Assembly (NCBI GenBank): GCA_017303795.1
Contig: JAFLBR010000018.1
Coordinates: 1-64,000 of the forward strand
Direction: 5' to 3'
From: Cytophagales bacterium
Lineage (GTDB): Bacteria > Bacteroidota > Bacteroidia > Cytophagales > Cyclobacteriaceae
Length of the DNA stretch: 64,000 bases
The notes under the pieces were generated by a model. That model was given only the letters and a program-made list of their open reading frames with translations. It searched no databases and was not told where the DNA came from. Position numbers and translations under genes: made by a program. Positions 1 through 64,000 of this stretch are shown one piece after another; positions within the stretch are counted from its first letter, which is position 1, and every line of letters starts with the position of its first letter.

Positions 1-63
1 ACACCAACCTCTCTTTTAATTGGATCATTCCAAGAGTAGGATGCCTAAAAAAACTCAATCAAA

Positions 64-109
64 AAAATAGCGTAAGCACCGCTATTTTATACTTTTGAGT
101 GGCTCAAAA
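64..109. terminator. Two adjacent hairpins, possible transcription terminator
   Basis: Positions 64-72 (AAAATAGCG) pair perfectly with 80-88 (CGCTATTTT) around a 7-nt loop. Positions 93-99 (TTTTGAG) pair with 103-109 (CTCAAAA) around a 3-nt loop. The first stem ends in four T residues, which would suit a weak intrinsic terminator for a gene lying left of the window. The T-tract is short, so termination is an inference. Confidence 0.35.
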
Positions 110-405
110 AAAGGGGGAGCTTACACATACTTTTTTTGAATTAATTTACGCCTAACCAAACTCGTATGTAAGATATTAGTTATTGTCCCTCTCAAACAAA
201 TCGTTTCCAGAACAATATTTTTCTACGCACTCAGAAATTGCGAATTCAGAAGATTTTAAAAGGGGTGATGTACGTGGGGATTGATGGTGAAGAGCTTTTC
301 ATAGCAGGCTGGTGCGTACCTAAACGGGGATTCCGGAATTCGCCAGAGCTCAAATAAGTTTATAGTTACTTATTAAAGTCGGGTTTTAATTACTCACTCT
401 CACGC

Positions 406-429
406 TCCTCCCGATAGCTATCGGGAGGA
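406..429. repeat. 24-bp perfect palindrome (core CCCGATAGCTATCGGG)
   Basis: Positions 406-417 are the exact reverse complement of 418-429, giving a 24-bp palindrome with no spacer. Palindromes with this core look to me like a recurrent intergenic element of Bacteroidota genomes, but I cannot count copies elsewhere. It lies in non-coding DNA about 60 bp before the PadR operator-like repeat. Confidence 0.6.
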
Positions 430-490
430 ATGACTTTTCATAAAAGAGGGTGTGCCGGCTCAATACCTTAGAACCATTTTTTATTATTTC

Positions 491-549
491 TTACTAAATC
501 GTAGAACAAATAAAATTCTTTTCCGTACACTTGTTCTACAATTTAGTAA
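491..549. promoter_or_regulatory. 19-bp inverted repeat immediately upstream of the padR start
   Basis: The arm at 491-509 (TTACTAAATCGTAGAACAA) is the reverse complement of 531-549 with 18 of 19 positions matching. The spacer is 21 bp, and the PadR start codon at 555 begins 5 nt after the second arm. It could be an autoregulatory operator for the dimeric PadR protein. Alternatively, if transcription begins upstream, it is an mRNA hairpin masking the translation start. No clear TAnnTTTG element is visible beside it. Confidence 0.6.
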
Positions 550-554
550 CTAAT

Positions 555-887
555 ATGATTGAAACTCGATTAGGTGAATTTGAAGAAGTGATTCTGTTGT
601 TGGTAGGCATTCTGGGTGAAGGCGCTTATGCCTACAGTATTTCAGAAGAATTCAAAAACCAAACTGGCCGCTCCATTTCTATAGGCGCCACACACTCTAC
701 GTTAGATAGATTAGAAACCAAAGGCTTTCTGAAATCGGAAATGGGCAGCGCTACAGCCGAGCGTGGCGGTCGCAGGAAAAGAATTTTTACCATTACAGCA
801 TTAGGCAAACGCGTGCTCAAAGAATCGCGCGACTTTAAAGTGAGTTTGTGGCAACAGTACCCAGCGTTTAAGGTGAATTTTAATTAG
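555..887 (+). CDS. PadR family transcriptional regulator
   Basis: This is a small winged-helix DNA-binding protein of about 110 residues. It opens with the LGEFEEVILLLVGIL helix and continues with the recognition region ISIGATHSTLDRLETKGFLKS and the wing segment RGGRRKRIFTITALGKRVL, all typical of PadR proteins controlling permease arrays in Bacteroidota. The frame is open back to a TTG at 531, but family members start close to the ATG at 555, so that start is chosen. It is the first gene of a same-strand series with a DinB protein and three permeases and probably represses that set. A 19-bp inverted repeat ends just before its start codon, suggesting autoregulation. The inducing signal is unknown. 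Confidence 0.9.
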   Translation: MIETRLGEFEEVILLLVGILGEGAYAYSISEEFKNQTGRSISIGATHSTLDRLETKGFLKSEMGSATAERGGRRKRIFTITALGKRVLKESRDFKVSLWQQYPAFKVNFN

Positions 888-917
888 GCATTAGTAATGG
901 AAGCAGTAAGCCATTAA

Positions 918-927
918 GTGTTAACAC
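918..927. promoter_or_regulatory. 10-bp palindrome GTGTTAACAC before the DinB gene
   Basis: A perfect 10-bp palindrome lies 8 nt upstream of the ATG at 936, in the 48-bp gap after the PadR gene. PadR proteins bind short GTGT/ACAC- or ATGT/ACAT-type palindromes, so it could be a second operator. A chance palindrome of this length is possible. Confidence 0.3.
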
Positions 928-935
928 AAATAATT

Positions 936-1562
936 ATGAAAAAAACGCTGTTAGTACTTAGTCTTGTTTTTGGACTTTTTAGTTTCACCAATGGGCAAGC
1001 AGATACCGAAACAAAAGTACCTGTGTGGACAGAAGCGGACAGAAAATACCTGTTGGATAATTTAATTCGTTCGAAAGAGGAATTACTAGCAGAAACAAAA
1101 AACCTTACCAAAGCGCAATGGAATTTTAAAGAAAGTCCAGACCGCTGGAGCATCAACCAAATTGTTGAACACATTTGCTTATGGGAATTAATTCAGATGA
1201 ATGAAATTTCCACATCCTTACGAATTGGTCCCATACCCGGCTTTACCGATTATCGTCCTGATAGTATTTTTATCAACAAGGACACAGAACGATTGGATAA
1301 GATGGTAACCACAGACTTTACAAAACCTTTCACGTATGGTGTTCCACTAGGGAACAATGAAGGCAAGAACAATATGATTTGGTATACCACCATGCGCAAT
1401 GAATCAATAGATTTTTTGCGGGGGACTGACGTAAACCTTCGTGTACACTACATCTATTTTGTTTCGAATATTCATCAAAAGTATATGAGTTTTTTTCAGC
1501 ACACGTTTCGGCATTTGGAGCAGATAAAGGAAGTTAAAAAACATCCAAAGTATCCGAAATAG
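936..1562 (+). CDS. Secreted DinB-family protein
   Basis: The product of about 208 residues begins with a clear signal peptide (MKKTLLVLSLVFGLFSF, cleavage near NGQA). The rest matches the DinB four-helix fold: a first helix ending in KAQWNFKESPDRWSINQIVEHI with one metal-ligand His, and a last helix carrying an HxxxH pair (HTFRHLEQI). DinB proteins form a metal-centre scaffold related to thiol-dependent transferases such as bacillithiol S-transferases, but most have no assigned reaction. The ATG at 936 is preferred over an upstream TTG because it places the signal peptide at the N-terminus. It sits between the PadR regulator and the permeases, so it may be a periplasmic partner of that system. 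Function unknown. Confidence 0.8.
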   Translation: MKKTLLVLSLVFGLFSFTNGQADTETKVPVWTEADRKYLLDNLIRSKEELLAETKNLTKAQWNFKESPDRWSINQIVEHICLWELIQMNEISTSLRIGPIPGFTDYRPDSIFINKDTERLDKMVTTDFTKPFTYGVPLGNNEGKNNMIWYTTMRNESIDFLRGTDVNLRVHYIYFVSNIHQKYMSFFQHTFRHLEQIKEVKKHPKYPK

Positions 1563-1594
1563 ATTATGGTACGGGGGCATCATGAAAAAGTAAG

Positions 1595-4204
1595 ATGAAG
1601 TTAAATCCACCAAAGTTAGCGAAGCGGTTACTGCATGAATTTCTGCGGCAGGATTTAGCCGAAGAAGTCCAGGGCGATCTGGAAGAGAAGTTTTATGTCG
1701 ATGCAAAAGTAAAATCAGCATTCCGCGCAAAGCTTAATTATTGGTTTCAGGTTTTAAACTACCTGCGTCCCTTCGCATTCAAAAAGAAAAGAGCACATCT
1801 TAATCAGTATGATATGTTTCAGAACTACTTCAAGATTGCTTCGCGCAATCTGTTAAAACAAAAACTCTATTCGGGAATTAACATTGCCGGGCTTACACTC
1901 GGGCTAACCTGCTTTATGGTTATTCTATTGTATGTGCAACATGAGTTTTCGTACGATAATTTTTATCCCAACACCAAAAGCATTTATCGCGTGTATCAAA
2001 AACAAGCGGGCAATGAGTTTATGGGCACTGATTACTTTGCAGTAACTCCGGCTCAACTGGCCCGTGTTATGATGGAAGAGTGCCCGGAAGTAACACATGC
2101 TACCACGGTGCAACGCACTTCCGGTTTGTTATCCCACAGCGAAGCAAACTTCTGGCAAGATGGCATTGCTGCCGATGCCGAGTTCTTCAACGTGTTTCGC
2201 ATTTCGTTTAATGAAGGTAATCCGCAAACAGCGTTAACCGATGGCCGAAGTATTGTGCTAACGCAAACATTAGCGCAAACTGTTTTTGGCGATCAGGATG
2301 CAATAGGCAAAGCATTTCGGTACCAGGGTGGCGAAGAAGATTTTACGGTTACGGGTATTATTCCCGATCCACCGGCAAATGCATCTTTTAAATATTCGTT
2401 TGTCATTCACTTACTCTATAGCGAGGGTTATGCAGAAGAAATGAAACGCTCGGGCTGGAACGGCAACTCATACTATACTTTTTTTGAGTTGGCGGAAACG
2501 GCTTCCATTCCGGATTTGGAAAATAGATTTGCAGCGCTTCTGAAAAAATATCAGTTGCCCGAAGACTATGCCGATTATCCGTTTAAGGATCAATACTTCA
2601 CGCAGTCGTTAACCGATTCATATTTTCAAGCAGGCGTTAACTTCGACATTGGTCAGAAAGGAAATCTGAAAGTTATTTATGCCTATGCAGCGGTTGCATT
2701 AATTGTGCTGTTGCTGGCGTGTGTTAACTATATGAACCTTGCGGTAGCGCGTTCGGTTAAGCGTGCCCGCGAGGTTGGGTTGCGTAAAGTAGTAGGTGCG
2801 GTACGCAGACAACTTGTTGCGCAGTTTTTAGGTGAGTCGGTATTGATAGCGTTGTTCGCATTGCTACTAGCCATCGGACTTACGTATAGTGTACTGCCAG
2901 CTTTCGCTAAAATTGTAGAGCGACCCGTTGAGTTTAATCTGCTTTCCAATCCGTGGATTGTACCAGCATTGTTGGCATTGGTGTTAGTGGTTGGTTTATT
3001 GTCGGGCAGTTATCCGGCACTTGCCATGTCATCGCTAAAACCGGTTGATGTATTGAAATCAAAATCGGATATAAAAATTTCCGGTTTCAGCCTGCAGCAG
3101 TTTCTGATTGTGTTTCAGTTTGTGGCTTCCATTGTGTTAATCATCAGCAGTGTGGTAATCTATCGCCAACTGAATTTTATGAAGAACAAAGAGTTGGGCT
3201 ACGATAAAGAAAATGTAGTTACCATCTGGATAAGAGATCGCCCCCTGCGCGAGAAGTTTGATGTGCTGGCGAACGAGTGGCTGCAACATCCGGGCGTAAT
3301 TCATGCTACTATGACTACCAGCCTTCCGGCCGATATCTCATCCAGTACGCTAATCAAAAAAACCGCAGCCGATAAAGATCAGCTTGCTATTTACCAGTGG
3401 TCGGTTGGTGCCGACTTTCTGAATGTATTCGGAATGGAGCTTGTAGCCGGGCGTACTTTTTCGGAAGAAATAAAATCTGATGTATCGCAAGAAAATGCCA
3501 TCATAAACGAAACCGCGGCTCGTGCCCTGGGCTGGACAGCCGAAGAAGCAATAGGAAAACAATTTGATCGCGATGGTGCCATAACCATTGTTGGCGTGGT
3601 GAAAGATTTTCACATGCTTTCCATGCACTTGCCCATTCAACCCTTAATGATTCGCTATGAAAATTTCTGGGGTCGCTTTTTTGCAATAAAAATTAAACCC
3701 ACCGAGGTGCCGCAAACCCTTAGTCATATTGATGCTGTGTTTAAGAAAAATTCAATCTATCCGTTCGAGTATCAATTCTTGAGTGATGAATACAATAAAC
3801 TTTATAACAGCGAACTGAAACTAGGCGAAGTGTTTGGATTCTTTACCATCACGTCTATCGTAATTGCTTCGCTGGGTTTGTTTGGCCTGGCAGCCTTTAC
3901 CGCGGGTCAACGCACCAAAGAAATCGGCATCCGTAAAGTGTTGGGCGCATCGGTGCGGCAAGTGGTGTTTATCTTATCAGAAAGCTTTGCGTGGCGAATT
4001 CTGGCCGCGTTTATTATTGCCATACCGATTGGCTGGTATGCCATGAATCTCTGGCTGCAAGACTTTGCTTACCGCATTGACATAGCATGGTGGATTTTTG
4101 CATTGGCTGGCTTGTCGGCTTTTTTATTAGCCGGTATTTCTATCGGCTATCAATCCATTAAAGCTTCGCTGGCCAATCCGGTAGATAGTTTACGATCAGA
4201 GTAA
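1595..4204 (+). CDS. MacB/FtsX-type permease with N-terminal prefix domain (copy 1)
   Basis: This 869-residue membrane protein has an N-terminal cytoplasmic segment of about 80 residues (LAEEVQGDLEEKFY motif), known as a permease prefix domain. A first transmembrane helix near residue 100 follows, then a large MacB-like extracytoplasmic domain, an FtsX block of helices around 350-490, a second extracytoplasmic domain, and a second FtsX block near 735-860. The motif KRAREVGLRKVVGA after the first block and RTKEIGIRKVLGA in the second are typical coupling segments of MacB-like permeases. No ATPase domain or neighbouring ATPase gene is present. It is the first of three tandem paralogs, with only 5 bp to the next. 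Substrate unknown; such permeases usually act in efflux or mechanotransmission. Confidence 0.88.
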   Translation: MKLNPPKLAKRLLHEFLRQDLAEEVQGDLEEKFYVDAKVKSAFRAKLNYWFQVLNYLRPFAFKKKRAHLNQYDMFQNYFKIASRNLLKQKLYSGINIAGLTLGLTCFMVILLYVQHEFSYDNFYPNTKSIYRVYQKQAGNEFMGTDYFAVTPAQLARVMMEECPEVTHATTVQRTSGLLSHSEANFWQDGIAADAEFFNVFRISFNEGNPQTALTDGRSIVLTQTLAQTVFGDQDAIGKAFRYQGGEEDFTVTGIIPDPPANASFKYSFVIHLLYSEGYAEEMKRSGWNGNSYYTFFELAETASIPDLENRFAALLKKYQLPEDYADYPFKDQYFTQSLTDSYFQAGVNFDIGQKGNLKVIYAYAAVALIVLLLACVNYMNLAVARSVKRAREVGLRKVVGAVRRQLVAQFLGESVLIALFALLLAIGLTYSVLPAFAKIVERPVEFNLLSNPWIVPALLALVLVVGLLSGSYPALAMSSLKPVDVLKSKSDIKISGFSLQQFLIVFQFVASIVLIISSVVIYRQLNFMKNKELGYDKENVVTIWIRDRPLREKFDVLANEWLQHPGVIHATMTTSLPADISSSTLIKKTAADKDQLAIYQWSVGADFLNVFGMELVAGRTFSEEIKSDVSQENAIINETAARALGWTAEEAIGKQFDRDGAITIVGVVKDFHMLSMHLPIQPLMIRYENFWGRFFAIKIKPTEVPQTLSHIDAVFKKNSIYPFEYQFLSDEYNKLYNSELKLGEVFGFFTITSIVIASLGLFGLAAFTAGQRTKEIGIRKVLGASVRQVVFILSESFAWRILAAFIIAIPIGWYAMNLWLQDFAYRIDIAWWIFALAGLSAFLLAGISIGYQSIKASLANPVDSLRSE

Positions 4205-4209
4205 CCACT

Positions 4210-6873
4210 TTGAAAAAACACAACTCCATACCGCCACTTCTTGCACAGCAACTATTAAAACGTCTGCTGCGAACTGAGTTAGCCGAAGAAGTTCAGGGCG
4301 ATCTGGAAGAGAAATTTTATACTGACTTAAAATCAAAATCAGCATTCAAGGCAAAGCTCTGCTATTGGATTCAGACGTTAAATTATTTACGACCGTTTGC
4401 ACTGCGCAAGCGGAAACAATCACATCATCATTTTGATATGTTCAGAAATTATTTTCGCGTGGGTGTGCGCAGCATGTTGCGTAACAAAACATTTTCGGCT
4501 ATTAATGTGTCGGGTCTGGCCATTGGCATTGCCTGTTGTGTGTTGTTGGCATTGTTTATACAGGATGAGCTTTCCTTCGAAAAACATTTTGCAGACCATG
4601 ACCGGATTTACCGGATAACCACCACACTTAAATCAGCCACCAACGAAAGTCAGTTGCAACGTGCCTCGCCTGTTATCGGGCCAACGCTGTTGCGCGAGTT
4701 TCCTGAACTGGAAAACATAGCGCGTGTGGTTAAAGACCTGAGTGCACCACAGCAGATTCTTACGCATCATGATCGCGCTTTTGCACAAAGTCGCGCCTAT
4801 CAGGTTGACTCTACTTTCTTTGAAATTTTTCCTTACGAGTTTAAAGCAGGTAATCCTTACACAGCATTGAAAGAACCGGGGTCTGTCGTATTAAGTGAAG
4901 CATTGGCTTATAAAATATTTGGCGATAAACCAGCATTGAATGAATTGCTGGGTATTCCAACCTTTTCGGATAGTGCGCTGTTGCGCGTAACCGGAGTAAT
5001 AAAGCAAACACAAAATCAATCGCATCTCGATGCTGATTTTTATTTCTCGGGTTTGGAGCAAGTGCTTGAACCGATTACCACCTGGGCAACAGGCAATTTT
5101 GTTTTTACTTACGTGAAACTAAAACCGGATGCCGATGTAAATCAATTGCTCGATAAGTTTCCGGGGTTGATGGCGGACTATGGCGATGAAGAAAACCGCG
5201 CGATGGGTCGTCAGAAGATTTTGGGATTGCAATCCCTGCAAGATGTTCATTTACATTCATCCCACCTTGATAATCAGTTTGAGTTGGGCACGCGCGGAAG
5301 CATTACGTATGTGTATCTCGCAGCCGCTATCGGTAGTTTGATTTTGCTACTGGCAGCAATCAATTTTATTAATCTTACTACAGCCAAAGCATCGCAACGC
5401 GCCCGCGAAATTGGTGTTCGAAAAACAGTTGGTGCTCATCGTGGCAACCTCATCGCCCAGTTCATGGGCGAATCAGTTGGCATTGCCTTGCTGGCCATGC
5501 TCATTGCTTGCGCATTAGTTTATTTGTCGCTGCCGCAGTTCAATCAGTTGGTTCAGAAAAATCTTTTCATCGGAAATCATAACTTATTTTTTCTGATCAA
5601 AAGTGTACTCGCGATAACGCTGATTACCGGTTTTATTGCCGGGGCTTATCCGGCTTTGTTCATTTCATCTTTTGATGCAATAAAAGTTTTAAAAGACAAA
5701 CATTTGCAATTGGGCTCATCGCATCTTTTACGCAAAGGATTAATTTCCTTTCAGTTTTCAATTTCGGTAATTCTGGTTTCGGGTATTCTGGTGGTGCAGC
5801 ATCAGTTGCATTACATTCAAAACAAACCGCTGGGTTTTGATGTAGCCGATAAAGTAATGTTGCCGCTGCGTACAGCCGAGGCTTCCACTCAATATGCCCG
5901 ATTGCGCGAAACGGTAAAAGATATTGCCGGAGTAAAAGCAGTAACGGCATCGTCTAACTCGCCATCCACACCACCCATAAGCGATTGGAGTTTTTATCCG
6001 ACAGGAAAAACAGAAGCCGATGCCATCAATCATTATATAGTTTCCGTTGATGAAAACTATTTTGAAATGTTATCCATCCAGCCGATAGCCGGAAGGGATT
6101 TTGTGTTTCCGGCCGATGGACAACGTGCGGTTAATGTTCCACAAAAAGCGATTGTTAACCAGGCCAGTTTAAAGAAGATGGGTGTAAAGATTGATCAGGC
6201 CGTGGGAACGCAATTAAAATTCGCCAGCACAGAATCGCTGTTCGAAATTATTGGTGTGGTGGAAGATTTTCATCAGTTCTCATTGCACAAAGAAATTACA
6301 CCTATGATTTTTCTGGCCTCAACTGATTCAGGCGCCTTCCGGCAAATGGTGGTGGCTATCGACAAACAGAATGCAGAAGATACGGTAACAAAAATCCAGA
6401 CGGCCTGGAAAGAACTTGTACCCGATACACCTTTTGAAAAGGAAATGTTAAGTGAGAGTGTAGGCAAGCAATATGAACGCGATCGTAACATGTCGGCACT
6501 GGTATTTAGCTCTACTTTACTGGCCGTTGTTATTTCTTGTCTTGGCTTATATGGCTTATCTGTTTTTCTGGCGGAGAAGCGGGTAAAGGAAATTGGCATC
6601 CGCAAAGTAATGGGTGCATCAGTAAAGCAAATTTTAGTTATGCTTACCAAAGAATATCTAAAAACAGTAGCCATTGCATTGGTCATAGGTATTCCGGTAA
6701 GTTATTTTCTGATGCAGCAATGGTTGCAAAATTTTGCTTACCGCGATAACCCCGGTGCGTGGTTGTTTCTGCTGGCAGCCGGTTTGTGCGTAGCGGTTTC
6801 GATGCTAACGGTTTTGTTTGAATCATTGAAAGCTGCGTTAACAAATCCGGTAAACAGCATTAAGGCAGAATAG
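4210..6873 (+). CDS. MacB/FtsX-type permease with N-terminal prefix domain (copy 2)
   Basis: This is an 887-residue paralog of the preceding gene with the same order of domains: prefix domain (LAEEVQGDLEEKFY near residue 30), first transmembrane helix near 105, MacB-like extracytoplasmic domain, FtsX block with RAREIGVRKTVGA, a second extracytoplasmic domain, and a C-terminal FtsX block with RVKEIGIRKVMGA. The start codon appears to be TTG at 4210, five bases after the previous stop. It starts in step with its paralogs there, and no in-frame ATG lies nearby. Tight spacing implies one transcript and translational coupling. No ATPase accompanies it. Substrate unknown. Confidence 0.87.
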   Translation: MKKHNSIPPLLAQQLLKRLLRTELAEEVQGDLEEKFYTDLKSKSAFKAKLCYWIQTLNYLRPFALRKRKQSHHHFDMFRNYFRVGVRSMLRNKTFSAINVSGLAIGIACCVLLALFIQDELSFEKHFADHDRIYRITTTLKSATNESQLQRASPVIGPTLLREFPELENIARVVKDLSAPQQILTHHDRAFAQSRAYQVDSTFFEIFPYEFKAGNPYTALKEPGSVVLSEALAYKIFGDKPALNELLGIPTFSDSALLRVTGVIKQTQNQSHLDADFYFSGLEQVLEPITTWATGNFVFTYVKLKPDADVNQLLDKFPGLMADYGDEENRAMGRQKILGLQSLQDVHLHSSHLDNQFELGTRGSITYVYLAAAIGSLILLLAAINFINLTTAKASQRAREIGVRKTVGAHRGNLIAQFMGESVGIALLAMLIACALVYLSLPQFNQLVQKNLFIGNHNLFFLIKSVLAITLITGFIAGAYPALFISSFDAIKVLKDKHLQLGSSHLLRKGLISFQFSISVILVSGILVVQHQLHYIQNKPLGFDVADKVMLPLRTAEASTQYARLRETVKDIAGVKAVTASSNSPSTPPISDWSFYPTGKTEADAINHYIVSVDENYFEMLSIQPIAGRDFVFPADGQRAVNVPQKAIVNQASLKKMGVKIDQAVGTQLKFASTESLFEIIGVVEDFHQFSLHKEITPMIFLASTDSGAFRQMVVAIDKQNAEDTVTKIQTAWKELVPDTPFEKEMLSESVGKQYERDRNMSALVFSSTLLAVVISCLGLYGLSVFLAEKRVKEIGIRKVMGASVKQILVMLTKEYLKTVAIALVIGIPVSYFLMQQWLQNFAYRDNPGAWLFLLAAGLCVAVSMLTVLFESLKAALTNPVNSIKAE

Positions 6874-6875
6874 CA

Positions 6876-9482
6876 ATGAAGCAGATAAGGCCACCAGCAA
6901 CTGCACAGAAATTCTTACAACGCGTGTTGCGTAACGAATTGGCCGAAGAAATTCAGGGCGACCTAGAAGAGAAATTTTATGAAGCGTGTAAAAACCAATC
7001 CGCTTTTCGTGCAAAGCTGAATTACTGGTATCAGGTTGTTAACTACCTGCGACCGTTTGCTATTAAGAAACTTAAAACGAATCCCTCTAACACTGGCGAT
7101 ATGCTACAATCGTATTTAAAAATTGGTTGGCGAAATCTGTTTCGCAATTCCACTTACTCCATAATAAATATCACCGGACTGGCGCTGGGCATGGCCGTGG
7201 CTTTGCTTATTGGCTTGTGGGTATTTGACGAATTGAGTTTCAATACATCATTTAAAAATTATAATCGCATTGCAGCTGTTTATCATCATATTGAATTTGG
7301 TGAGGACAAACTTACCATTGGTGATGCACCCGTGCCTTTAGGTACTGAATTAAAAACAACCGTAGCAGAGTTTGATGAAGTAGTAATCGCCACGTGGCAG
7401 AAGGAACATGTTGTAGATTTTGAAAACACACCCACCACCCTAAATGGTCTTTTTGTAGAACCCGCTTTTGCCGACTTGTTTTCGCTCGAAATGCACGCAG
7501 GCTCAGCGGCTGCCTTAAAAGAAATTCATGCGGTGTTACTTTCACAAAGCACAGCCGAAAAAATAATTGGAACGGATGCGGTTGGAAAAACCATTCGCTT
7601 AAACAACCGCGATAATGTGGTAGTGGCGGGTGTGTACAAAGATTTTCCCAATAATTCTGAGTTTGCTAACATTCAAATGTTGTTGCCCTTTAATTACTAT
7701 GTAGCTATGAGCGAAACTACCCAGCAACAATTAACCAACTGGGAAGATCTCAACTTTCAATGCTTTGTGTTGTTGAATGAAACGGCTTCGCTGGCAGTTG
7801 CAGAGTCAAAGATTAAAAATCTGCTTAACTCAAAAGGGTCCGATGATCTGAAAGCAATTAAACCCGAAGGTCTGCTATTACCGATGTCGCGTTGGCATTT
7901 ATACAACGAATATAAAAACGGTGTACCTATCGAAACGAAAGCAAACCTGATCTGGATGTTCGGTTCAGTAGGTGTATTTGTGCTATTACTGGCTTGCATC
8001 AATTTTATGAACCTGAGCACGGCACGTAGCGAAAGACGCGCACGGGAAGTAGGAGTGCGCAAAGTAATGGGCTCAGTTCGCAGCCAGTTGGTGAATCAGT
8101 TTCTGAGTGAATCGTTGTTGGTAGTGGTAGCTGCGTTTGTTATTTCCATGCTGTTGGTTTGGATATGTTTGCCGTGGTTCAACACCTTAACAGTAAAACA
8201 GATTACACTTCCGTGGAATAATTTATATTTCATAACGGCAACATTTCTCTTCATTATAACCACCAGTTTGCTGGCAGGTAGTTATCCTGCGTTTTATCTG
8301 TCGGGTTTTAATCCCGTAAAGGTTTTGAAGGGAACATTTAAAGTAGGTAAATGGGTAAAGCGCCCGCGGCAAGTGTTGGTTGTATTTCAATTCAGTGTGT
8401 CTGTTATTCTGGTACTTTGTACGGGTGTGGTGTTTCAGCAGTTGCAACATGCCAAAAACCGACCCGTTGGTTTTTTGCGCGAAGGCGTTTTCTTTGTTAC
8501 CATTCGTACGCAAGATCTTTCGCTTACCAATTATAATTCATTACGTGCCGATGTACTCGCCACGGGCCATATACAAAACATGGCTAAGTCTTATTTTCCG
8601 ATTACAGGCTCTATGGCAGCCGATGCTTCCATTACCTGGGATGGTAAAGATCCAGCCTCTCGTCCTTTAATTGCATTGAACAGTTGCTCGCATGATTTTC
8701 CCTCAACCAATGGATTTGAGTTTGTAGCTGGTCGCGATTTTTCACGTGAGTATAGTACCGATTCTACTGCGGTGGTTGTAAACGAAATGGCCGCAAAAAT
8801 TTTTGGTGATGATGTCATCGGCAAGAAGATAAGATTTGCCAGTGGCATAGAGCGCGAAATTGTTGGTGTGATTAAAGATCAGATTCGATGGTCGCCATTC
8901 ACTAACCAATCGCCACACATGTATTATGTAAAGTATGAAGAATATGGAACACTCACCTTTCGGTTGGCTGAGGGCGCATCTGCGCAAGCGGCATTGGCCA
9001 GTGTAAAAGAGATTATTAAAAAATACGATCAGGCCGCACCTTTCGAATACAAGTTTGTGAATGAAGATTACAACCGACTGTTTAATCATGAAGAACGAAT
9101 TGGAAAGCTGGCAACCATTTTTGCTTCGCTTGCTATCATCATTAGCGGTATTGGGTTATTGGGACTTTCGGCTTTTGCCGCCAGTCAGCGTACCAAAGAG
9201 ATTGGTATTCGTAAAGTGTTGGGCGCATCAGTGTTTCAAATCTGGCAACTGCTGTCGCAGGATTTTTTGAAATTGATTTTAATTGCGTTGCTGGTGGCCT
9301 TGCCATTGGGGTATTACCTGGCACATAACTGGTTACTTCAATATGAATATCGAACAGAGCTATCGTGGGGATTATTTGTGGTGGTGGCTATTGCGGCTGT
9401 GGTGTTAATGTTGGTTTCCATCAGCCATCAATCGCTAAAAGCTGCCAATAGCAATCCGGTTAATACACTTAAAACGGAATAA
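6876..9482 (+). CDS. MacB/FtsX-type permease with N-terminal prefix domain (copy 3)
   Basis: This third tandem paralog (868 residues) starts two bases after the previous stop. It again carries the prefix motif (LAEEIQGDLEEKFY), a transmembrane helix near residue 105, a MacB-like extracytoplasmic domain, an FtsX block marked by RAREVGVRKVMGS, a second extracytoplasmic domain and a final FtsX block with RTKEIGIRKVLGA. The extracytoplasmic domains differ clearly from those of copies 1 and 2 while the prefix and coupling motifs stay nearly constant. This suggests different ligands or partners but a common cytoplasmic partner. That partner, probably an ATPase, would have to be encoded elsewhere. 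Confidence 0.87.
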   Translation: MKQIRPPATAQKFLQRVLRNELAEEIQGDLEEKFYEACKNQSAFRAKLNYWYQVVNYLRPFAIKKLKTNPSNTGDMLQSYLKIGWRNLFRNSTYSIINITGLALGMAVALLIGLWVFDELSFNTSFKNYNRIAAVYHHIEFGEDKLTIGDAPVPLGTELKTTVAEFDEVVIATWQKEHVVDFENTPTTLNGLFVEPAFADLFSLEMHAGSAAALKEIHAVLLSQSTAEKIIGTDAVGKTIRLNNRDNVVVAGVYKDFPNNSEFANIQMLLPFNYYVAMSETTQQQLTNWEDLNFQCFVLLNETASLAVAESKIKNLLNSKGSDDLKAIKPEGLLLPMSRWHLYNEYKNGVPIETKANLIWMFGSVGVFVLLLACINFMNLSTARSERRAREVGVRKVMGSVRSQLVNQFLSESLLVVVAAFVISMLLVWICLPWFNTLTVKQITLPWNNLYFITATFLFIITTSLLAGSYPAFYLSGFNPVKVLKGTFKVGKWVKRPRQVLVVFQFSVSVILVLCTGVVFQQLQHAKNRPVGFLREGVFFVTIRTQDLSLTNYNSLRADVLATGHIQNMAKSYFPITGSMAADASITWDGKDPASRPLIALNSCSHDFPSTNGFEFVAGRDFSREYSTDSTAVVVNEMAAKIFGDDVIGKKIRFASGIEREIVGVIKDQIRWSPFTNQSPHMYYVKYEEYGTLTFRLAEGASAQAALASVKEIIKKYDQAAPFEYKFVNEDYNRLFNHEERIGKLATIFASLAIIISGIGLLGLSAFAASQRTKEIGIRKVLGASVFQIWQLLSQDFLKLILIALLVALPLGYYLAHNWLLQYEYRTELSWGLFVVVAIAAVVLMLVSISHQSLKAANSNPVNTLKTE

Positions 9483-9490
9483 CAACTCCT

Positions 9491-9781
9491 GGTTTGTGTC
9501 CTTTCCGCCATGTTTTGTGTCCTCACAAACCATTTTAATTTTTTATCACCTGTATATCGAGGCGTCAAGACGGCTATAAGCTTTAGCAGCAGGCCGTCAG
9601 ACGCCTAACCCTTGGCACAAAAACTTTTCCGCCATGGTTTGTGTCCCCACCATCTTAAATCTCTGCCATGGTTTGTGTCCTCACAAACCATTTTAAACAC
9701 CTGTAATTATTCCACCAGTTGTGTTACTAATTCCCTGAAAGAATTTTCAGATGTCAAGACAGCCATCAGGCGCCTATCAAC
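9491..9781. repeat. Cluster of related short palindromic repeats in a 317-bp spacer
   Basis: The gap between the permease cluster and lepB is filled with repeats. TTTGTGTCC occurs four times between 9493 and 9680. A hairpin with 9-bp arms occurs twice: 9511-9532 with one mismatch, and 9669-9690 perfect with a TCCT loop. Each copy is followed by CATTTTAA or ATTTTAA and then CACCTGTA. A second nested palindrome has arms at 9560-9574 and 9593-9606, and a degenerate partner lies at 9751-9781. The arrangement suggests a duplicated module. No gene is supported here. Confidence 0.7.
9511..9546 (+). terminator. Hairpin followed by a T-rich run after the permease operon
   Basis: The arms 9511-9519 and 9524-9532 (one mismatch, 4-nt loop) are followed by TTTTAATTTTTT. 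This is the likeliest intrinsic terminator for the permease operon, 28 bp after its last stop codon. It is also one unit of the repeat cluster, so the role in termination is inferred. Confidence 0.4.
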
Positions 9782-9799
9782 AAAACAAATTTTAACCCG

Positions 9800-10897
9800 A
9801 TGCAATCAAAACCCACCATTAAAAAAACCAAGTTTCAGGAATGGCGCGAATCTATTGTGTTTGCCGTAGTAGTGGCAACGCTGTTCCGTTGGTCGCTGGC
9901 CGAAGCATTTGTAATTCCAACCAGCTCCATGGAAAACTCTATGCTGGTGGGCGACTATTTATGGGTAAGTAAAATTCATTATGGATCGCGCACGCCACGC
10001 ACACCTTTGCAAGTTCCATTGACGCATCAAAAAATCTGGGGCACCGAAATTCCTTCTTACTTAGATTGGATTGAGTTGCCTTCATATCGCTTGCCCGGTT
10101 TGCGCAAAGTAAAACGCGGTGAGCCGGTTGTATTTAATACACCCAAAGATTTACTTGATCCAACCGAAAGACCGGTTGATCTGAAAACATATCTCGTAAA
10201 ACGATGTGTAGCTATTGGTGGCGATGTGGTTCAGATTAAAGATCAACAAGTTTATATCAATGGCGAAGCGATGATAAATCCAGCCGGTATGAAATTCCGG
10301 TATCAGGTAATTACCAAAGAAGAATTGCAGCCGCGGGCGCTTGATCAATTGGGTTTAGATAGTGAAGACTTTTGGTTTTTGGGCAAAACCAATGATGGCA
10401 AAGCCGTGTACAGCATGTTGCTTACGCAAGAACAATTAGGGGCTGTGAATACTGCACCCTATAAAGTTTCAGTAGAATCGGCTTCGGATGATAAAGGTGG
10501 CTTTCCGCTTTATCCTGCTATGATGAATGACAAGTGGACATTAAACAACTATGGCCCGCTTACTATTCCGCAAAAGGGAATGACGATTGCCATTAACGAT
10601 TCTACTTTAAATTTCTATGGTGAGTTTATTGAGAAGTATGAAGGGCATAAAGCAGTAAAAATCGCTAATGCACAATTAGAGATTGATGGAAAGCAAGTGA
10701 GCAACTATACCTTTCAGCAAGACTATTATTTTATGATGGGCGATAGCCGCGACAATTCTATCGACTCGCGCTATTGGGGTTTAGTACCCGAAGATCATAT
10801 TCTGGGCAAGCCGTTGTTTATCTGGCTATCGATAAACAAAGATGGTAAGTGGTTGGATAAAGTGAGATGGGCGCGATTGGGTAAAGTGATTGAGTAA
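9800..10897 (+). CDS. lepB: Signal peptidase I
   Basis: This is a 365-residue type I signal peptidase, the membrane protease that removes signal peptides from exported proteins. One transmembrane segment spans about residues 18-37. It is followed by the box with the catalytic Ser43 (PTSSMENSM), the general-base Lys134 (YLVKRCVAIGGD), and the conserved GDSRDNSIDSRYWG box near 315. The long insert between the Lys region and the final box, giving a protein longer than the E. coli enzyme (324 residues), is usual in Bacteroidota. The ATG at 9800 places the membrane anchor correctly. It appears to be transcribed alone after a repeat-filled spacer. Confidence 0.95.
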   Translation: MQSKPTIKKTKFQEWRESIVFAVVVATLFRWSLAEAFVIPTSSMENSMLVGDYLWVSKIHYGSRTPRTPLQVPLTHQKIWGTEIPSYLDWIELPSYRLPGLRKVKRGEPVVFNTPKDLLDPTERPVDLKTYLVKRCVAIGGDVVQIKDQQVYINGEAMINPAGMKFRYQVITKEELQPRALDQLGLDSEDFWFLGKTNDGKAVYSMLLTQEQLGAVNTAPYKVSVESASDDKGGFPLYPAMMNDKWTLNNYGPLTIPQKGMTIAINDSTLNFYGEFIEKYEGHKAVKIANAQLEIDGKQVSNYTFQQDYYFMMGDSRDNSIDSRYWGLVPEDHILGKPLFIWLSINKDGKWLDKVRWARLGKVIE

Positions 10898-10913
10898 GTT
10901 TTTACAGCAGAGA

Positions 10914-11021
10914 AACGTAAGTCCCAGCTTAGCGAAACTTTGTGATCCTTTGAGTGCTTTGTGCGATAACCTCTTCTTGAATGTTGCAATGGGTTTATCA
11001 CAAAGCTACACAGAGGTTATC
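10914..11021. repeat. CTTTG-periodic intergenic repeat ending in a 10-bp inverted repeat
   Basis: The spacer after lepB contains repeated CTTTG/CTTTGTG words (CGTAAG...CTTAGCG...CTTTGTGATCCTTTGAGTGCTTTGTG). It is closed by a perfect 10-bp inverted repeat, GATAACCTCT at 10965-10974 and AGAGGTTATC at 11012-11021. It resembles the element at 11693-11729 on the other side of the next gene. Confidence 0.5.
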
Positions 11022-11642
11022 TTAAGCTTTCACAATCTTCAAAATCCCCATCCTATTTATAATCCATTCCGCTACTAATAAATTCGGCACCCAACATAAC
11101 CACGCAATTACCCGATACGCTTCAATAAAATCGAATTGAGCAATTTGCCCGAGCGGAATATAAATGCGCAACGTTACCGCGGCCCATGTAAGCGCATAGC
11201 TGCGTATCATCCATGCCTGATGTTGATTGATTTGTTTTTGTCGGATTGCAAGAAAAGCTTTTGTGGTTGTATAAATCCAGATCACCGCCAATCCACCAAA
11301 GCCAAAGCCAGCAATCCAACCACCGGTGGCATGAAAAGAAAGGTAAAGCGCAGCACTACCACTCAATAAACAAACCGCTACATAAACCTTACCCAATAAC
11401 CGATGTGTGCTTAAATATTTTTGCCTTAGTCTTGAACTAAACTGCGACCAACCGATAAGCAAAGCAACCCCACCAAAAAAGATGTGTTGATAAAATAAAA
11501 TGTTCCAGAGTTGACTGGCCAGCAACGCATCCGGCTTTGATTCCAATAATCCGAAACGCCCTTCTATGAGTAAGTATATCACAGGATACAATCCTACACC
11601 AATAGAGAAGAAGGCAAACAAAATCCAGTTGAGGGTTTTCAT
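11022..11642 (-). CDS. DUF2306 family integral membrane protein
   Basis: This 206-residue protein is almost wholly hydrophobic, with about six predicted transmembrane segments. The pattern WSQFSSRLRQKYLSTHRLLGKVYV, followed later by NQHQAWMIRSYALTWAAVTLRIYIPL, matches the DUF2306 family. In that family conserved His and Arg residues near the membrane edges suggest a haem- or quinone-related or redox role, but none is established. It lies alone on the minus strand, flanked on both sides by CTTTG-type repeats. The start ATG at 11642 is followed directly by a hydrophobic segment. Function unknown. Confidence 0.75.
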   Translation of the reverse strand: MKTLNWILFAFFSIGVGLYPVIYLLIEGRFGLLESKPDALLASQLWNILFYQHIFFGGVALLIGWSQFSSRLRQKYLSTHRLLGKVYVAVCLLSGSAALYLSFHATGGWIAGFGFGGLAVIWIYTTTKAFLAIRQKQINQHQAWMIRSYALTWAAVTLRIYIPLGQIAQFDFIEAYRVIAWLCWVPNLLVAEWIINRMGILKIVKA

Positions 11643-11692
11643 GCGTTATTCAGCTTGAGGAGATTCAAGAATTTAAATTAAGATAAATCAAA

Positions 11693-11729
11693 CGTAAACT
11701 TAGCGTCCTTTGCGCCTTTGCGTGAAAGA
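11693..11729. repeat. CTTTGCG-type intergenic repeat
   Basis: The words CTTAGCGTCC, TTTGCGCC and TTTGCGTGAAA follow each other in a 6-7-nt rhythm, ending at a small CGTGA/TCACG inverted repeat. The element sits five bases after the stop codon of the minus-strand gene that follows. It is related to the repeat at 10914-11021. Confidence 0.45.
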
Positions 11730-11733
11730 ATTC

Positions 11734-12960
11734 TCACGTCTTTTGCTTTTTCTTTTTGGCAGATGGAAACAACACATTGTTAAGAATTAATCTATAACCC
11801 GGTGAATGCGGATGCATGGATAAATCTGTATTCGCTCTGCGCCAGCCGGGCATTCCTTCCGGATCGTGCCCGCTATAATATGTCCAATGGCCGCGACCCA
11901 GCTCGCCATACAAATAACGGGTACGGCCTGCATTTCTGTTTTCGCCCAACACCCATGCATTTGGTTTTACAAGTGCTGCGTTGAATGAAGAAGTTTGTCC
12001 GTTGAATTCTTTAATAACATGCTCATGATTCTGCGTAAGCAAAGAAGGCACTATATCCCACTTGGCCGAAAACTGAAATAACTGAAAGTAAGATGAACCA
12101 GGTTGAAAAGATTCAGGACCGTTTGCATTAATGTCAGAAAACCTACGACTGGCAGCAGGCTCAAGTGTAAAATTTTCAAAGGCCAGGGTTTTGGAATAAT
12201 CCAGAGCAGCGTCATCATCGCCACTTAAATCCTTAAACGAAATGCCCGAGCCTTCTGCGGCAAGCGCAATGTCAAACGTTTCGGCTCCCGAACACATCGC
12301 AAACAGATAACCACCACCGGCAGTAAAACCTTTAATACGTTTAGCCACGGCTAACTTCATATCGGTTACCGATGCAAAGCCTAACCGGATAGCCGTTTCC
12401 TCTTGAATTTTTGCTTGTATAATAGCCGACTCCCTGCGTAAAAATCTTCCGTGTTGGCCGGTAAAATCTTCATGATGTAAATGCAGCCAATCAAACTTTG
12501 CCAACTCGTCTTTCAAAATTTCTTCATCGTAAAGAATGGTGTAGGGAATCTCGGCATAATCCAATACCAGAATTACGGCATCGGTCTCGTCATTAATCAA
12601 TTCGTTTTTGGGTGAGTACACCGCTACGCGCGGAGCCGTTTCCAATCGCACCACATTCAGGTTTACATCGGGCCGGGCTATTTCGGTTAAGATACCGTTT
12701 GCTTTAGCCGATGAAATTAACTCAAAGGAGATACCGCGCACTTTGCATTCGGTTAATACCTCATTATTGAAGGGAATCAGAAAACTTCCACCACGATAAT
12801 TTAATAACCAATCTACGGGTTGCCCGATGGAAAGCGTATGAAAAGCAAGGCCATAAGCTTTCAGGTGGTCACGCTGACTTTCGTCCATCGGTATAAAGAT
12901 GGAATTGGCATAAGTAACTTGTGCCACGATGATTAATGCAATAACCCACCACCGTTTCAT
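11734..12960 (-). CDS. Secreted conserved protein (family often labelled asparagine synthetase B)
   Basis: This 408-residue protein has an N-terminal signal peptide ending near TYANS, followed by the strongly family-typical start IFIPMDESQRDHLKAYG and LNYRGGSFLIP. I associate this family in Bacteroidota with the propagated name asparagine synthetase B. It lacks the N-terminal Cys nucleophile of true AsnB glutaminase domains and shows no ATP-pyrophosphatase motif. Features visible are DWLHLHHEDFTGQ near 155 and an AMCSGAETFDIALA segment near 220 that resembles a glutamine-amidotransferase-like nucleophile elbow. The true function is unknown. It reads away from arfB; the 112-bp gap has a promoter for arfB only. 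Confidence 0.65.
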   Translation of the reverse strand: MKRWWVIALIIVAQVTYANSIFIPMDESQRDHLKAYGLAFHTLSIGQPVDWLLNYRGGSFLIPFNNEVLTECKVRGISFELISSAKANGILTEIARPDVNLNVVRLETAPRVAVYSPKNELINDETDAVILVLDYAEIPYTILYDEEILKDELAKFDWLHLHHEDFTGQHGRFLRRESAIIQAKIQEETAIRLGFASVTDMKLAVAKRIKGFTAGGGYLFAMCSGAETFDIALAAEGSGISFKDLSGDDDAALDYSKTLAFENFTLEPAASRRFSDINANGPESFQPGSSYFQLFQFSAKWDIVPSLLTQNHEHVIKEFNGQTSSFNAALVKPNAWVLGENRNAGRTRYLYGELGRGHWTYYSGHDPEGMPGWRRANTDLSMHPHSPGYRLILNNVLFPSAKKKKQKT

Positions 12961-13024
12961 TTTCTGAATGTCCGGTTTTTCTAGGTGAATAACAACTGAA
13001 TTTTTTTAGAAAGACTTCATCTCC

Positions 13025-13056
13025 TTTGGAGCGGGGCAAGGGGTAAGGTATTTTTG
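13025..13056 (+). promoter_or_regulatory. Bacteroidota sigma-A promoter for arfB
   Basis: TTTG at 13025-13028 and TATTTTTG at 13049-13056 are separated by 20 bp, matching the TTTG / TAnnTTTG consensus of Bacteroidota primary sigma promoters. The ATG at 13073 is 17 bp downstream, giving a leader of about 10 nt. Confidence 0.65.
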
Positions 13057-13072
13057 AATTAATCTTTAGTGT

Positions 13073-13486
13073 ATGCCCGTTAACGTTTCGCAATTAATTG
13101 ATCAGATAAAACCAGAGTTTGTGTTTGCAGCTTCGCGCAGCAGTGGGCCCGGAGGCCAAAATGTAAACAAGGTAAACTCGCGCATAACACTTTCGTGGAA
13201 GGTGAGTGAATCGACACTTGCGCCTGAAGTGAAAGAAGTGATTTTGAAGAAACTTCATTCGCGCATTACTGCGGATGGCGAGTTGCAGATAACGGTACAG
13301 GAGAGTCGATCGCAATTGCAAAACAAAGAAGCTACTATACAAAAGCTGCATGAGTTACTAAGTAAAGCCTTTGCACCACGCAAAGTGCGCAAGCCCACCA
13401 AACCGGGCAAAGTAGCTAAGCAAGCCCGCCTGCAAACAAAGAAACAAAACTCTGAAAAGAAGAAATGGCGGCAGAAACCTGAATAG
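13073..13486 (+). CDS. arfB: Alternative ribosome-rescue factor ArfB (class I release-factor-like)
   Basis: This 137-residue protein carries the peptidyl-tRNA hydrolysis motif SSGPGGQNVNKVNSRI with the GGQ loop at about residues 26-28, near the N-terminus as in ArfB. It ends with a basic, Lys/Arg-rich tail that enters the mRNA channel of stalled ribosomes. The stop-codon-recognition domain of true release factors is absent. Length and layout match the ArfB/YaeJ family (about 140 residues). It has its own promoter and is followed by a palindromic repeat and then two small genes of possible translation or envelope function. Confidence 0.93.
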   Translation: MPVNVSQLIDQIKPEFVFAASRSSGPGGQNVNKVNSRITLSWKVSESTLAPEVKEVILKKLHSRITADGELQITVQESRSQLQNKEATIQKLHELLSKAFAPRKVRKPTKPGKVAKQARLQTKKQNSEKKKWRQKPE

Positions 13487-13489
13487 GTT

Positions 13490-13584
13490 ACTGGTCTCTG
13501 GCCACTGGTTACTGGTTTGATTGGAGTAGTTTATTAAGTTGGGACTATTTACCAGAGACCAGAAACCAGCGACTAGCAACCAGT
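13490..13584. repeat. Palindromic tract built from ACTGGT / ACCAGT words
   Basis: The left half carries three copies of ACTGGT-type words (TTACTGGTCTCTGGCC, then TTACTGGTTT). The right half carries the complementary words ACCAGAGACC, AGAAACCAG and GCAACCAGT. GGTCTCTGG at 13493-13501 pairs exactly with CCAGAGACC at 13552-13560. The element fills the gap between arfB and the next gene and could form a long imperfect hairpin. Confidence 0.6.
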
Positions 13585-13599
13585 TTAAGGAGAACAAAC

Positions 13600-13607
13600 T
13601 ATATTTG
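13600..13607 (+). promoter_or_regulatory. Promoter -7 element TATATTTG
   Basis: This TAnnTTTG element ends 24 bp before the ATG at 13632. No convincing -33 TTTG is seen at the expected distance; the palindromic repeat occupies that position. Confidence 0.45.
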
Positions 13608-13631
13608 CGCCCAGAAATTTAGCCTGAACTT

Positions 13632-14354
13632 ATGCGCCTCGGACAATTAGCCCGAAAACTTTCGGTAAGACCGTCTCAGATTGTAGATATACTGGCCAAA
13701 CACCAGCAATTTTTAGAAGACGGATCGAACGCCAAACTAACGGATGATTTGGTAAAACAGATTGTACTACACTTTGCACCCGATCGCCTTTCTGAAATTA
13801 TGGCCGTGCAAACGCAGGAAGAACCCGAGCCACAGCCACAACCGGAAACAGTTGTCGCCGAAATTGCAGTGGAAAAGATTGAGCTGCAACCCGAAGTTGT
13901 TGTGGAGGCAAAGCCCGAACTTGCGGATGAGAGCGAAACCATTCGGGCGCCTAAAGTTGAATTGGCCGGATTAAAAGTGTTAGGCAAAATAGAACTACCC
14001 GCTCCGCGAAAAAAAGAAGAGCCGAAGGCTGAAGGTGAAAATCAGGCCGAACAAAAGCCGAAGCGCGAACCAAAAGATAGGCCAAGAAAGCCAGTAGAGC
14101 GTAACGAAAAACAATGGCGTAATCCTGTTGCTCAACAACGCGATGCTGAAGCTCGCGAAAAAGAAGAGCGCAGAAAGAAAGCATTGGAAGAAGAGAAAGA
14201 ACGCAAGCGCATCAATTACCTGAATAAGATTAAGACACAACCTGTAAAAGCTGCCCGTATTTATGATGAGGCTGACGAAGTACAGGTTGAACTAAAACCA
14301 GAACAAAAGCCACGCACGTGGGTGGGTAGGTTCTTAAAGTGGCTCAACACCTGA
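13632..14354 (+). CDS. IF2 N-domain-like protein with charged tail
   Basis: Residues 1-50 (MRLGQLARKLSVRPSQIVDIL, with NAKLTDDLVKQI further on) look like the small helical IF2 N-terminal domain found in initiation factor 2. The remaining about 190 residues are low-complexity, rich in Glu, Pro, Lys and Arg. They include a long Arg/Lys/Glu-rich probable coiled coil (about 150-205) and a conserved-looking end (KPRTWVGRFLKWLNT). No GTPase domain follows. The stop codon overlaps the ATG of the following zinc-ribbon gene (TGATG), implying coupled translation. The function is unknown; nucleic-acid or ribosome binding is a guess from the first domain. Confidence 0.65.
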   Translation: MRLGQLARKLSVRPSQIVDILAKHQQFLEDGSNAKLTDDLVKQIVLHFAPDRLSEIMAVQTQEEPEPQPQPETVVAEIAVEKIELQPEVVVEAKPELADESETIRAPKVELAGLKVLGKIELPAPRKKEEPKAEGENQAEQKPKREPKDRPRKPVERNEKQWRNPVAQQRDAEAREKEERRKKALEEEKERKRINYLNKIKTQPVKAARIYDEADEVQVELKPEQKPRTWVGRFLKWLNT

Positions 14355-14524
14355 TGAAGAAAAAAGAATGCCCTTCGTGTGCGATGGAGATTGAGGCTGG
14401 TTTAAAAACCTGTCCGATTTGTCAATATGAATTTCCGCAGCGCGATCCGGCCATTAAGTGGGTGGCCATAGTTTTAATCATTGCAATTTTGTTTGGGATA
14501 TTCTTTTTGAGAAGCTGGTTTTAA
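14354..14524 (+). CDS. Small zinc-ribbon, C-terminally membrane-anchored protein
   Basis: This 56-residue protein contains two CxxC knuckles (CPSCAMEIEAGLKTCPICQYEF), forming a rubredoxin-like zinc ribbon. A single transmembrane helix follows (VAIVLIIAILFGIFFL) with a short basic end. The ATG at 14354 overlaps the upstream stop as TGATG; an in-frame ATG at 14339 would only add five residues within the previous gene. Such tail-anchored zinc ribbons are common but uncharacterised. Coupling to the IF2-N-like gene suggests the two products act together. Confidence 0.7.
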   Translation: MKKKECPSCAMEIEAGLKTCPICQYEFPQRDPAIKWVAIVLIIAILFGIFFLRSWF

Positions 14525-14543
14525 ACTACGCTTCATTTGAAAT

Positions 14544-14654
14544 TTACTTCTCGGGTTTTAGTTTTCGGCCCAGCCCAAATACAATAGGTATTCCGAAAGG
14601 GAGAAAAATAAATACCAGCCATAAATTACTAGTGTCCAGAAAAATTGTTTGCAT
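14544..14654 (-). CDS. Possible 36-residue membrane peptide
   Basis: On the minus strand an ATG at 14654 opens a short frame ending with TAA at 14544-14546. The peptide has an amphipathic start (MQTIFLDTSN), one hydrophobic helix (LWLVFIFLPFGIPIVFG), and a basic end (GRKLKPEK), as expected of a small membrane protein with its positive end in the cytoplasm. It lies in the otherwise empty 242-bp gap between the zinc-ribbon gene and tonB. No ribosome-binding site or promoter is evident, so this could be chance. Confidence 0.25.
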   Translation of the reverse strand: MQTIFLDTSNLWLVFIFLPFGIPIVFGLGRKLKPEK

Positions 14655-14766
14655 AAAGATTTTATGGATAAACTGTTTTTTATCATGCCCTAATATGAGA
14701 CCCATCATATTTTTTTTATTCTAACTAAGGCAAATTCATATAAGAATCACACTAAAGATTTTTGAT

Positions 14767-15459
14767 ATGGCACAGGAATTAAAAAAAACCGCATCAGCCA
14801 ATTTAAATAATAAGCGAACATTGTTTTTTAGTATTGGCCTTGCCGTCTCGCTATTAATTGTATTAAGTGCTTTTGAGTGGCGGCAGCAAAATAAACCGAT
14901 AGTCGATTTGGAGGGATCCGGTAGCGCTACATTTGATGAGTTGATTGAAGTACCAGCTACCGAAATTCCACCACCACCTGAAGTAATTATTCAGCAACCA
15001 CGATTGGTAGCTGTCCCCAATGAACAAGAGATAAAGGAAGATTTGAAATTTACCATTGACATTGAAGTAACAGAAGAAAGCAGGGTGCAACAAGTTGAAG
15101 TTATAGAGCAACCTAAGGTTGAAGAAGAAAAATCGGATGAGGTTTTCACAATCGTAGAGGTTACAGCCGAGCCTAAAGGTGGATTGCCTGCTTTTTATAA
15201 GTACGTTGCCGAAAATATTCAATACCCGGTGCAAGCCAAGCGTATGGGTATTCAGGGAAGAGTTTTTGTGGAGTTTGTTGTAAACAAAGATGGCAGCCTT
15301 ACTAATGTAATTGCTGTTAAAGGTATTGGCGCGGGTTGCGATGAAGAGGCAGTGCGCATAGTAAAAAACGCACCTGCGTGGAATCCTGGCCGGCAACGGG
15401 GCCACGCAGTAAAACAACGCATGGTTGTACCTATTACATTTAAATTGTACGAACGCTAA
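14767..15459 (+). CDS. TonB-family energy transducer
   Basis: This 230-residue protein has an N-terminal cytoplasmic stub, one transmembrane helix (about 20-36), and a Pro/Glu/Val-rich periplasmic spacer with PPPPEV at about 75. The C-terminal TonB domain (about 140-230) contains YPVQAKRMGIQGRVFVEFVVNKDG and a final VVPITFKL strand. It would carry proton-motive-force energy to outer-membrane TonB-dependent receptors. No exbB/exbD or receptor gene is nearby, as is common for the several tonB genes of Bacteroidota. The last codons overlap, tail to tail, with the DUF4180 gene. Confidence 0.9.
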   Translation: MAQELKKTASANLNNKRTLFFSIGLAVSLLIVLSAFEWRQQNKPIVDLEGSGSATFDELIEVPATEIPPPPEVIIQQPRLVAVPNEQEIKEDLKFTIDIEVTEESRVQQVEVIEQPKVEEEKSDEVFTIVEVTAEPKGGLPAFYKYVAENIQYPVQAKRMGIQGRVFVEFVVNKDGSLTNVIAVKGIGAGCDEEAVRIVKNAPAWNPGRQRGHAVKQRMVVPITFKLYER

Positions 15460-15815
15460 GTTGTAAGTTTAAGAATAGCCTCGTTCAATGACGAAACAAA
15501 ATTGATATGCCCGGTCTTATTACTTTCAAAAATGAATTGCTTTAAGCTTTTACTTGGGGGTACACCAAAATCACCAACAATGGCTAACCTAACTCTGTAA
15601 TTGCTAAATTTTTGAAGTGCCTCACCGGCCATGCCATTGGCTAACTGAAAAAAATCTGGCGTAATGTTTTTCTCATACACAATTACACTATCAAATCCCT
15701 GGTAGTAAATATCACCAAGTATGTTCAACCCATCAGCTGCTGAATGGATGATGATTTCATCAGCAATAATTTCAGCAATACGAATCTGATTAATACTGTG
15801 CGATTCAATTTTCAT
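15456..15815 (-). CDS. DUF4180 domain protein
   Basis: This 119-residue single-domain protein shows the DUF4180 pattern. It starts with the strand IAEIIADEIIIHSAADGLNIL, then GFDSVIVYEKNITPDFFQLANGMAGEALQKFSNYRVRLAIVGDF, and ends FVSSLNEAILKL. The fold resembles STAS-like alpha/beta domains, and the family has no known function. No signal peptide or membrane segment is seen, so it is cytoplasmic. It shares four bases at its 3' end with the convergent tonB gene. Confidence 0.8.
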   Translation of the reverse strand: MKIESHSINQIRIAEIIADEIIIHSAADGLNILGDIYYQGFDSVIVYEKNITPDFFQLANGMAGEALQKFSNYRVRLAIVGDFGVPPSKSLKQFIFESNKTGHINFVSSLNEAILKLTT

Positions 15816-15852
15816 GTTTTAAATTACAGTTCATACTAAACAGTCTCAAAAT

Positions 15853-16473
15853 TTACTCCTCTACAGATTTATCAAACTCGGCCAGCACCAATTTTAACCG
15901 ATCTATGTGTTTGCCGTACAGTTTGCGCAACACACGCTCAACTATAAAAACTGGGCCAATCACACATGCCGTAAATAAAACCAGAAACAACTGGCCTTGC
16001 CAGGAGCCAACGTAATCTAAGGCCCGATCCGTTCCAAGTTCCAGGTATGTTGCCAGTAACCCCAGCAGATAAAAGAATATCAGCCCCCACTGGTTGCCAA
16101 GTTTATAGATTTTAAGAAACGTTTCCAGCTTAGTTATCAAATCAGTCAGGTTGTTCTTCAGGTTGTTGGTTGCAAAATCGAAAGTAGTTACCAATCGCAT
16201 TTTCAAATAAAAATAAATTGCTGCTGTTGATGAGAACACCAGGATGCTAATCATTAGCCACCACGTAGGCCCAATCTTCAGCATAAAAATCTGCAAAAAC
16301 AAAACAGCAAACGCAACACAACCAATAGTAATTTCTATTTGCATGCTGCGTTTTATACGACTCAATATCGACTTGCTTTTACCTTGCAGCACTTCATGCA
16401 ATTGCGTTGTGCTCCACGCAGTATCTTTGGTGGAGGAATGTTTCCAGATTTCTTTTAAATCGTCAAGCTCCAT
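15853..16473 (-). CDS. Membrane protein coupled to an ECF sigma factor
   Basis: This 206-residue protein starts with a cytoplasmic segment of about 50 residues (MELDDLKEIWKHSST...). It then has about four transmembrane helices (roughly 52-70, 74-92, 125-145 and 160-182) and a charged tail. Its start overlaps the end of the sigma factor gene by 11 bp, so the two are made together. By position it may regulate the sigma factor, but it has no recognisable FecR, zinc anti-sigma or RseA signature. The opening DDLKEIWK motif is common in proteins encoded beside Bacteroidota ECF sigma genes. Family unknown to me. Confidence 0.6.
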   Translation of the reverse strand: MELDDLKEIWKHSSTKDTAWSTTQLHEVLQGKSKSILSRIKRSMQIEITIGCVAFAVLFLQIFMLKIGPTWWLMISILVFSSTAAIYFYLKMRLVTTFDFATNNLKNNLTDLITKLETFLKIYKLGNQWGLIFFYLLGLLATYLELGTDRALDYVGSWQGQLFLVLFTACVIGPVFIVERVLRKLYGKHIDRLKLVLAEFDKSVEE

Positions 16474-16960
16474 GTGTAAGCAGATTTTTTAATTTTTCGC
16501 GGATGCGCAGCATGCGTACACGCACATTGTTTTGGGTTAAGCCAACGGTAATAGCAATCTCTTCGTACGGCACTTCTTCCAGTGCCAGCATAATAAGTGC
16601 GCGATCAACTTCCTGCAATTGCCGTATGGCTTTATATAAGTTTTGTATTTGTTCTTCTTTGTCCGACTCAACCGGGTTGCCTACGTTATAGTGGCCATCG
16701 TGTATCTCTTCAAAGTAAGGCTGCCGCGAAGACTTGCGCCAACCACCAATGGCGGTGTTAAGCGCAATACGATACATCCATGTAGAAAATTTTGCTTCGC
16801 CCCGAAACGTGTGGTACGAACGCCACAGTTGAAGTACTATCTCCTGAAAAAGATCTTTGCGCTCGTCAGGCGTTTCGGCATAGAGGTTACAGACCTTGTG
16901 CACCATGCGCTGGTGTGCATTAATCAGTTCTACAAATGTTTTCTCAGTTTCGCTGGCCAA
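16463..16960 (-). CDS. ECF RNA polymerase sigma factor
   Basis: This 165-residue sigma-70 family protein has region 2 at about residues 10-80 (ERKDLFQEIVLQLWRSYHTFRGEAKFSTWMYRIALNTA) and region 4 at about 105-160 (LPYEEIA-like EVPYEEIAITVGLTQNNVRVRMLRIREKL). These bind the -10 and -35 regions respectively. The start codon appears to be TTG at 16960; the first in-frame ATG would cut into region 2. It overlaps the downstream membrane-protein gene by 11 bp. The stimulus and target genes cannot be read from the sequence. Confidence 0.9.
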   Translation of the reverse strand: MASETEKTFVELINAHQRMVHKVCNLYAETPDERKDLFQEIVLQLWRSYHTFRGEAKFSTWMYRIALNTAIGGWRKSSRQPYFEEIHDGHYNVGNPVESDKEEQIQNLYKAIRQLQEVDRALIMLALEEVPYEEIAITVGLTQNNVRVRMLRIREKLKNLLTHGA

Positions 16961-17142
16961 CCCTGTTTGCGTTTACTTGTATGTTGGCAGGAATTTACCA
17001 GAATTACAGGAGCAATAAGAAATATTTACCTGAAGAAGAATTTTGATCAGGAATACTACATTAACCTTCTGCCCTGCTGAGCGATAGAACAATCTCAATT
17101 CCTTTTCCTACTTTTATTCACTAACAAAATATCTCTCGAAGT

Positions 17143-18147
17143 ATGTATATCAAGCGGCAGTTTAGTTTAATGATTATTTACTTCATCTCGTGGCGACTAA
17201 TCTTATGGTCGTTGTTTACGGGATTGTTGGCTTTGTCGCTATACCAATACGTGGGCTGGAAGTGGGTAGCTATTCCATGGCTTCCGGTTTCGTTAATAGG
17301 TACTGCGGTTGCTTTTTATGTGGGCTTTAAAAACAATCAATCGTACGATCGCAGTTGGGAAGCGCGCAAAGTATGGGGTGGCATTGTAAACTTAAGTCGT
17401 TCGTTTGCGGCAGCTACCCGCGCTTTTATCTCTGATGCTCCCAACGCATCTGCTGAAGCTGATAAGGAAAAGCGTATCATCATTTACAGGCATATTGCAT
17501 GGCTCTATGCATTGCGGCATTCGATGGGGCAACGAACGTTTTGGGAACATGAGGACAACCAAAGCAGACGCCAACGGAAATTCTTTGGTAAGCATTTTAA
17601 TTTTCAGGTATTTGAAAAAGCAGTGGTAACGTATCTAAGCCCTGAGGAACAGGAATGGATACGAACCAAACAGAATGCGGCCGCTCAGTTGCTCGACCGC
17701 CAATCGCAACACATTGCAAGTTTATATTCACATGGTCTGATCGATAATTTCAGACATGTTGAACTACAAAGATTAATTACCGAAATCTATGGCGAACAAG
17801 GCCGAAGCGAACGAATAAAAAACACCCCGCTACCAAGACAATACTCTACCACCAGTACCATCTTCATTTTGATCTTTACATTTCTTCTACCCTTTGGCAT
17901 GTTGAGTGAGTTTGGCGAAATGGGTGCGAGCCTGATCTGGTTACTCATTCCATTTAACTTAGTTGTATCGTGGGTATTTACGTTAATGGAATATGTGGGT
18001 GACTATAGCGAGAATCCATTTGAAGGATTGATAAATGACATTCCGCTTACCGCGATTGTGCGAAATATTGAAATTGATTTGTTGGATATGTTGGGTGAAA
18101 AAAATCTACCGGAGAAAATCAAACCTATTGGTGATGTATTATTCTAA
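17143..18147 (+). CDS. Bestrophin-family ion channel
   Basis: This 334-residue protein matches the prokaryotic bestrophin family (UPF0187), pentameric anion or cation channels of the inner membrane. Visible hallmarks are the N-terminal transmembrane pair (about 8-58), SYDRSWEARKVWGGIVNLSR near 70, a second hydrophobic pair around 240-285, and ENPFEGLINDIPLTAIVRNIEIDL near 295-318, which corresponds to the conserved NPF/DxP segment. It is followed after 34 bp by a gene for a membrane-anchored unknown protein on the same strand. Confidence 0.9.
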   Translation: MYIKRQFSLMIIYFISWRLILWSLFTGLLALSLYQYVGWKWVAIPWLPVSLIGTAVAFYVGFKNNQSYDRSWEARKVWGGIVNLSRSFAAATRAFISDAPNASAEADKEKRIIIYRHIAWLYALRHSMGQRTFWEHEDNQSRRQRKFFGKHFNFQVFEKAVVTYLSPEEQEWIRTKQNAAAQLLDRQSQHIASLYSHGLIDNFRHVELQRLITEIYGEQGRSERIKNTPLPRQYSTTSTIFILIFTFLLPFGMLSEFGEMGASLIWLLIPFNLVVSWVFTLMEYVGDYSENPFEGLINDIPLTAIVRNIEIDLLDMLGEKNLPEKIKPIGDVLF

Positions 18148-18181
18148 TTCAAGCCAATAACAAACCACAACTACAAATAGA

Positions 18182-18958
18182 ATGAAATTAATTCTTCAGG
18201 TTGTGGTACTGGTGTTGATTATAGGATTGATCTGGTACTCCGTAAAAAAAGAACGAAGTGCCGATTTTAAGTATAACCTTCCGCAACAAGTTCAATCAAC
18301 CGTTATAGTTGCCGATTCCACCTTGCCAGCTGGTTATAAAAAAACATTGCAAAAAATTCCTTTGGTTTCAGGAAGTTTTCAATTGAATACTCAATACGAG
18401 AACCAACTTGAAAACCTCTACGCATTTCTGTTCGATTCGCTACAGCTTGACCAATTGGCGGTTGCAAAAATTCCAGACACTAACCTTGCAGATCTGGATG
18501 CAGCAACGATTCTTCAATTACTTGCATATCAGGAAAACCGGAATGAATACAATCGAAAAACTACGCTTACGCTGGTGGGATTATTACTGAAAGACAAAGA
18601 TGAAACACTGTTTTTTGTGCAGGAATATTTAATGCGCGATAGGCAATGGTTGTTTACGATGTTGGCGTTGCATCGTATGTTGATGGAAGATCCGAACAAT
18701 AGCGCACTTAATCATGCTTATTTGGCAATGGTTCAGCCGGCTTCTGCCAACCAAATCCTCGACTACCTGATTGAAATACAGTTTTTAGAGCGTGGCCCGA
18801 CAGATGATTATTATGTGGTAAACAAATCCATACTGGATCGCTTTGATAAAGCTGTTCTACTATTGTTGTTAGATAAGGTTGATGATTACGCTTGGTATGC
18901 GGCTTATCCGGAACGCGATGCCGAGCAGGGGATATTGGAGATTTTGGAAGAGAGGTGA
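18182..18958 (+). CDS. Membrane-anchored protein of unknown function
   Basis: This 258-residue protein begins with one hydrophobic helix (LILQVVVLVLIIGLIWYSV), probably an uncleaved anchor. A soluble, helix-rich domain follows with no cysteine cluster and no motif that I recognise. A repeated Leu/Asp-rich rhythm (LADLDAATILQLLAYQENRNEYNRKT) suggests helical-repeat packing. It lies 34 bp after the bestrophin gene and is probably co-transcribed with it. It could be an accessory subunit, but there is no direct evidence. Confidence 0.6.
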   Translation: MKLILQVVVLVLIIGLIWYSVKKERSADFKYNLPQQVQSTVIVADSTLPAGYKKTLQKIPLVSGSFQLNTQYENQLENLYAFLFDSLQLDQLAVAKIPDTNLADLDAATILQLLAYQENRNEYNRKTTLTLVGLLLKDKDETLFFVQEYLMRDRQWLFTMLALHRMLMEDPNNSALNHAYLAMVQPASANQILDYLIEIQFLERGPTDDYYVVNKSILDRFDKAVLLLLLDKVDDYAWYAAYPERDAEQGILEILEER

Positions 18959-18972
18959 GCCACTTGATTGCA

Positions 18973-19995
18973 TCAGCTATTCTTTAAATAATTAAACGTA
19001 ACCGTTTCTTCGCGCGTTAACCCGCGATGCTTGTTGCCCTTACTCGCTTTATTCCAGTTCGAACGAAAGGTACCGTTAGACCAATCATTTAAAATTTTTG
19101 GATGAATGTAACTGGATCGGCAAACGGTAGGCGTGTTGCCTAAATCGGAAGCCACGGTTTTAACTACTTCATTAGCTACCTTTTTACGTGCGCGATCTGT
19201 GTCGGGATCTAACTGCCGCGAAAGCCTGAAGGCCGCTTTCCAGGTGGCTGCCCAGGTTCTGAAATCTTTTGCTGTTACACCTGTATTGGGTGTAATGGCA
19301 TCCAAATATTCATTTATATGATTGGCCTTTACATCATAATCGTTTCCATTTTTATCGTGGTAGCGGAACAAATCCTGATTTTTGTTTTTGCCACCCACTT
19401 CACCTGATGCCTGAATAATTTTTACCAGATCGTCTTCCCAGATTCTTCGCTTCCAGAGTTTTCCCGATTTACCTACAAACTCAAACACCGCATCGCCCTT
19501 GCCTTCTGCATTTTTTGAACGATCGATAATCATGTGGCCCTCTTTTAATGTAGTGAGTCCGTACGAATTATTTTGTTTGGCATACTCATCATTCCCTACG
19601 CGGAAATGATAGAGGTCAATCAACTTGATAATAAGCGCTACTACTTTTTCTTTCGGCATGCCGTGTCGTTTCAAATCGCGATCAACTTCTTTGCGGATAG
19701 TTGGTAGCAATTGCGCAAAGCCAACCATGCTATCAAACTTTTCGGCCGCGCGGGCAAGCGTCCAGTTTTCGTGGTAGCGGTATTGCAGTCTTCCTTTTAC
19801 ATCTTTCCCTGTTGCTTGCAGGTTGGCCGTAGCGTCAATCGAAATCCAGACATCGACCCACGCGGGTGGCAACACAAGTTTGTTACAACGCTCAATAATT
19901 TTTTTGTTCGAAATTTTTTTGCCGCTGTGGTCGAAATATTCCCACGTAAGTTTTTGGGCTTTGGTTTTCTTTCTCGAAATCCCTTTTTTAGTCAT
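18973..19995 (-). CDS. DNA topoisomerase IB (poxvirus-like)
   Basis: This 340-residue type IB topoisomerase relaxes supercoils through a 3'-phosphotyrosine intermediate. The N-terminal domain contains LPPAWVDVWI and a GRLQYRYHENW segment. The catalytic domain shows the active-site Arg region DFRTWAATWKAAF near 245, and the nucleophile Tyr at about 296 in TPTVCRSSYIHPKIL. A GN replaces the His position seen in viral enzymes, as in other bacterial members. Size matches the compact bacterial family. No operon partner is evident; a 112-bp gap separates it from the next minus-strand gene upstream. Confidence 0.92.
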   Translation of the reverse strand: MTKKGISRKKTKAQKLTWEYFDHSGKKISNKKIIERCNKLVLPPAWVDVWISIDATANLQATGKDVKGRLQYRYHENWTLARAAEKFDSMVGFAQLLPTIRKEVDRDLKRHGMPKEKVVALIIKLIDLYHFRVGNDEYAKQNNSYGLTTLKEGHMIIDRSKNAEGKGDAVFEFVGKSGKLWKRRIWEDDLVKIIQASGEVGGKNKNQDLFRYHDKNGNDYDVKANHINEYLDAITPNTGVTAKDFRTWAATWKAAFRLSRQLDPDTDRARKKVANEVVKTVASDLGNTPTVCRSSYIHPKILNDWSNGTFRSNWNKASKGNKHRGLTREETVTFNYLKNS

Positions 19996-20107
19996 TGGAG
20001 AAATGGGTTAGTGCGATTGCAGTAATGAAGCTACAAAAACGGCACACTAAACAAAAGCCCGATGCTGATGGCGATGCAAAACGTTACAATGTTCCTCCGA
20101 AACTTTT

Positions 20108-21322
20108 TCAGTCAGCTAATCTTTTTCTGATCGCATCTTTTTCAGGTTGTGTTCTGGCCAGTATTAATGCCTGGGTATAATTCTCTTTCGATTTTTTAGT
20201 ATTGGTTTCGGAATACAATTCGCCCAACAACATAAAGTAATACACATTATCTGTTAGTTGAAGCTTCTCGGCTTCCAGTATCGCTTCCGCAGAGCCGTTT
20301 GCTTTGGCCAAAGCAAACGCGCGATTAAGTGCAGCCATTGGCGAGTAGCTGATTTGCAATAACCGATTATAAAGTTGTAGAATGTTTTCCCACTTTTCGG
20401 GTGAATCATTTTTTTGCGTATGCCACCACGCAATGCCGGCCTCAAGATGGTAGCGCGAAAGTTTGTTTCCGGTTGCAGCTTGCCTAAAGTAAAATGCACC
20501 TTGCGCAATTAGTTCCTGATTCCACAGAGTTTCATCCTGATCGTGATATAACACAATTTGCTCGGCATTATTTTTTCTGGCCGGAAACCGCGAAGCATGA
20601 AAACACATTAAAGCCATTAATGCATTTGCAGCGGGTTGATTGGTTTGTGAATTTTCAATCAGCAAATGTGTAAGCCGCATCGCCTCCAGACAAAAATCTT
20701 CGCGCAGTACGGCATCGTTGCATTCGGAATAATAGCCTTCGCTAAAAAGCAGATAAAGCGTAAGCAACACATTTTCCAGCCGGTTATTTATTTCAGGTGC
20801 AGCTGGAATCTCCAGCGGCACATTGATTTCGCGAAGTTTTTCTTTCGCCCGATAAAGTCGCTTGTTAATTACTTCTTTGTTGGTAATAAATGCAGACGCA
20901 ATTTCATCGATGCCAAAACCACACAACATGCGTAAAGCTAAACCCACCTGAGCTTCGGCAGGAATTGCCGGATGACACAACGCAAACAACATTTGCAGTT
21001 GGCTATCCTGAATCTGCGCCTCTGAAAAATCTATTTCGGAAGGCGCAGCATTTGCTTTTAGTTGGACGGTAATTTTTTTGTGGAATAGATTATTTCTGTT
21101 CTGATAGTTCAATGCTTTATTCTTCGCTACTTTATAAAGCCAGGCTTTTGGGTTTTCAGGCACACCTTTATAACTCCACGTTTCCAGTGCCGATAAAAAT
21201 GTTTCGCTGGCAATATCTTCCGCAGCTTGAATATGGTCTATTCCAAAGTATTGCGTAAGCACCGCAGCGAGGTTACGAAACTCGCTGCGAAACAAATGTG
21301 GAATTAACTTATCCTGATTCAT
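20108..21322 (-). CDS. RNA polymerase sigma factor with C-terminal helical-repeat domain (COG4941 type)
   Basis: This 404-residue protein has sigma region 2 at about residues 5-75 (AAEDIASETFLSALETWSYKGVPENPKAWLYKVAKNKALN) and region 4 near 110-160 (LRMLCGFGIDEIASAFITNKEVINKRLYRAKEKLRE). A long C-terminal domain (about 170-400) of TPR-like helices includes LLFSEGYY and ALNRAFALAKANGSAEAILEAEKL. That architecture is the COG4941 group, whose genes typically sit next to YCII-domain genes, as here. The C-terminal domain probably regulates the sigma part in place of an anti-sigma factor. Confidence 0.9.
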   Translation of the reverse strand: MNQDKLIPHLFRSEFRNLAAVLTQYFGIDHIQAAEDIASETFLSALETWSYKGVPENPKAWLYKVAKNKALNYQNRNNLFHKKITVQLKANAAPSEIDFSEAQIQDSQLQMLFALCHPAIPAEAQVGLALRMLCGFGIDEIASAFITNKEVINKRLYRAKEKLREINVPLEIPAAPEINNRLENVLLTLYLLFSEGYYSECNDAVLREDFCLEAMRLTHLLIENSQTNQPAANALMALMCFHASRFPARKNNAEQIVLYHDQDETLWNQELIAQGAFYFRQAATGNKLSRYHLEAGIAWWHTQKNDSPEKWENILQLYNRLLQISYSPMAALNRAFALAKANGSAEAILEAEKLQLTDNVYYFMLLGELYSETNTKKSKENYTQALILARTQPEKDAIRKRLAD

Positions 21323-21362
21323 GAAGTTTCTGCAAGCAACACAAGCGAATCAAAAAATTTGA

Positions 21363-21725
21363 TTAATGAACTCCATCGCCACGCGCAATTTTACGCACCT
21401 CTACACTGTTGCCTTCGCCTTGTAAAACAGGTGCGCCCTTTGCAAACGAAACGGCTTCATCTACACTGGTAGCTTTTACAATAATGTACCCACCTAGCGT
21501 TTCTTTAATGTCGCCAAACGCACCGTTGGTTACAACCGGCTTTCCGTTTTGGGTTATCACCACGCGGGCATCGTCAAACGGTAAGCCATTGCCGCCCACA
21601 TATTTATTTTGTGCAGCAATGCCACCAATCCAATCCATTGTTTGTTTCATCCAGATCTGGATTTGTTCGGGCGAGGCTACCTTGCCGCCATCCATGTGCC
21701 TGAAAATAAGCATGTATTCTTCCAT
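21363..21725 (-). CDS. YCII-related (YciI family) protein
   Basis: This 120-residue YCII-fold protein starts MEEYMLIFRHMDG and ends with the typical FAKGAPVLQGEGNSVEVRKIA segment containing the GCP-like turn of the family. YCII proteins form ferredoxin-like dimers; a His/Asp pair may be catalytic, but the substrate is unknown. It lies 40 bp upstream of the COG4941-type sigma factor on the same strand, a pairing seen widely in bacteria. The pairing suggests that this protein is part of the signal or output of that sigma factor. Confidence 0.85.
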   Translation of the reverse strand: MEEYMLIFRHMDGGKVASPEQIQIWMKQTMDWIGGIAAQNKYVGGNGLPFDDARVVITQNGKPVVTNGAFGDIKETLGGYIIVKATSVDEAVSFAKGAPVLQGEGNSVEVRKIARGDGVH

Positions 21726-21863
21726 AATGTTTACCTATTTGGGTGGTTAATTTATGGGTAAGACAAATACCCACTCGCAAACCGGACAATGAAGCTATAA
21801 TTTTTTATTGAAGGCTAAGCAATGGCTTAACCATTCTCTATTTTTACAGCCTTACTTTCGTTT

Positions 21864-22994
21864 ATGAAAAAATTATCAGCTTCCAAACTTACACTTAGTG
21901 TTCATGCCGGCTCGTTGGGCGATCCGCTTTATGGTGGAGTAGTTACCCCTATTTATCCTTCGGCTGCGTACGATTATGAAACGGAGGTTCGCTACCCACG
22001 CTATTATAACACTCCCAACCAGAAAGCCGTGGTTGAAAAATTAGTAGCGCTTGAAAATGGTGAAGCGGGTTTGATTTTCAGTTCGGGCATGGCGGCTATT
22101 ATGACGAGCATTTTTGCCATGATGAAAGCCGGAGATCATATTTTGTTTCAACATGATTTATATGGCGGCACACATCATGCTGCGGTGCATGAACTGGAAC
22201 GCTATGGTATGGAATATTCAATGGCCGATGTATCGGATTTGAAAAACTTTGAAAAGGCCATTCGTAAAAACACCAAAGTGATTTATGTAGAAACGCCTTC
22301 TAATCCCTTATTAAAGATTACCGATTTAAAAGCGGTGGCAAAGCTGGCTAAGAAGTATGGTATTGTAACCATCATCGACAATACATTTGCCAGTCCGGTA
22401 AATCAAAACCCGATTGACCTGGGTATTGACATTGTTACCCACAGTGGCACTAAATACATTGGCGGGCATAGCGACATTTGCTGTGGGGCGATGGTGTCTT
22501 CTCAAAAACTTACTGAGCAGATTAAACAAAGCGCGTTGCACTTTGGCGGAAGCCTGGATGCTCAAACCTGTTCTTTGGTAGAGCGTAGTTTAAAAACCAT
22601 TGTGCTGCGGGTTGAAAAGCAAAATGAAAATGCATTGGCCATTGCGCGCTACCTCGAAAGCGAACCGCGCGTGGCAAAAGTATTTTATCCGGGCTTAAAA
22701 AATCATCCGGGTTATGCCATCGCGAAAAAACAAATGCCCGGTGGTTTTGGCGGCATGCTCTCATTCGAAGTAAAAACCAATCCCGATAAGTTTACCAAAC
22801 GCCTGCACTACATTAAGCGGGCTATCAGTTTGGGTGGTGTGGAGTCAACCATCACATCGCCTGTAAAAACATCGCATGCAAAACTTACCGCTGCCGAACG
22901 CAAAGCTGTTGGTATCTCAGATAAGTTAATGCGATTATCGGTGGGAATAGAAGATGCAGCCGATTTGATTGTTGATATTAAGCAGGCACTTTAG
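21864..22994 (+). CDS. Cystathionine gamma-synthase / gamma-lyase family enzyme
   Basis: This 376-residue PLP enzyme belongs to the Cys/Met metabolism (trans-sulfuration) family. Visible motifs are YPRYYNTPNQ near 45, SSGMAAIM at 73-80, VETPSNPLL near 142-150, the IIDNTFASP cofactor region at 170-178, and the Schiff-base Lys197 in THSGTKYIGGHSD. The sequence alone does not separate synthase (MetB), gamma-lyase and beta-lyase activities, so no symbol is given. A near-consensus -7 element (TACTTTCG, 21853-21860) ends only three bases before the ATG, suggesting a nearly leaderless mRNA. It ends one base from the convergent antiporter gene. Confidence 0.9.
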   Translation: MKKLSASKLTLSVHAGSLGDPLYGGVVTPIYPSAAYDYETEVRYPRYYNTPNQKAVVEKLVALENGEAGLIFSSGMAAIMTSIFAMMKAGDHILFQHDLYGGTHHAAVHELERYGMEYSMADVSDLKNFEKAIRKNTKVIYVETPSNPLLKITDLKAVAKLAKKYGIVTIIDNTFASPVNQNPIDLGIDIVTHSGTKYIGGHSDICCGAMVSSQKLTEQIKQSALHFGGSLDAQTCSLVERSLKTIVLRVEKQNENALAIARYLESEPRVAKVFYPGLKNHPGYAIAKKQMPGGFGGMLSFEVKTNPDKFTKRLHYIKRAISLGGVESTITSPVKTSHAKLTAAERKAVGISDKLMRLSVGIEDAADLIVDIKQAL

Positions 22995-22995
22995 C

Positions 22996-23949
22996 TTATC
23001 GCTGAATGAGGGTATAAAGATAGATGGCGTAAATCATCAAAAAGATAAATCCCTCCCAGCGACTTATAGCTGGGCGCTTGCCAATCAGCACCGCCATGAT
23101 CAATGCCGAAGTTGAAATCAATACCATCAGAATATCCTGATTGCTATGATCGCTGAATGGAATGGGTGTAAGCACTGAAGTAAACCCGATAATCCAAAGG
23201 ATATTAAAAATGTTAGAGCCGATGGCATTACCCACCGCCATATCGGTATTGTTTTTATAAGCCGCTACTGCGGAAGTCACCAACTCAGGTAAAGATGTTC
23301 CAATCGCTACAATGGTAAGTCCGATTACCGATTCGCTGAGACCAAACAAACGTGCCAGTTCAGTGGCACCATCTACAACCCAGCCTCCGCCAAAATATAA
23401 TCCCGCTATGCCAATGGCAATAAGCAAAATGGATTTAGCCATAGGTTGTACAATCAACGGAACGGCTTCGGCCGTTTCTGGTTTTTTGTTTTTGGCTATC
23501 ACCACTACATATACCATAAACATGGCGAAGAAGTACAACATAATGCCGCCTTCTTGTCGGCCAATGGTATTGGCGCCCGAATAAAAAATGTTTGCGTTAG
23601 CCAGAAAGCCAAGTAGCAAAGCGGCCATTATAGAGAAGGGTATTTCAATAAAATACGTATCGCGCGGAATGGATAGTGGCCGGATTAACGCGGCTATACC
23701 CAGAATGATCAGCACATTAGCAATGTTACTACCCAGAATATTGCCGAGGCCTAATTCAGCCTGGCCGTTTAGGCTTGAGACAGTTGTAACCAAAAGCTCG
23801 GGTAGAGAGGTTCCAAACGAAACAATGGTAAGCCCGATTACCATTTCTGAAATATGGTATTTGCGCCCGATTGCTGAGGCTCCCGCCACCAGCAAATCCG
23901 CACCTTTAATCAGAAAGACAAAGCCAAGTACAAAAAGCAAATAGACCAT
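22996..23949 (-). CDS. Calcium/sodium antiporter (CaCA superfamily, YrbG type)
   Basis: This 317-residue membrane protein has the two inverted halves of the CaCA family, each with an alpha-repeat. The first contains TIVSFGTSLPELLVTTVSS (about 42-60) and NIANVLIILG. The second contains TIVAIGTSLPELVTSAVAA (about 210-228) and NIFNILWIIG. About ten transmembrane helices are expected. The acidic residues in the two SLPEL motifs are the cation ligands. It exchanges Na+ or H+ for Ca2+ across the inner membrane. Genes on both sides point away or converge, so it is probably monocistronic. Confidence 0.93.
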   Translation of the reverse strand: MVYLLFVLGFVFLIKGADLLVAGASAIGRKYHISEMVIGLTIVSFGTSLPELLVTTVSSLNGQAELGLGNILGSNIANVLIILGIAALIRPLSIPRDTYFIEIPFSIMAALLLGFLANANIFYSGANTIGRQEGGIMLYFFAMFMVYVVVIAKNKKPETAEAVPLIVQPMAKSILLIAIGIAGLYFGGGWVVDGATELARLFGLSESVIGLTIVAIGTSLPELVTSAVAAYKNNTDMAVGNAIGSNIFNILWIIGFTSVLTPIPFSDHSNQDILMVLISTSALIMAVLIGKRPAISRWEGFIFLMIYAIYLYTLIQR

Positions 23950-24086
23950 TCAAGACTTAAGGTAGAATAAAATCTTTAACCTTGATTATGCCTTTGAAAA
24001 TTTATGTTTTTATGGGGCGGTTTTCGGATCTGAACATAAGTGATCCGTAACTTTTTTAAATGCTGAATCCCCGTTTACTTGCAAGT

Positions 24087-24539
24087 ATGATTGCAATACG
24101 AGAAGCTATTCCGGATGATGCCCTGTACATCATCGACTTTCAATTAAAAATGGCCCAGGAAACCGAAAGCCTGGCGTTGGATTATCACACAGTAACCAAG
24201 GGTGTACATGCCGTGTTTGAAGATGCCGGCAAAGGCAAATACTATGTGGCCACCGAGAACAACAAAGTAATAGGCAGTTTAATGATTACATATGAGTGGA
24301 GCGACTGGCGTTGCGGGCAGGTGTTGTGGATACAATCGGTTTACATTGTGCCGGAAGGTCGCGGCAAGGGTGTGTTTGGGTTAATGTACAAACACATCCA
24401 AAGTTTGATTACACCCGAATCGGGTAACCGCGGCATTCGGTTGTATGTAGATAAAACCAATACCCGTGCGCAAAAGGTATATGAAAAACTGGGTATGAAT
24501 GGTGAGCATTACCAGCTGTATGAGTGGATGGGGGATTGA
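24087..24539 (+). CDS. GNAT-family N-acetyltransferase
   Basis: The product is about 150 residues and opens with the GNAT-typical strand MIAIREAIPDDALYIIDFQ. It has the acetyl-CoA binding loop SVYIVPEGRGKGVFGLMYKHI (the R/QxxGxG-type motif) near residue 95 and ends with VDKTNTRAQKVYEKLGM, the usual beta5-alpha4 region. An upstream in-frame ATG at 24060 would add nine residues not expected by homology, so 24087 is preferred. Substrate unknown. The gene stands alone between two genes on the minus strand. Confidence 0.85.
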   Translation: MIAIREAIPDDALYIIDFQLKMAQETESLALDYHTVTKGVHAVFEDAGKGKYYVATENNKVIGSLMITYEWSDWRCGQVLWIQSVYIVPEGRGKGVFGLMYKHIQSLITPESGNRGIRLYVDKTNTRAQKVYEKLGMNGEHYQLYEWMGD

Positions 24540-24583
24540 TTAAGTTAGGAGTCTTTTGAAAATAGGACAAGGCTACGAAAGGT

Positions 24584-26752
24584 TTAAATGTTCCACCAAT
24601 ACGTAAACTTTAACACTAATGCATGATTCTTTGCCATTAGATTATTGGGCAGATAATTATCGGTGTACACAATAAACAAATCGCTGGCCGGCCGGTAGCG
24701 CCATTGAAACCGGGTGTTCAGATTTATATTGTTGCGCTGCTCGTTGTATTGCATAAAAGTGGTAAAGAAAATTTTGTTGGTGAAAGTTATATCTAGCCTT
24801 GGTCCTACCAACCAAAACGTATTGCGGCCCCACGGTTGTGGCAACCGAATATCGTTGTAACTGGAACTCAACACAAAACTGACATACGGCTGAAAACGAT
24901 AGCCAAGTTCGCTGCTAAAAAATGCGCGGGTGCCATTAGCATAATAACCTCCATAGCGCGCACTTAGCGAATAGGTAAACCGGCTTTGTGGTCTTGAAAA
25001 AAACTCACCACCAACTGATCGCCAGCTATGTTCTGTACCTGCCGCCAGACTATCCAGGTTAAAATTGGTTGGATCGAACGGGCGAAACAACTTCACATAA
25101 TCATAAGCAGTCCAAAGCACCAGTGTGCTTAGCTTTCTAAAGTTGATATTATAAGCGAGGTAACTTTCGCTATCGGTTTGTTTGTAATCGGGCGTAAAGA
25201 AAACACTACTTACTAATCGCGGGCCGTGGCTTAACACATGCTTCCCCTTCGGGAAAAATAGATACGACACTTGCGGATTTATACGCGCGTAATTAGTGCG
25301 CGGCACATAACCTACTTCGGCCGTGTAGCCATTGCCTACGTATTCGTATTGATTGCTGATTTGAAACTTGCGGCCTGCATATTGCAAGTGGCCGGAATAC
25401 ACATAATCATCAGTTTGTTTTTGTGGCGTAAAAGATTTTAAGAACAATGCTTTGCCCAACCATTTGTTGTTTGCCGATGCCAGGTTATACTCAAGCCCCA
25501 GGTTGCGATTATACTTAGAGTAAACTGTGCCGGTAAAATTTTCAGGTATCGCATAGTTCAATGATTCTTTGTTGATCATCAACAGCCCCACATTCGATCG
25601 GGCAAACACTTTGCGTTGCAATGCCAGTACAGAAAAAATTTGTGCCGGCAGATTTTCTTTTTCAACTTTTCCGGTTTGCATGTTCATGGCGGCAATGCGC
25701 CAGTTTTTATCCAGCTTACCGCTTAGGCGTGCTCCAACCTGAATGGGTGCTGCCAATCCAATTCGCCTGGAAAAAAATGGACGGATAGTACTGTAACCAA
25801 AATTGTTAAACATGTCTCCGTTTTCCAGAAAGAATTGCCTGCGCTCCGGAAAGAACAATTCAAACCGATCGAGATTAGTTACTTGCCGATCTACATCTAC
25901 TTGCGAAAAATCCGGATTAAGCGTGAGATCAAGATTAAGCGATGAGGTAACGGCAACTTTCACATCTAATCCTAACTCGGCACGATGTGTGGTATTCTGA
26001 ACATCCACACGATTTTGAGTTATACCACCAAGCGCATACGGAATAATAGAAATGTTGGCACCAGTTTTTTTGGGTGGATTATCCCACACCAGTGTTCCAC
26101 TAAATGCAAGCGAAGCTGTGGGGAATTGTCGCGGCACAGGTGTCCAACTCGATTTTTCGGTAGTCTTTAAATCCAGCCGACTGAAATTTATACCCCACGT
26201 ATCAATGCCTTCTTTAAAGCGAATGGTTTTAAATGGAATGGCGGCTTCGAAAATCCATTTGTCATCGTAATTTTTTACAACCGATGTCCATTGGTTATCC
26301 CAATTGAGATCTACCTTACTGCCTTCAAACATCAGCCCGTCCCATTGAGCTCCGGCTGCATTCGCCCCAAATGAGAATCCGTTGGTCTGGTCATCGAACG
26401 TATCCATAAACAAAAGGAAGTTGTCATTTTTGCCAAACGAAAAATCTCTGCGCAGCGATTCCACAATGTAGGGGCCGGGCAAGGCATGATGGCAAACGGC
26501 AATCAGGTAGAGATTATCTTCATCATACGTTAATTTTACTTCGGTTTTTACGTGTGCCTTGCTGGTGTCCATAGGCAGCACCATAAAAAAATCGGACGCG
26601 GTGGCACTCTCAAGCCAGGCTGGTTCGCTTAACTCGCCATCTATCACAATAGGCGAAGAAGCTTTCTTAATGGGTAATTGAAACGCGGCATTCTTCTTCT
26701 GACCAAAAAGAAAACCGGAACTGAGAAGTAACAAGAGCAATGCAGCGCGCAT
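24584..26752 (-). CDS. DUF5916 outer-membrane protein with N-terminal CBM9-like domain
   Basis: This 722-residue secreted protein has a signal peptide ending near FLFGQ. It is followed by a carbohydrate-binding-family-9-like beta sandwich (about 25-210; PIVIDGELSEPAWLESATASDFF, LTYDEDNLYLIAVCH, NFLLFMDTFDDQTNGFSFG). The DUF5916 region then has LNPDFSQVDVDRQVTNLDRFELFFPERRQFFLENGDMF near 290, and many alternating amphipathic strands follow, ending in an aromatic WWNI. The last part is likely an outer-membrane beta barrel. This family is common in Bacteroidota, often several per genome. Ligand and function are unknown; sugar binding is inferred only from the first domain. Confidence 0.88.
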   Translation of the reverse strand: MRAALLLLLLSSGFLFGQKKNAAFQLPIKKASSPIVIDGELSEPAWLESATASDFFMVLPMDTSKAHVKTEVKLTYDEDNLYLIAVCHHALPGPYIVESLRRDFSFGKNDNFLLFMDTFDDQTNGFSFGANAAGAQWDGLMFEGSKVDLNWDNQWTSVVKNYDDKWIFEAAIPFKTIRFKEGIDTWGINFSRLDLKTTEKSSWTPVPRQFPTASLAFSGTLVWDNPPKKTGANISIIPYALGGITQNRVDVQNTTHRAELGLDVKVAVTSSLNLDLTLNPDFSQVDVDRQVTNLDRFELFFPERRQFFLENGDMFNNFGYSTIRPFFSRRIGLAAPIQVGARLSGKLDKNWRIAAMNMQTGKVEKENLPAQIFSVLALQRKVFARSNVGLLMINKESLNYAIPENFTGTVYSKYNRNLGLEYNLASANNKWLGKALFLKSFTPQKQTDDYVYSGHLQYAGRKFQISNQYEYVGNGYTAEVGYVPRTNYARINPQVSYLFFPKGKHVLSHGPRLVSSVFFTPDYKQTDSESYLAYNINFRKLSTLVLWTAYDYVKLFRPFDPTNFNLDSLAAGTEHSWRSVGGEFFSRPQSRFTYSLSARYGGYYANGTRAFFSSELGYRFQPYVSFVLSSSYNDIRLPQPWGRNTFWLVGPRLDITFTNKIFFTTFMQYNEQRNNINLNTRFQWRYRPASDLFIVYTDNYLPNNLMAKNHALVLKFTYWWNI

Positions 26753-26809
26753 ACTTGCAATATGAACAAAGGCTATGCAGGTAGCAAGAGTCTGGTGGCA
26801 GGCGGTTAT

Positions 26810-26843
26810 TTTGTATTTTAAGGATTGATTTTAGCTAACTTTG
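26810..26843 (+). promoter_or_regulatory. Promoter for the NIPSNAP gene
   Basis: TAACTTTG at 26836-26843 matches TAnnTTTG, with TTTG at 26810-26813 placed 22 bp upstream. The ATG is at 26866. Confidence 0.5.
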
Positions 26844-26865
26844 GTTAATTCAAAATTTCTGATTT

Positions 26866-27642
26866 ATGAAAATAGTAAAGGCTACTCTTTTTTGTTTTGC
26901 ATGTTTGATTGCGTGGGCTGTAAATGCTGCACCGAAGCAAGAGTTTTACGAACTTCGGATTTATACCTTTAAATCGCCCGAGCAACTGCAGCGAACCGAG
27001 GCCTATCTCGAAAAAGCATTGTTGCCAGCATTACATCGTCTTGGTAATTCAAGAGTGGGTGTGTTCCGGCCGGTTGAAACAGATTCTACTTTTGGAAAAA
27101 AATTGTTTGTGCTGATTCCTCACAAAACACTGGCAGCCTTTGATAAACAGGAAAGTTTGCTCGCTAAAGACAAAACTTATTTAGAGAGTGGTAAGGATTA
27201 CATTGATGCGGTTTACACCAACGCACCTTATCTACGCATTCAAACTATTTTACTAAAAGCATTTGCCGGTATGCCGATAGCGGCCAAGCCGGATTTAAAA
27301 ACTCCGGTAAGCGAACGTGTTTATGAGTTGCGCAGTTATGAAGGCCACACCGAAAAAATCTATCGCAACAAAGTAGATATGTTTAATGCTGGCGATGAAG
27401 TGGGCTTGTTTAAGCGACTTGGGTTTAATGCCGTGTTTTATGGCGAAGTGTTAAGCGGTGGTCGCATGCCCAACCTGATGTATATGACCACGTTCGAAAA
27501 CAAGGCTTCGCGCGATGCCCACTGGAAAACTTTTGTAGACGATGCGCAATGGAAAACCCTCTCCGCCATGCCTGAATACAAAAACAATGTTTCTAAAATC
27601 GAAATATTTTTTCTGCGGCCCACAACATATTCCGACTTGTAA
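26866..27642 (+). CDS. Secreted NIPSNAP-family protein
   Basis: This 258-residue protein has a signal peptide (cleavage near VNAAP) and two NIPSNAP domains with a ferredoxin-like fold. The first starts QEFYELRIYTFKSPEQ at about residue 24 and the second VYELRSYEGHTEKIYRNKV at about 150, ending MPEYKNNVSKIEIFFLRPT. Secreted tandem NIPSNAP proteins occur widely in Bacteroidota, but their activity is unknown; the fold often serves as a small-molecule-binding or oxygenase-like dimer. It has its own promoter and is followed by an S41 peptidase gene with a separate promoter. Confidence 0.85.
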   Translation: MKIVKATLFCFACLIAWAVNAAPKQEFYELRIYTFKSPEQLQRTEAYLEKALLPALHRLGNSRVGVFRPVETDSTFGKKLFVLIPHKTLAAFDKQESLLAKDKTYLESGKDYIDAVYTNAPYLRIQTILLKAFAGMPIAAKPDLKTPVSERVYELRSYEGHTEKIYRNKVDMFNAGDEVGLFKRLGFNAVFYGEVLSGGRMPNLMYMTTFENKASRDAHWKTFVDDAQWKTLSAMPEYKNNVSKIEIFFLRPTTYSDL

Positions 27643-27670
27643 GAGTTACTCGTTTTAACCAATCTGTATT

Positions 27671-27678
27671 TACCTTTG
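27671..27678 (+). promoter_or_regulatory. Promoter -7 element TACCTTTG
   Basis: This perfect TAnnTTTG match ends 19 bp before the ATG at 27698. No clear -33 element is seen. Confidence 0.5.
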
Positions 27679-27697
27679 TAACGATAACCCGTGCGGC

Positions 27698-29128
27698 ATG
27701 AAGAACTACAAAAGATTTACAACCCTTGCTTTTTCAATTTTATTAATGGTAGTACTGGTAACCTTGCCTGCCTGCAACGATGATGATGAACACCCTAACG
27801 AGTATGTAAACAACTGGATTGACGTGAATATGGACTTCTGGTATTATTGGAATACCGACCTGCCTTCCAACCCCGACAAAACATTAGCGCCCGATGACTT
27901 TTTTGAAAGTCTGCTGAGTACAGATGATCGGTTTTCGTGGATACAGGAAAACTACCAGGAACTACTCAATTCTTTACAGGGTGTAAATGAAGAAGCAGGC
28001 TATGAACTGGCACTCTATCGCGAAAGCCTGGATAATAATGTGGTGATTGCTCAGATTTTGTATATCAAACCGGCATCACCTGCGGAAACATCCGGATTAA
28101 AACGCGGTGATGTGATTACGCAAATCAACAGTCAACAAATTACAACCGATAACTACCAGACTTTACTGGCAGCCACAAGCGAAAATCATTCTATAACCTA
28201 CCGCGAGTTGGATCTTGAGAATCAAGTCTTTTTACCCGTGCAAACCAAATCACTCACTACAATAGAGTATGCTGAGAATCCGAACTTCTTAAACAAAGTG
28301 TTCACAGTTAATGATCGAAAAATTGGATACTACGTGTATAACCTCTTTGTTGTTGGAACCGAACAAGATAGTGCTGCTTACAATAGGGAAATGGATCAGG
28401 TCTTCGCTTCCTTTCAATCGGCTGGCATTACCGATCTGATTATTGATTTACGTTTTAATAGTGGCGGGGCCGAAAGCGCAACCGTTAACCTGGCCAGTCT
28501 GGTCGGCAAAGGTGTAGATGCTACCAAGGTTTTTACTATTCGCGAATACAATTCATTAGTAGAAACTGAAATTAAAAACAATCCGGATTTTGGTGCAGAA
28601 TTTTTAGACGTTGAGTTTACTAATAAAGTGCAGAACATCGGAAATCAATTAACGGATAACCGCGTGTATATTCTTACCGGCACGCGCACGGCATCAGCAA
28701 GCGAATTATTGATTAATGGGTTGCGCCCCTACATGGATGTTTTTTTAATTGGCAGCACAACAGTTGGCAAAAATGTGGGCTCTACTTCACGGTATGTTAA
28801 GGATGATCCCCGTAATACATGGGGCATGCAGCCAATCATTACCAAATCGTATAACAGTCTGGAAGAGTCAGATTATTCGAACGGATTTGCACCTCAAATA
28901 CCCTTGGAAGATAACAACCTGATTGTTTACCCGCTAGGCGATGAACGTGAGTTATTGCTGGAGCGTGCGCTGCAAGAGATTACGGGCATAACCGATCCGG
29001 GCCGAACAAGGGCCGCCCAAACCTGGGGCAAGGAAGTTGGCCATTCATTGGATTTGAAGAAACACAGTAATGTGTTGTTGATTGATGAACCGAACCAGCA
29101 AAAGCTGATGCGGTTGATGAATCAATAA
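27698..29128 (+). CDS. S41-family peptidase lipoprotein (CtpA-like)
   Basis: This 476-residue protein carries a lipoprotein signal ending VTLPAC with Cys26. It is followed directly by NDDDEH, an acidic stretch like the surface-export signals of Bacteroidota lipoproteins. A short helical cap leads to a PDZ domain (about 110-165; KPASPAETSGLKRGDVITQIN). The S41 catalytic domain follows (DLIIDLRFNSGG near 250, TASASELLINGLRPYMDVFLIG near 330 with the nucleophile Ser, and TVGKNVG with the general-base Lys). It probably cleaves or processes envelope proteins at the cell surface. It has its own -7 element. Confidence 0.9.
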   Translation: MKNYKRFTTLAFSILLMVVLVTLPACNDDDEHPNEYVNNWIDVNMDFWYYWNTDLPSNPDKTLAPDDFFESLLSTDDRFSWIQENYQELLNSLQGVNEEAGYELALYRESLDNNVVIAQILYIKPASPAETSGLKRGDVITQINSQQITTDNYQTLLAATSENHSITYRELDLENQVFLPVQTKSLTTIEYAENPNFLNKVFTVNDRKIGYYVYNLFVVGTEQDSAAYNREMDQVFASFQSAGITDLIIDLRFNSGGAESATVNLASLVGKGVDATKVFTIREYNSLVETEIKNNPDFGAEFLDVEFTNKVQNIGNQLTDNRVYILTGTRTASASELLINGLRPYMDVFLIGSTTVGKNVGSTSRYVKDDPRNTWGMQPIITKSYNSLEESDYSNGFAPQIPLEDNNLIVYPLGDERELLLERALQEITGITDPGRTRAAQTWGKEVGHSLDLKKHSNVLLIDEPNQQKLMRLMNQ

Positions 29129-29132
29129 TCAA

Positions 29133-29789
29133 TTACTCATTGCGCCTGCCCACCACAACTTTCTTACCTTTGGTAAGCATACTGGTTAGGGCAATGTGAA
29201 AAGTATTCACCTCAAGGTTTTCGTATGGTTTTGTGCCATCCGAAGAAGTATAATTCTTATTGAAGAAAGGCGTAACATAATATTTAAACCGCAAACTCAT
29301 ACCTCGCGGAAAGCGAATGCCGGCAAATACCGCATGATAGAATGCCGGAGTTCTGCGACTGAACCATGTGTTGAACTTGCTCACCTTCTCGTCATTCTCA
29401 AAACGTTTTTCCTTATAGTTAAAAGGCATCTCAAACTCATAGCCACCATAAACATACATGCCTTGCATATCGCCAATCTTAAAACCTATTGGCACCCCGA
29501 GGTTATAAGTACGGTGTTTGGTGCGCACATCGGGCCCGTCATCGGTAATAAACCCAACGTTGCGTAGCGAAATACCGGCAATCATACCCATGTTGCGCCC
29601 CTGATCGAAATGCGCCAGCGACTGGCCATGAAAGAACATCGTAAAACGGGGAATAGCGGAATCCTCTGTACCATTTTTATTGATGCTGGCAAAACCCAGA
29701 ATAATCTCGCCATCAGAAGTAATATAAGGTCGCTGTCCAAAAACCAATCCGGAAACGAAAACCAGGGCAACAGAAAACAGAATACGCAT
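29133..29789 (-). CDS. Secreted protein of unknown function, probable outer-membrane beta barrel
   Basis: This 218-residue protein has a signal peptide cleaved near VFGQ. The remainder alternates polar and hydrophobic residues with aromatic girdles (YVYGGYEFEMPFNYKEKRF, RGMSLRFKYYVTPFF, and the end IALTSMLTKGKKVVVGRRNE), typical of a small beta barrel of about eight strands. No specific family is recognised. It converges with the S41 peptidase gene at four bases and diverges from glyA. Confidence 0.6.
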   Translation of the reverse strand: MRILFSVALVFVSGLVFGQRPYITSDGEIILGFASINKNGTEDSAIPRFTMFFHGQSLAHFDQGRNMGMIAGISLRNVGFITDDGPDVRTKHRTYNLGVPIGFKIGDMQGMYVYGGYEFEMPFNYKEKRFENDEKVSKFNTWFSRRTPAFYHAVFAGIRFPRGMSLRFKYYVTPFFNKNYTSSDGTKPYENLEVNTFHIALTSMLTKGKKVVVGRRNE

Positions 29790-29910
29790 AACGTTAGAGT
29801 TTTGGGTTAATTAACACCAAGACGCGGCATTAGAACCAATCGTTGCATCGGCAAATTGTAAAATCTTGCATTTTTAGAATACTACCCGTGCAGGGCTGCT
29901 GAGTTTACCT

Positions 29911-29918
29911 TATTTTTG
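29911..29918 (+). promoter_or_regulatory. Promoter -7 element TATTTTTG for glyA
   Basis: This perfect TAnnTTTG match ends 22 bp before the glyA ATG at 29941. No clear -33 TTTG is visible. Confidence 0.5.
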
Positions 29919-29940
29919 ACGCCTCAACATCCAACCACTT

Positions 29941-31212
29941 ATGAAGCGCGATAAAGTTGTTTTTGACCTGATTGAAAAAGAAAAGCAAAGACAGGAACAT
30001 GGTATTGAACTGATTGCATCCGAAAACTTTGTGTCGCCTCAGGTAATGAAGGCTCAGGGTTCGGTGTTAACCAATAAATATGCAGAAGGCTTACCCGGCA
30101 AACGCTATTACGGTGGCTGCGAAGTGGTGGATGAAGTAGAGCAACTGGCTATCGACCGGATTAAAGAACTTTTTGGTGCCGAATGGGCCAATGTGCAGCC
30201 ACACTCGGGCGCACAAGCCAACGCTGCAGTAATGCTGGCTTGCCTTAAACCGGGCGATAAAATTCTGGGCTTCGATCTTTCGCATGGTGGCCACTTAACA
30301 CATGGTTCGCCTGTAAACTTTTCGGGTAAACTGTATGTGCCTTCGTTTTATGGTGTTGAACAGGAAACCGGCCTTATCGATTTTGATAAAGTAATGGAAA
30401 CCGCTTTGCGCGAAAAACCTAAGATGATTATCTGTGGTGCGTCTGCCTATAGCCGCGATTGGGACTATGCCAAACTTCGCGCTGCCGCAGATGCAGTAGG
30501 CGCGTTGTTATTAGCCGATGTATCGCATCCTGCCGGATTGATTGCCCGCGGTTTGCTTAACGACCCGATGGAACATTGCCACATTGTAACTACCACTACG
30601 CATAAAACATTGCGTGGTCCACGCGGAGGTTTGATTATGTTGGGTAAAAACTTTGATAATCCTTTCGGATTAAAAACTCCAAAAGGCGAGTTGCGCAAGA
30701 TGTCTTCCGTGTTGGATTCAGGAGTATTCCCTGGCACGCAAGGCGGCCCGTTAGAACATGTTATTGCAGCCAAAGCAATTGCCTTTGGCGAAGCATTAGG
30801 CGATGAATATCTGAGCTACATTGTACAGGTGGCTAAAAATGCCAAGGCTATGGCCGATGCATTTGTGCAGAAGGGATATAAAATTATTTCGGGCGGTACC
30901 GATAATCATTTAATGTTGATTGATCTGCGTTCGAAAAATTTAACCGGAAAAATTGCCGAAGAATCGTTGATCAAAGCCGACATCACCATCAACAAAAACA
31001 TGGTGCCATTCGATACACAATCGCCTATGATAACTTCGGGTATGCGTATTGGTACGCCCGCTATAACCACCCGCGGCCTCAAGGAAAAAGATGTAGTGAA
31101 AGTAGTTGATCTGATAGATGAAGCGCTTCAAAAACCAACCGATGAAAAACACCTGAAGGCCGTAAAACGCAAGGTGAATGGCATGATGAAAAAATTCCCA
31201 TTGTATAGCTAA
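29941..31212 (+). CDS. glyA: Serine hydroxymethyltransferase
   Basis: This 423-residue PLP enzyme interconverts serine and glycine while charging tetrahydrofolate with a one-carbon unit. Diagnostic segments are [11 protein letters not shown] (23-33), [12 protein letters not shown] (53-64), [14 protein letters not shown] (191-204) and the PLP Lys222 in [15 protein letters not shown]. The length and the complete motif set indicate an intact housekeeping enzyme. It has its own TATTTTTG element. The following toxin-antitoxin pair starts 20 bp later with its own promoter, so it need not belong to this operon. Confidence 0.97.
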
Positions 31213-31217
31213 ACCGT

Positions 31218-31225
31218 TACCTTTG
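31218..31225 (+). promoter_or_regulatory. Promoter -7 element TACCTTTG for the antitoxin gene
   Basis: This TAnnTTTG element lies in the 20-bp gap after glyA and ends seven bases before the antitoxin ATG at 31233. Transcription would start at or within a base or two of the start codon, giving a leaderless or nearly leaderless mRNA. Confidence 0.5.
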
Positions 31226-31232
31226 GGCCGGT

Positions 31233-31463
31233 ATGAGAAGCATTGAGCCAAATCTACAAAGCATAGTAACAGAACTTGCGCAGTTAACTGAAACGCAGCG
31301 CGAGCAGTTGATGATTGCGCTTCAAAAACTAAAAACACCTGCTTCAAAACAACCCGTAAAAATTACGCAGCTTGCCGGGCTAGGTAAAGAGATGTGGCGG
31401 CAGGTTGATGTAGAAAAATATATTCAGGAATTGCGAGATGAGTGGAGCGATAGAAAAGTTTGA
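31233..31463 (+). CDS. Probable antitoxin of a PIN-domain toxin pair
   Basis: This 76-residue protein consists of an N-terminal helical segment (LQSIVTELAQLTETQREQLMIALQKL), a Lys/Pro linker, and a C-terminal amphipathic tail with Trp residues (LGKEMWRQVDVEKYIQELRDEW) that could fill a toxin groove. Its last 26 bases overlap the PIN-domain gene, the usual layout of vapBC operons. The family is not one I can name and the DNA-binding fold is not obvious, so the role rests on length, position and overlap. It has its own -7 promoter element. Confidence 0.65.
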   Translation: MRSIEPNLQSIVTELAQLTETQREQLMIALQKLKTPASKQPVKITQLAGLGKEMWRQVDVEKYIQELRDEWSDRKV

Positions 31464-31878
31464 CAACAAAGCAGTTTATCTTGATACGGCCCCACTGATT
31501 TATTATCTGGAAGAAAACGCCACGCACAGTAGTTACCTGAATCAACTATTTAAAAAGAACGAAGCCGGAGAGTTTATTTTTTACACCTCGGTTGTTACAC
31601 TAACAGAAGTACTAACGCTGCCTTTCAGGCAAGGAAATGTGGAGTTGGCAGAACAATACCAATATTTTCTATCAGAAACCCAAACACTTAAACTAATACC
31701 TGTTAATATACCTATAGCCAAACTTGCGGCTAAATTGCGAGCAGAGTATGGAATAAGAATGCCAGATGCAATTCATTTGGCAACTGCTATGGAAATAAAA
31801 GCAGATTGGTTTCTGACAAATGATATTGCCTTAAAAAAGATAAAAGGATTAAATGTGATTACACTTACTCATGGCTGA
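31438..31878 (+). CDS. PIN-domain ribonuclease toxin (VapC-like)
   Basis: This 146-residue PIN-domain protein has the acidic residues expected for metal-dependent RNA cleavage: Asp16 (VYLDTAPLIY), Glu57 (TLTEVLTLP), Asp110 (RMPDAIHLATA) and Asp129 (FLTNDIAL). VapC toxins cut tRNA or rRNA and are neutralised by the product of the adjoining upstream gene, with which it overlaps by 26 bp. Its stop codon overlaps the tatC start by 8 bp, so tatC translation may be coupled to toxin translation. All catalytic residues are present, so it looks intact. Confidence 0.85.
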   Translation: MSGAIEKFDNKAVYLDTAPLIYYLEENATHSSYLNQLFKKNEAGEFIFYTSVVTLTEVLTLPFRQGNVELAEQYQYFLSETQTLKLIPVNIPIAKLAAKLRAEYGIRMPDAIHLATAMEIKADWFLTNDIALKKIKGLNVITLTHG

Positions 31879-32704
31879 AGAAAAAGAAATGGCGTTTCTC
31901 GATCACCTGGAAGAATTGCGCTGGCATGTGGTGCGGTCGGTAGCCGCAATTTTTATATTGATGATTTTGGCTTTCGTCTTTACTGATTTCATTTTTAATG
32001 AAATTATTTTTGCGCCCAGCGATCCAAGCTTCGTAACTTTTAAATGGCTTTGTTGGCTTGGTGAAGTAACAGGGGTAGAGAGTTTATGCGTAACAGAAAT
32101 TCCAATGTCGCTTCAAAGCAGAACATTAATGGGTCAGTTTGCTATGCAACTTACCTCTTCTTTTGTGATTGGTATTTGTCTGGGGTTTCCGTATGTAGTT
32201 TGGGAACTGTGGAAGTTTATTAGTCCGGGTCTATACATTCGTGAAAAAAAGGGTTCCCGTGGTGCGGTATTCTATGTGTCTTTCTTGTTTTTATTCGGCA
32301 TTGCTTTCGGATATTTTATTCTCAGCCCGATGACGATTGCCTTCCTTGCCAATTACTCCATAAGCGATAGAATTGTAAATGAGTTTGATATAACTTCATA
32401 TGTAGCCACTATAACAACCTTAGTGTTGGGTAGCGGCTTGTTATTTCAATTACCCGTGGTGATGTTCTTTCTAACCAAGGTTGGAATTGTTACGCCAAAA
32501 TTTTTACGTCAATATCGCAAACATGCTGTGGTAATCATTTTAATCACGGGTGCAATTATCACACCAAGTCCTGATCCGCTCAGTCAATCGTTAATTTCTA
32601 TTCCGTTATACATTCTTTACGAAATCAGTATTTGGATTTCGGCTATGGAGTTGCGCAGAAAAGAGAAACGCGAATTAGCCGAACTTCAAAACTCAGCAAC
32701 TTAA
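31871..32704 (+). CDS. tatC: Sec-independent protein translocase subunit TatC
   Basis: This 277-residue inner-membrane protein has six transmembrane helices. It is the receptor of the twin-arginine system that exports folded proteins. The N-terminal MAFLDHLEELRWHVVRS matches the conserved TatC start, and FLFLFGIAFGYFILSP and the later IITGAIITPSPDPLSQ segments are equally typical. It overlaps the preceding PIN toxin gene and is followed 11 bp later by rpiB. TatA is not encoded here. Two proteins in the window (at 35931 and 44805) carry twin-arginine signal peptides and are plausible substrates. Confidence 0.96.
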   Translation: MAEEKEMAFLDHLEELRWHVVRSVAAIFILMILAFVFTDFIFNEIIFAPSDPSFVTFKWLCWLGEVTGVESLCVTEIPMSLQSRTLMGQFAMQLTSSFVIGICLGFPYVVWELWKFISPGLYIREKKGSRGAVFYVSFLFLFGIAFGYFILSPMTIAFLANYSISDRIVNEFDITSYVATITTLVLGSGLLFQLPVVMFFLTKVGIVTPKFLRQYRKHAVVIILITGAIITPSPDPLSQSLISIPLYILYEISIWISAMELRRKEKRELAELQNSAT

Positions 32705-32715
32705 AATACACTATC

Positions 32716-33144
32716 ATGAAAATTGCTATTGGAGCTGACCATGCCGGGTTTCAGTACAAAGAAAAACTGGTAGCCGAATTAAAAGCACAAGGGCATACCG
32801 TATCAGATTTTGGAACTCATTCTGTTGAGTCGGTTGATTATCCTGATTTTGCGCACCCAACAGCAACCAGTGTAGAAACAAAAGAAACCGAATTGGGCAT
32901 ACTCATCTGCGGAAGCGCAAATGGTGTTGCCATTACGGCAAATAAACACCAAGGTATAAGAGCCGCTATTTGCTGGTTGCCCGAACTGGCCGCACTCGCC
33001 CGCCAGCACAACAATGCCAATATTGTTTGTATTCCAGCAAGATTTGTTTCAATTGACGATGCATTCAAAATTGTGAATACTTTTCTTACTACTTCTTTTG
33101 AAGGTGGGAGGCACAACCGCAGAGTAGAAAAAATCAGTTGTTAA
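32716..33144 (+). CDS. rpiB: Ribose 5-phosphate isomerase B
   Basis: This 142-residue enzyme interconverts ribose 5-phosphate and ribulose 5-phosphate in the pentose phosphate pathway. It begins MKIAIGADHAGFQYKEKL and shows the catalytic-Cys loop LICGSANGVAITANK (CGSA in place of the commoner CGSG) near residue 70. The typical HNNANIVCIPARFVS helix end lies near 103, and GGRHNRRVEKI at the C-terminus. The frame is open further upstream, but the ATG at 32716 fits the family N-terminus exactly. It lies 11 bp after tatC. Confidence 0.93.
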   Translation: MKIAIGADHAGFQYKEKLVAELKAQGHTVSDFGTHSVESVDYPDFAHPTATSVETKETELGILICGSANGVAITANKHQGIRAAICWLPELAALARQHNNANIVCIPARFVSIDDAFKIVNTFLTTSFEGGRHNRRVEKISC

Positions 33145-33299
33145 TAATTTTCTAGTTTAAATGCCTAAAGCCGAATCAAATGGTTTCGCCTTTACGTATT
33201 CTCTTCTTGTGATTTTTTATACTTTTATATGTAATTAGTCTTTATTGCACGAGACTGCAATCCACTCATGAATTGATAATAAGTTTTAAATAAACATCT

Positions 33300-34091
33300 A
33301 TGAAAATCAAGTATGTACTAACCGGAGGGCTGATCCTTTTTTTTGGAGCCACACAAGCGCAGGTGCTGAACAGACTAAAGCAGCGTGTTGAAAACAAAGC
33401 GGAACAAAAGGCAGGTCAGGAAATTGATAAGCTTTTTAGCGGAAAGGATAAAAATCAATCTGGCCAAGGCACCGGTAATGGGACAGGAGCAAATGGTGGC
33501 GGCAACAATCCCAATAACAACGGTGGCGGTTTAATTTCTACTCCACCCGATGTAAATCAAAACTTAATTGATGCCGAAGCTGCTTACAAAAAGAACAGTT
33601 ATGGCGAAGCACGTTATGCTGTGCAGCAAGCGATGCTTGGTGTTGAACTTGAAATCGGAAATAAAGTTTTAAAGTCGCTACCCGAAAGCGTTGCCGGATT
33701 GAGTAAAGAAGCCGAGGCCGATCAGGTTACCAGCACAGGTTGGGGTTGGGCCGGCCTAACCATTCATCGCGAATATTCTACCAGAGATAAAGAGTTTAGA
33801 GTTACAGTTGCCAACAACTCAGTTTGGATGGCGGGAGTAAACGCTTACCTCGCATCGGGCGGCTATGCACAACAAACCAATGGTGAACAGAACTGGAAGC
33901 AAACAAAACTGAAAGGTTATCGGGCTATTATCGAATTCAGCGAAGGCAGTGGTTATAAATTAAGTGTGCCGTTGGGCCAATCATCGCTTGTTGTATTTGA
34001 AGGTGTAAGCTTTGCATCAGAAACAGAAATGATGAAAGCGGCCGAAACCTTTAACCTGGACGGTATCAAAAAAGAATTGGGCGAACAATAA
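33300..34091 (+). CDS. Secreted protein of unknown function with Gly/Asn-rich linker (tandem paralog 1)
   Basis: This 263-residue protein has a signal peptide (cleavage near ATQAQ), a short charged helix (LKQRVENKAEQKAGQEIDKLF), and a Gly/Asn/Gln-rich low-complexity linker (about 55-80). A folded domain (about 85-263) contains LIDAEAAYKKNSYGEARYAVQQ, a KSLPES segment, and later beta-rich parts ending FNLDGIKKELG. The folded domain is homologous in order to the next gene. The linker probably spans the periplasm or cell surface. Family unknown to me. The gap to the paralog is 11 bp, so they are co-transcribed. Confidence 0.7.
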   Translation: MKIKYVLTGGLILFFGATQAQVLNRLKQRVENKAEQKAGQEIDKLFSGKDKNQSGQGTGNGTGANGGGNNPNNNGGGLISTPPDVNQNLIDAEAAYKKNSYGEARYAVQQAMLGVELEIGNKVLKSLPESVAGLSKEAEADQVTSTGWGWAGLTIHREYSTRDKEFRVTVANNSVWMAGVNAYLASGGYAQQTNGEQNWKQTKLKGYRAIIEFSEGSGYKLSVPLGQSSLVVFEGVSFASETEMMKAAETFNLDGIKKELGEQ

Positions 34092-34102
34092 TCAACAGAA
34101 GC

Positions 34103-34699
34103 ATGAAAGCAATTAGAATAACAATAGCAATAGTCCTGGTAAGCCAGTTTGTGCTTGCGCAGGAGTTCGATAAAAATATTTCTACCGCCAAATCTGCGTA
34201 TGCTTCGGGCAATCTGCAAGACTCACGTTTTGCGATGGAGCAAATGCTGCGCGATTTAGACATGGCTATTGGTAGAGAAATTTTGAAGATGCTCCCTACA
34301 AAAGTAGGCACATTAAATGTGAACGATAAAGAAGATGATGTAACCGGATCGGGCGGTGTGGGTTTATATGTAAACCGGCACTATGGAGTTGACCCGAAAC
34401 GTGCTTCCATTGAGATAATCAATAACTCACCACTTATTACTTCGCTCAATGCTGTTTTAAGTATGCCGGTTATTGGTGGCATGATGCGCGATGAAAATCA
34501 GAAAATCATTCGTGTGCAGGGCTACAAATCTATTCTTAACAAACAGGTAAATACCGACACCGGTAAAACGAATTACGAGTTGCAAATACCCATGAACAAT
34601 ACGTTGCTTACGTTACGAATGGATGATACAACCGAAAGTGAAATAACAGCTGCTGCGAATGCAATTCAGTTGGCTAAAATTGTACAGATAGCGCAGTAG
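34103..34699 (+). CDS. Secreted protein of unknown function (tandem paralog 2)
   Basis: This 198-residue protein has a signal peptide cleaved near VLAQE. It is followed by ISTAKSAYASGNLQDSRFAMEQ and LKMLPTKVG, aligning with AEAAYKKNSYGEARYAVQQ and LKSLPESVAG of the preceding gene. It lacks the first gene's charged helix and Gly/Asn linker. Both then have a Gly-rich turn (TGSGGVGLYVNRHYG versus TGWGWAGLTIHREYS) and a beta-rich half with INNSPL / ANNSVW. The pair appears to be an old tandem duplication. The products may form a heteromeric complex. Function unknown. Confidence 0.7.
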   Translation: MKAIRITIAIVLVSQFVLAQEFDKNISTAKSAYASGNLQDSRFAMEQMLRDLDMAIGREILKMLPTKVGTLNVNDKEDDVTGSGGVGLYVNRHYGVDPKRASIEIINNSPLITSLNAVLSMPVIGGMMRDENQKIIRVQGYKSILNKQVNTDTGKTNYELQIPMNNTLLTLRMDDTTESEITAAANAIQLAKIVQIAQ

Positions 34700-34702
34700 A
34701 GA

Positions 34703-35293
34703 TTACTCCTTAAATAGAATTGCATCGCGAAGGTCGATGGTCTGTGGAATAGTTAATGCATATTCACGGCCACCGACCTTTGTGATTAAAAGCGTTACTT
34801 CATTCTGAATAACAAAACCAATCAGGTCTTTTACAGGGCTCATAATTAATACCACGCTATCGCCAGTTTTATACTTAGCGTAGATCAGGGAATTTACTTT
34901 AATGGGACTTGCCCATTGCATGGGAGCTGCGGTAACACCATTTGGGTTAGTTTTATGTACAATAATTTTCTCTACATGTAGCAGGAATAATGAAGGCTCT
35001 GGAGTTTGGGGGTCTGAAGCATCAGGCTCGCGAGGCGGATAATAATAGCATTCCTTTTTTTGAACAACACCATTAATGATGTAGGCAAAAAGTTTTTTGC
35101 GATTTACCCGCGCATTGTAAAACAAGTAAATGGCGAGGCCAAGAACAATCAACGATCCGAAAGGAAAAATGAAGAGCATGACCACAGCCAGAACTACCAT
35201 AACATAGCCAGCCTTGGTATATGTTTTTGCATCATGTTGTTGTAAGGCAAGAATACGCTGGTGGGCATCTGGCCAGTTTATGGATTCGGTCAT
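34703..35293 (-). CDS. Membrane protein of unknown function with cytoplasmic tail
   Basis: This 196-residue protein has a polar N-terminus of about 27 residues, two close transmembrane helices (about 29-68; VMVVLAVVMLFIFPFGSLIVLGLAIYLF) and a soluble C-terminal domain of about 120 residues. The soluble domain contains IIVHKTNPNG and TGDSVVLIMSPVKDLIGFVIQNEVTLLI. It has no recognised family signature. It converges with the secreted paralog pair, separated by three bases, and is divergent from the flavin-binding-like lipoprotein gene. Confidence 0.5.
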   Translation of the reverse strand: MTESINWPDAHQRILALQQHDAKTYTKAGYVMVVLAVVMLFIFPFGSLIVLGLAIYLFYNARVNRKKLFAYIINGVVQKKECYYYPPREPDASDPQTPEPSLFLLHVEKIIVHKTNPNGVTAAPMQWASPIKVNSLIYAKYKTGDSVVLIMSPVKDLIGFVIQNEVTLLITKVGGREYALTIPQTIDLRDAILFKE

Positions 35294-35361
35294 ATTTTAA
35301 GTGTCAATGATCTCAAGTTAGAATATTGCTGCGAATTGCTAGATGATTGTAAATTAGCCCT

Positions 35362-35880
35362 ATGAAAGTAGTTATAATTTTTTTGGGAATGTTTGTGCTG
35401 TTAACAACCTGCAAACCCGCACCCGAAAATAAAGTTGCCATTGGAACCATAGCTACCCTGGAGGCAGCCCGCGAAATAATGCTTGCCGGAACCTGCACCT
35501 TAGTAACAGTTACAGATGGTGCTATGCCCCACGCCCGCGTAATGGATCCGCTCGATCCGGATGAAAATTTTGAAGTATGGCTGGCTACCAATCCCCGCAG
35601 CCGAAAGATTGAGCACCTGAATGCAAATCCAAATGTTGTGCTTCACTACATCGATCAGGTTGACAATGGGTATGTTTCGCTTTATGGGAAGGCTGAGTTA
35701 GTGCGTGATTCACTCGCCATAAAAGAACATTGGAAACCGGAGTGGAGTCAGTTTTATCCAAACCGAAATTCAGATTGTGTACTGATAAAGTTTAAACCAA
35801 CGCGCCTCGAAGTAATTAACTACATGGCCGGCATCACGGGCGATCCGCTAACGTGGCAACCTACGGTGATCACATTTTAA
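35362..35880 (+). CDS. Pyridoxamine 5'-phosphate oxidase-like protein, probably a lipoprotein
   Basis: This 172-residue protein begins with a lipoprotein-like signal (MKVVIIFLGMFVLLTTC). It is followed by a split-barrel flavin-binding-fold domain of the PNPOx/general-stress-protein type (CTLVTVTDGAMPHARVMDPL, FEVWLATNPRSRKIEHLNANPNVVLHYID, GYVSLYGKAELV). Such proteins are normally cytoplasmic and bind FMN, F420 or haem; an exported version is unusual. The lipobox is imperfect (LTTC), so export rather than lipidation is the firmer inference. It precedes a Tat-exported molybdenum hydroxylase gene by 50 bp, so the two may work together in the envelope. Confidence 0.75.
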   Translation: MKVVIIFLGMFVLLTTCKPAPENKVAIGTIATLEAAREIMLAGTCTLVTVTDGAMPHARVMDPLDPDENFEVWLATNPRSRKIEHLNANPNVVLHYIDQVDNGYVSLYGKAELVRDSLAIKEHWKPEWSQFYPNRNSDCVLIKFKPTRLEVINYMAGITGDPLTWQPTVITF

Positions 35881-35930
35881 ATCTTTCAAACCCAACAAAG
35901 TTTAGCTACCTTATTGAAAAATAAACCGAC

Positions 35931-38174
35931 ATGGAAACCACCTCTACTTCCGAAATCAAAAAGATTGACAGACGTACATTCCTGAAAGCAACGGGCCTTA
36001 CGGCTTCGGGGTTGGTAATTGGTTTGCAATGGGCCTGCACGCCCGATAAACCCAATGTTCCCTTTTCACCTAATGTTTACCTCACCATCAATAGCGATGG
36101 CTCTGTAGTGATAGTCGCTCACAGACAAGAAATGGGTACGGGCATTCGCACGGGTTTGCCGATGGTGCTGGCCGATGAATTGGAAGCCGACTGGAGTAAA
36201 GTAACGTTGCAACAAGCTGTGGGCGATGAAAAAAAATATGGCAATCAAAATACGGATGGTTCATTTTCCATTCGCATGTTTTTTGAACCGATGCGCAAAG
36301 CGGGTGCCTCTGCAAGAATGATGTTAGAACAAGCAGCCGCACAAAAGTGGGGAATTGAGATAAGCGAATGCAAAGCACAAAATCATGAAGTAGTAAGCAA
36401 GAGCGGAAAGAAGATTGGCTTTGGTGAGTTAACAGAAATTGCATCAAAGCTGGAGCTGCCTGCCGATGATAAAATTGTATTGAAGAATAAAGCTGATTGG
36501 AAATACATCGGCAAAAAAGTAAACCTGTACGATACGCCCGACATTATAAAAGGTAAAGCCGTTTATGGTATTGATGTGGTAAAACCCGGAATGAAGTACG
36601 CAGTAATTTTGCGTTGCCCGGTTGCCGGAGGTAAGCCCGCAAGTTTTTCCGATGAAGCAGCTTTGAAAGTACCAGGTGTAATTAAAATTTTTGAATTGAA
36701 AGCTTCTGGTTTTCCGGCAGGCTTTGATGCACCGCAAGGTGGTGTGGTGGTAGTAGCCGATTCTACCTGGGCTGCAATAACCGCACGCAAAGCATTAGAG
36801 GTAGAGTGGGATTATGGTGTCAACCTCGATTACAATTCGGATGAGTACCTTTTGGATTTAACGAAGAAAGTAAAAAAGAAAGGTGATGTACGCAGAGCGA
36901 ATGGCTCGATAGATGAAGCGCTTAAAAAAGCTGGTCATGTATTAGAATCTACTTTTACTACACAGCATTTATCGCATGCGCCCATGGAGCCACCCAATGC
37001 TACCGCTTTGTTTACCGATGGAAAGTTAGAAATGTGGGCACCTGTTCAATCGCCACAATGGATTCGCGATAGTGTGGCCGCTAACCTAGGGATTGATGCT
37101 GCGAATGTAACTATAAACGTTACGTTATTAGGTGGAGCCTTTGGTCGCAAATCAAAACCCGATTTTGCCGTGGAGGCTGCCATGATCGCCAAAGAAATGC
37201 CGGGCACACCTATAAAAGTTACGTGGACGCGCGAAGATGATTTAACACACGACTTCTATCATGCCTGTAGTGTGCAGCACATTCGTGTGGCATTCGATAA
37301 AGAGAACAATGTAACGGGTTGGAATCACCGCAGTGCGTTTCCACCCATTGGTGGCACCACCACTACAAAAGAAATTTCGCCCAGCACGGGCGAGTTAGGT
37401 TTGGGTGCAATTGATTTTCCGTACAACATTCCCAATGTTTCCATTGAAGCGATTGAAGCTCCGGCAAAAACCCGAATTGGTTGGTTGCGATCGGTGAGTA
37501 ACATTCAACATGCCTTTGCGGTGGGCAGTATGCTGGATGAAATTGCAACGCAACGCGGAGTTGATCCGGTAAAGAATTTATTGGAAATGCTTGGGCCTGA
37601 CAGAAGCATTCCATTTAACGAATACAGTACCGGTTTTGAAAACTATGGCGAGCCGTTGGATAAATTTCCGTGGGAGACAGCGCGTTTGCGCAAGGTGATT
37701 GAACTGGTGGCGGAAAAATCCGGTTGGGGAAAACAACTCCCGAAAGGCCAGGGCATGGGCATTTGTGCGCACAAAAGTTTTTTAACCTATGTGGCTTGCG
37801 CAGTACATGTAGCCGTTGATGATGCCGGTAAACTTACCATTGAGGCCGCACACTATGCGGTGGATTGTGGGCAGGTAGTAAATCGTAATTCGGTTATCAA
37901 TCAGTTTGAAGGTGGTTTTATATTCTCGCTAAGCGGAGTCTTAAAAGGCAGCATCTCGTTTAAAGATGGCGCCAGCATGCAAACCAATTTCGATAAGTAT
38001 GGTGTAGCCCGCATGGCTGATGCACCCAAAAAATTGCAAGTGCATTTGGTGGAGAGCGATGAAAAACCAACCGGAGTAGGCGAACCACCCGTGCCACCTG
38101 TAGCCCCGGCATTAGCCAACGCTATTTTTGCCGCAACGGGTAAACGGTATAGGGAGATGCCGATGAGGTTATAA
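35931..38174 (+). CDS. Xanthine dehydrogenase-family molybdopterin-binding subunit (IorB-like), Tat-exported
   Basis: This 747-residue protein resembles the large subunit of isoquinoline 1-oxidoreductase-type molybdenum hydroxylases. A twin-arginine signal (KIDRRTFLKATGLTASG) opens the protein, and ACTPDKPN follows. Further motifs include GKAVYGIDVV near 205, TQHLSHAPMEPPNATA near 345, LLGGAFGRKSKPDFAVEA near 400, and the C-terminal GVGEPPVPPVAPALANAI with the Glu expected at the Mo site (near 720). The usual partner, a small 2Fe-2S subunit, is not encoded next to it, so electrons must leave through another protein. Substrate unknown. Confidence 0.88.
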   Translation: METTSTSEIKKIDRRTFLKATGLTASGLVIGLQWACTPDKPNVPFSPNVYLTINSDGSVVIVAHRQEMGTGIRTGLPMVLADELEADWSKVTLQQAVGDEKKYGNQNTDGSFSIRMFFEPMRKAGASARMMLEQAAAQKWGIEISECKAQNHEVVSKSGKKIGFGELTEIASKLELPADDKIVLKNKADWKYIGKKVNLYDTPDIIKGKAVYGIDVVKPGMKYAVILRCPVAGGKPASFSDEAALKVPGVIKIFELKASGFPAGFDAPQGGVVVVADSTWAAITARKALEVEWDYGVNLDYNSDEYLLDLTKKVKKKGDVRRANGSIDEALKKAGHVLESTFTTQHLSHAPMEPPNATALFTDGKLEMWAPVQSPQWIRDSVAANLGIDAANVTINVTLLGGAFGRKSKPDFAVEAAMIAKEMPGTPIKVTWTREDDLTHDFYHACSVQHIRVAFDKENNVTGWNHRSAFPPIGGTTTTKEISPSTGELGLGAIDFPYNIPNVSIEAIEAPAKTRIGWLRSVSNIQHAFAVGSMLDEIATQRGVDPVKNLLEMLGPDRSIPFNEYSTGFENYGEPLDKFPWETARLRKVIELVAEKSGWGKQLPKGQGMGICAHKSFLTYVACAVHVAVDDAGKLTIEAAHYAVDCGQVVNRNSVINQFEGGFIFSLSGVLKGSISFKDGASMQTNFDKYGVARMADAPKKLQVHLVESDEKPTGVGEPPVPPVAPALANAIFAATGKRYREMPMRL

Positions 38175-38194
38175 AGGACAACAAATAGGCTTGC

Positions 38195-39520
38195 CTATTT
38201 GCCTACGCTGAATATTGAGTTAATTGCCTTTATTCGATCCATCAACAATTCATCTGCTTCATGAATATTCTCAAAAGTTATGTCGAGGTTTTGAACATGA
38301 ATAGTAATGTCCTCAGGTAAAAACTGCGAAGGAATTTGAAACGTTACTGGAGTATTTAATGCATTTTCTGAATGGGGATAGAGTAATAGAACATTTTTGC
38401 AGTTTCGTCTTAACGCATAACTCACCATCTGGTATAAATCATTTTGACTAACACCTGCTTTCAAGCCATCTGTTGTTCCCCTGATTTTATATTTTGTATC
38501 AATGATGAGTTTTTCATTGATGTAGATGTCGTTGCGGATTTGGAATACCTGTGAACCCTGATTTAGAGCAAGGTAGTCTGTACTTTGACTTCTGATATTT
38601 AATGCTTGCCACTTATCAGAAACAAAGCCAAAGATGAAGTCTTCAAAAATGTATTCCATCGGAACGAGGAAACAGAAGTTGCGACTGTCTTCTGAGTTCA
38701 TGTCAATCACTTGATTGGAAAGGTAGAGCTTACACAATTCGAGTATGTGCTTGTGGTCATCATACAGTGGATTTAATTTAACCTTTTCACAATCTTCTGC
38801 CGTACAAGGGACGTCTGATACATCATGTAGCAAAAAAAGTATCTCATTCAGTTTTTCTTTGTTCAGATAGTTTTCACTTATCGTTGTAAGCCTCTTTGTA
38901 ACGTATTTAATGATGCGGTTGAATTGATTGTCATATACAAAAGGTTCGTGTGTACAATAGACGTTTTGCCACTTGCCAGTTGTGAGATTATGCTTAGTGT
39001 AATTTTCAAAGGATAATCGACCCCTTAGAAACGCGGTTTCTTCCTCTACCTTTTGATATGCTTGAAAAGGTTGTTGTGAAATTATCTCTTCTGTGTAATT
39101 AGCAAAAACATAAATCAACAATTCGAGGTAGTCATCAAATTTGAGTTTCGTTACATCGGCAAAAGAGAAAGGGAATTTTATTTTACGGCAATAGGAGAGC
39201 CAGTACAACAAGTTGAGTTGCCACTTTTTTACATTCTCAGTTTCATCTTCTGCGAATATTTTGGGGTATACTTCAATACGAATACCTTCGTACTGAACAA
39301 CCCCAACATAGTTACGAGCTGATATTTTTCCATCTATAGTAAAGTCAAAGAAGCGTTGCTTCTGTATCTGCTGTTCTTGTTGCTCTTCTTCTGATACATC
39401 TTCTCCTGATTCGATATAGCGATTCCTATTTTGCCATACTCCGGAAAGGTATTCGACAAATGCGGGGATTGCATTTTTATGTCCCTCAAAGGATGCGCTA
39501 TGCCATTCAAATAATTTCAC
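38195..39520 (-). CDS. mcrC: McrC-family restriction endonuclease subunit (type IV, McrBC)
   Basis: This 441-residue protein is the nuclease and stimulator of an McrBC-type restriction system. The N-terminal part contains the family strand-helix core (FDFTIDGKISARNYVGVVQYEGIRIEVYPKIF, then LLYWLSYCRKIKFPF). The C-terminal PD-(D/E)XK nuclease core is visible as QIRNDIYINEKLIIDTKYKI near 360-380, with the catalytic Asp and the DxK pair. It overlaps mcrB by four bases (ATGA type), so the subunits are translationally coupled. It is expected to cut DNA bearing modified bases when bound to McrB. The region looks more AT-rich by eye than its neighbours, which fits horizontal acquisition. Confidence 0.92.
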   Translation of the reverse strand: MKLFEWHSASFEGHKNAIPAFVEYLSGVWQNRNRYIESGEDVSEEEQQEQQIQKQRFFDFTIDGKISARNYVGVVQYEGIRIEVYPKIFAEDETENVKKWQLNLLYWLSYCRKIKFPFSFADVTKLKFDDYLELLIYVFANYTEEIISQQPFQAYQKVEEETAFLRGRLSFENYTKHNLTTGKWQNVYCTHEPFVYDNQFNRIIKYVTKRLTTISENYLNKEKLNEILFLLHDVSDVPCTAEDCEKVKLNPLYDDHKHILELCKLYLSNQVIDMNSEDSRNFCFLVPMEYIFEDFIFGFVSDKWQALNIRSQSTDYLALNQGSQVFQIRNDIYINEKLIIDTKYKIRGTTDGLKAGVSQNDLYQMVSYALRRNCKNVLLLYPHSENALNTPVTFQIPSQFLPEDITIHVQNLDITFENIHEADELLMDRIKAINSIFSVGK

Positions 39521-42360
39521 TCAGCAATGATTTGAAAGTTTTCTTTGATGCCCGACTGTTTGATTGAGATTTTTGCTTCCGTCAGTATGCGTTTTACAGT
39601 ATCGGAGTTGTTTTGACAATACTCATAAAGAAGAGGGATTATTTTTGTGTTAAGTATTTTAACCTTATCAGATTCTGGCTTGTTGATAAAGAACGCATGG
39701 CCGATAAAGAAGTCGGGGTTTTTCTTCCAATTGTAGATTGCCTGATTAATGCCTTCGAGTAGTGCAGCCCACCATTCTGATTCTTTATATTCCGGATAAA
39801 GAGCTTTAAACTCAAAGCGTCTTCTCAATGCAATGTCTAATAGGGCTATTGAGCGGTCAGCAGTGTTCATTGTCCCGATTACATAGAGATTTGATGGCAC
39901 ACTAAACTTTTCATTGGAGTAGGGAAGTTCAACCCACATTTCATTATCAGCACCGATTCTTTTATCCTCTTCAAGTAGGGTTATTAATTCACCAAATACA
40001 GCCGAGATGTTTGCTCTGTTTATTTCATCTATGAATAGTGCAAACTGTTTTGATGTGTTTCCTTTAGCTTCAGCAAATTTGGCTACGCGATTTTCAACTT
40101 TATCCTGTTTACATTCTTCAAATGAACCATAGCCCACTAATTTCAATGCCTCTAAACAACTGTTATAGAAAATTCCCTTCTTAAGTTCAAATTGTAATTG
40201 ACCAACAGCTTCATCTACTTCCACCTCCTGAAGCAATGGTTTTATTCCTTCGATAAAGTCCTCATAGCTGTATTTCTGGTGGAACGTGATAAAATTGAAA
40301 CGTGCTTTTGAAATTGTGCTTTGAACTGGTTGTTGCTCTGGATGGGCAGCAATTCTTAAAAGCTCCTCTTCAACAATATTTACTATTTCCGCTTTTTTTG
40401 AATCAATAATTGCCCATTCACTATCCTGGTTTTTGTTAAATATCTGTAATGGTCCCCTATATTTTTCATTCATTTGTGATGAATCATAGTCCGCGTATGA
40501 TTGCAAAATTCTCCAGATTGTATTTTGAGGTGTCTTTGCTGTATCACTGACTTTAGCCTTTACTAATGGGTGCTCCATTATTTCTGCAACAGAACAATAT
40601 TTATTCTTTACGCTTAAAATTGCAGCAAATATTTTCCAAAAAGGATATGCTGATACCTTTTCTTTTAAGACCTCTACGGAGGTTTTCGTAATGCCTCTGT
40701 CTGTAAAGTATTCTTCTTTGTACTCGTTTAACTTGAATGTTTTCCCCGTACCGGGTGGACCATACAAAATGGTATTCATGAATACATCTATTTTCGTGCT
40801 CATATTCTGAGTGCTTTTTTCGATTAGTTTAAGAATGGTGTTATACTGTTGTCTTGTAGCTGAGAAATTGGTGCCCTGATTACCAACTTTTAAATCTTGC
40901 AAGCCATCTGTTTCTCTTATGATCTGCCAGAGAAGGGGCTTGGCTAAGAGATTATTCGTTATTTCAATTCCTGCCTTGATAGAATTCTTGTCTTCTTTTT
41001 TCCAAAGATGGCTATCGGGTGAGTTTGTTTTTTCTGCAGGGTCATCAGTTACCCTTGCTAATGCGTAGCAACCAGCCTTCTTGCCAGTAACCCACAGGAT
41101 TACTTTATCGCCTTTCTTTATTTTGTCTTTATGTGCAGCCACAGTCCAATCATGTAACAAATTGCTACGGACTGCTGCTTCAAAATCAAAATCAGATGGG
41201 TTGCATTGGAAAACCCAATAGTTAATGAATCGGTCATTCCAAATTGTTATTGCTTTGTGTCGAACGTATGGAACATTGACCCGACAAATTCCTTGTTGTA
41301 ATTGATATGTAAATACTTCATCTGGCTCTAATTCATACCATTCCGCTTTAGCGAACTTTACCCAAGGTTCATATTCAATTTCTTTGGTAGCAAAATCCTC
41401 TTCCAACTCTGATGCATCCGTTACCGACTTAGGAACCTCTAATACTTTTGCTAATGCCCGGACGGTATGGCCTTCGGTAACAACAATTAAATCGCCTGGT
41501 GAGTAAAGTTTATCTTCAACACCAATAACAATTGCCCGTTTTTTTATGAGTTCATAAAAGCTCGGCTTTTTGCTTCCCCACTGGCATCCTAATTTCCACA
41601 CATTTCCGCTTATACTGTTACTATTACCGAAGGCTTCTTCATATAGTTGACTTCTGTAGGTATTGTCGAAAATAGCTATTTCAAAAAGAGGATTGTTGTA
41701 TTTACGATACCCTGAAACTTCTGTGCGATTCAGTTCTCTTTGAGATGCACGGACAATACTGTCTATGTTGCTGATCATATCCGATGAATTGATGCAGCGG
41801 TAGAAATAGGCCAACGGTTCGTTCTCAAATTCAGTTACTTCAATATCATCGGTAGATTTTGCCTTTGCATCGTGTATGAATTGCCAAGGATGGTCATCTT
41901 TAGAAATGAAAGCAAAGCAATACCGCTGGCCTATAGTAATTGAAAGGCGCCTATTTCCTCTTGTACCATAAGTTAACCTTGTGTCACCTTGTGTAACTTT
42001 CAATTGTGACATTAACTGACTTGCACTATTAAAAAAAATTGTGGCGGATTCACGACCAATTCTTTTTATTAGTTCTATTAATTCAGCATTGGTAGCAGGG
42101 GGCTCAGGTATTTCCGTTTTAGGTTCAATTTTGAAACCAAATTCTCGTAAATACTTATTGGTTGGGTTGCCACCGGGATACGGCCATTTTTTTTCTCCAT
42201 TGGCTAAGAGGTTTGCATACCGCATAATTTCTTTTGGAGGATATGCCTTCTCATTTATAATGACATCAAACCTTGTTGATGGCCTTAGTTCAATCCCTTC
42301 TTGCTCTATTTTTTCAACGGCATCTAAAACATGCTTTTTTGTAATCTTATTGACGCTCAT
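39517..42360 (-). CDS. mcrB: McrB-family AAA+ GTPase with multi-module N-terminus including an EVE-type domain
   Basis: This 947-residue motor subunit belongs to a type IV restriction system. The C-terminal AAA+ domain has Walker A GPPGTGKT (about 534-541), TFHQKYSYEDFIEGIKP, Walker B ALFIDEINRANI and the McrB-type signature GTMNTADRSIALLD with ALRRRF sensor residues. The N-terminal 520 residues are unusual. Residues 1-80 (HVLDAVEKIEQEGI, YPPKEIMRYANLLANGE) resemble the head domain of ScoMcrA-type proteins. Residues 90-240 form an unassigned alpha/beta module, and 255-370 contain a PUA-like segment (WKLGCQWGSKKPSFYE, GDLIVVTEGHTVRALAKVL). Residues 380-515 match an EVE domain (YWVFQCNPSDFDFEAAV, GDKVILWVTGKKAGCYALARV), which reads modified bases. 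Several modification-reading domains in one protein are inferred. Confidence 0.92.
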   Translation of the reverse strand: MSVNKITKKHVLDAVEKIEQEGIELRPSTRFDVIINEKAYPPKEIMRYANLLANGEKKWPYPGGNPTNKYLREFGFKIEPKTEIPEPPATNAELIELIKRIGRESATIFFNSASQLMSQLKVTQGDTRLTYGTRGNRRLSITIGQRYCFAFISKDDHPWQFIHDAKAKSTDDIEVTEFENEPLAYFYRCINSSDMISNIDSIVRASQRELNRTEVSGYRKYNNPLFEIAIFDNTYRSQLYEEAFGNSNSISGNVWKLGCQWGSKKPSFYELIKKRAIVIGVEDKLYSPGDLIVVTEGHTVRALAKVLEVPKSVTDASELEEDFATKEIEYEPWVKFAKAEWYELEPDEVFTYQLQQGICRVNVPYVRHKAITIWNDRFINYWVFQCNPSDFDFEAAVRSNLLHDWTVAAHKDKIKKGDKVILWVTGKKAGCYALARVTDDPAEKTNSPDSHLWKKEDKNSIKAGIEITNNLLAKPLLWQIIRETDGLQDLKVGNQGTNFSATRQQYNTILKLIEKSTQNMSTKIDVFMNTILYGPPGTGKTFKLNEYKEEYFTDRGITKTSVEVLKEKVSAYPFWKIFAAILSVKNKYCSVAEIMEHPLVKAKVSDTAKTPQNTIWRILQSYADYDSSQMNEKYRGPLQIFNKNQDSEWAIIDSKKAEIVNIVEEELLRIAAHPEQQPVQSTISKARFNFITFHQKYSYEDFIEGIKPLLQEVEVDEAVGQLQFELKKGIFYNSCLEALKLVGYGSFEECKQDKVENRVAKFAEAKGNTSKQFALFIDEINRANISAVFGELITLLEEDKRIGADNEMWVELPYSNEKFSVPSNLYVIGTMNTADRSIALLDIALRRRFEFKALYPEYKESEWWAALLEGINQAIYNWKKNPDFFIGHAFFINKPESDKVKILNTKIIPLLYEYCQNNSDTVKRILTEAKISIKQSGIKENFQIIAE

Positions 42361-42423
42361 AATGCCTAATTCAAATTCATTTTACTTTGAGTTGGAATTT
42401 TTTTGTTAAAGACTTACTCCAAC

Positions 42424-43869
42424 TCACTTCTTCCCAACCGGTGGTGGGCCATCGGGAATCAAACCTTTATACACATGGTCGCCTTTGCCTTTTGTAAACT
42501 CAGCTTTAACAGCTTCTAATTTTTTCGGGTCTTCGTATAAATCCACCATCGTCATGGCTAACGTTTTAGATGCATGCAACATGCCTTTATGTCCAATGGA
42601 CATACCACCGCATGCTACCACCGCCCACGAGTGCCACGGAGTACCAATAGGTGCCGTAGCTACACTTAACCGAATGGTGGGCACAACCCAACTTACATCG
42701 CCCACATCGGTTGAGCCACCACCAGCATTGGGATTAGTTTCTTCCAACGGTTCTACTTTGGTATGTAAACCCACCAAGGGTTTGCCCGTACTCTCCTGTA
42801 TCTTTTTCGCGAAAGCAACTTCTTCATCGGTATAACTCATCGGCCCCAGCAGGGCAAAATTTTTGGTAACATAATCGGCACCCGTGCGGTTAACCAACAC
42901 TTCGTAAATACCGGAGACAAGCGAAATCTTATATTCCACATTCGCCATGATAGCCGCACCTTCGGCCATTTTCTTTACACGTTCATACACTTCATTCATG
43001 CCATCGCGCTTTACATCGCGCACGCGTACCCATAAGCGCGAGTAATCCGGAACCACGTTCACTACTTGCCCGCCATCTTGTATGTGGTAATGAATGCGCA
43101 CACTGGGTTTAATATGCTCACGCAGATAGTTGATTCCGGTTGTATATAACTCCAGCGCATCGCTGGCACTTCTTCCATTCCACGGATCGCCTGAAGCATG
43201 TGCAGCCTGGCCATTAAACTCTACAATAAAATCAACCAATGCCAAACCGGTTTGCACCGCAGCTTTGGTTTCCGCACCGGGGTGCCAATCCATTACTACA
43301 TCCACTCCGTTAAACAACCCCGCACGAATCATCCACAGTTTACCAAAGAATTTTTCTTCGGCCGGTGTGCCGAAAAATTTAATAGTGCCTTTCAGTTTGC
43401 CTTGCTCGATCAATTGTTTGATGGAAACCGCAGCGCCCAAACTGGCAGTGCCAAAAAGATTATGACCACAACCATGACCAGGCTCGCCTTCATGCAAGGG
43501 ATCTTTTACCGGAACTGTTTTTTGTGAGAGACCGGGCAACGCATCAAACTCACCCAGTATTCCAATTACCGGACTGCCGCTACCATACGTAGCTACAAAG
43601 GCAGTAGGCATTTCGGCTACACCGCGCTCCACTTTAAAACCATTGGCTTCGGCATAATCGGCTAATAGTTTTGCCGATGTGTGTTCATTGAAAGCGGTTT
43701 CTTCTGCGGCCCAGATTTTATCGCTGATGCTGATCAGGTTGGGCGCTTGTGTTGTAACGTTTTCGATGATGGCTTTTTTATTAGCCGTGATAACAGGCGC
43801 AGCTTGCTTTTTTTGTGCGAACACATTCAGTGTTACACAAAGTGCGGTGAGTAAGGTTAGGATTTTCAT
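42424..43869 (-). CDS. M20-family amidohydrolase (AbgB-like), exported
   Basis: This 481-residue protein starts with a signal peptide (cleavage near VFAQK). It continues as an M20 peptidase/amidohydrolase with GILGEFDALPGLSQ near 105, the metal-binding GEPGHGCGHNLFGTA near 130-144, GTPAEEKFFGK near 166 and a dimerisation lid (about 200-320). GGGSTDVGDVSWVVPTI with the late ligands lies near 385. The pattern is closest to aminobenzoyl-glutamate hydrolase subunit B-type proteins, which cleave amide bonds of acylated amino acids. The substrate here is unknown. It reads with the PIG-L deacetylase gene upstream, separated by 20 bp. Confidence 0.88.
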   Translation of the reverse strand: MKILTLLTALCVTLNVFAQKKQAAPVITANKKAIIENVTTQAPNLISISDKIWAAEETAFNEHTSAKLLADYAEANGFKVERGVAEMPTAFVATYGSGSPVIGILGEFDALPGLSQKTVPVKDPLHEGEPGHGCGHNLFGTASLGAAVSIKQLIEQGKLKGTIKFFGTPAEEKFFGKLWMIRAGLFNGVDVVMDWHPGAETKAAVQTGLALVDFIVEFNGQAAHASGDPWNGRSASDALELYTTGINYLREHIKPSVRIHYHIQDGGQVVNVVPDYSRLWVRVRDVKRDGMNEVYERVKKMAEGAAIMANVEYKISLVSGIYEVLVNRTGADYVTKNFALLGPMSYTDEEVAFAKKIQESTGKPLVGLHTKVEPLEETNPNAGGGSTDVGDVSWVVPTIRLSVATAPIGTPWHSWAVVACGGMSIGHKGMLHASKTLAMTMVDLYEDPKKLEAVKAEFTKGKGDHVYKGLIPDGPPPVGKK

Positions 43870-43889
43870 GAATAAGGTTAAGTATAGAA

Positions 43890-44684
43890 TTAAAACAACG
43901 AATTCTTTTCAACAGATGAAACCGCAACGGGCATAAAATACGCAGTGCCTTTAAGCGAAGTTTTCAGAAGTTGGTGCATACCGGCAATGGTTTCGGGTGT
44001 GTATTGACTTTTATGACAATGCCACGAAGCCAATGCTTTTTCATAATCACTTTCGGAAACAGCAATCTTTATCGGAAGAAAAGATGAATCAACTGTAGCT
44101 AATTGCATGGGGCTGTTTGCCGGAAGATTGCCCGTGGGGATTGCACTGTAATAAAGTTGTGCGGGCTTATCCCATTTCTGGGTTTGAAAAACTTCGGTTA
44201 CAACCGTACTCACCAACCGGTGATCATGATGGCCGGTCCAGCCGGATGCGCCCCACGTAACAACCACATCAGGTTTTAAAGACGTAAATAACTCCGCGAT
44301 TTTAGAACGCATAGTATTAAGTTGATCGTTAAGCGGGCCCATGCCTTCGCCCATTTTTAATTGATCGTGTAAACCAAACAAGATTGGCGGTTCAATACCC
44401 AACTGTTCGGCAGCGCATTTGGCTTCTTCATTTCTTACCACTGCCAGACTATCGCCTGCGGGAATTTTTGCATGATCAGTAACACCATAACGTCCATCGG
44501 TCGCAATAGCGAGATACACCGTTACACCTTCCGCAGCATATTTGGCTAATACCGGGCTAACCGTTGCCTCATCATCGGGATGCGAAAAAATGGCGAGCAG
44601 TGTTTTGGGTGCGGATGCAGTTTGTGGTTCGGGTTTGGTGCATTGAAACAACAGGCACAGAAGAGAAAGAGCAATCCAGCGCAT
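43890..44684 (-). CDS. PIG-L family deacetylase, probable lipoprotein
   Basis: This 264-residue protein has an N-terminal export signal ending LLFQC and then a PIG-L/LmbE domain. The zinc-binding motif is FSHPDDEATVSP near residue 35, and the second motif WTGHHDHRLVS lies near 150. Such enzymes remove N-acetyl groups from sugar conjugates such as GlcNAc derivatives. The gene lies 20 bp upstream of the exported M20 amidohydrolase on the same strand, suggesting a short operon acting on amide-linked compounds outside the cytoplasm. The exact substrates cannot be inferred. Confidence 0.88.
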   Translation of the reverse strand: MRWIALSLLCLLFQCTKPEPQTASAPKTLLAIFSHPDDEATVSPVLAKYAAEGVTVYLAIATDGRYGVTDHAKIPAGDSLAVVRNEEAKCAAEQLGIEPPILFGLHDQLKMGEGMGPLNDQLNTMRSKIAELFTSLKPDVVVTWGASGWTGHHDHRLVSTVVTEVFQTQKWDKPAQLYYSAIPTGNLPANSPMQLATVDSSFLPIKIAVSESDYEKALASWHCHKSQYTPETIAGMHQLLKTSLKGTAYFMPVAVSSVEKNSLF

Positions 44685-44804
44685 GGTTTGTGGTTTAGTT
44701 TAAATTCTAAGGTATTGATTTTTTTGCCACGCAGCTTCAGTTTTTTGTGAGAGGTATTGGTGTAAAGATTTTTAAGTAGATTCGTTTATACAAACCCATT
44801 ACAC

Positions 44805-46085
44805 ATGAGCCTGAACAGACGCGAGTTTATTAAGAAGAGTGCCTTAGGTACACTTGGTCTTACCTTTTTGCCTTCCCTTATCAGTCGCGGTGCGGTAAAT
44901 GATCGGGTGCGCATTGCCCACATTGGTTTAGGCGGCATGGGCAACCAACACATGGAGTGGTTTGCCAATTTGCCCGGTGCCGAAGTAGTGGCGTTGTGCG
45001 ATGTAGATCAGAATCATTTGGCCGCTACGTTGGAGTCGCTCAAAAAAATGAATCCCGGAACAACGGCATCCACACATGAAGATTTCAGGAAGGTCTTAGA
45101 TCGAAAAGATATTGATGCGATAACCGTTGCCACGCCCGATCATTGGCATGCACAAATTGCTACACTCGCGTTTCAGGCTGGTAAAGATGTGTATGGCGAA
45201 AAACCACTTTCGTATAGTGTGCGCGAAGGTAAAACCATGTTGGTGAATCAGGCAAAGTATAACCGCGTGTTTCAGCTGGGCACACAAATCCATGCTGGCG
45301 ATAATTATCATCGCGTAGTAGAAATTATTCGTAGCGGAGCCATTGGTAAAGTGCATACGGTGCGGCTTTGGAAAGATTCGTTTTCACCCGGACTAGGCGT
45401 GGCAAAAGTTCAGGCGCCACCTGCTGGTTTAAATTGGGATATGTGGCTTGGGCCTGCGCCTTATGTGGATTATGTTCCGGAGCGTTGTCATTTTACGTAT
45501 CGGTATTTTCTGGATTACTCGGGTGGCGTGTTTGCCGATTTCTGGTGCCACATTGCCGATGTTGTTTGGTGGGCTATTGAGCCAAAAGATTTAAAGCGTG
45601 TTACCGCCCGCGGAGAAAAAACCGATGGCCAGGCCGATGCACCCAAATGGCTGGATGCTGATTTTGAATTTAAAGACTTAAAAATTTTCTGGACAACAAA
45701 AGCCCCGAATGTTCCCGGTGCTGCCGAACGAAACATAGGCGCATACTTTGAAGGCGACAAAGGAACTTTGATTTGCGATTACAGTACCATGTCTATTACC
45801 ATCAATGGCGAAGCAGTTAGCGATCTTCCAGCAGTGGCGCAAAGTGTAACGCGATCACCGGGTCATCAACAAAATTTTATCGATGCGGTAAAATCGCGCA
45901 AGCAACCAGAATCTAATCTTGCTTACGCCCGCGAAATGACTTTGCCCATGCACCTCGCGCTAATCTCGTGGCGATTAAACCGCAGCGTGCAATGGAATGC
46001 CAAAAAAGAAAAATTTGTTGGCGATAAAGAAGCGAATACCTTTTTGGATCGTCCTTACAGAAAGGAATGGAATTTAACCGGATAG
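44805..46085 (+). CDS. Gfo/Idh/MocA-family oxidoreductase with Tat signal
   Basis: This 426-residue protein opens with a twin-arginine signal (LNRREFIKKSALGTLG, then a hydrophobic stretch). The Rossmann domain has VRIAHIGLGGMGNQHMEWF near 35, DAITVATPDHWHAQI near 110, and KDVYGEKPLS near 130 with the catalytic-type EKP motif. The C-terminal half is the usual open beta sheet (GGVFADFWCHIADVVWWAI near 240). Members are NAD(P)-dependent sugar or inositol dehydrogenases or glycosidases; Tat export supplies a folded protein with bound cofactor to the periplasm. Substrate unknown. It diverges from the PIG-L gene. Confidence 0.9.
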   Translation: MSLNRREFIKKSALGTLGLTFLPSLISRGAVNDRVRIAHIGLGGMGNQHMEWFANLPGAEVVALCDVDQNHLAATLESLKKMNPGTTASTHEDFRKVLDRKDIDAITVATPDHWHAQIATLAFQAGKDVYGEKPLSYSVREGKTMLVNQAKYNRVFQLGTQIHAGDNYHRVVEIIRSGAIGKVHTVRLWKDSFSPGLGVAKVQAPPAGLNWDMWLGPAPYVDYVPERCHFTYRYFLDYSGGVFADFWCHIADVVWWAIEPKDLKRVTARGEKTDGQADAPKWLDADFEFKDLKIFWTTKAPNVPGAAERNIGAYFEGDKGTLICDYSTMSITINGEAVSDLPAVAQSVTRSPGHQQNFIDAVKSRKQPESNLAYAREMTLPMHLALISWRLNRSVQWNAKKEKFVGDKEANTFLDRPYRKEWNLTG

Positions 46086-46196
46086 CTTTCGTAACAACTG
46101 CTCCGGTAAAGTAATTGTTAAACATAAGTTGAGTGTTGAATTGATCTTAGCTTTATCAACTTGCTGCTGATTTATTTTTTTAGTTCGCTATAATCC

Positions 46197-47378
46197 ATGA
46201 AATTGATTCTCTCAAAATCCCAGGCCAGAAAAATTATTCTTCACGCCACCGGCCTTTCGCGTTACGATCAATTTGGAAAAGGTAAAGCGGCAACCTATAA
46301 AGCGATTGAGCATTTGGGTTTTATACAAGTCGATACAAATTATACGGTTGAACGGGCTCACCATCATACACTCTCTTCGCGGGTTAGAAACTACCAAACG
46401 GATTGGCTTAGTGAGCTTCAGTCGGAAGGCATGATTTATGAATTCTGGACACGCGATTCAGGATTTATGCCAATGGATGAATTTCGATTTTCATTACCCA
46501 TTCATGAAGTTTATCGGAGTAAATGGAAAAGTTATGCTGGCTCCGAAGTTAACCTGATGAATCAGATCTTGAATAGAATTGCACGCGAAGGCCCCTTGCG
46601 CGCAAAAGATTTTGACAACGATCGGGTAACTAAAAGTTCGGGCTGGTGGGATTGGCGGCCGTCTAAAGTGGCGTTAGAAAGATTACACTTTGCAGGAAAG
46701 TTGTTAGCCACCCGCCTCAAAGATTTTCATAAGCTTTATGATTTAACCGACAATATTATTCCGCTTGATGTAAACAGAGAAATGCCAACAGCCGAAGAGT
46801 TGGCGCGGCACTTGATTTTCCGATCGCTTAAAGCGATGGGCATTGCTTCAGCTCAGGAAATTTCATGGAGTGGCAGACTAACCAAGCCACCTATTAAAGC
46901 TGTATTAAAAGAACTGGTAGCCGCAGGCCAGGTGAGTTTGGTTAACATAGCAGGATTGAAAGGCGATTGGTATATGTTACCTGAGTATGAGAAGAAAAAA
47001 ATTACGCTTTCTGGAGATGTATTTATTCTCTCACCATTTGATCCGCTCAACGTGTTTAGGCGTAGGCTTAAAGAGATTTTTGATTTCGACTATCAGGTTG
47101 AGTGTTTTGTGCCGGAGGCAAAGCGCAAGTATGGATACTTCGCCCTTCCCGTTTTAGCGGGCGATACTTTTATTGCCCGAATGGATTGCAAAGCCGATCG
47201 CAAGGAAAACAGACTCATCATTCACAATCTTCACTTCGAGCCGGTAAAAATTTCGAAAGTAACGCTTGATAAATTTCGCAAAGCCATAGTAGCTTTTGCC
47301 AGATTCAATGGCTGTAATCAAATCACGTTAGCTCGCTCCAACAAAAAGGCAATGGCAAAACCTTTGATCAAAAGTTGA
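46197..47378 (+). CDS. Winged-helix DNA glycosylase of the YcaQ/AlkX family
   Basis: This 393-residue protein belongs to the HTH_42 group that includes E. coli YcaQ, which unhooks interstrand DNA crosslinks. The catalytic-loop motif QVD appears in LGFIQVDTNYTVERAHHHTL near residue 40. Further conserved parts are MIYEFWTRDSGFMP near 79, WWDWRPSKVALERLHFAGKL near 145, and FDPLNVFRRRLKEIFDFDYQVECFVP near 280-305, followed by KRKYGYFALPVLAGDTFIARMDCKADR. All are intact. It appears to be transcribed alone. Confidence 0.88.
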   Translation: MKLILSKSQARKIILHATGLSRYDQFGKGKAATYKAIEHLGFIQVDTNYTVERAHHHTLSSRVRNYQTDWLSELQSEGMIYEFWTRDSGFMPMDEFRFSLPIHEVYRSKWKSYAGSEVNLMNQILNRIAREGPLRAKDFDNDRVTKSSGWWDWRPSKVALERLHFAGKLLATRLKDFHKLYDLTDNIIPLDVNREMPTAEELARHLIFRSLKAMGIASAQEISWSGRLTKPPIKAVLKELVAAGQVSLVNIAGLKGDWYMLPEYEKKKITLSGDVFILSPFDPLNVFRRRLKEIFDFDYQVECFVPEAKRKYGYFALPVLAGDTFIARMDCKADRKENRLIIHNLHFEPVKISKVTLDKFRKAIVAFARFNGCNQITLARSNKKAMAKPLIKS

Positions 47379-47393
47379 TTGCAGGAATGGAAA

Positions 47394-47951
47394 TTAATTT
47401 GAGCGTTTGCGGATCAACTCTACACCAGTAAAATATTCTTCTTTAATCAAGCTCATCAGTTGTGCGGGCGTGGGATTGATCTGGTAAAACACGTAATCGT
47501 TTTGCTTTTGTGTTTTTACATTAAATTTTTTACCGAGTTTTTTAATAATCTCTTCCCGTACCAAATCATCTTCCAGATTAATTGAGAGTAATTCCAGCCT
47601 GTTGGGATTTTTTACTTTTAACAATCGTAAAATCCATTGATCGCCTTCTTTAAAATTGATGAAATAATAATTTTCATATTGCTTTACTACCAGCGTATCG
47701 CTGATGTGCCCGGCTCCAAGCCATTCTCTTCCGGTGGCATCTTTGGTGCGATAGCCCCACGTTTCGATTATGATGGTGTCGCCAATTTCACCTGTGGCTT
47801 TATCGCGTATCAGGAATTCACCACAAATAGATTGAGGTAATTGCTGTAATGCCGCAATACCCGTAGGCTGGGCTTTGGGATAAGAAACTTCTTTACAGGA
47901 AAGCAGTAGTGCAGCCCAGAAGCAACAGATAACAATAAAACCGAAGCGCAT
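47394..47951 (-). CDS. Lipoprotein of unknown function
   Basis: This 185-residue protein has a good lipoprotein signal (ALLLSC, Cys at about 19) and the sequence KEVSYPKAQPTGIAALQQLPQSICGEFLIRDKATGEIGDTIIIETWG after it. The middle part is beta-rich and the C-terminal part helical. No family is recognised. It lies 14 bp after the polytopic membrane protein gene on the same strand, so the two are probably co-expressed envelope proteins. Confidence 0.6.
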   Translation of the reverse strand: MRFGFIVICCFWAALLLSCKEVSYPKAQPTGIAALQQLPQSICGEFLIRDKATGEIGDTIIIETWGYRTKDATGREWLGAGHISDTLVVKQYENYYFINFKEGDQWILRLLKVKNPNRLELLSINLEDDLVREEIIKKLGKKFNVKTQKQNDYVFYQINPTPAQLMSLIKEEYFTGVELIRKRSN

Positions 47952-47965
47952 GGTGTTAGTACGAA

Positions 47966-49405
47966 TTAGTTTTTAATAATATAGTTGGTTCCCTGCTTAA
48001 AATACTGGCGCTCAAGTTTGGGTATTCGTTTAAAAACACCGGCCAATACATTATGCGGATCAACAATCAGCTCGGGCAAATCTTGCTCAAAAGCTTTGTC
48101 TATCAACACCACGTTTTGAAAGTAATCTGTTTCGTTGAAATAATGCTTCGCGATTTCCCAATCGTAAAAGCCGGTTGCCAGTTTATTGTTTTCGAAGTAG
48201 CCCCACTGTTCGTCTAAAACCAAAATGCGTTTGTTTACAGGCGCAGCTGAAACCTTGCTGAAAAACATTTTAGAATAGTCAATCTTACTCAGTTTATCAT
48301 AGCGAGCCAGGTAAGCAATGGTTACAATGCCACCGGCAAATCCCCACAACAAAAGTTCGGCAAGCCACTTTCTGCGCACCAGTAAAATACAATGACTAAC
48401 AAAGTATGCAAGGGGAGGCGCATAGGTTATAACCCGGTGCGGAGCCATTTTTCCGGCTACAATAATTTCCACAATGGCAATCAGCAACCATAAGAACATA
48501 ATCTGCAAAAGCTGCGATTGGTATTTGGTAAGGCGTGCTTCGCGGTTAAGCATCACCAACGAAAATAAAAAGTAGGCAATAGGTATAGCAGATAGATACA
48601 ACATCGCGCTAAGCGACAACCGGTTTTCGGCAAACCAGGCAACACTTGCGTAATAGTTACTCCATAAAAATTCGAGATTACCATGAAAGTAGTAGGCCAT
48701 CATAATCAGCACGTGCGGCAAGGCAAATCCAAAAATTAGCAGCAACGCTTTGCGAATGGATAATCGCGTGAAGATGGCCAGAATAATAATAGTGCCGGGA
48801 AGAAATACAATGTACGTAAACACGAATAAAGAGGCCAGCCCCAGAAAAAAGCCAAGCAACAACAGCGTGTCATCGCGCTGCACGCGAAACTCCACTTCCT
48901 TAAATAAATTATTTAGCGCCAGCAGCAACAAAGAAGAGGCAAACAACTCAGGCGATAGCATGAGCATATCGAACGAAAAGAAACAAACCACTCCAAAAAG
49001 AAATGCGGGCAGATACGTGCTTTCACTTTGTGCTTTATTGGTAATAAGCAGAATGGCAAAGTATGCGCCTTGAAAAAAAATCAGTACGAACGCTACAATA
49101 TGCCGGGCTGTGAGCGAGCGGCCAAACAACCACTCTTCCCAACCATAAAACCAGGCGGCTAAAGGTGGCACTGATGTATGCACTTCGGTATATAAACTTT
49201 TGCCGCTGTTCAAGGCTTCGCCCAGTACCATTGCTTTTAGTTCGGAGAGGGTGGTAGCGGCAGGGTCAACAAAAAAACCGAGACCTATCAGTATCAGTAA
49301 GATGAAAATGGCAAGCAGCCGGTACGGATCGTTTATTCGGAAAAAGCGCAGTAACACAAGGCTCGGTTTAAACGGACACAAATAAACAAAAAGTTGTCCG
49401 TACAC
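47966..49405 (-). CDS. Polytopic membrane protein, glycosyltransferase-39-like / DUF6427-like
   Basis: This is a protein of up to 479 residues with about ten to eleven transmembrane helices and an extracytoplasmic C-terminal domain of about 90 residues (WGYFENNKLATGFYDWEIAKHYF). An early loop, LYTEVHTSVPPLAAWFYGWEEWLFG, resembles the first periplasmic loop of GT39/ArnT-like glycosyltransferases, though the paired acidic motif is incomplete. Bacteroidota have a family named DUF6427 of this appearance. The frame opens at 49405, but a GTG at 49357, just before the LLRFFRINDPYRLL segment, may be the true start. It diverges from rbfA. Confidence 0.6.
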   Translation of the reverse strand: MYGQLFVYLCPFKPSLVLLRFFRINDPYRLLAIFILLILIGLGFFVDPAATTLSELKAMVLGEALNSGKSLYTEVHTSVPPLAAWFYGWEEWLFGRSLTARHIVAFVLIFFQGAYFAILLITNKAQSESTYLPAFLFGVVCFFSFDMLMLSPELFASSLLLLALNNLFKEVEFRVQRDDTLLLLGFFLGLASLFVFTYIVFLPGTIIILAIFTRLSIRKALLLIFGFALPHVLIMMAYYFHGNLEFLWSNYYASVAWFAENRLSLSAMLYLSAIPIAYFLFSLVMLNREARLTKYQSQLLQIMFLWLLIAIVEIIVAGKMAPHRVITYAPPLAYFVSHCILLVRRKWLAELLLWGFAGGIVTIAYLARYDKLSKIDYSKMFFSKVSAAPVNKRILVLDEQWGYFENNKLATGFYDWEIAKHYFNETDYFQNVVLIDKAFEQDLPELIVDPHNVLAGVFKRIPKLERQYFKQGTNYIIKN

Positions 49406-49433
49406 CCCGATCTTAATTATGCAGGTTAACTGT

Positions 49434-49441
49434 TATCTTTG
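49434..49441 (+). promoter_or_regulatory. Promoter -7 element TATCTTTG for rbfA
   Basis: This perfect TAnnTTTG match ends five bases before the rbfA ATG at 49447. It therefore implies a leaderless or nearly leaderless transcript. Confidence 0.5.
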
Positions 49442-49446
49442 TGCAC

Positions 49447-49815
49447 ATGAGCGGAACGGTACGACAGCAGAAATACAACAAACTGATTCAAAAAGAATTG
49501 AGCGACATCTTTTTGAAAGATAAGCGCGGCATTTTAGGTAATGCCTTTATAACCATTGCCGATGTGCGGATAAGTCCGGATTTAAGTGTGGCCAAGGTTT
49601 ACCTGAGCATGACTTTGGCCAAAGACAAAAAGGCCGTGCTGAACAGCATTGAATTACACAAAAGTGAAATCCGGAAAGCATTGGGCGATCGCATTCGTAA
49701 CCAGGCGCGCATTGTACCGACTTTGGTTTTCTTTATTGATGAAATAGAAGAAAATGCCCAACGGATTGAAGACTTGATCAAGAGTCTGAATATTCCTAAA
49801 GAGGACAAAGAATAA
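49447..49815 (+). CDS. rbfA: 30S ribosome-binding factor A
   Basis: This 122-residue protein has the KH-like fold of RbfA, which assists late maturation of the 30S subunit and 16S rRNA processing. Typical segments are RQQKYNKLIQKELSDIFL at the start, VRISPDLSVAKVYLSM in the centre, and LGDRIRNQARIVPTLVFFIDEIEENAQRIEDLI at the end. An in-frame GTG at 49441 overlaps the promoter element, so the ATG at 49447 is chosen. It precedes the LolE-like permease gene by 13 bp and may be co-transcribed with it. Confidence 0.94.
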   Translation: MSGTVRQQKYNKLIQKELSDIFLKDKRGILGNAFITIADVRISPDLSVAKVYLSMTLAKDKKAVLNSIELHKSEIRKALGDRIRNQARIVPTLVFFIDEIEENAQRIEDLIKSLNIPKEDKE

Positions 49816-49828
49816 AATCCGCAGCGCT

Positions 49829-51058
49829 TTGAATCTACCTTTATTTATTGCGAGGCGCTACTTCTTTTCCGGCAGGAAGAAAAATTTCATTAACATCATT
49901 TCAATCCTTTCTATTATTGGTGTAGCCTTTTCAACGGCTGCATTAGTCATTGTGCTTTCGGTGTTTAACGGGTTAGAAGATTTGCTGCGAAGCCTCTACA
50001 CTTCTTTCGACCCTGAACTTAAAATAGAATTGAAGAAAGGCAAATCTTTTGAGGTGGACGAAACCATGATTCAGCGCCTGCAAACTGTAGTGGGAGTTGA
50101 AGTGATTACGGAAGTAATTGAAGACTATGCCTACGTGCGTTACCGCGATGCGGATATAGTAGTAACCCTAAAAGGCGTAAGCGAAAATTTTCTGAGTCAG
50201 CACCGGCTGGATAACAGCATGGTGGAAGGTAAATTGATACTGAGTAAGAATGAAATTGATTATGCGGTAGTAGGGCGTGGGGTGCAATATGCACTATCGT
50301 TAAGTGTGGCCGAGAATATTTATCCCCTACAGGTATTTTACATTAAGAATCTCAAATCGTCAGGCTTAGATCCATCGCAACTTTATTCGCGTAGAGTTAT
50401 ACAGCCGGGCGGAGTATTCTCTATCGAAAAAAATTATGACGATAACTTCATTTTTGTGCCGTTACATTTTGCGCAAGACTTACTTAACTATGGCAACAAA
50501 CGCACCAGCCTCGAAATAAAAACTACCGGTAAACTTCCCTTAAAAGAAACCCAGGCAGGAATAGCGAAGGTGTTAGGGCCGGATTTTTCGGTACTAACCA
50601 ATCAAGAACAACATGCTGATTTGTATCGGCTGCTTAAAATTGAAAAGCTGTTTACATTCATTGCCTTAACGTTACTGATACTGGTTGCTTCTATCAACAT
50701 CTTCTTTTCGTTAATGATGTTGGTAATTGATAAGAAGAAAGACATTTCGGTTTTGTTTGCCATGGGCAGCAGCACCAATCTTATCCGGAATATATTTTTA
50801 AGCGAAGGCGCACTGATTGCTTTTACAGGAGCCTTTATGGGCTTGGCGTTGGGTGGAACAATCTGCTGGCTTCAGGATTCCTTTGGGTTGGTAGGCATGG
50901 GTATGGAGAACGCAATTGTTTCCAGTTATCCGGTTAAGATGAGGCTTACCGATTTTTTGCTCACCGCTTTAGTTATGATTGTGATTACCACTCTGGTATC
51001 ATTTTATCCGGCCCGTTTAGCAGCCCGATATACGCTCTCGAGCGACTCTGACATGTAA
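49829..51058 (+). CDS. LolE/LolC-like FtsX-family ABC permease
   Basis: This 409-residue permease has the MacB/LolE architecture: an N-terminal transmembrane helix (FINIISILSIIGVAFSTAALVIVLSVFNGL, about 17-47), an extracytoplasmic domain of about 200 residues, and three C-terminal helices (about 270-395). The last include SINIFFSLMMLVIDKKKDISVLFAMGSS. It belongs to the lipoprotein-releasing permease family that extracts outer-membrane lipoproteins from the inner membrane. The start codon appears to be TTG, 13 bp after rbfA. The ATPase LolD is not encoded nearby, which is usual in Bacteroidota. Confidence 0.88.
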   Translation: MNLPLFIARRYFFSGRKKNFINIISILSIIGVAFSTAALVIVLSVFNGLEDLLRSLYTSFDPELKIELKKGKSFEVDETMIQRLQTVVGVEVITEVIEDYAYVRYRDADIVVTLKGVSENFLSQHRLDNSMVEGKLILSKNEIDYAVVGRGVQYALSLSVAENIYPLQVFYIKNLKSSGLDPSQLYSRRVIQPGGVFSIEKNYDDNFIFVPLHFAQDLLNYGNKRTSLEIKTTGKLPLKETQAGIAKVLGPDFSVLTNQEQHADLYRLLKIEKLFTFIALTLLILVASINIFFSLMMLVIDKKKDISVLFAMGSSTNLIRNIFLSEGALIAFTGAFMGLALGGTICWLQDSFGLVGMGMENAIVSSYPVKMRLTDFLLTALVMIVITTLVSFYPARLAARYTLSSDSDM

Positions 51059-51207
51059 TTAACAGGCATGTTTTTACGGGAAATTAAACTAAAAAATCCC
51101 CACAAAGTTCATAATTTGCAATTCTGCTTAGTGTGTAAGTAGTTGAAAATGGCCGTTTTGGCTTGCTCAGGCTACTTCTATACCAAGGCACAAATTCGCA
51201 AACAGAA

Positions 51208-54156
51208 ATGAAAGTATCGGCAGCCCAGCCTTTTCAAATCATCTACTCGCTGTATCAGCATGAGTACCTGGGCTATATTTTCGAATCGTTTATTGTTCAT
51301 CTTGACGAGAAAGGTAAACTCACTTATCAACATCAGAACATCTCGCACAAAAATGCGCGTGAGTTTTCAAAAGGCCTTGACCCCCGCGATTTTGAATTGA
51401 TAGAAATGATGGATGGCATGAGCCAGGATGCCGTGCTGAAACACTTTTCGAAAAAGGTGATGAAGCCCGATGAGTTTTTTAGCAAGGTGTTTAAAAAAGA
51501 TAAAGGCGATGAACTGTTGCAAGAACAGATTGAAGCCTTTATGGAGAAGCGCAGAGCTGCTGTTCTCGAAAAAATAAAAGGCAAGCAGTTATATGAAATG
51601 GGCAACGATGGCGAGCCCACATGGCGCAAAATAGAAGTGCTTGAAAAACGCGCCAATGTACAGTTCCATTTTAAACGCAACCATGAGGGCACCGAATACA
51701 GCCCAACCATTACGTACGAAGGAAAAAAAATTGCACTTCCTAATCCGGCCGCGTACCTGATTTGCAAACTTCCGGCATGGATGGTTATAGGAGGTAAGCT
51801 TTATGGGTTCGATAAATTTGTGGATGGAAAAAAACTTCAACCTTTTCTTTCTAAACCTCTTGTAAAAATTCCAAAAAAACTGGAAGAGACTTACTATAGT
51901 CGTTTTATTGGTCCGCTAATTAGTGCCTTTGAAGATGTGGAGGCCGAAGGTTTTGAAATAAACAAAGCAGAGTACGATCCGCATCCCCTACTTAGCATTT
52001 CAGAGCTAACTCCCGCCAACGTAAAAAATGTGCCTACACTTTTTGGAAGCAATGATTTGCCCGATGGCCCCGGAGATGATGAAGCGGGTAAGATAGTTTT
52101 TGACCTATCCTTCAAATACGGAAAACATCGCTTTCGCGGAGATGCTTTTGTGCCCGTAAGTGTAAACTTAGATAAGAAAGAAGATAATTATATTTTTCAT
52201 CGCGTTAAGCGCGATTTGGATTCTGAAAAAAAATATGCGCAGACATTAACAAAGCTGGGCTTGCCATTACGGGGCTTTCGCACTGCGGTAGAAAAAGCAC
52301 ACGCCTTCTCGTGGTTAAATGAAAATCGGGTAAACCTGCTTAACCTCGGCTTTGAGGTAAGCCAACCCGAAAATCGCGATAAGAAATATTTTGTTGGTAA
52401 GGCAGTAATTGAACTTGAAGTAAAAGAGAATATTGATTGGTTTGATATTCATGCCCGCATTAAGTTTGGTGAGTATGAAATCTCGTTTAAGGAGTTGCGC
52501 AAACTCATCATTAAAAAGAAGGTAGAGTTTAAACTTCCCAACGGAGAGATTGCGATTATACCAGAAGCCTGGCTTATTAAATACAGCGACTTATTTGCCT
52601 TGAGCGAAACCCATGGCGATAATGAAAAGCCGGTGTTAAAGAAACATCACATCAGTCTGTTGAAAGAACTGGAAGAGGGCAACCTGGCCAAAGTGCATAT
52701 GAGCGAGCGTTTGCGCAATCTGCAATCGTTTAGTGGAATTAGAGATTATGCGTTGCCCGATAAGTTTGAAGGCACACTTCGTCCGTATCAAAAAGCAGGT
52801 TATAACTGGCTGCGTTTTCTTAACGAGTTTCATTTGGGAGGTTGCTTAGCCGATGACATGGGTCTTGGAAAAACCGTGCAAACGCTGGCGTTGTTGCAAG
52901 CCGAAAAAGAAAAAGGAAACACGGGTACTTCGTTGTTGATTATGCCAACCTCGTTGGTATATAACTGGGAGATGGAGGCCTCTAAGTTTACGCCCGATCT
53001 GAAAATACTTACGTACACAGGTACGCTGCGTAACAAAGACATAAAACGATTTAGCAAATACGATGTGGTGCTTACCAGCTACGGCATTACGCGATTGGAT
53101 ATTGATTTGTTGAAACAATTTTATTTCAATTACATTATTCTGGACGAATCGCAGGTAATTAAAAACCCGACATCGAATATTGCTAAAGCCGTAATGGAAT
53201 TGAAGTCGCGCTATAGACTTACACTTACGGGCACACCGCTAGAAAACACCACGCTGGATCTATGGTCGCAGATGACCTTTATCAATCCCGGTTTGTTGGG
53301 CGGCCAAACGTTTTTCAAAAATGAGTATCAACAACCCATTGAGAAAAAACGCGATGAAGCAAAAACCAAAAAGCTTAATTCGATAATAAAGCCGTTTATA
53401 CTGCGCAGATTAAAATCGCAGGTAGCAACAGATTTGCCCGAGAAGGTGGAGAATGTGTATTACACCAACATGACTACCGAGCAGGAGCAGAAGTATGAAG
53501 AGGCGAAATCATTCTATCGCCATAAAATTCTGGATCAGATTGATAAAGAGGGAATCAACAATACGCGCATGATGATTCTGGAAGGCCTTACCAAGTTGCG
53601 CCAAATTTCTAACCACCCCAAAATGGTTGACATGCGTTATGAGGGCGATTCGGGTAAGTTAGAAGATGTATCGCACATGTTGGAGAATGCTTTGCTGGAA
53701 GGCCACAAGGTTTTAGTGTTTAGCCAGTTTGTAAAACACCTGGAGATTGTAAAGGCACTGCTAAAAGAAAGAAAGATTCCGTTTGCTTATCTGGATGGGT
53801 CAAGTACTGATCGCAAAGAACAAGTGGATAAGTTTAATAAAGATGAGAACCTGAAAGTTTTTCTGATTTCAATTAAAGCGGGTGGCCTGGGCTTAAACCT
53901 TACAGAAGCGGATTATGTATTTATACTTGATCCGTGGTGGAACCCGGCCGTGGAGGCGCAAGCAACAGACAGGGCACATCGTATCGGGCAGAAGAAAAAA
54001 GTATTTAGCTATAAGTTTATAACGCGCAATACAGTTGAAGAGAAAATCCTGACACTTCAAAAACATAAACTCAAGCTTTCAGAAAACCTGATTCAGTCCG
54101 AAGAAAGTGTAATCAAATCGCTTTCGCGGGAAGATATTGAGATGCTGCTTAACTAA
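51208..54156 (+). CDS. SNF2/RapA-like DEAD/DEAH-box ATPase
   Basis: This protein of about 982 residues has a C-terminal SNF2 ATPase. Walker A is ADDMGLGKTVQTLALL (about 548-563), motif II is DESQVIKN (about 645), motif III is LTLTGTPLENTTLDLWSQM, and motifs V-VI are KAGGLGLNLTEADYVFILDPWW followed by QATDRAHRIGQ. The first about 500 residues are a helper region typical of bacterial SNF2 proteins, without a SWIM finger that I can see. It probably remodels protein-DNA or RNA polymerase complexes. An in-frame TTG at 51163 is possible, but the ATG at 51208 fits better. It overlaps the convergent acyltransferase gene by 8 bp. Confidence 0.93.
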   Translation: MKVSAAQPFQIIYSLYQHEYLGYIFESFIVHLDEKGKLTYQHQNISHKNAREFSKGLDPRDFELIEMMDGMSQDAVLKHFSKKVMKPDEFFSKVFKKDKGDELLQEQIEAFMEKRRAAVLEKIKGKQLYEMGNDGEPTWRKIEVLEKRANVQFHFKRNHEGTEYSPTITYEGKKIALPNPAAYLICKLPAWMVIGGKLYGFDKFVDGKKLQPFLSKPLVKIPKKLEETYYSRFIGPLISAFEDVEAEGFEINKAEYDPHPLLSISELTPANVKNVPTLFGSNDLPDGPGDDEAGKIVFDLSFKYGKHRFRGDAFVPVSVNLDKKEDNYIFHRVKRDLDSEKKYAQTLTKLGLPLRGFRTAVEKAHAFSWLNENRVNLLNLGFEVSQPENRDKKYFVGKAVIELEVKENIDWFDIHARIKFGEYEISFKELRKLIIKKKVEFKLPNGEIAIIPEAWLIKYSDLFALSETHGDNEKPVLKKHHISLLKELEEGNLAKVHMSERLRNLQSFSGIRDYALPDKFEGTLRPYQKAGYNWLRFLNEFHLGGCLADDMGLGKTVQTLALLQAEKEKGNTGTSLLIMPTSLVYNWEMEASKFTPDLKILTYTGTLRNKDIKRFSKYDVVLTSYGITRLDIDLLKQFYFNYIILDESQVIKNPTSNIAKAVMELKSRYRLTLTGTPLENTTLDLWSQMTFINPGLLGGQTFFKNEYQQPIEKKRDEAKTKKLNSIIKPFILRRLKSQVATDLPEKVENVYYTNMTTEQEQKYEEAKSFYRHKILDQIDKEGINNTRMMILEGLTKLRQISNHPKMVDMRYEGDSGKLEDVSHMLENALLEGHKVLVFSQFVKHLEIVKALLKERKIPFAYLDGSSTDRKEQVDKFNKDENLKVFLISIKAGGLGLNLTEADYVFILDPWWNPAVEAQATDRAHRIGQKKKVFSYKFITRNTVEEKILTLQKHKLKLSENLIQSEESVIKSLSREDIEMLLN

Positions 54157-54994
54157 CAGGACGCTTTCTTTTCCAGCGGTTGTGCGACCATAACCACCCG
54201 GCAGGGTTTTCTTTAATAATTTTTTCGGTAGCCTTTGCATAATGATCTACCATGAGATCAGATCCTTTTTCATAGGGCGGATTGTCAATCACCATGTATT
54301 CAGCTTCGTAGTAGCCCCGCTTCTTTTTTCGGATTGCTGTGTAAACAACCGGGTATTGCAATATTACCGTTAACTGGCTTATTGCCTGAAAGAATGCGGT
54401 GTCTTGGTTTAGAAATGTAGTCCAGTATTTTTTGTCACGCTTCTTACCCGGAAACTGATCGGCCATGATGGCGATGCCGCGGGTAATCGACTTGCGCGAA
54501 ATAGATTCGCGCGCTACCTGCTCGCGCTTAATTGGGTAAGCCCCAAAGCGCATTCTACCCGCAAGCGAAAAATCATCAAAAAGTTTGCTGCTTTGCTGCT
54601 GGTACACAAAATCTATAGGATGATTTAACGAACCAGCAGCCAGTAACCACTCCCAGTTAAATTGGTGCGAAGCAAACATGATTATTGAAGTTTCCGTATC
54701 AAGTATCGCTCGCACAGCGGCAAGATTGATGAATTGCATCCGCTTTCTTAGTTCAGCTTCTGAAATGGTGAGAAGCTTTAAAGTTTCAACAGCATAGTCG
54801 CACAGGTTTTTGTAAAACTCTTTTTCGATTGATTTAAGTTCAGCTTTCGATTTTTCGGGGAAAGATTTTTTAAGATTCTTCTTCACCAGTTTTCGCCTGT
54901 AGCCCACAACACGATAACTCATAAAAAAAAGAAAATCAGAAAACCAGTAGAGTATGGGAAGGGGAATTCTCGAAAGCAGTTTCAGAAAAAACAT
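54149..54994 (-). CDS. LpxL/HtrB-like lipid A acyltransferase family protein
   Basis: This 281-residue protein has an N-terminal membrane anchor (about 5-28) and the LPLAT signature in FASHQFNWEWLLAAG (the His and Glu of the HX4E catalytic dyad). Further conserved segments are YPIKREQVARESISRKSITRG and IAIMADQFPGKKRDKKYWTTFLNQDTAFFQAIS, ending GWLWSHNRWKRKR. It transfers an acyl chain to a lipid A precursor or a related envelope lipid at the inner membrane. It shares 8 bp at its 3' end with the SNF2 gene and diverges from the SDR gene with a compact two-way promoter. Confidence 0.9.
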   Translation of the reverse strand: MFFLKLLSRIPLPILYWFSDFLFFMSYRVVGYRRKLVKKNLKKSFPEKSKAELKSIEKEFYKNLCDYAVETLKLLTISEAELRKRMQFINLAAVRAILDTETSIIMFASHQFNWEWLLAAGSLNHPIDFVYQQQSSKLFDDFSLAGRMRFGAYPIKREQVARESISRKSITRGIAIMADQFPGKKRDKKYWTTFLNQDTAFFQAISQLTVILQYPVVYTAIRKKKRGYYEAEYMVIDNPPYEKGSDLMVDHYAKATEKIIKENPAGWLWSHNRWKRKRPVS

Positions 54995-54999
54995 GACCG

Positions 55000-55029
55000 C
55001 AAAAATAGGGTAATGTTTTATTACTTTTG
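55000..55029. promoter_or_regulatory. Compact divergent promoter pair
   Basis: A TATTTTTG element reads leftwards (55007 to 55000) five bases before the acyltransferase ATG. A TACTTTTG element reads rightwards (55022-55029), ten bases before the SDR ATG at 55040. The two -7 elements are only 14 bp apart, so each polymerase footprint would cover the other promoter and both genes would have very short leaders. Confidence 0.55.
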
Positions 55030-55039
55030 CCCCGATTGT

Positions 55040-55846
55040 ATGAAGAACAAAATTGTAATTATTACGGGTGGATCGTCTGGCATTGGCTTGGCGCTTGCCG
55101 AACGATTTGGTAAGGCCGGAGCCAAAATTCTAATAACTGGTCGCAACGCAAATAACCTTCAGCAGGCAGTACAAGATTTACAAGCAAAGGGAATAACCAT
55201 TTCATCCTTTCGGGGCGATGTAAGTAATGAAGAAGATAACAAAGCAATGGCTGATGAAGCCATAAAGTTGTATGGCACCATTGATATTTTGATTAACAAT
55301 GCCGGCATATCCATGCGGGCATTATTTGCCGATGTAGATATGGCGGTGTTGCGCAAAGTGATGGACATAAATTTTTATGGCGTTTTGTATGCAACAAGGT
55401 ATTGCTTGCCTGAGATTACAAAAAACAAAGGCTCCATTGTTGGCATTTCATCCATTGCCGGCTTTCGCGGATTGCCGGGGCGCACAGGTTACTCGGCCAG
55501 TAAGTTTGCAATGAACGGATTTCTGGAGGTGTTGCGTACGGAATTGTTGAAAACAGGTGTACATGTTTTAACAGCCTGTCCTGGATTTACAGCGTCTAAT
55601 ATCCGGATGCGTGCCTTAACGAAAGACGGAACTTCGCAGGGCGAATCGCCCCGCGCAGAACAAGAAATGATGACAGCCGAAGAATGTGCCCGTCACATTT
55701 ACAAAGCGGTAGTGAAGCGCAAGCGCACGTTGGTGCTAACCACACAAGGCAAATTAGCAGTATGGTTAAATAAATGGTGGCCTTCGCTTGCCGATAAACT
55801 TGTGTATGATACTATGGCGAAGGAGGCAAAATCTCCAATAGGATAA
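55040..55846 (+). CDS. Short-chain dehydrogenase/reductase
   Basis: This classical SDR of about 268 residues has cofactor motif ITGGSSGIG (about 8-16), NNAG near 90, and a catalytic set around SSIAGFRGLPGRTGYSASKFA (Ser, Tyr, Lys). The PG motif is in TACPGFTASNIR, and a C-terminal extension of about 70 residues (ARHIYKAVVKRKRTLVLTTQGKLAVWLNKWWPSL) may associate with the membrane. The long C-terminus resembles the DHRS7B-like subgroup. An in-frame start at 55013 would lie upstream of the promoter element, so 55040 is preferred. Substrate unknown. Confidence 0.88.
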   Translation: MKNKIVIITGGSSGIGLALAERFGKAGAKILITGRNANNLQQAVQDLQAKGITISSFRGDVSNEEDNKAMADEAIKLYGTIDILINNAGISMRALFADVDMAVLRKVMDINFYGVLYATRYCLPEITKNKGSIVGISSIAGFRGLPGRTGYSASKFAMNGFLEVLRTELLKTGVHVLTACPGFTASNIRMRALTKDGTSQGESPRAEQEMMTAEECARHIYKAVVKRKRTLVLTTQGKLAVWLNKWWPSLADKLVYDTMAKEAKSPIG

Positions 55847-55848
55847 CC

Positions 55849-57756
55849 TTAGGTTTTGTTTACAAAAACAACTTTTACATTATCAGCCTTGTTTATGCTC
55901 TTATAGAATTCAAGAAATTCATTATAGGAATCGGCCGGGAACTGGCCTTTGTTCATTTTTATTTTGCGGGAATAGATCAATTTGCCTTGATCAACCTTAA
56001 AGGAAGATTCGTACTCACCAAAACGCGATTTTATATTTACAGCTTCGGGAACAAACTCGGGATAAATAGCTTCTGGAATGGTATATTCAATCACATCCTC
56101 GTCTATATAAGGCATGCGAAGTACAATATCTGTCTTTCTTTTCTCCAACTTCTCAGGAACATAAGCGTTACGATTCATTAGATTGGGAGTAAGAAAAATC
56201 CGCTTTCCATTTACAGTAGCCAATCGGTTAAGAATATATTCCACTTCTACTTCGGCAGATGGAATTTTGTTTTTGTTGTTCTTGATAGAGAATTTACTAA
56301 TATCAAAACTTGGAATTTGAGTAGTTTTTTGAATCCATTTTTTATGATCGTCAGCCTGCTTTGTCACTACTGCATCCAATCGGTCGTTTTCATACTGTAA
56401 GCCAGCATAAACAGTTTTTACTTTGGCAGTAGCATTTCCGTTTAAATCGAGATTGACAGTAGCTCTTCTTGATTGAGTGTTAACGGTAAGCGGATAAGTT
56501 GGCGTTCTTACCAGTGCACCGCCATTTTCGGTAACCATCATAGCGTACCTATCTCCAGTAAATCTTCCCATCCAACCGTAAGGATTAGTCTGGCTTGTGC
56601 ATTCGAGCCAAATGGTATCTGCTTCGACAGGAACAGCGACAATGACATGATTAGACTGAGGGCTAGGGAAACTTGCATCAATCTCTGGGTTGTTTTCGCC
56701 AGCTTCAATTTTGACATAATACCCCTTAACCCCAACCTCTTTCAGAAGCGAAATCATATAATTAGATAGTGCTTTACAATCGCCATAGCCTGTTTTGTCA
56801 ACCAAGCTCGCTTCAAAAGGTTGTAACCCGCCAATTCCCAATTGAATACTTACATAACGGGTTTTGTTTTGCATGAATTCATATAAAATTTTGATTTTCT
56901 CTTCATCGGTTTTGGCGTACTGAACCAGGTCTTTTACTTTTTGTCGGGTTGCTTCGGGTAACACATCACGTCCTTTATTTAGAGAAGCTTGCCATAGCCC
57001 GTAATCTTTCCACGTACTCATGTTGCCGCTGTAACCCCCGTACTCAAATTCATTTGGTGAAATCTTAATGTTCCCCACAATACGATTAAAATCGGTACTA
57101 TGGTTCTCAAATTTTTTAGGAATGACGTTTTCAAATTGCCATCTAAGTTCTCTAAAACCCTCTTTTGTTAGATTTTTTTGAGGTTCACTAACGTTGAATA
57201 GCTTATATCTTGGTTCAAGGTTTGCAGGGAAGCTGACAATATATGAAGATTGCTGGATCGAAATCTCATCATCCGTATAAACGAAAAAATCAGGGGCTGA
57301 GAACAAGTGTTTAGTTTGAATTTCAATTTCGTACTCTATAGTGTATGGGTAAACAGCTTGACTTAGATCTGCTGACTTGGATCGATTATCACTCAGTAAT
57401 GAAAATCCATCAAACTCACTTTCATCTTTTATGTCGCTGTTTTTTAGTTTTTTTATTTCTCGCCCAAAAACATCATAAACAGTTGCCTTAAAAGTTTTGA
57501 TCGACCTTAGTTTATCATACCATGCGCTAATTTGGGCATATTGTTTTGCCTTGCCATTTAAGATTGTAATAACTTCGCGCCTGTAGTAGAGCGTACTACT
57601 TTTAGATTGAATATCGTATCTCACCTGTCGCTCCCGGATAACGGCATACATTCCTTGCTTCATTTCTTCCGGTATTTCTGATACCGGATATTTTATTTCA
57701 GCAGCAAAACAACCGAGCGCCTGAGACAGCAATAATAAAACGAGAATATTTTTCAT
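55849..57756 (-). CDS. DUF3857 and transglutaminase-like domain protein, secreted
   Basis: This 635-residue protein has a signal peptide (cleavage near GCFAAE), a DUF3857 beta-rich domain (about 45-255) and a transglutaminase-like domain (about 260-410). The transglutaminase catalytic Cys is in KTGYGDCKALSNYMISLL and the His in SPQSNHVIVAVPV. A DUF3858-like C-terminal beta domain (about 440-620) follows. This arrangement is common in secreted Bacteroidota proteins whose true reaction is unknown; a cysteine protease or transferase role is possible. It is transcribed alone, convergent with the SDR gene and divergent from radA. Confidence 0.88.
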   Translation of the reverse strand: MKNILVLLLLSQALGCFAAEIKYPVSEIPEEMKQGMYAVIRERQVRYDIQSKSSTLYYRREVITILNGKAKQYAQISAWYDKLRSIKTFKATVYDVFGREIKKLKNSDIKDESEFDGFSLLSDNRSKSADLSQAVYPYTIEYEIEIQTKHLFSAPDFFVYTDDEISIQQSSYIVSFPANLEPRYKLFNVSEPQKNLTKEGFRELRWQFENVIPKKFENHSTDFNRIVGNIKISPNEFEYGGYSGNMSTWKDYGLWQASLNKGRDVLPEATRQKVKDLVQYAKTDEEKIKILYEFMQNKTRYVSIQLGIGGLQPFEASLVDKTGYGDCKALSNYMISLLKEVGVKGYYVKIEAGENNPEIDASFPSPQSNHVIVAVPVEADTIWLECTSQTNPYGWMGRFTGDRYAMMVTENGGALVRTPTYPLTVNTQSRRATVNLDLNGNATAKVKTVYAGLQYENDRLDAVVTKQADDHKKWIQKTTQIPSFDISKFSIKNNKNKIPSAEVEVEYILNRLATVNGKRIFLTPNLMNRNAYVPEKLEKRKTDIVLRMPYIDEDVIEYTIPEAIYPEFVPEAVNIKSRFGEYESSFKVDQGKLIYSRKIKMNKGQFPADSYNEFLEFYKSINKADNVKVVFVNKT

Positions 57757-57884
57757 TATTTATTTCTTCTTTAACACAATTTGTTCGGTAACCATTTGAT
57801 TAAAAGAACTCCGAGGACTGGATATTCTTCTTGAGTAAAAATAATGATTGCTTTTCTTTTAACTTGCAAACCAATTTTTATTCT

Positions 57885-59270
57885 GTGGCTAAATCAAAAA
57901 CATTATTCTTTTGTCAGAGTTGTGGGTACGAATCACCCAAATGGATTGGCAAATGTCCCTCGTGCAATGCCTGGAATAGCTTTGTAGAAGAAGTTGTTAC
58001 CAAAACAGAAGCCGATAAAAACAATTGGCGACAAGACAACTCAAAATCTAAAATCAACAAGCCGAAAACACTTAACGAAATTACTTCCTCTTCTGAAGTT
58101 CGGATTACCACACCTGATGCAGAGCTTAACCGGGTACTCGGTGGTGGCATTGTGCCGGGCTCGTTAATTCTAATTGGTGGCGAACCCGGTATTGGTAAAT
58201 CTACTTTAATGCTACAAGTGGCGCTTGCCCTTAGTAAAGCAAAAGTTTTATATGTATCGGGCGAGGAGAGTGAGCAACAAATTAAGATGCGTGCTGAGCG
58301 ACTAAACGGCAAGTCAAAAAACAACTATGAAAATTTTTACATGCTGGCCGAAACAGAAACGCGCAACATTTTTCAGGCGGTAGAAAATCTGGAGCCTGCA
58401 CTTTTAATTGTTGATTCCATACAAACACTACACTCGCACATGTTAGATAGTGCTGCGGGTAGCGTGGGCCAGGTACGCCAATGCGCTGCTGAGCTGATGA
58501 AGTTTGCCAAAGAAACCAACACACCTGTTTTTCTGGTAGGACACATTACTAAAGATGGCTCACTGGCAGGCCCCAAAGTTCTGGAACATATGGTTGACAC
58601 AGTGTTGCAGTTTGAGGGCGACCGGCATCTGGCTTATCGCATTCTGCGCACCACTAAAAATCGTTTTGGTTCAACTTCCGAAATTGGTATCTACGAAATG
58701 TTGGGTAGTGGCTTGCGCGAAGTGAGTAATCCTTCTGAGATTTTGATTTCGCAGAAAGATGGCCAGGTTACCGGTGCTACCATTGGTGCAACCATTGAAG
58801 GCAATCGGCCGCTGTTGATAGAAATACAATCGCTGGTAAGCCCGGCATCATACGGCACACCACAACGCACACCCAATGGGTTTGATCAGAAACGATTAAA
58901 TATGTTGCTGGCTGTGTTGGAAAAGCGCTGTGGCTTTAGAGTAGGTACACAAGATGTATTTGTGAACATGGCCGGTGGCATTTATGTAGAAGATCCGGCA
59001 ATTGATTTGGCACTTTGTGTGTCCATTATTTCATCCATGGAAGAAGTATCCGTTAGCGATAAAATTTGTTTTGCTGCCGAAATTGGTTTGGGTGGCGAGT
59101 TGCGAGCTGTTAATAGAATAGACCAACGCATTTCCGAAGCCGAGAAGTTAGGCTTTGAAGAAATTTACATTTCGAAGTACAGTAAAAAATCGCTCGATCT
59201 TTCCAAGACAAAAATCAAAGTGAAGTCGTTTGGCAAGTTGCGCGAAGTGTTTGAAGAGTTGGTGGGTTAG
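57885..59270 (+). CDS. radA: DNA repair protein RadA
   Basis: This protein of about 461 residues is involved in recombination intermediate processing and branch migration. It starts with a zinc finger (FCQSCGYESPKWIGKCPSCNAW), followed by a RecA-like ATPase with Walker A IGGEPGIGKSTLMLQ, the ESEQQIKMRAERL region, and the RadA-specific TTKNRFGSTSEIG motif. A Lon-like C-terminal domain follows (MAGGIYVEDPAIDLALCVSII). The frame is open upstream to 57831, but family members start directly before AKSKTLFFCQSCG, so the GTG at 57885 is chosen. It overlaps the convergent PLP-enzyme gene by four bases. Confidence 0.95.
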   Translation: MAKSKTLFFCQSCGYESPKWIGKCPSCNAWNSFVEEVVTKTEADKNNWRQDNSKSKINKPKTLNEITSSSEVRITTPDAELNRVLGGGIVPGSLILIGGEPGIGKSTLMLQVALALSKAKVLYVSGEESEQQIKMRAERLNGKSKNNYENFYMLAETETRNIFQAVENLEPALLIVDSIQTLHSHMLDSAAGSVGQVRQCAAELMKFAKETNTPVFLVGHITKDGSLAGPKVLEHMVDTVLQFEGDRHLAYRILRTTKNRFGSTSEIGIYEMLGSGLREVSNPSEILISQKDGQVTGATIGATIEGNRPLLIEIQSLVSPASYGTPQRTPNGFDQKRLNMLLAVLEKRCGFRVGTQDVFVNMAGGIYVEDPAIDLALCVSIISSMEEVSVSDKICFAAEIGLGGELRAVNRIDQRISEAEKLGFEEIYISKYSKKSLDLSKTKIKVKSFGKLREVFEELVG

Positions 59271-60169
59271 GTTTGCAAACCCTGCAATCCACCTGTATGC
59301 AACATCAACACGTTACTTCCCGGTGTAAATTTTTCTTTTTCGATCATGTTCATCACGCCCCACATTAGTTTGGCGGTGTAAACCGGATCGAGGGGCAGTT
59401 GATGTTGTTGGTTCATGTTATGGATGAACTCAAACAACTGTGGATTGGTTTTGGCATAGCCTCCGTGATGATAGGATGTTTCGATATGCCAATTTCCATA
59501 AACCCGATCCGAAAAAGTTTTGAGATGATTTTTGACTTCATCAACCAGAAACTCACCATTCTTTAAAACAGAAATACCAACCACCTGAGTCTGTTCATTC
59601 ATTCCGGCAATTAGTCCGGCAATTGTACCACCGGTGCCCACAGGCAAACACACATAATCAAAAGCAGCTTCGTGTTGAAGTCGCTGAGCAAACTCAGCCA
59701 CACCTTTTATGGCTAATGTATTTGTTCCTCCTTCCGGGATTAAATAAAACTCGCCAAAGCGATCGTGTAAAGATTGAATGAATTCAGTTGAATGCTTGTT
59801 TCGATACGCTTCGCGCGAAACGTAATGCAACTGCATGCCTCTGCTTTTCGCGAAAGCAAGTGTAGCATTAAGCGGAAGAGTTTCTTCACCCCGAATTATT
59901 CCAATTGATTTTAAACCTAACTCATGTGCCGCGGCAGCGGTTGCATAAATGTGATTGGAATATGCGCCACCAAATGTGAGCAGGGTATTATGTTTTTGCT
60001 GTTGTGCCGCCTGCAGGTTGTATTTCAACTTCCACCATTTGTTGCCCGAGATGCGCGGATGGTTTTGATCTTCGCGCTTGATGAACAGTTTGATTCCGGT
60101 TTTTTGCAGAATCGGAAGCTGCAAATCAATAATTGGTGTGTGCTGATAGGATAATGTTTGTTCAGACAT
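59267..60169 (-). CDS. PLP-dependent ACC deaminase / D-cysteine desulfhydrase-family enzyme
   Basis: This 300-residue fold-type II PLP enzyme has its cofactor Lys44 in RISGNKWWKLKYNL, the Asn/Ser substrate loop FGGAYSNHIYATAAAAHELGL near 68-88, and the phosphate-binding VCLPVGTGGTIAGLIAGM near 176-192. The subgroup includes 1-aminocyclopropane-1-carboxylate deaminases and D-cysteine desulfhydrases; the substrate is not decided by sequence alone. It overlaps the wHTH-phosphoribosyltransferase gene upstream by 8 bp, so the two are translationally coupled. Confidence 0.88.
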   Translation of the reverse strand: MSEQTLSYQHTPIIDLQLPILQKTGIKLFIKREDQNHPRISGNKWWKLKYNLQAAQQQKHNTLLTFGGAYSNHIYATAAAAHELGLKSIGIIRGEETLPLNATLAFAKSRGMQLHYVSREAYRNKHSTEFIQSLHDRFGEFYLIPEGGTNTLAIKGVAEFAQRLQHEAAFDYVCLPVGTGGTIAGLIAGMNEQTQVVGISVLKNGEFLVDEVKNHLKTFSDRVYGNWHIETSYHHGGYAKTNPQLFEFIHNMNQQHQLPLDPVYTAKLMWGVMNMIEKEKFTPGSNVLMLHTGGLQGLQT

Positions 60170-61133
60170 CCGTAATCACATCAAACCCTTTAAAGCTACC
60201 GGTTATGGCCAGCGCTGAAACTTTTTCCGCAATACCTTTCTTTTTGATCTTTCCGGCAATTTCATTAACCGTTGCGCCTGATCCCACCGCATCATCAATC
60301 AACAAAACATGATTGAACTTTCGCGTTTCCGGCACCGAAAAAGTTTGCTGCGCATTTGTAATCCGCTCTTCGAGTTTACCTAATGACTTTTGGGGCACCG
60401 GAATTATACCACTGGTTTTATTAAGCTTAATAGAAGGAAGCTTAAGCGCATAATGTGTTTGCAGATATTTCATCAATTGTACTTCGCGCCTGATGGTTGG
60501 CGGCACAAATCCAACACCATCGGCTTTTAGCAACTCACATAGCTGAACAACGTTTGTTTTTGTTTCATTCACCAGCAGTTTCATCAGCAATTTACTTTGC
60601 CCTTGCTTGGCATAATGAAGAATAGTGCCCAGTCGGGTTTTACCAAACCTTTCTATGGCATAGAAATCCAGGTAGTACAAGTTATTCAAGTGAATCGTAT
60701 CATAACCTTTTGTGGATTTCAATTTTTCCATCCCATCAATAAACCCATCCGCATTAAAATAGCTTTTGTATTTCTGCTGTGTAGTAATGTATTCGTTTAC
60801 TGTTTTTTCAAATGGAAGTTTGCGCTGCGAACACCAGATATGAAATCCATCTGCACCCTCTTTTATTTCACCAGTTTCTGAAATCAGAATGAAGTTTTCT
60901 TGAAGAAATTTTTCCTTTTCAGATGGCAGCTCAGTTTTGGTAAGTGCACTTCCTGTTTTGAGTTGATAGACCGTTTTAGGCGGCCGGCCCACGCGCTGAA
61001 CTAATCCCGAATCTATTAGCTCGCGTAAAGCAGCGTGAATCATCTGCCTTGAAAGTTCAAGGTTATTTGCGAGTTCGCTGGCTGATAACGACCCATGCGA
61101 TCTCAGGAGCTCAAGGATTCTGTCTTTTGTCAT
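60162..61133 (-). CDS. Winged-helix regulator fused to a phosphoribosyltransferase-like domain
   Basis: This 323-residue protein combines an N-terminal winged-helix domain (1-60; SLSASELANNLELSRQMIHAALRELIDSGLVQRVGRPP) with a C-terminal type I phosphoribosyltransferase domain. The latter is marked by the PRPP loop HVLLIDDAVGSGATVNE (275-291). A middle region of about 140 residues (ISETGEIKEGADGFHIWCSQRK, HLNNLYYLDFYAIERFGKTRLG) is not a family I recognise. By analogy with PurR-type and PyrR-type regulators, it may sense PRPP or a nucleotide and control transcription. A perfect inverted repeat lies 5-34 bp upstream of its start, consistent with autoregulation. It overlaps the PLP-enzyme gene downstream. 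Confidence 0.75.
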   Translation of the reverse strand: MTKDRILELLRSHGSLSASELANNLELSRQMIHAALRELIDSGLVQRVGRPPKTVYQLKTGSALTKTELPSEKEKFLQENFILISETGEIKEGADGFHIWCSQRKLPFEKTVNEYITTQQKYKSYFNADGFIDGMEKLKSTKGYDTIHLNNLYYLDFYAIERFGKTRLGTILHYAKQGQSKLLMKLLVNETKTNVVQLCELLKADGVGFVPPTIRREVQLMKYLQTHYALKLPSIKLNKTSGIIPVPQKSLGKLEERITNAQQTFSVPETRKFNHVLLIDDAVGSGATVNEIAGKIKKKGIAEKVSALAITGSFKGFDVITDV

Positions 61134-61138
61134 TTTAC

Positions 61139-61167
61139 ACTTTACAGTAAACTGTAAACTGTAAAGT
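61139..61167. promoter_or_regulatory. Candidate operator: nested TTTACAG / CTGTAAA palindromes
   Basis: ACTTTACAGT at 61139-61148 and ACTGTAAAGT at 61158-61167 form a perfect 10-bp inverted repeat. Inside it, TTTACAGT (61141-61148) and ACTGTAAA (61151-61158) form a second palindrome with a 2-bp spacer, so TTTACAG/TTTACTG words recur in tandem on the minus strand. The site lies 5-34 bp upstream of the wHTH-PRTase start codon and 60 bp from the divergent radical SAM gene. It is a strong candidate binding site for that regulator. Confidence 0.6.
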
Positions 61168-61227
61168 TGATCTATTAAAATTGGAATTCAAAATAGGTTT
61201 TGCTAAAAAAATTAGTATTCTTGTTCG

Positions 61228-62280
61228 ATGGAGCAGGAGTACTTTAAGGGTCGGGGCGCACAGATAAAAACCGAAAACCGGTTTCTGAAAGCCCAATATG
61301 TTACTGAGCATATTGAAGGGCTTGACGAGCCGCTGCTCGAATCTCCCCCCACACAAATCTTTATTGAAAGTGCGAAGAAGATTGTAAACGAAGTAAAGAG
61401 TGACGACCTGAGTATGATGTATTCCATGAATCCGTATCAGGGTTGTGAGCATGGTTGCATTTATTGTTACGCACGCAACACGCACGAGTATTATGGTTTT
61501 AGTGCCGGGCTGGATTTTGAAAGCAAAATCATTGTAAAGAAAAATGCAGCGACTTTGTTGGAAAAACATCTGCTCACTAAAAACTGGAATGCTGTTCCTA
61601 TTATGTTGAGTGGCAATACCGATTGTTATCAACCACAGGAGCGAAAGTTTGAAATTACGCGTAGCATGTTAAAAGTACTTGCAAACTATCGGCACCCGGT
61701 TGGCATTATTACCAAAAATAGTTTAGTGTTGCGCGATCTTGATTTATTGAAAGACCTGGCAAGCGATAACCTGGTGCATGTTTATCTTTCCATCACCACA
61801 CTTAACGAAGACCTGAGGCGCATGCTGGAACCGCGAACAGCCAGCGCCATTAAACGATTAAAAACATTGGAAGAATTATCGAAAGCGGGAGTGCCAACCG
61901 GCATTATGAATGCGCCTATTATTCCGGGATTAAATCATCATGAGATACCCCAGATCTTAAAAGTCGCGGCCGATCATGGGGCATTAAATTGTGGTATGAC
62001 GGTAGTTCGGTTAAATGGTTCTATCGGTAAAATTTTTGAAGATTGGTTGCGCAAAAACTTTCCTGATCGGTTTGATAAAGTGTGGAACCAGATCTGCTCC
62101 TTTCATGGTGGCAACGTAAACGATTCAAAGTTTGGCAGGCGTATGACAGGCGAGGGTAATATTGCTGAGGCTATTCATCAATTGTTTCGGGCTTCGAAGA
62201 AAAAGTATTTTGCCAACCGCTCCGTGCCACCTTACGATCTTACCAAATTCCGCAAAGGCGGTAATTTATCCTTGTTTTAA
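61228..62280 (+). CDS. PA0069-type radical SAM protein
   Basis: This 350-residue radical SAM protein is of the spore-photoproduct-lyase-like PA0069 family. The [4Fe-4S] cluster motif is in NPYQGCEHGCIYCYARNTHEYYGFSAGLDFE near residues 70-100 (CxxxCxxC). The conserved SGNTDCYQPQERKF segment lies near 131-145, and PIIPGLNHHEIPQIL near 230. Homologues are widespread and uncharacterised, with possible roles in DNA or nucleotide repair. It diverges from the wHTH-PRTase gene with the palindromic operator between them. The nearest -7 like element is TATTCTTG (61216-61223), five bases before the ATG. Confidence 0.9.
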   Translation: MEQEYFKGRGAQIKTENRFLKAQYVTEHIEGLDEPLLESPPTQIFIESAKKIVNEVKSDDLSMMYSMNPYQGCEHGCIYCYARNTHEYYGFSAGLDFESKIIVKKNAATLLEKHLLTKNWNAVPIMLSGNTDCYQPQERKFEITRSMLKVLANYRHPVGIITKNSLVLRDLDLLKDLASDNLVHVYLSITTLNEDLRRMLEPRTASAIKRLKTLEELSKAGVPTGIMNAPIIPGLNHHEIPQILKVAADHGALNCGMTVVRLNGSIGKIFEDWLRKNFPDRFDKVWNQICSFHGGNVNDSKFGRRMTGEGNIAEAIHQLFRASKKKYFANRSVPPYDLTKFRKGGNLSLF

Positions 62281-62333
62281 ACCACCGGTGTAGCCTTCAG
62301 AATCTATTCAGGATTTATGCTTTACTTTGCAAT

Positions 62334-62723
62334 GTGAAAAAGCTGGTGGCCTGTACACTCACTATTGTTATCCTTACGGGATCGGTGATTGATCTGCACG
62401 ATCTTTCGAAGGTGCCGTACATGATCAGCCACTTTCAACAACATAAGAATAATACCGACTCTTTTTCTATTGCTGATTTTTTTGATCTTCACTACGGTGA
62501 ACAAGCCGAGCAACATGACAAACAGGAGCATGAGCAACATCAAGGCTTGCCTTTCAAAACACACGATTGTACCTTTTCACACATCAGCATGATCTTATCC
62601 GATTTCGAACCAACCATCGAATCATCGTTTAGCCTGATCATGCGCTACAATAATTTCTACGAATCGGCTTACACTTCAGAGTTTAGCCAATCTATCTGGC
62701 AGCCGCCCAAGCTGGTGATTTAA
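62334..62723 (+). CDS. Small secreted His-rich protein ahead of a CusA-type efflux gene
   Basis: This 129-residue protein starts at GTG and has a hydrophobic N-terminus (KKLVACTLTIVILTGSVI) that is a signal peptide or anchor. A His/Asp/Glu/Gln-rich central segment (LHYGEQAEQHDKQEHEQHQG) and a later LPFKTHDCTFSHISM with Cys and His follow. Proteins like this commonly precede CusA/CzcA operons in Bacteroidota. The His-rich part is likely to bind Cu, Zn or similar metals, as a sensor or periplasmic carrier; this is inferred. It is followed after 91 bp by the efflux pump gene. Confidence 0.65.
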   Translation: MKKLVACTLTIVILTGSVIDLHDLSKVPYMISHFQQHKNNTDSFSIADFFDLHYGEQAEQHDKQEHEQHQGLPFKTHDCTFSHISMILSDFEPTIESSFSLIMRYNNFYESAYTSEFSQSIWQPPKLVI

Positions 62724-62736
62724 AAATCTCATCTGT

Positions 62737-62780
62737 CCCTCTCCCCAAGGGAGAGGGTGGCCGCCAGGCCGGGTGAGGGG
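62737..62780. repeat. CCCTCTCCC hairpin repeat (REP-like)
   Basis: CCCTCTCCC at 62737-62745 pairs perfectly with GGGAGAGGG at 62749-62757 around a CAA loop. The GC-rich TGGCCGCCAGGCCGGGTGAGGGG follows to 62780. The type is a widespread mobile-looking intergenic palindrome of bacterial genomes; here it lies between two co-directional genes and may weaken transcription through to the efflux pump. Confidence 0.6.
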
Positions 62781-62814
62781 CAATAAACTCAAATTACTTT
62801 AAAGTATTATTACT

Positions 62815-64000
62815 ATGCTTCATGGCATTATCTCCTTTTCAATAAGGAATAAGGTCATCGTAGGTATGCTTACCATAGCACTCATTTTTTGGGGTAGCTA
62901 TTCCTTAAAGCAGTTGCCTATCGATGCCGTTCCTGATATTACGAATAACCAGGTGCAGATCATTACGGTTTCGCCTACACTGGCTGCACCCGAAGTGGAG
63001 CGCCTCGTTACATTTCCGGTAGAACAAACCATGGCCACCATTCCTGAAATTGTAGAGATGCGATCCATCTCGCGTTTTGGATTATCGGTGGTAACTGTGG
63101 TGTTCGAAGAAGATACCGATATTTATTGGGCTCGTCAGCAAGTAAACGAGCGACTTAATCAGGCACAAGATCAGATCCCGCCCGGTGCGGGTTCGCCTGA
63201 AATCGGTCCGCTCTCCACCGGGCTCAGCGAAATCTATCAGTATGTCTTGCGTGCAAAGCCCGGCTTTGAAGCGAAGTACGATGCCATGGAGTTACGCACT
63301 ATACAAGATTGGATTGTGCGTAGACAACTTATCGGCACACAAGGTATTGCCGACATCAGCAGCTTTGGCGGGTATGTAAAGCAATATGAAATTGCCATTG
63401 ATCCGGTAAAGTTGCGGGCTATGAACATCAGCATTAGCCAGGTGTTTGATGCGTTAGAAAAAAATAATCAAAACACAGGCGGTGCGTATATTGAACGTAA
63501 ACCCAATACCTACTTCATCCGGAGCGAAGGCCTAGTTCAGAATCTGAATGATATCCGGCAGATCATTGTAAAAAATACTTCTAACGGATTGCCGGTGTTA
63601 ATGGAAGATGTGGGTACGATTCAATTCGGAAGTGCTGCCCGCTATGGGGCATTAACCTACAACAATACAGGCGAGGCTGTTGGTGGTGTGGTGCTGATGT
63701 TGAAAGGCGCGAACTCATCGCAGGTAATTGCCAATGTAAAAACCCGCATTGAACAGATCAGAAAAACGTTACCTGAAGGTGTTGAGATTGAAGCTTTCCT
63801 CGATCGAACCCGCTTAGTTAATAACGCCATTGAAACCGTTGTAAAAAATCTGGCCGAAGGTGCGCTGATTGTAGTGTTTGTGTTGGTGATGTTGCTCGGA
63901 AATTTTCGGGCTGGCTTAATAGTAGCTTCTGTTATACCATTGGCTATGCTTTTTGCCATTGCCATGATGAATCTGTTTGGCGTATCGGGTAACCTGATGA
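62815..64000 (+). CDS. CusA/CzcA-family heavy-metal efflux RND transporter, truncated by the window edge
   Basis: The ATG at 62815 opens a frame that runs without stop to the end of the window (395 complete codons, about 38% of a usual protein of about 1,040 residues). The N-terminal membrane helix (about 12-30) and QLPIDAVPDITNNQVQIITVSP are diagnostic of CusA/CzcA pumps. ERLVTFPVEQTMATIPEI and LDRTRLVNNAIETVVKNLAEGALIVVFVLVMLL follow in the usual order. It exports Cu+, Ag+, Co2+, Zn2+ or Cd2+ across the envelope together with a membrane fusion protein and an outer-membrane channel, presumably encoded beyond the window. A small His-rich gene precedes it. Confidence 0.93.
   Translation, partial: MLHGIISFSIRNKVIVGMLTIALIFWGSYSLKQLPIDAVPDITNNQVQIITVSPTLAAPEVERLVTFPVEQTMATIPEIVEMRSISRFGLSVVTVVFEEDTDIYWARQQVNERLNQAQDQIPPGAGSPEIGPLSTGLSEIYQYVLRAKPGFEAKYDAMELRTIQDWIVRRQLIGTQGIADISSFGGYVKQYEIAIDPVKLRAMNISISQVFDALEKNNQNTGGAYIERKPNTYFIRSEGLVQNLNDIRQIIVKNTSNGLPVLMEDVGTIQFGSAARYGALTYNNTGEAVGGVVLMLKGANSSQVIANVKTRIEQIRKTLPEGVEIEAFLDRTRLVNNAIETVVKNLAEGALIVVFVLVMLLGNFRAGLIVASVIPLAMLFAIAMMNLFGVSGNLM

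Follow-up and report, generated by a model that had tools for sequence, protein, structure and literature searches.

An McrBC defence locus whose McrB carries an unusually long chain of N-terminal modules

DNA hypermodification is a phage escape route from restriction, and the locus described here bears on how Type IV enzymes widen their reach. What might be read by an McrB that places four modules ahead of its motor? The gene pair lies in a 64,000-nucleotide stretch of Cytophagales DNA, referred to as the window. With a probability of about 0.72, we consider it an NxxD-type McrBC Type IV restriction system in which exchangeable modules preceding the motor determine which substrate is chosen. 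The restriction enzyme that it encodes probably depends on modification of the DNA and probably uses several readers. The pair represents an unusually long module chain on the known McrBC design and not a new type of system. McrB would form a GTP-driven AAA+ ring, presumably a hexamer, while McrC would serve as both stimulating subunit and PD-(D/E)xK nuclease, cleaving substrates selected by the module string.

The initial annotation had placed an McrBC defence locus at 38195-42360, and the positions of both open reading frames (ORFs) together with McrB and McrC profile matches bear this out. Both genes, and every feature within them, lie on the minus strand. mcrC (38195..39520, 441 aa, GTG start) overlaps mcrB (39517..42360, 947 aa) by 4 bases. 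McrC matches PF10117 in Pfam (E 6.9e-67) and no PADLOC model, and carries a nuclease-type motif, NDIYIN...IIDTK. Among seven aligned McrCs, the D...D-T-K positions are common to the window, L092, L104, L094, and L051, with DAK in L095 and DIK in L102. We take these residues to be the catalytic PD-(D/E)xK-type positions.

In McrB, Pfam finds AAA_5 and EVE domains. Walker A (GPPGTGKT, residues 534-541, 40738..40761), Walker B (FALFIDEINRAN, residues 773-784, 40009..40044), and the NxxD GTPase signature (NTAD, residues 832-835, 39856..39867; as defined in section 7 of PMC11090510) are all intact. The NCBIfam McrB model matches at E 2e-32 (112.5 bits, below its 637-bit cut-off), and PADLOC matches two REase_II models through the AAA part (2.4e-14, 3.6e-11) as well as IetA (1.1e-4). 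In a PDB sequence search, the two proteins match McrB and McrC structures. The McrBC systems of Escherichia coli K-12 and T. gammatolerans, which share the NxxD AAA+ GTPase and McrC, are the best matches by both sequence and fold. Each of these has a single N-terminal reader (DUF3578/MrcB_N and YTH-like, respectively), whereas the window McrB has four modules and an insert. YTH-like domains of the EVE superfamily also occur in CoCoNuTs, according to the available text of PMC11090510, and would fit an RNA-targeting, CoCoNuT-like McrBC system. This alternative appears very improbable. The GTPase motif is NxxD and not the CoCoNuT NxD, on which ground a CoCoNuT identity was rejected; in addition, McrC retains its nuclease-type motif, and Pfam finds no HEPN or Hsp70 in either protein.

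The pair lies within a stretch (38175..42423, no strand assigned) that separates two genes meeting at their 3' ends. In two congeners the site is empty, with about 56 (G024) and 74 (G018) bases between the convergent genes. The pair appears to have been gained horizontally. Its immediate neighbors encode a molybdopterin-binding oxidoreductase and an M20 peptidase, in keeping with the earlier remark that no mobile-element gene adjoins the locus. The suggestion that the locus is more AT-rich than its surroundings also held when GC and codon usage were compared across 35 mechanically selected window ORFs of at least 250 aa. The pair has the two lowest GC values (0.367 and 0.377), the other 33 ORFs averaging 0.434 (sd 0.020, minimum 0.379). 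mcrB has the lowest GC3 (0.336; next 0.343) and mcrC the highest codon distance (0.121), mcrB being no outlier in the latter (0.088). A phage origin was considered and gained no support: phage records gave no match to the N-terminal 525 residues of McrB at E 0.01, two viral-contig scans with a few 7-8-residue patterns found no relative, and a PHROGs search returned no match better than E 0.025.

Walker A is preceded by 533 residues, close to the roughly 520 first estimated. This region divides into a head (residues ~5-81), M2 (~95-245), M3 (~252-377), and EVE (~380-512). The proposal of four stacked modules stands, and the modules can be regarded as genuine units, since in relatives they turn up separately, in a changed order, or with one missing. 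The EVE domain (residues 380-512, 40825..41223, GNQG at 493-496) was recognized correctly from the start. PF01878 matches residues 380-511 at E 2e-10 (41.2 bits, cut-off 23), and the EVE profile of this McrB family finds the solved protein 2ar1 (1.8e-4, PDB sequence search). The EVE domain of VcaM4I flips 5mC/5hmC, as described in the available text of PMC7897488; the EVE domain here may likewise flip out and read a modified base, with 5mC or 5hmC the probable target.

M3 (residues 252-377, 41230..41607) had been described as PUA-like, and the Foldseek and profile evidence, both weak, points in that direction. In the Foldseek tables, which list 50 of 229, 110, and 207 matches, the head-M2-M3 model has VcaM4I at the top and ScoMcrA, YTH, and ASCH among the matches listed, with matched ranges not given; the best E is 2.4e-3, and 0 of 229 matches reach E 1e-3 or better. 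In hhalign, M3 aligns weakly with VcaM4I-type EVE (P 0.021) and EVE (P 0.049); for scale, the EVE of this McrB family scores P 0.015 against VcaM4I-type EVE. None of 11 distinct M3 members, including that of the window, matches EVE in Pfam, and the best PDB sequence match (0.99) was treated as chance. M3 may resemble an EVE/YTH-type PUA fold, VcaM4I being its best, weak match. It would then act as a second, divergent domain of this type, probably also reading a modified base. VcaM4I itself is an EVE-HNH endonuclease and has no motor.

M2 (residues 95-245, 41626..42078) is predicted to be an alpha/beta module, with AlphaFold2 block means of 64-95 except for 43 at residues 171-180. Judged by sequence comparison, it has no convincing known relative. 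Pfam leaves the window's copy unmatched and gives only single-member matches elsewhere (E 0.036-0.25), and neither the M2 nor the M3 family has a model in the Pfam copy searched. Assignment to MrcB_N/DUF3578 was rejected, as 0 of 13 distinct M2 members (window included) match MrcB_N in Pfam and hhalign gives P 0.62 against a small three-row MrcB_N set. A PDB sequence match to a designed propeller (8prj, 2.2e-4) was attributed to chance, no stretch passing alone.

The head (residues 5-81, 42118..42348) had been called ScoMcrA-like. The likeness is weakly supported by fold, as ScoMcrA (5zmm_B) ranks second in the Foldseek list for the head-M2-M3 model (prob 1.00 at E 4.3e-3, with no matched range stated). 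It does not extend to sequence: ScoMcrA is absent among the seven PDB sequence matches found to E 10 with a 22-row head profile, and from the other sequence comparisons of the head. The window's head has no Pfam match, and other members (22 distinct heads, window included) give only scattered ones (E 0.01-0.23). The best PDB sequence match, to TFIIS (0.082), was treated as chance. ScoMcrA (head-SBD-SRA-HNH) likewise places a small head before two reader-type domains, but carries an HNH in place of the AAA+ motor.

A further element, overlooked in the initial annotation, is an insert of about 105 aa inside the AAA+ domain (residues 564-685, 40306..40671). Spacing comparison places it after Walker A and before the TFHQ strand. 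It is present in 8 of 24 distinct McrBs, with 153-159 aa separating Walker A from TFHQ, versus 23-58 aa without it. The insert is possibly winged-helix-like, going by its secondary structure in the AAA+ model and by Foldseek, which gives forkhead proteins among the matches listed (E 0.96-1.8, prob 0.30-0.41); this is a hint only because the model is poor (mean pLDDT 47). Pfam returned one chance match (0.096) across the eight insert members. Identities as HARE-HTH or DpnI_C remained unsupported (hhalign P 0.21 on three rows and 0.17 on two), and a PDB sequence match to 1pbj (0.014) was treated as chance. NTD-wH-NTPase/McrC fusions, biochemically uncharacterised so far (PMC11037411), also pair McrC with an McrB-like NTPase that has a winged helix. 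Unlike in those fusions, the possible winged helix here lies past Walker A within the AAA+ domain, and no DpnI_C similarity was found.

Which of these modules contact DNA is where the explanations diverge. We infer that more than one reads modified DNA, with M2, the head, and the insert as less certain accessory DNA-contact or specificity modules. Somewhat short of even odds, EVE alone, perhaps with M3, would read DNA with ordinary single-type specificity, the head, M2, and insert being structural, oligomerisation, or regulatory parts. In line with this, EVE is the sole N-terminal module of the window McrB matched by Pfam, and other collected McrBs lack the insert or have different N-termini. 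The ScoMcrA head is flexible and of unknown function (available text of PMC6224610). HHPV4I has SRA and wH modules, and according to the available text of PMC10101028 its SRA is not responsible for activity; not every module therefore has to be a reader. However, the head and M3 also occur on HNH, EVE-HNH, and GmrSD enzymes, where an McrB-specific structural role is unneeded, and related motors differ in which modules they carry and in what order. Head, M3, and EVE occur without M2 in L050 and L094; M2, M3, and EVE without a head in the ORF in L095 and L105; head and M2 in L051; and EVE followed by M2 in L100. The head is found on a VcaM4I-like EVE-HNH enzyme (L079), and M3 is fused to a GmrSD nuclease (L099), which suggests that Type IV enzymes draw their readers from a common pool.

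An unlikely variant treats M3 and EVE not as independent readers but as one composite reader with AND logic, recognizing either one bulky hypermodified base or a pair of spaced modified bases. The two domains lie next to each other (377/380) and are both present in the window, L050, L092, L094, L095, L102, L104, and L105, but L096, L097, and L099 have M3 and lack EVE, and L052-L055, L058, and L100 have EVE and lack M3. The relatives provide natural deletions and swaps (with or without head, M2, M3, or insert) on related motors, and each module's contribution is therefore directly testable.

The McrB table holds 26 rows, restricted to proteins with both Walker A and TFHQ patterns; L056, L057, L095, L097, and L105, among others, fall outside it. 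Dropping L101 (a copy of L092) and L106 (a copy of L051) leaves the 24 distinct McrBs, and dropping the broken gene L104 leaves 23 for N-terminus length. L103 is a copy of L093, and the ORFs of L058, L093, L096, L098, and L105 extend past contig ends. The long stack is not rare in this set, as 14 of the 23 have at least 400 residues before Walker A; the set is biased because it was gathered with the window McrB's own modules. In at least four further Bacteroidota genomes the head-M2-M3-EVE order recurs (a contig end truncates one instance, and another has a broken frame); this is a lower bound because the contig scan used two short patterns.

At the family level, the architecture is in part already characterised. 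EVE-McrB fusions occur in nearly 300 genera, often with additional domains, and are abundant in Bacteroidetes (Bell et al. 2020, available text of PMC7641849); McrB GTPase inserts have also been published (PMC7641849 and PMC11090510, available text). The window McrB shares EVE on the McrB GTPase, the McrC partner, and extra domains, and differs in having head, M2, and M3 ahead of EVE and an insert in the AAA+ domain. The exact order head-M2-M3-EVE was not found in the literature searched, including the available text of PMC7641849.

More speculatively, and in our view doubtful, McrB would be a combinatorial reader chassis whose exchangeable modules recombine between McrB, GmrSD, and HNH enzymes. 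Each subunit would bear as many as five such modules, including one within the motor, which makes as many as 30 in the presumed hexamer. If true, one nuclease could sense several DNA modifications or their combination, and the in-motor module could gate GTP hydrolysis directly upon DNA contact.

Returning to the main reading, exchange of modules between motors would fit the discordant identity along the gene. Between the window and L050, identity is 60 in M3 and 50 in the motor core (head 65, EVE 65); between the window and L092, it is 57 in M3 and 83 in the motor core (head 78, EVE 73). In terms of sequence identity, this discordance between M3 and motor core appears to support exchangeable modules, and differing evolutionary rates among modules may also account for it. 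The discordance is carried by M3 alone, head and EVE being closer to L092 than to L050.

On the reverse strand, the window carries mcrB (39517-42360, 947 aa) and mcrC (38195-39520, 441 aa, GTG start), whose open reading frames overlap by 4 bases. Pfam matches (AAA_5 and EVE in McrB, PF10117 in McrC), PDB sequence matches of McrB to McrB structures and one PDB sequence match of McrC (6ut5, 2.6e-10) corroborate the initial annotation of an McrBC-type locus. The NCBIfam models PRK11331 (McrB) and PRK09736 (McrC) also match, both under their cut-offs. Intact Walker A (534), Walker B (773) and NTAD (832) motifs place this McrB on the NxxD side of a published McrB GTPase division (PMC11090510). Based on family membership, the pair would perform Type IV restriction through a GTP-driven McrB ring acting with McrC. 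By analogy with VcaM4I, its EVE domain may serve as a base-flipping reader of 5mC/5hmC (PMC7897488).

Four modules precede the motor: a head (residues ~5-81), M2 (~95-245), M3 (~252-377) and EVE (~380-512). Relatives were drawn from 58 related genomes, 395 phylum genomes and 395 class genomes (the latter queried with M2-M3), together with six loci from one scan of genome contigs, and module instances were located by iterated profiles. The complete order head, M2, M3, EVE recurs in a Flavobacteriales MAG (L092, identical to L101), a Chitinophagaceae MAG (L102), a Bacteroidia MAG (L093, identical to L103), in which the contig ends inside EVE, and Pinibacter soli (L104), in which the frame breaks between EVE and the AAA+ part. 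The latter gene (L104:6737-9567) is read as two overlapping ORFs, and sequencing error, decay or a true split are alternative explanations.

Other relatives support the proposal of four N-terminal modules, as they carry them in subsets, in other orders or on other nucleases. M2+M3+EVE occurs in L095 and in an L105 ORF, head+M3+EVE in L050 and L094, head+M2 in L051 (identical to L106), M2 in L065 and L070, and M3 in L096 and L097. EVE precedes M2 in L100. In L056 and L057, other sequence separates head, M2 and EVE. Beyond McrB, M3 stands ahead of GmrSD_N/GmrSD_C (L099), and the head ahead of HNH_2 (L079 and L125; outside the head, L079 matches VcaM4I at 2.5e-87) or ahead of MrcB_N and an AAA domain (L075 and L076). 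M2 profile matches occur in 9 of the 395 phylum genomes and M3 matches in 2, the window's genome included in both counts. Beside the L050 McrB, the McrC-matching ORF (L050:136-510) spans only 124 aa and looks truncated or broken.

Identities along the gene are discordant. Relative to L092, they reach 78% (head), 54% (M2), 57% (M3), 73% (EVE), 83% (motor core) and 74% (McrC); relative to L050, 65% (head), 60% (M3), 65% (EVE) and 50% (motor core); and relative to L094, 66% (head), 52% (M3), 66% (EVE), 49% (motor core) and 39% (McrC). The window's M3 is thus equally close to L050 and L092 despite very different motors, which fits exchange of modules between McrB motors. Head and EVE, by contrast, stand closer to L092 than to L050, and differing evolutionary rates offer an alternative explanation. 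For exchange, which these sequence comparisons suggest, the differing module combinations on related motors are stronger evidence than the identities.

A structural model of head-M2-M3, built from a 7-row alignment of the window and the contig-scan loci, reached a mean pLDDT of 79.5 and a pTM of 0.48. Foldseek returned 229 PDB matches at E <= 10 and none at 1e-3. Among the best 50 of these 229, VcaM4I ranked first (2.4e-3) and ScoMcrA 5zmm_B second (4.3e-3), followed mostly by YTH domains, plus an ASCH domain. As the output gives no matched ranges, we infer from lengths and secondary structure that M3 accounts for the VcaM4I and YTH matches and the head for 5zmm_B. Matches in a viral structure library included ASCH, EVE and DUF3850 proteins, again with none at 1e-3. 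Profile comparison of M3 gave P 0.021 against the VcaM4I-type EVE and 0.049 against the EVE of its own McrB family; for scale, these two EVE sets compare at P 0.015. The corresponding values for M2 were 0.58 (M3), 0.43 (VcaM4I-type EVE) and 0.62 (MrcB_N). Most M3 rows close with a Q/G motif (QQGIC; RQGTF in L099) that, read by eye, resembles the GNQG of EVE; in VcaM4I, Q128 fills the gap left by the flipped base (PMC7897488). These weak fold and profile similarities are compatible with the initial description of the third module as PUA-like, and the ScoMcrA-like head draws on the 5zmm_B match, subject to its inferred placement.

A fifth module may be counted within the AAA+ domain, as an insert of ~105 aa. 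Among 24 distinct McrBs with both patterns found, the Walker A-to-TFHQ strand spacing is 153-159 residues in eight (window, L053, L054, L067, L092, L100, L102 and L104) and 23-58 in the remaining 16. The eight inserts align as a separate family. A separate model of the AAA+ domain predicts helices and two short strands for the insert (block-mean pLDDT 37-81; the rest of this model is poor), and forkhead winged-helix chains appear among the Foldseek matches listed (E 0.96-1.8, probability 0.30-0.41). Profile tests against small sets gave no support for HARE-HTH or DpnI_C. According to published work, McrB GTPases frequently carry inserts that probably encode specificity domains (PMC11090510).

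Among defense fusions of EVE, the one with McrB is the most common: it spans nearly 300 genera and often includes further domains, and the same source notes rare cases in which EVE is fused to a GmrSD homolog (PMC7641849). At the family level, such an architecture is already published; in the open-licence PMC literature searched, no description of M2, M3 or the exact four-module order was found. Precedents for two sensor-type modules per enzyme exist in ScoMcrA (SBD and SRA-like; PMC6224610) and HHPV4I (SRA and wH), in which one module can be dispensable (PMC10101028).

Six congeners, selected from the top hits of a search across 40 genomes of the genus, were compared at the chromosomal site. 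Judged by aligned flank ends, the two neighboring genes lie ~56 (G024), ~74 (G018) and ~415 (G034) bases apart; the left neighbor differs in G008 and G009. In G027 the gap is filled by other genes (L123:4668-8141; by eye, a TPR-like, an AraC-like and a third ORF), pointing to a possibly variable site. Across 36 same-genus genomes, the window's included, full McrB occurs only in the window's own, with partial matches in G015, G020, G024 and G030. A GC check bore out the reported AT-richness, as none of the other 33 genes among the 35 compared is as AT-rich as mcrB or mcrC. Together, the near-empty site in G024 and G018, lone carriage and composition fit a horizontal gain of the pair.

Links to Type I systems have been reported for the branch that includes E. 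coli McrBC (PMC11090510). Type I S and R genes precede the pair in the same direction in L102, an R gene lies upstream in L101, and genes for an HsdM-type N6_Mtase and for a helicase lie upstream in L104; no Type I gene directly neighbors the window's pair. The window's genome holds a second McrBC (L068:5130-8881), with no head, M2, M3, EVE or insert detected in its 837-aa McrB. In the Flavobacteriales MAG, a Piwi-domain (Argonaute-type) gene (L101:6669-8729, 686 aa, PF02171 4e-13) directly follows the four-module pair.

Two 9-base inverted repeats were seen by eye around the window's pair. One (arms 42388-42396 and 42418-42426), between the M20 peptidase stop and the mcrB start, is a possible terminator or regulatory hairpin; the other (38182-38201), across the mcrC stop codon between convergent genes, is a possible bidirectional terminator. 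Elsewhere in the window (1595-9482, forward strand), three consecutive ORFs of 868-887 aa have N-termini that look alike by eye, as in tandem paralogues.
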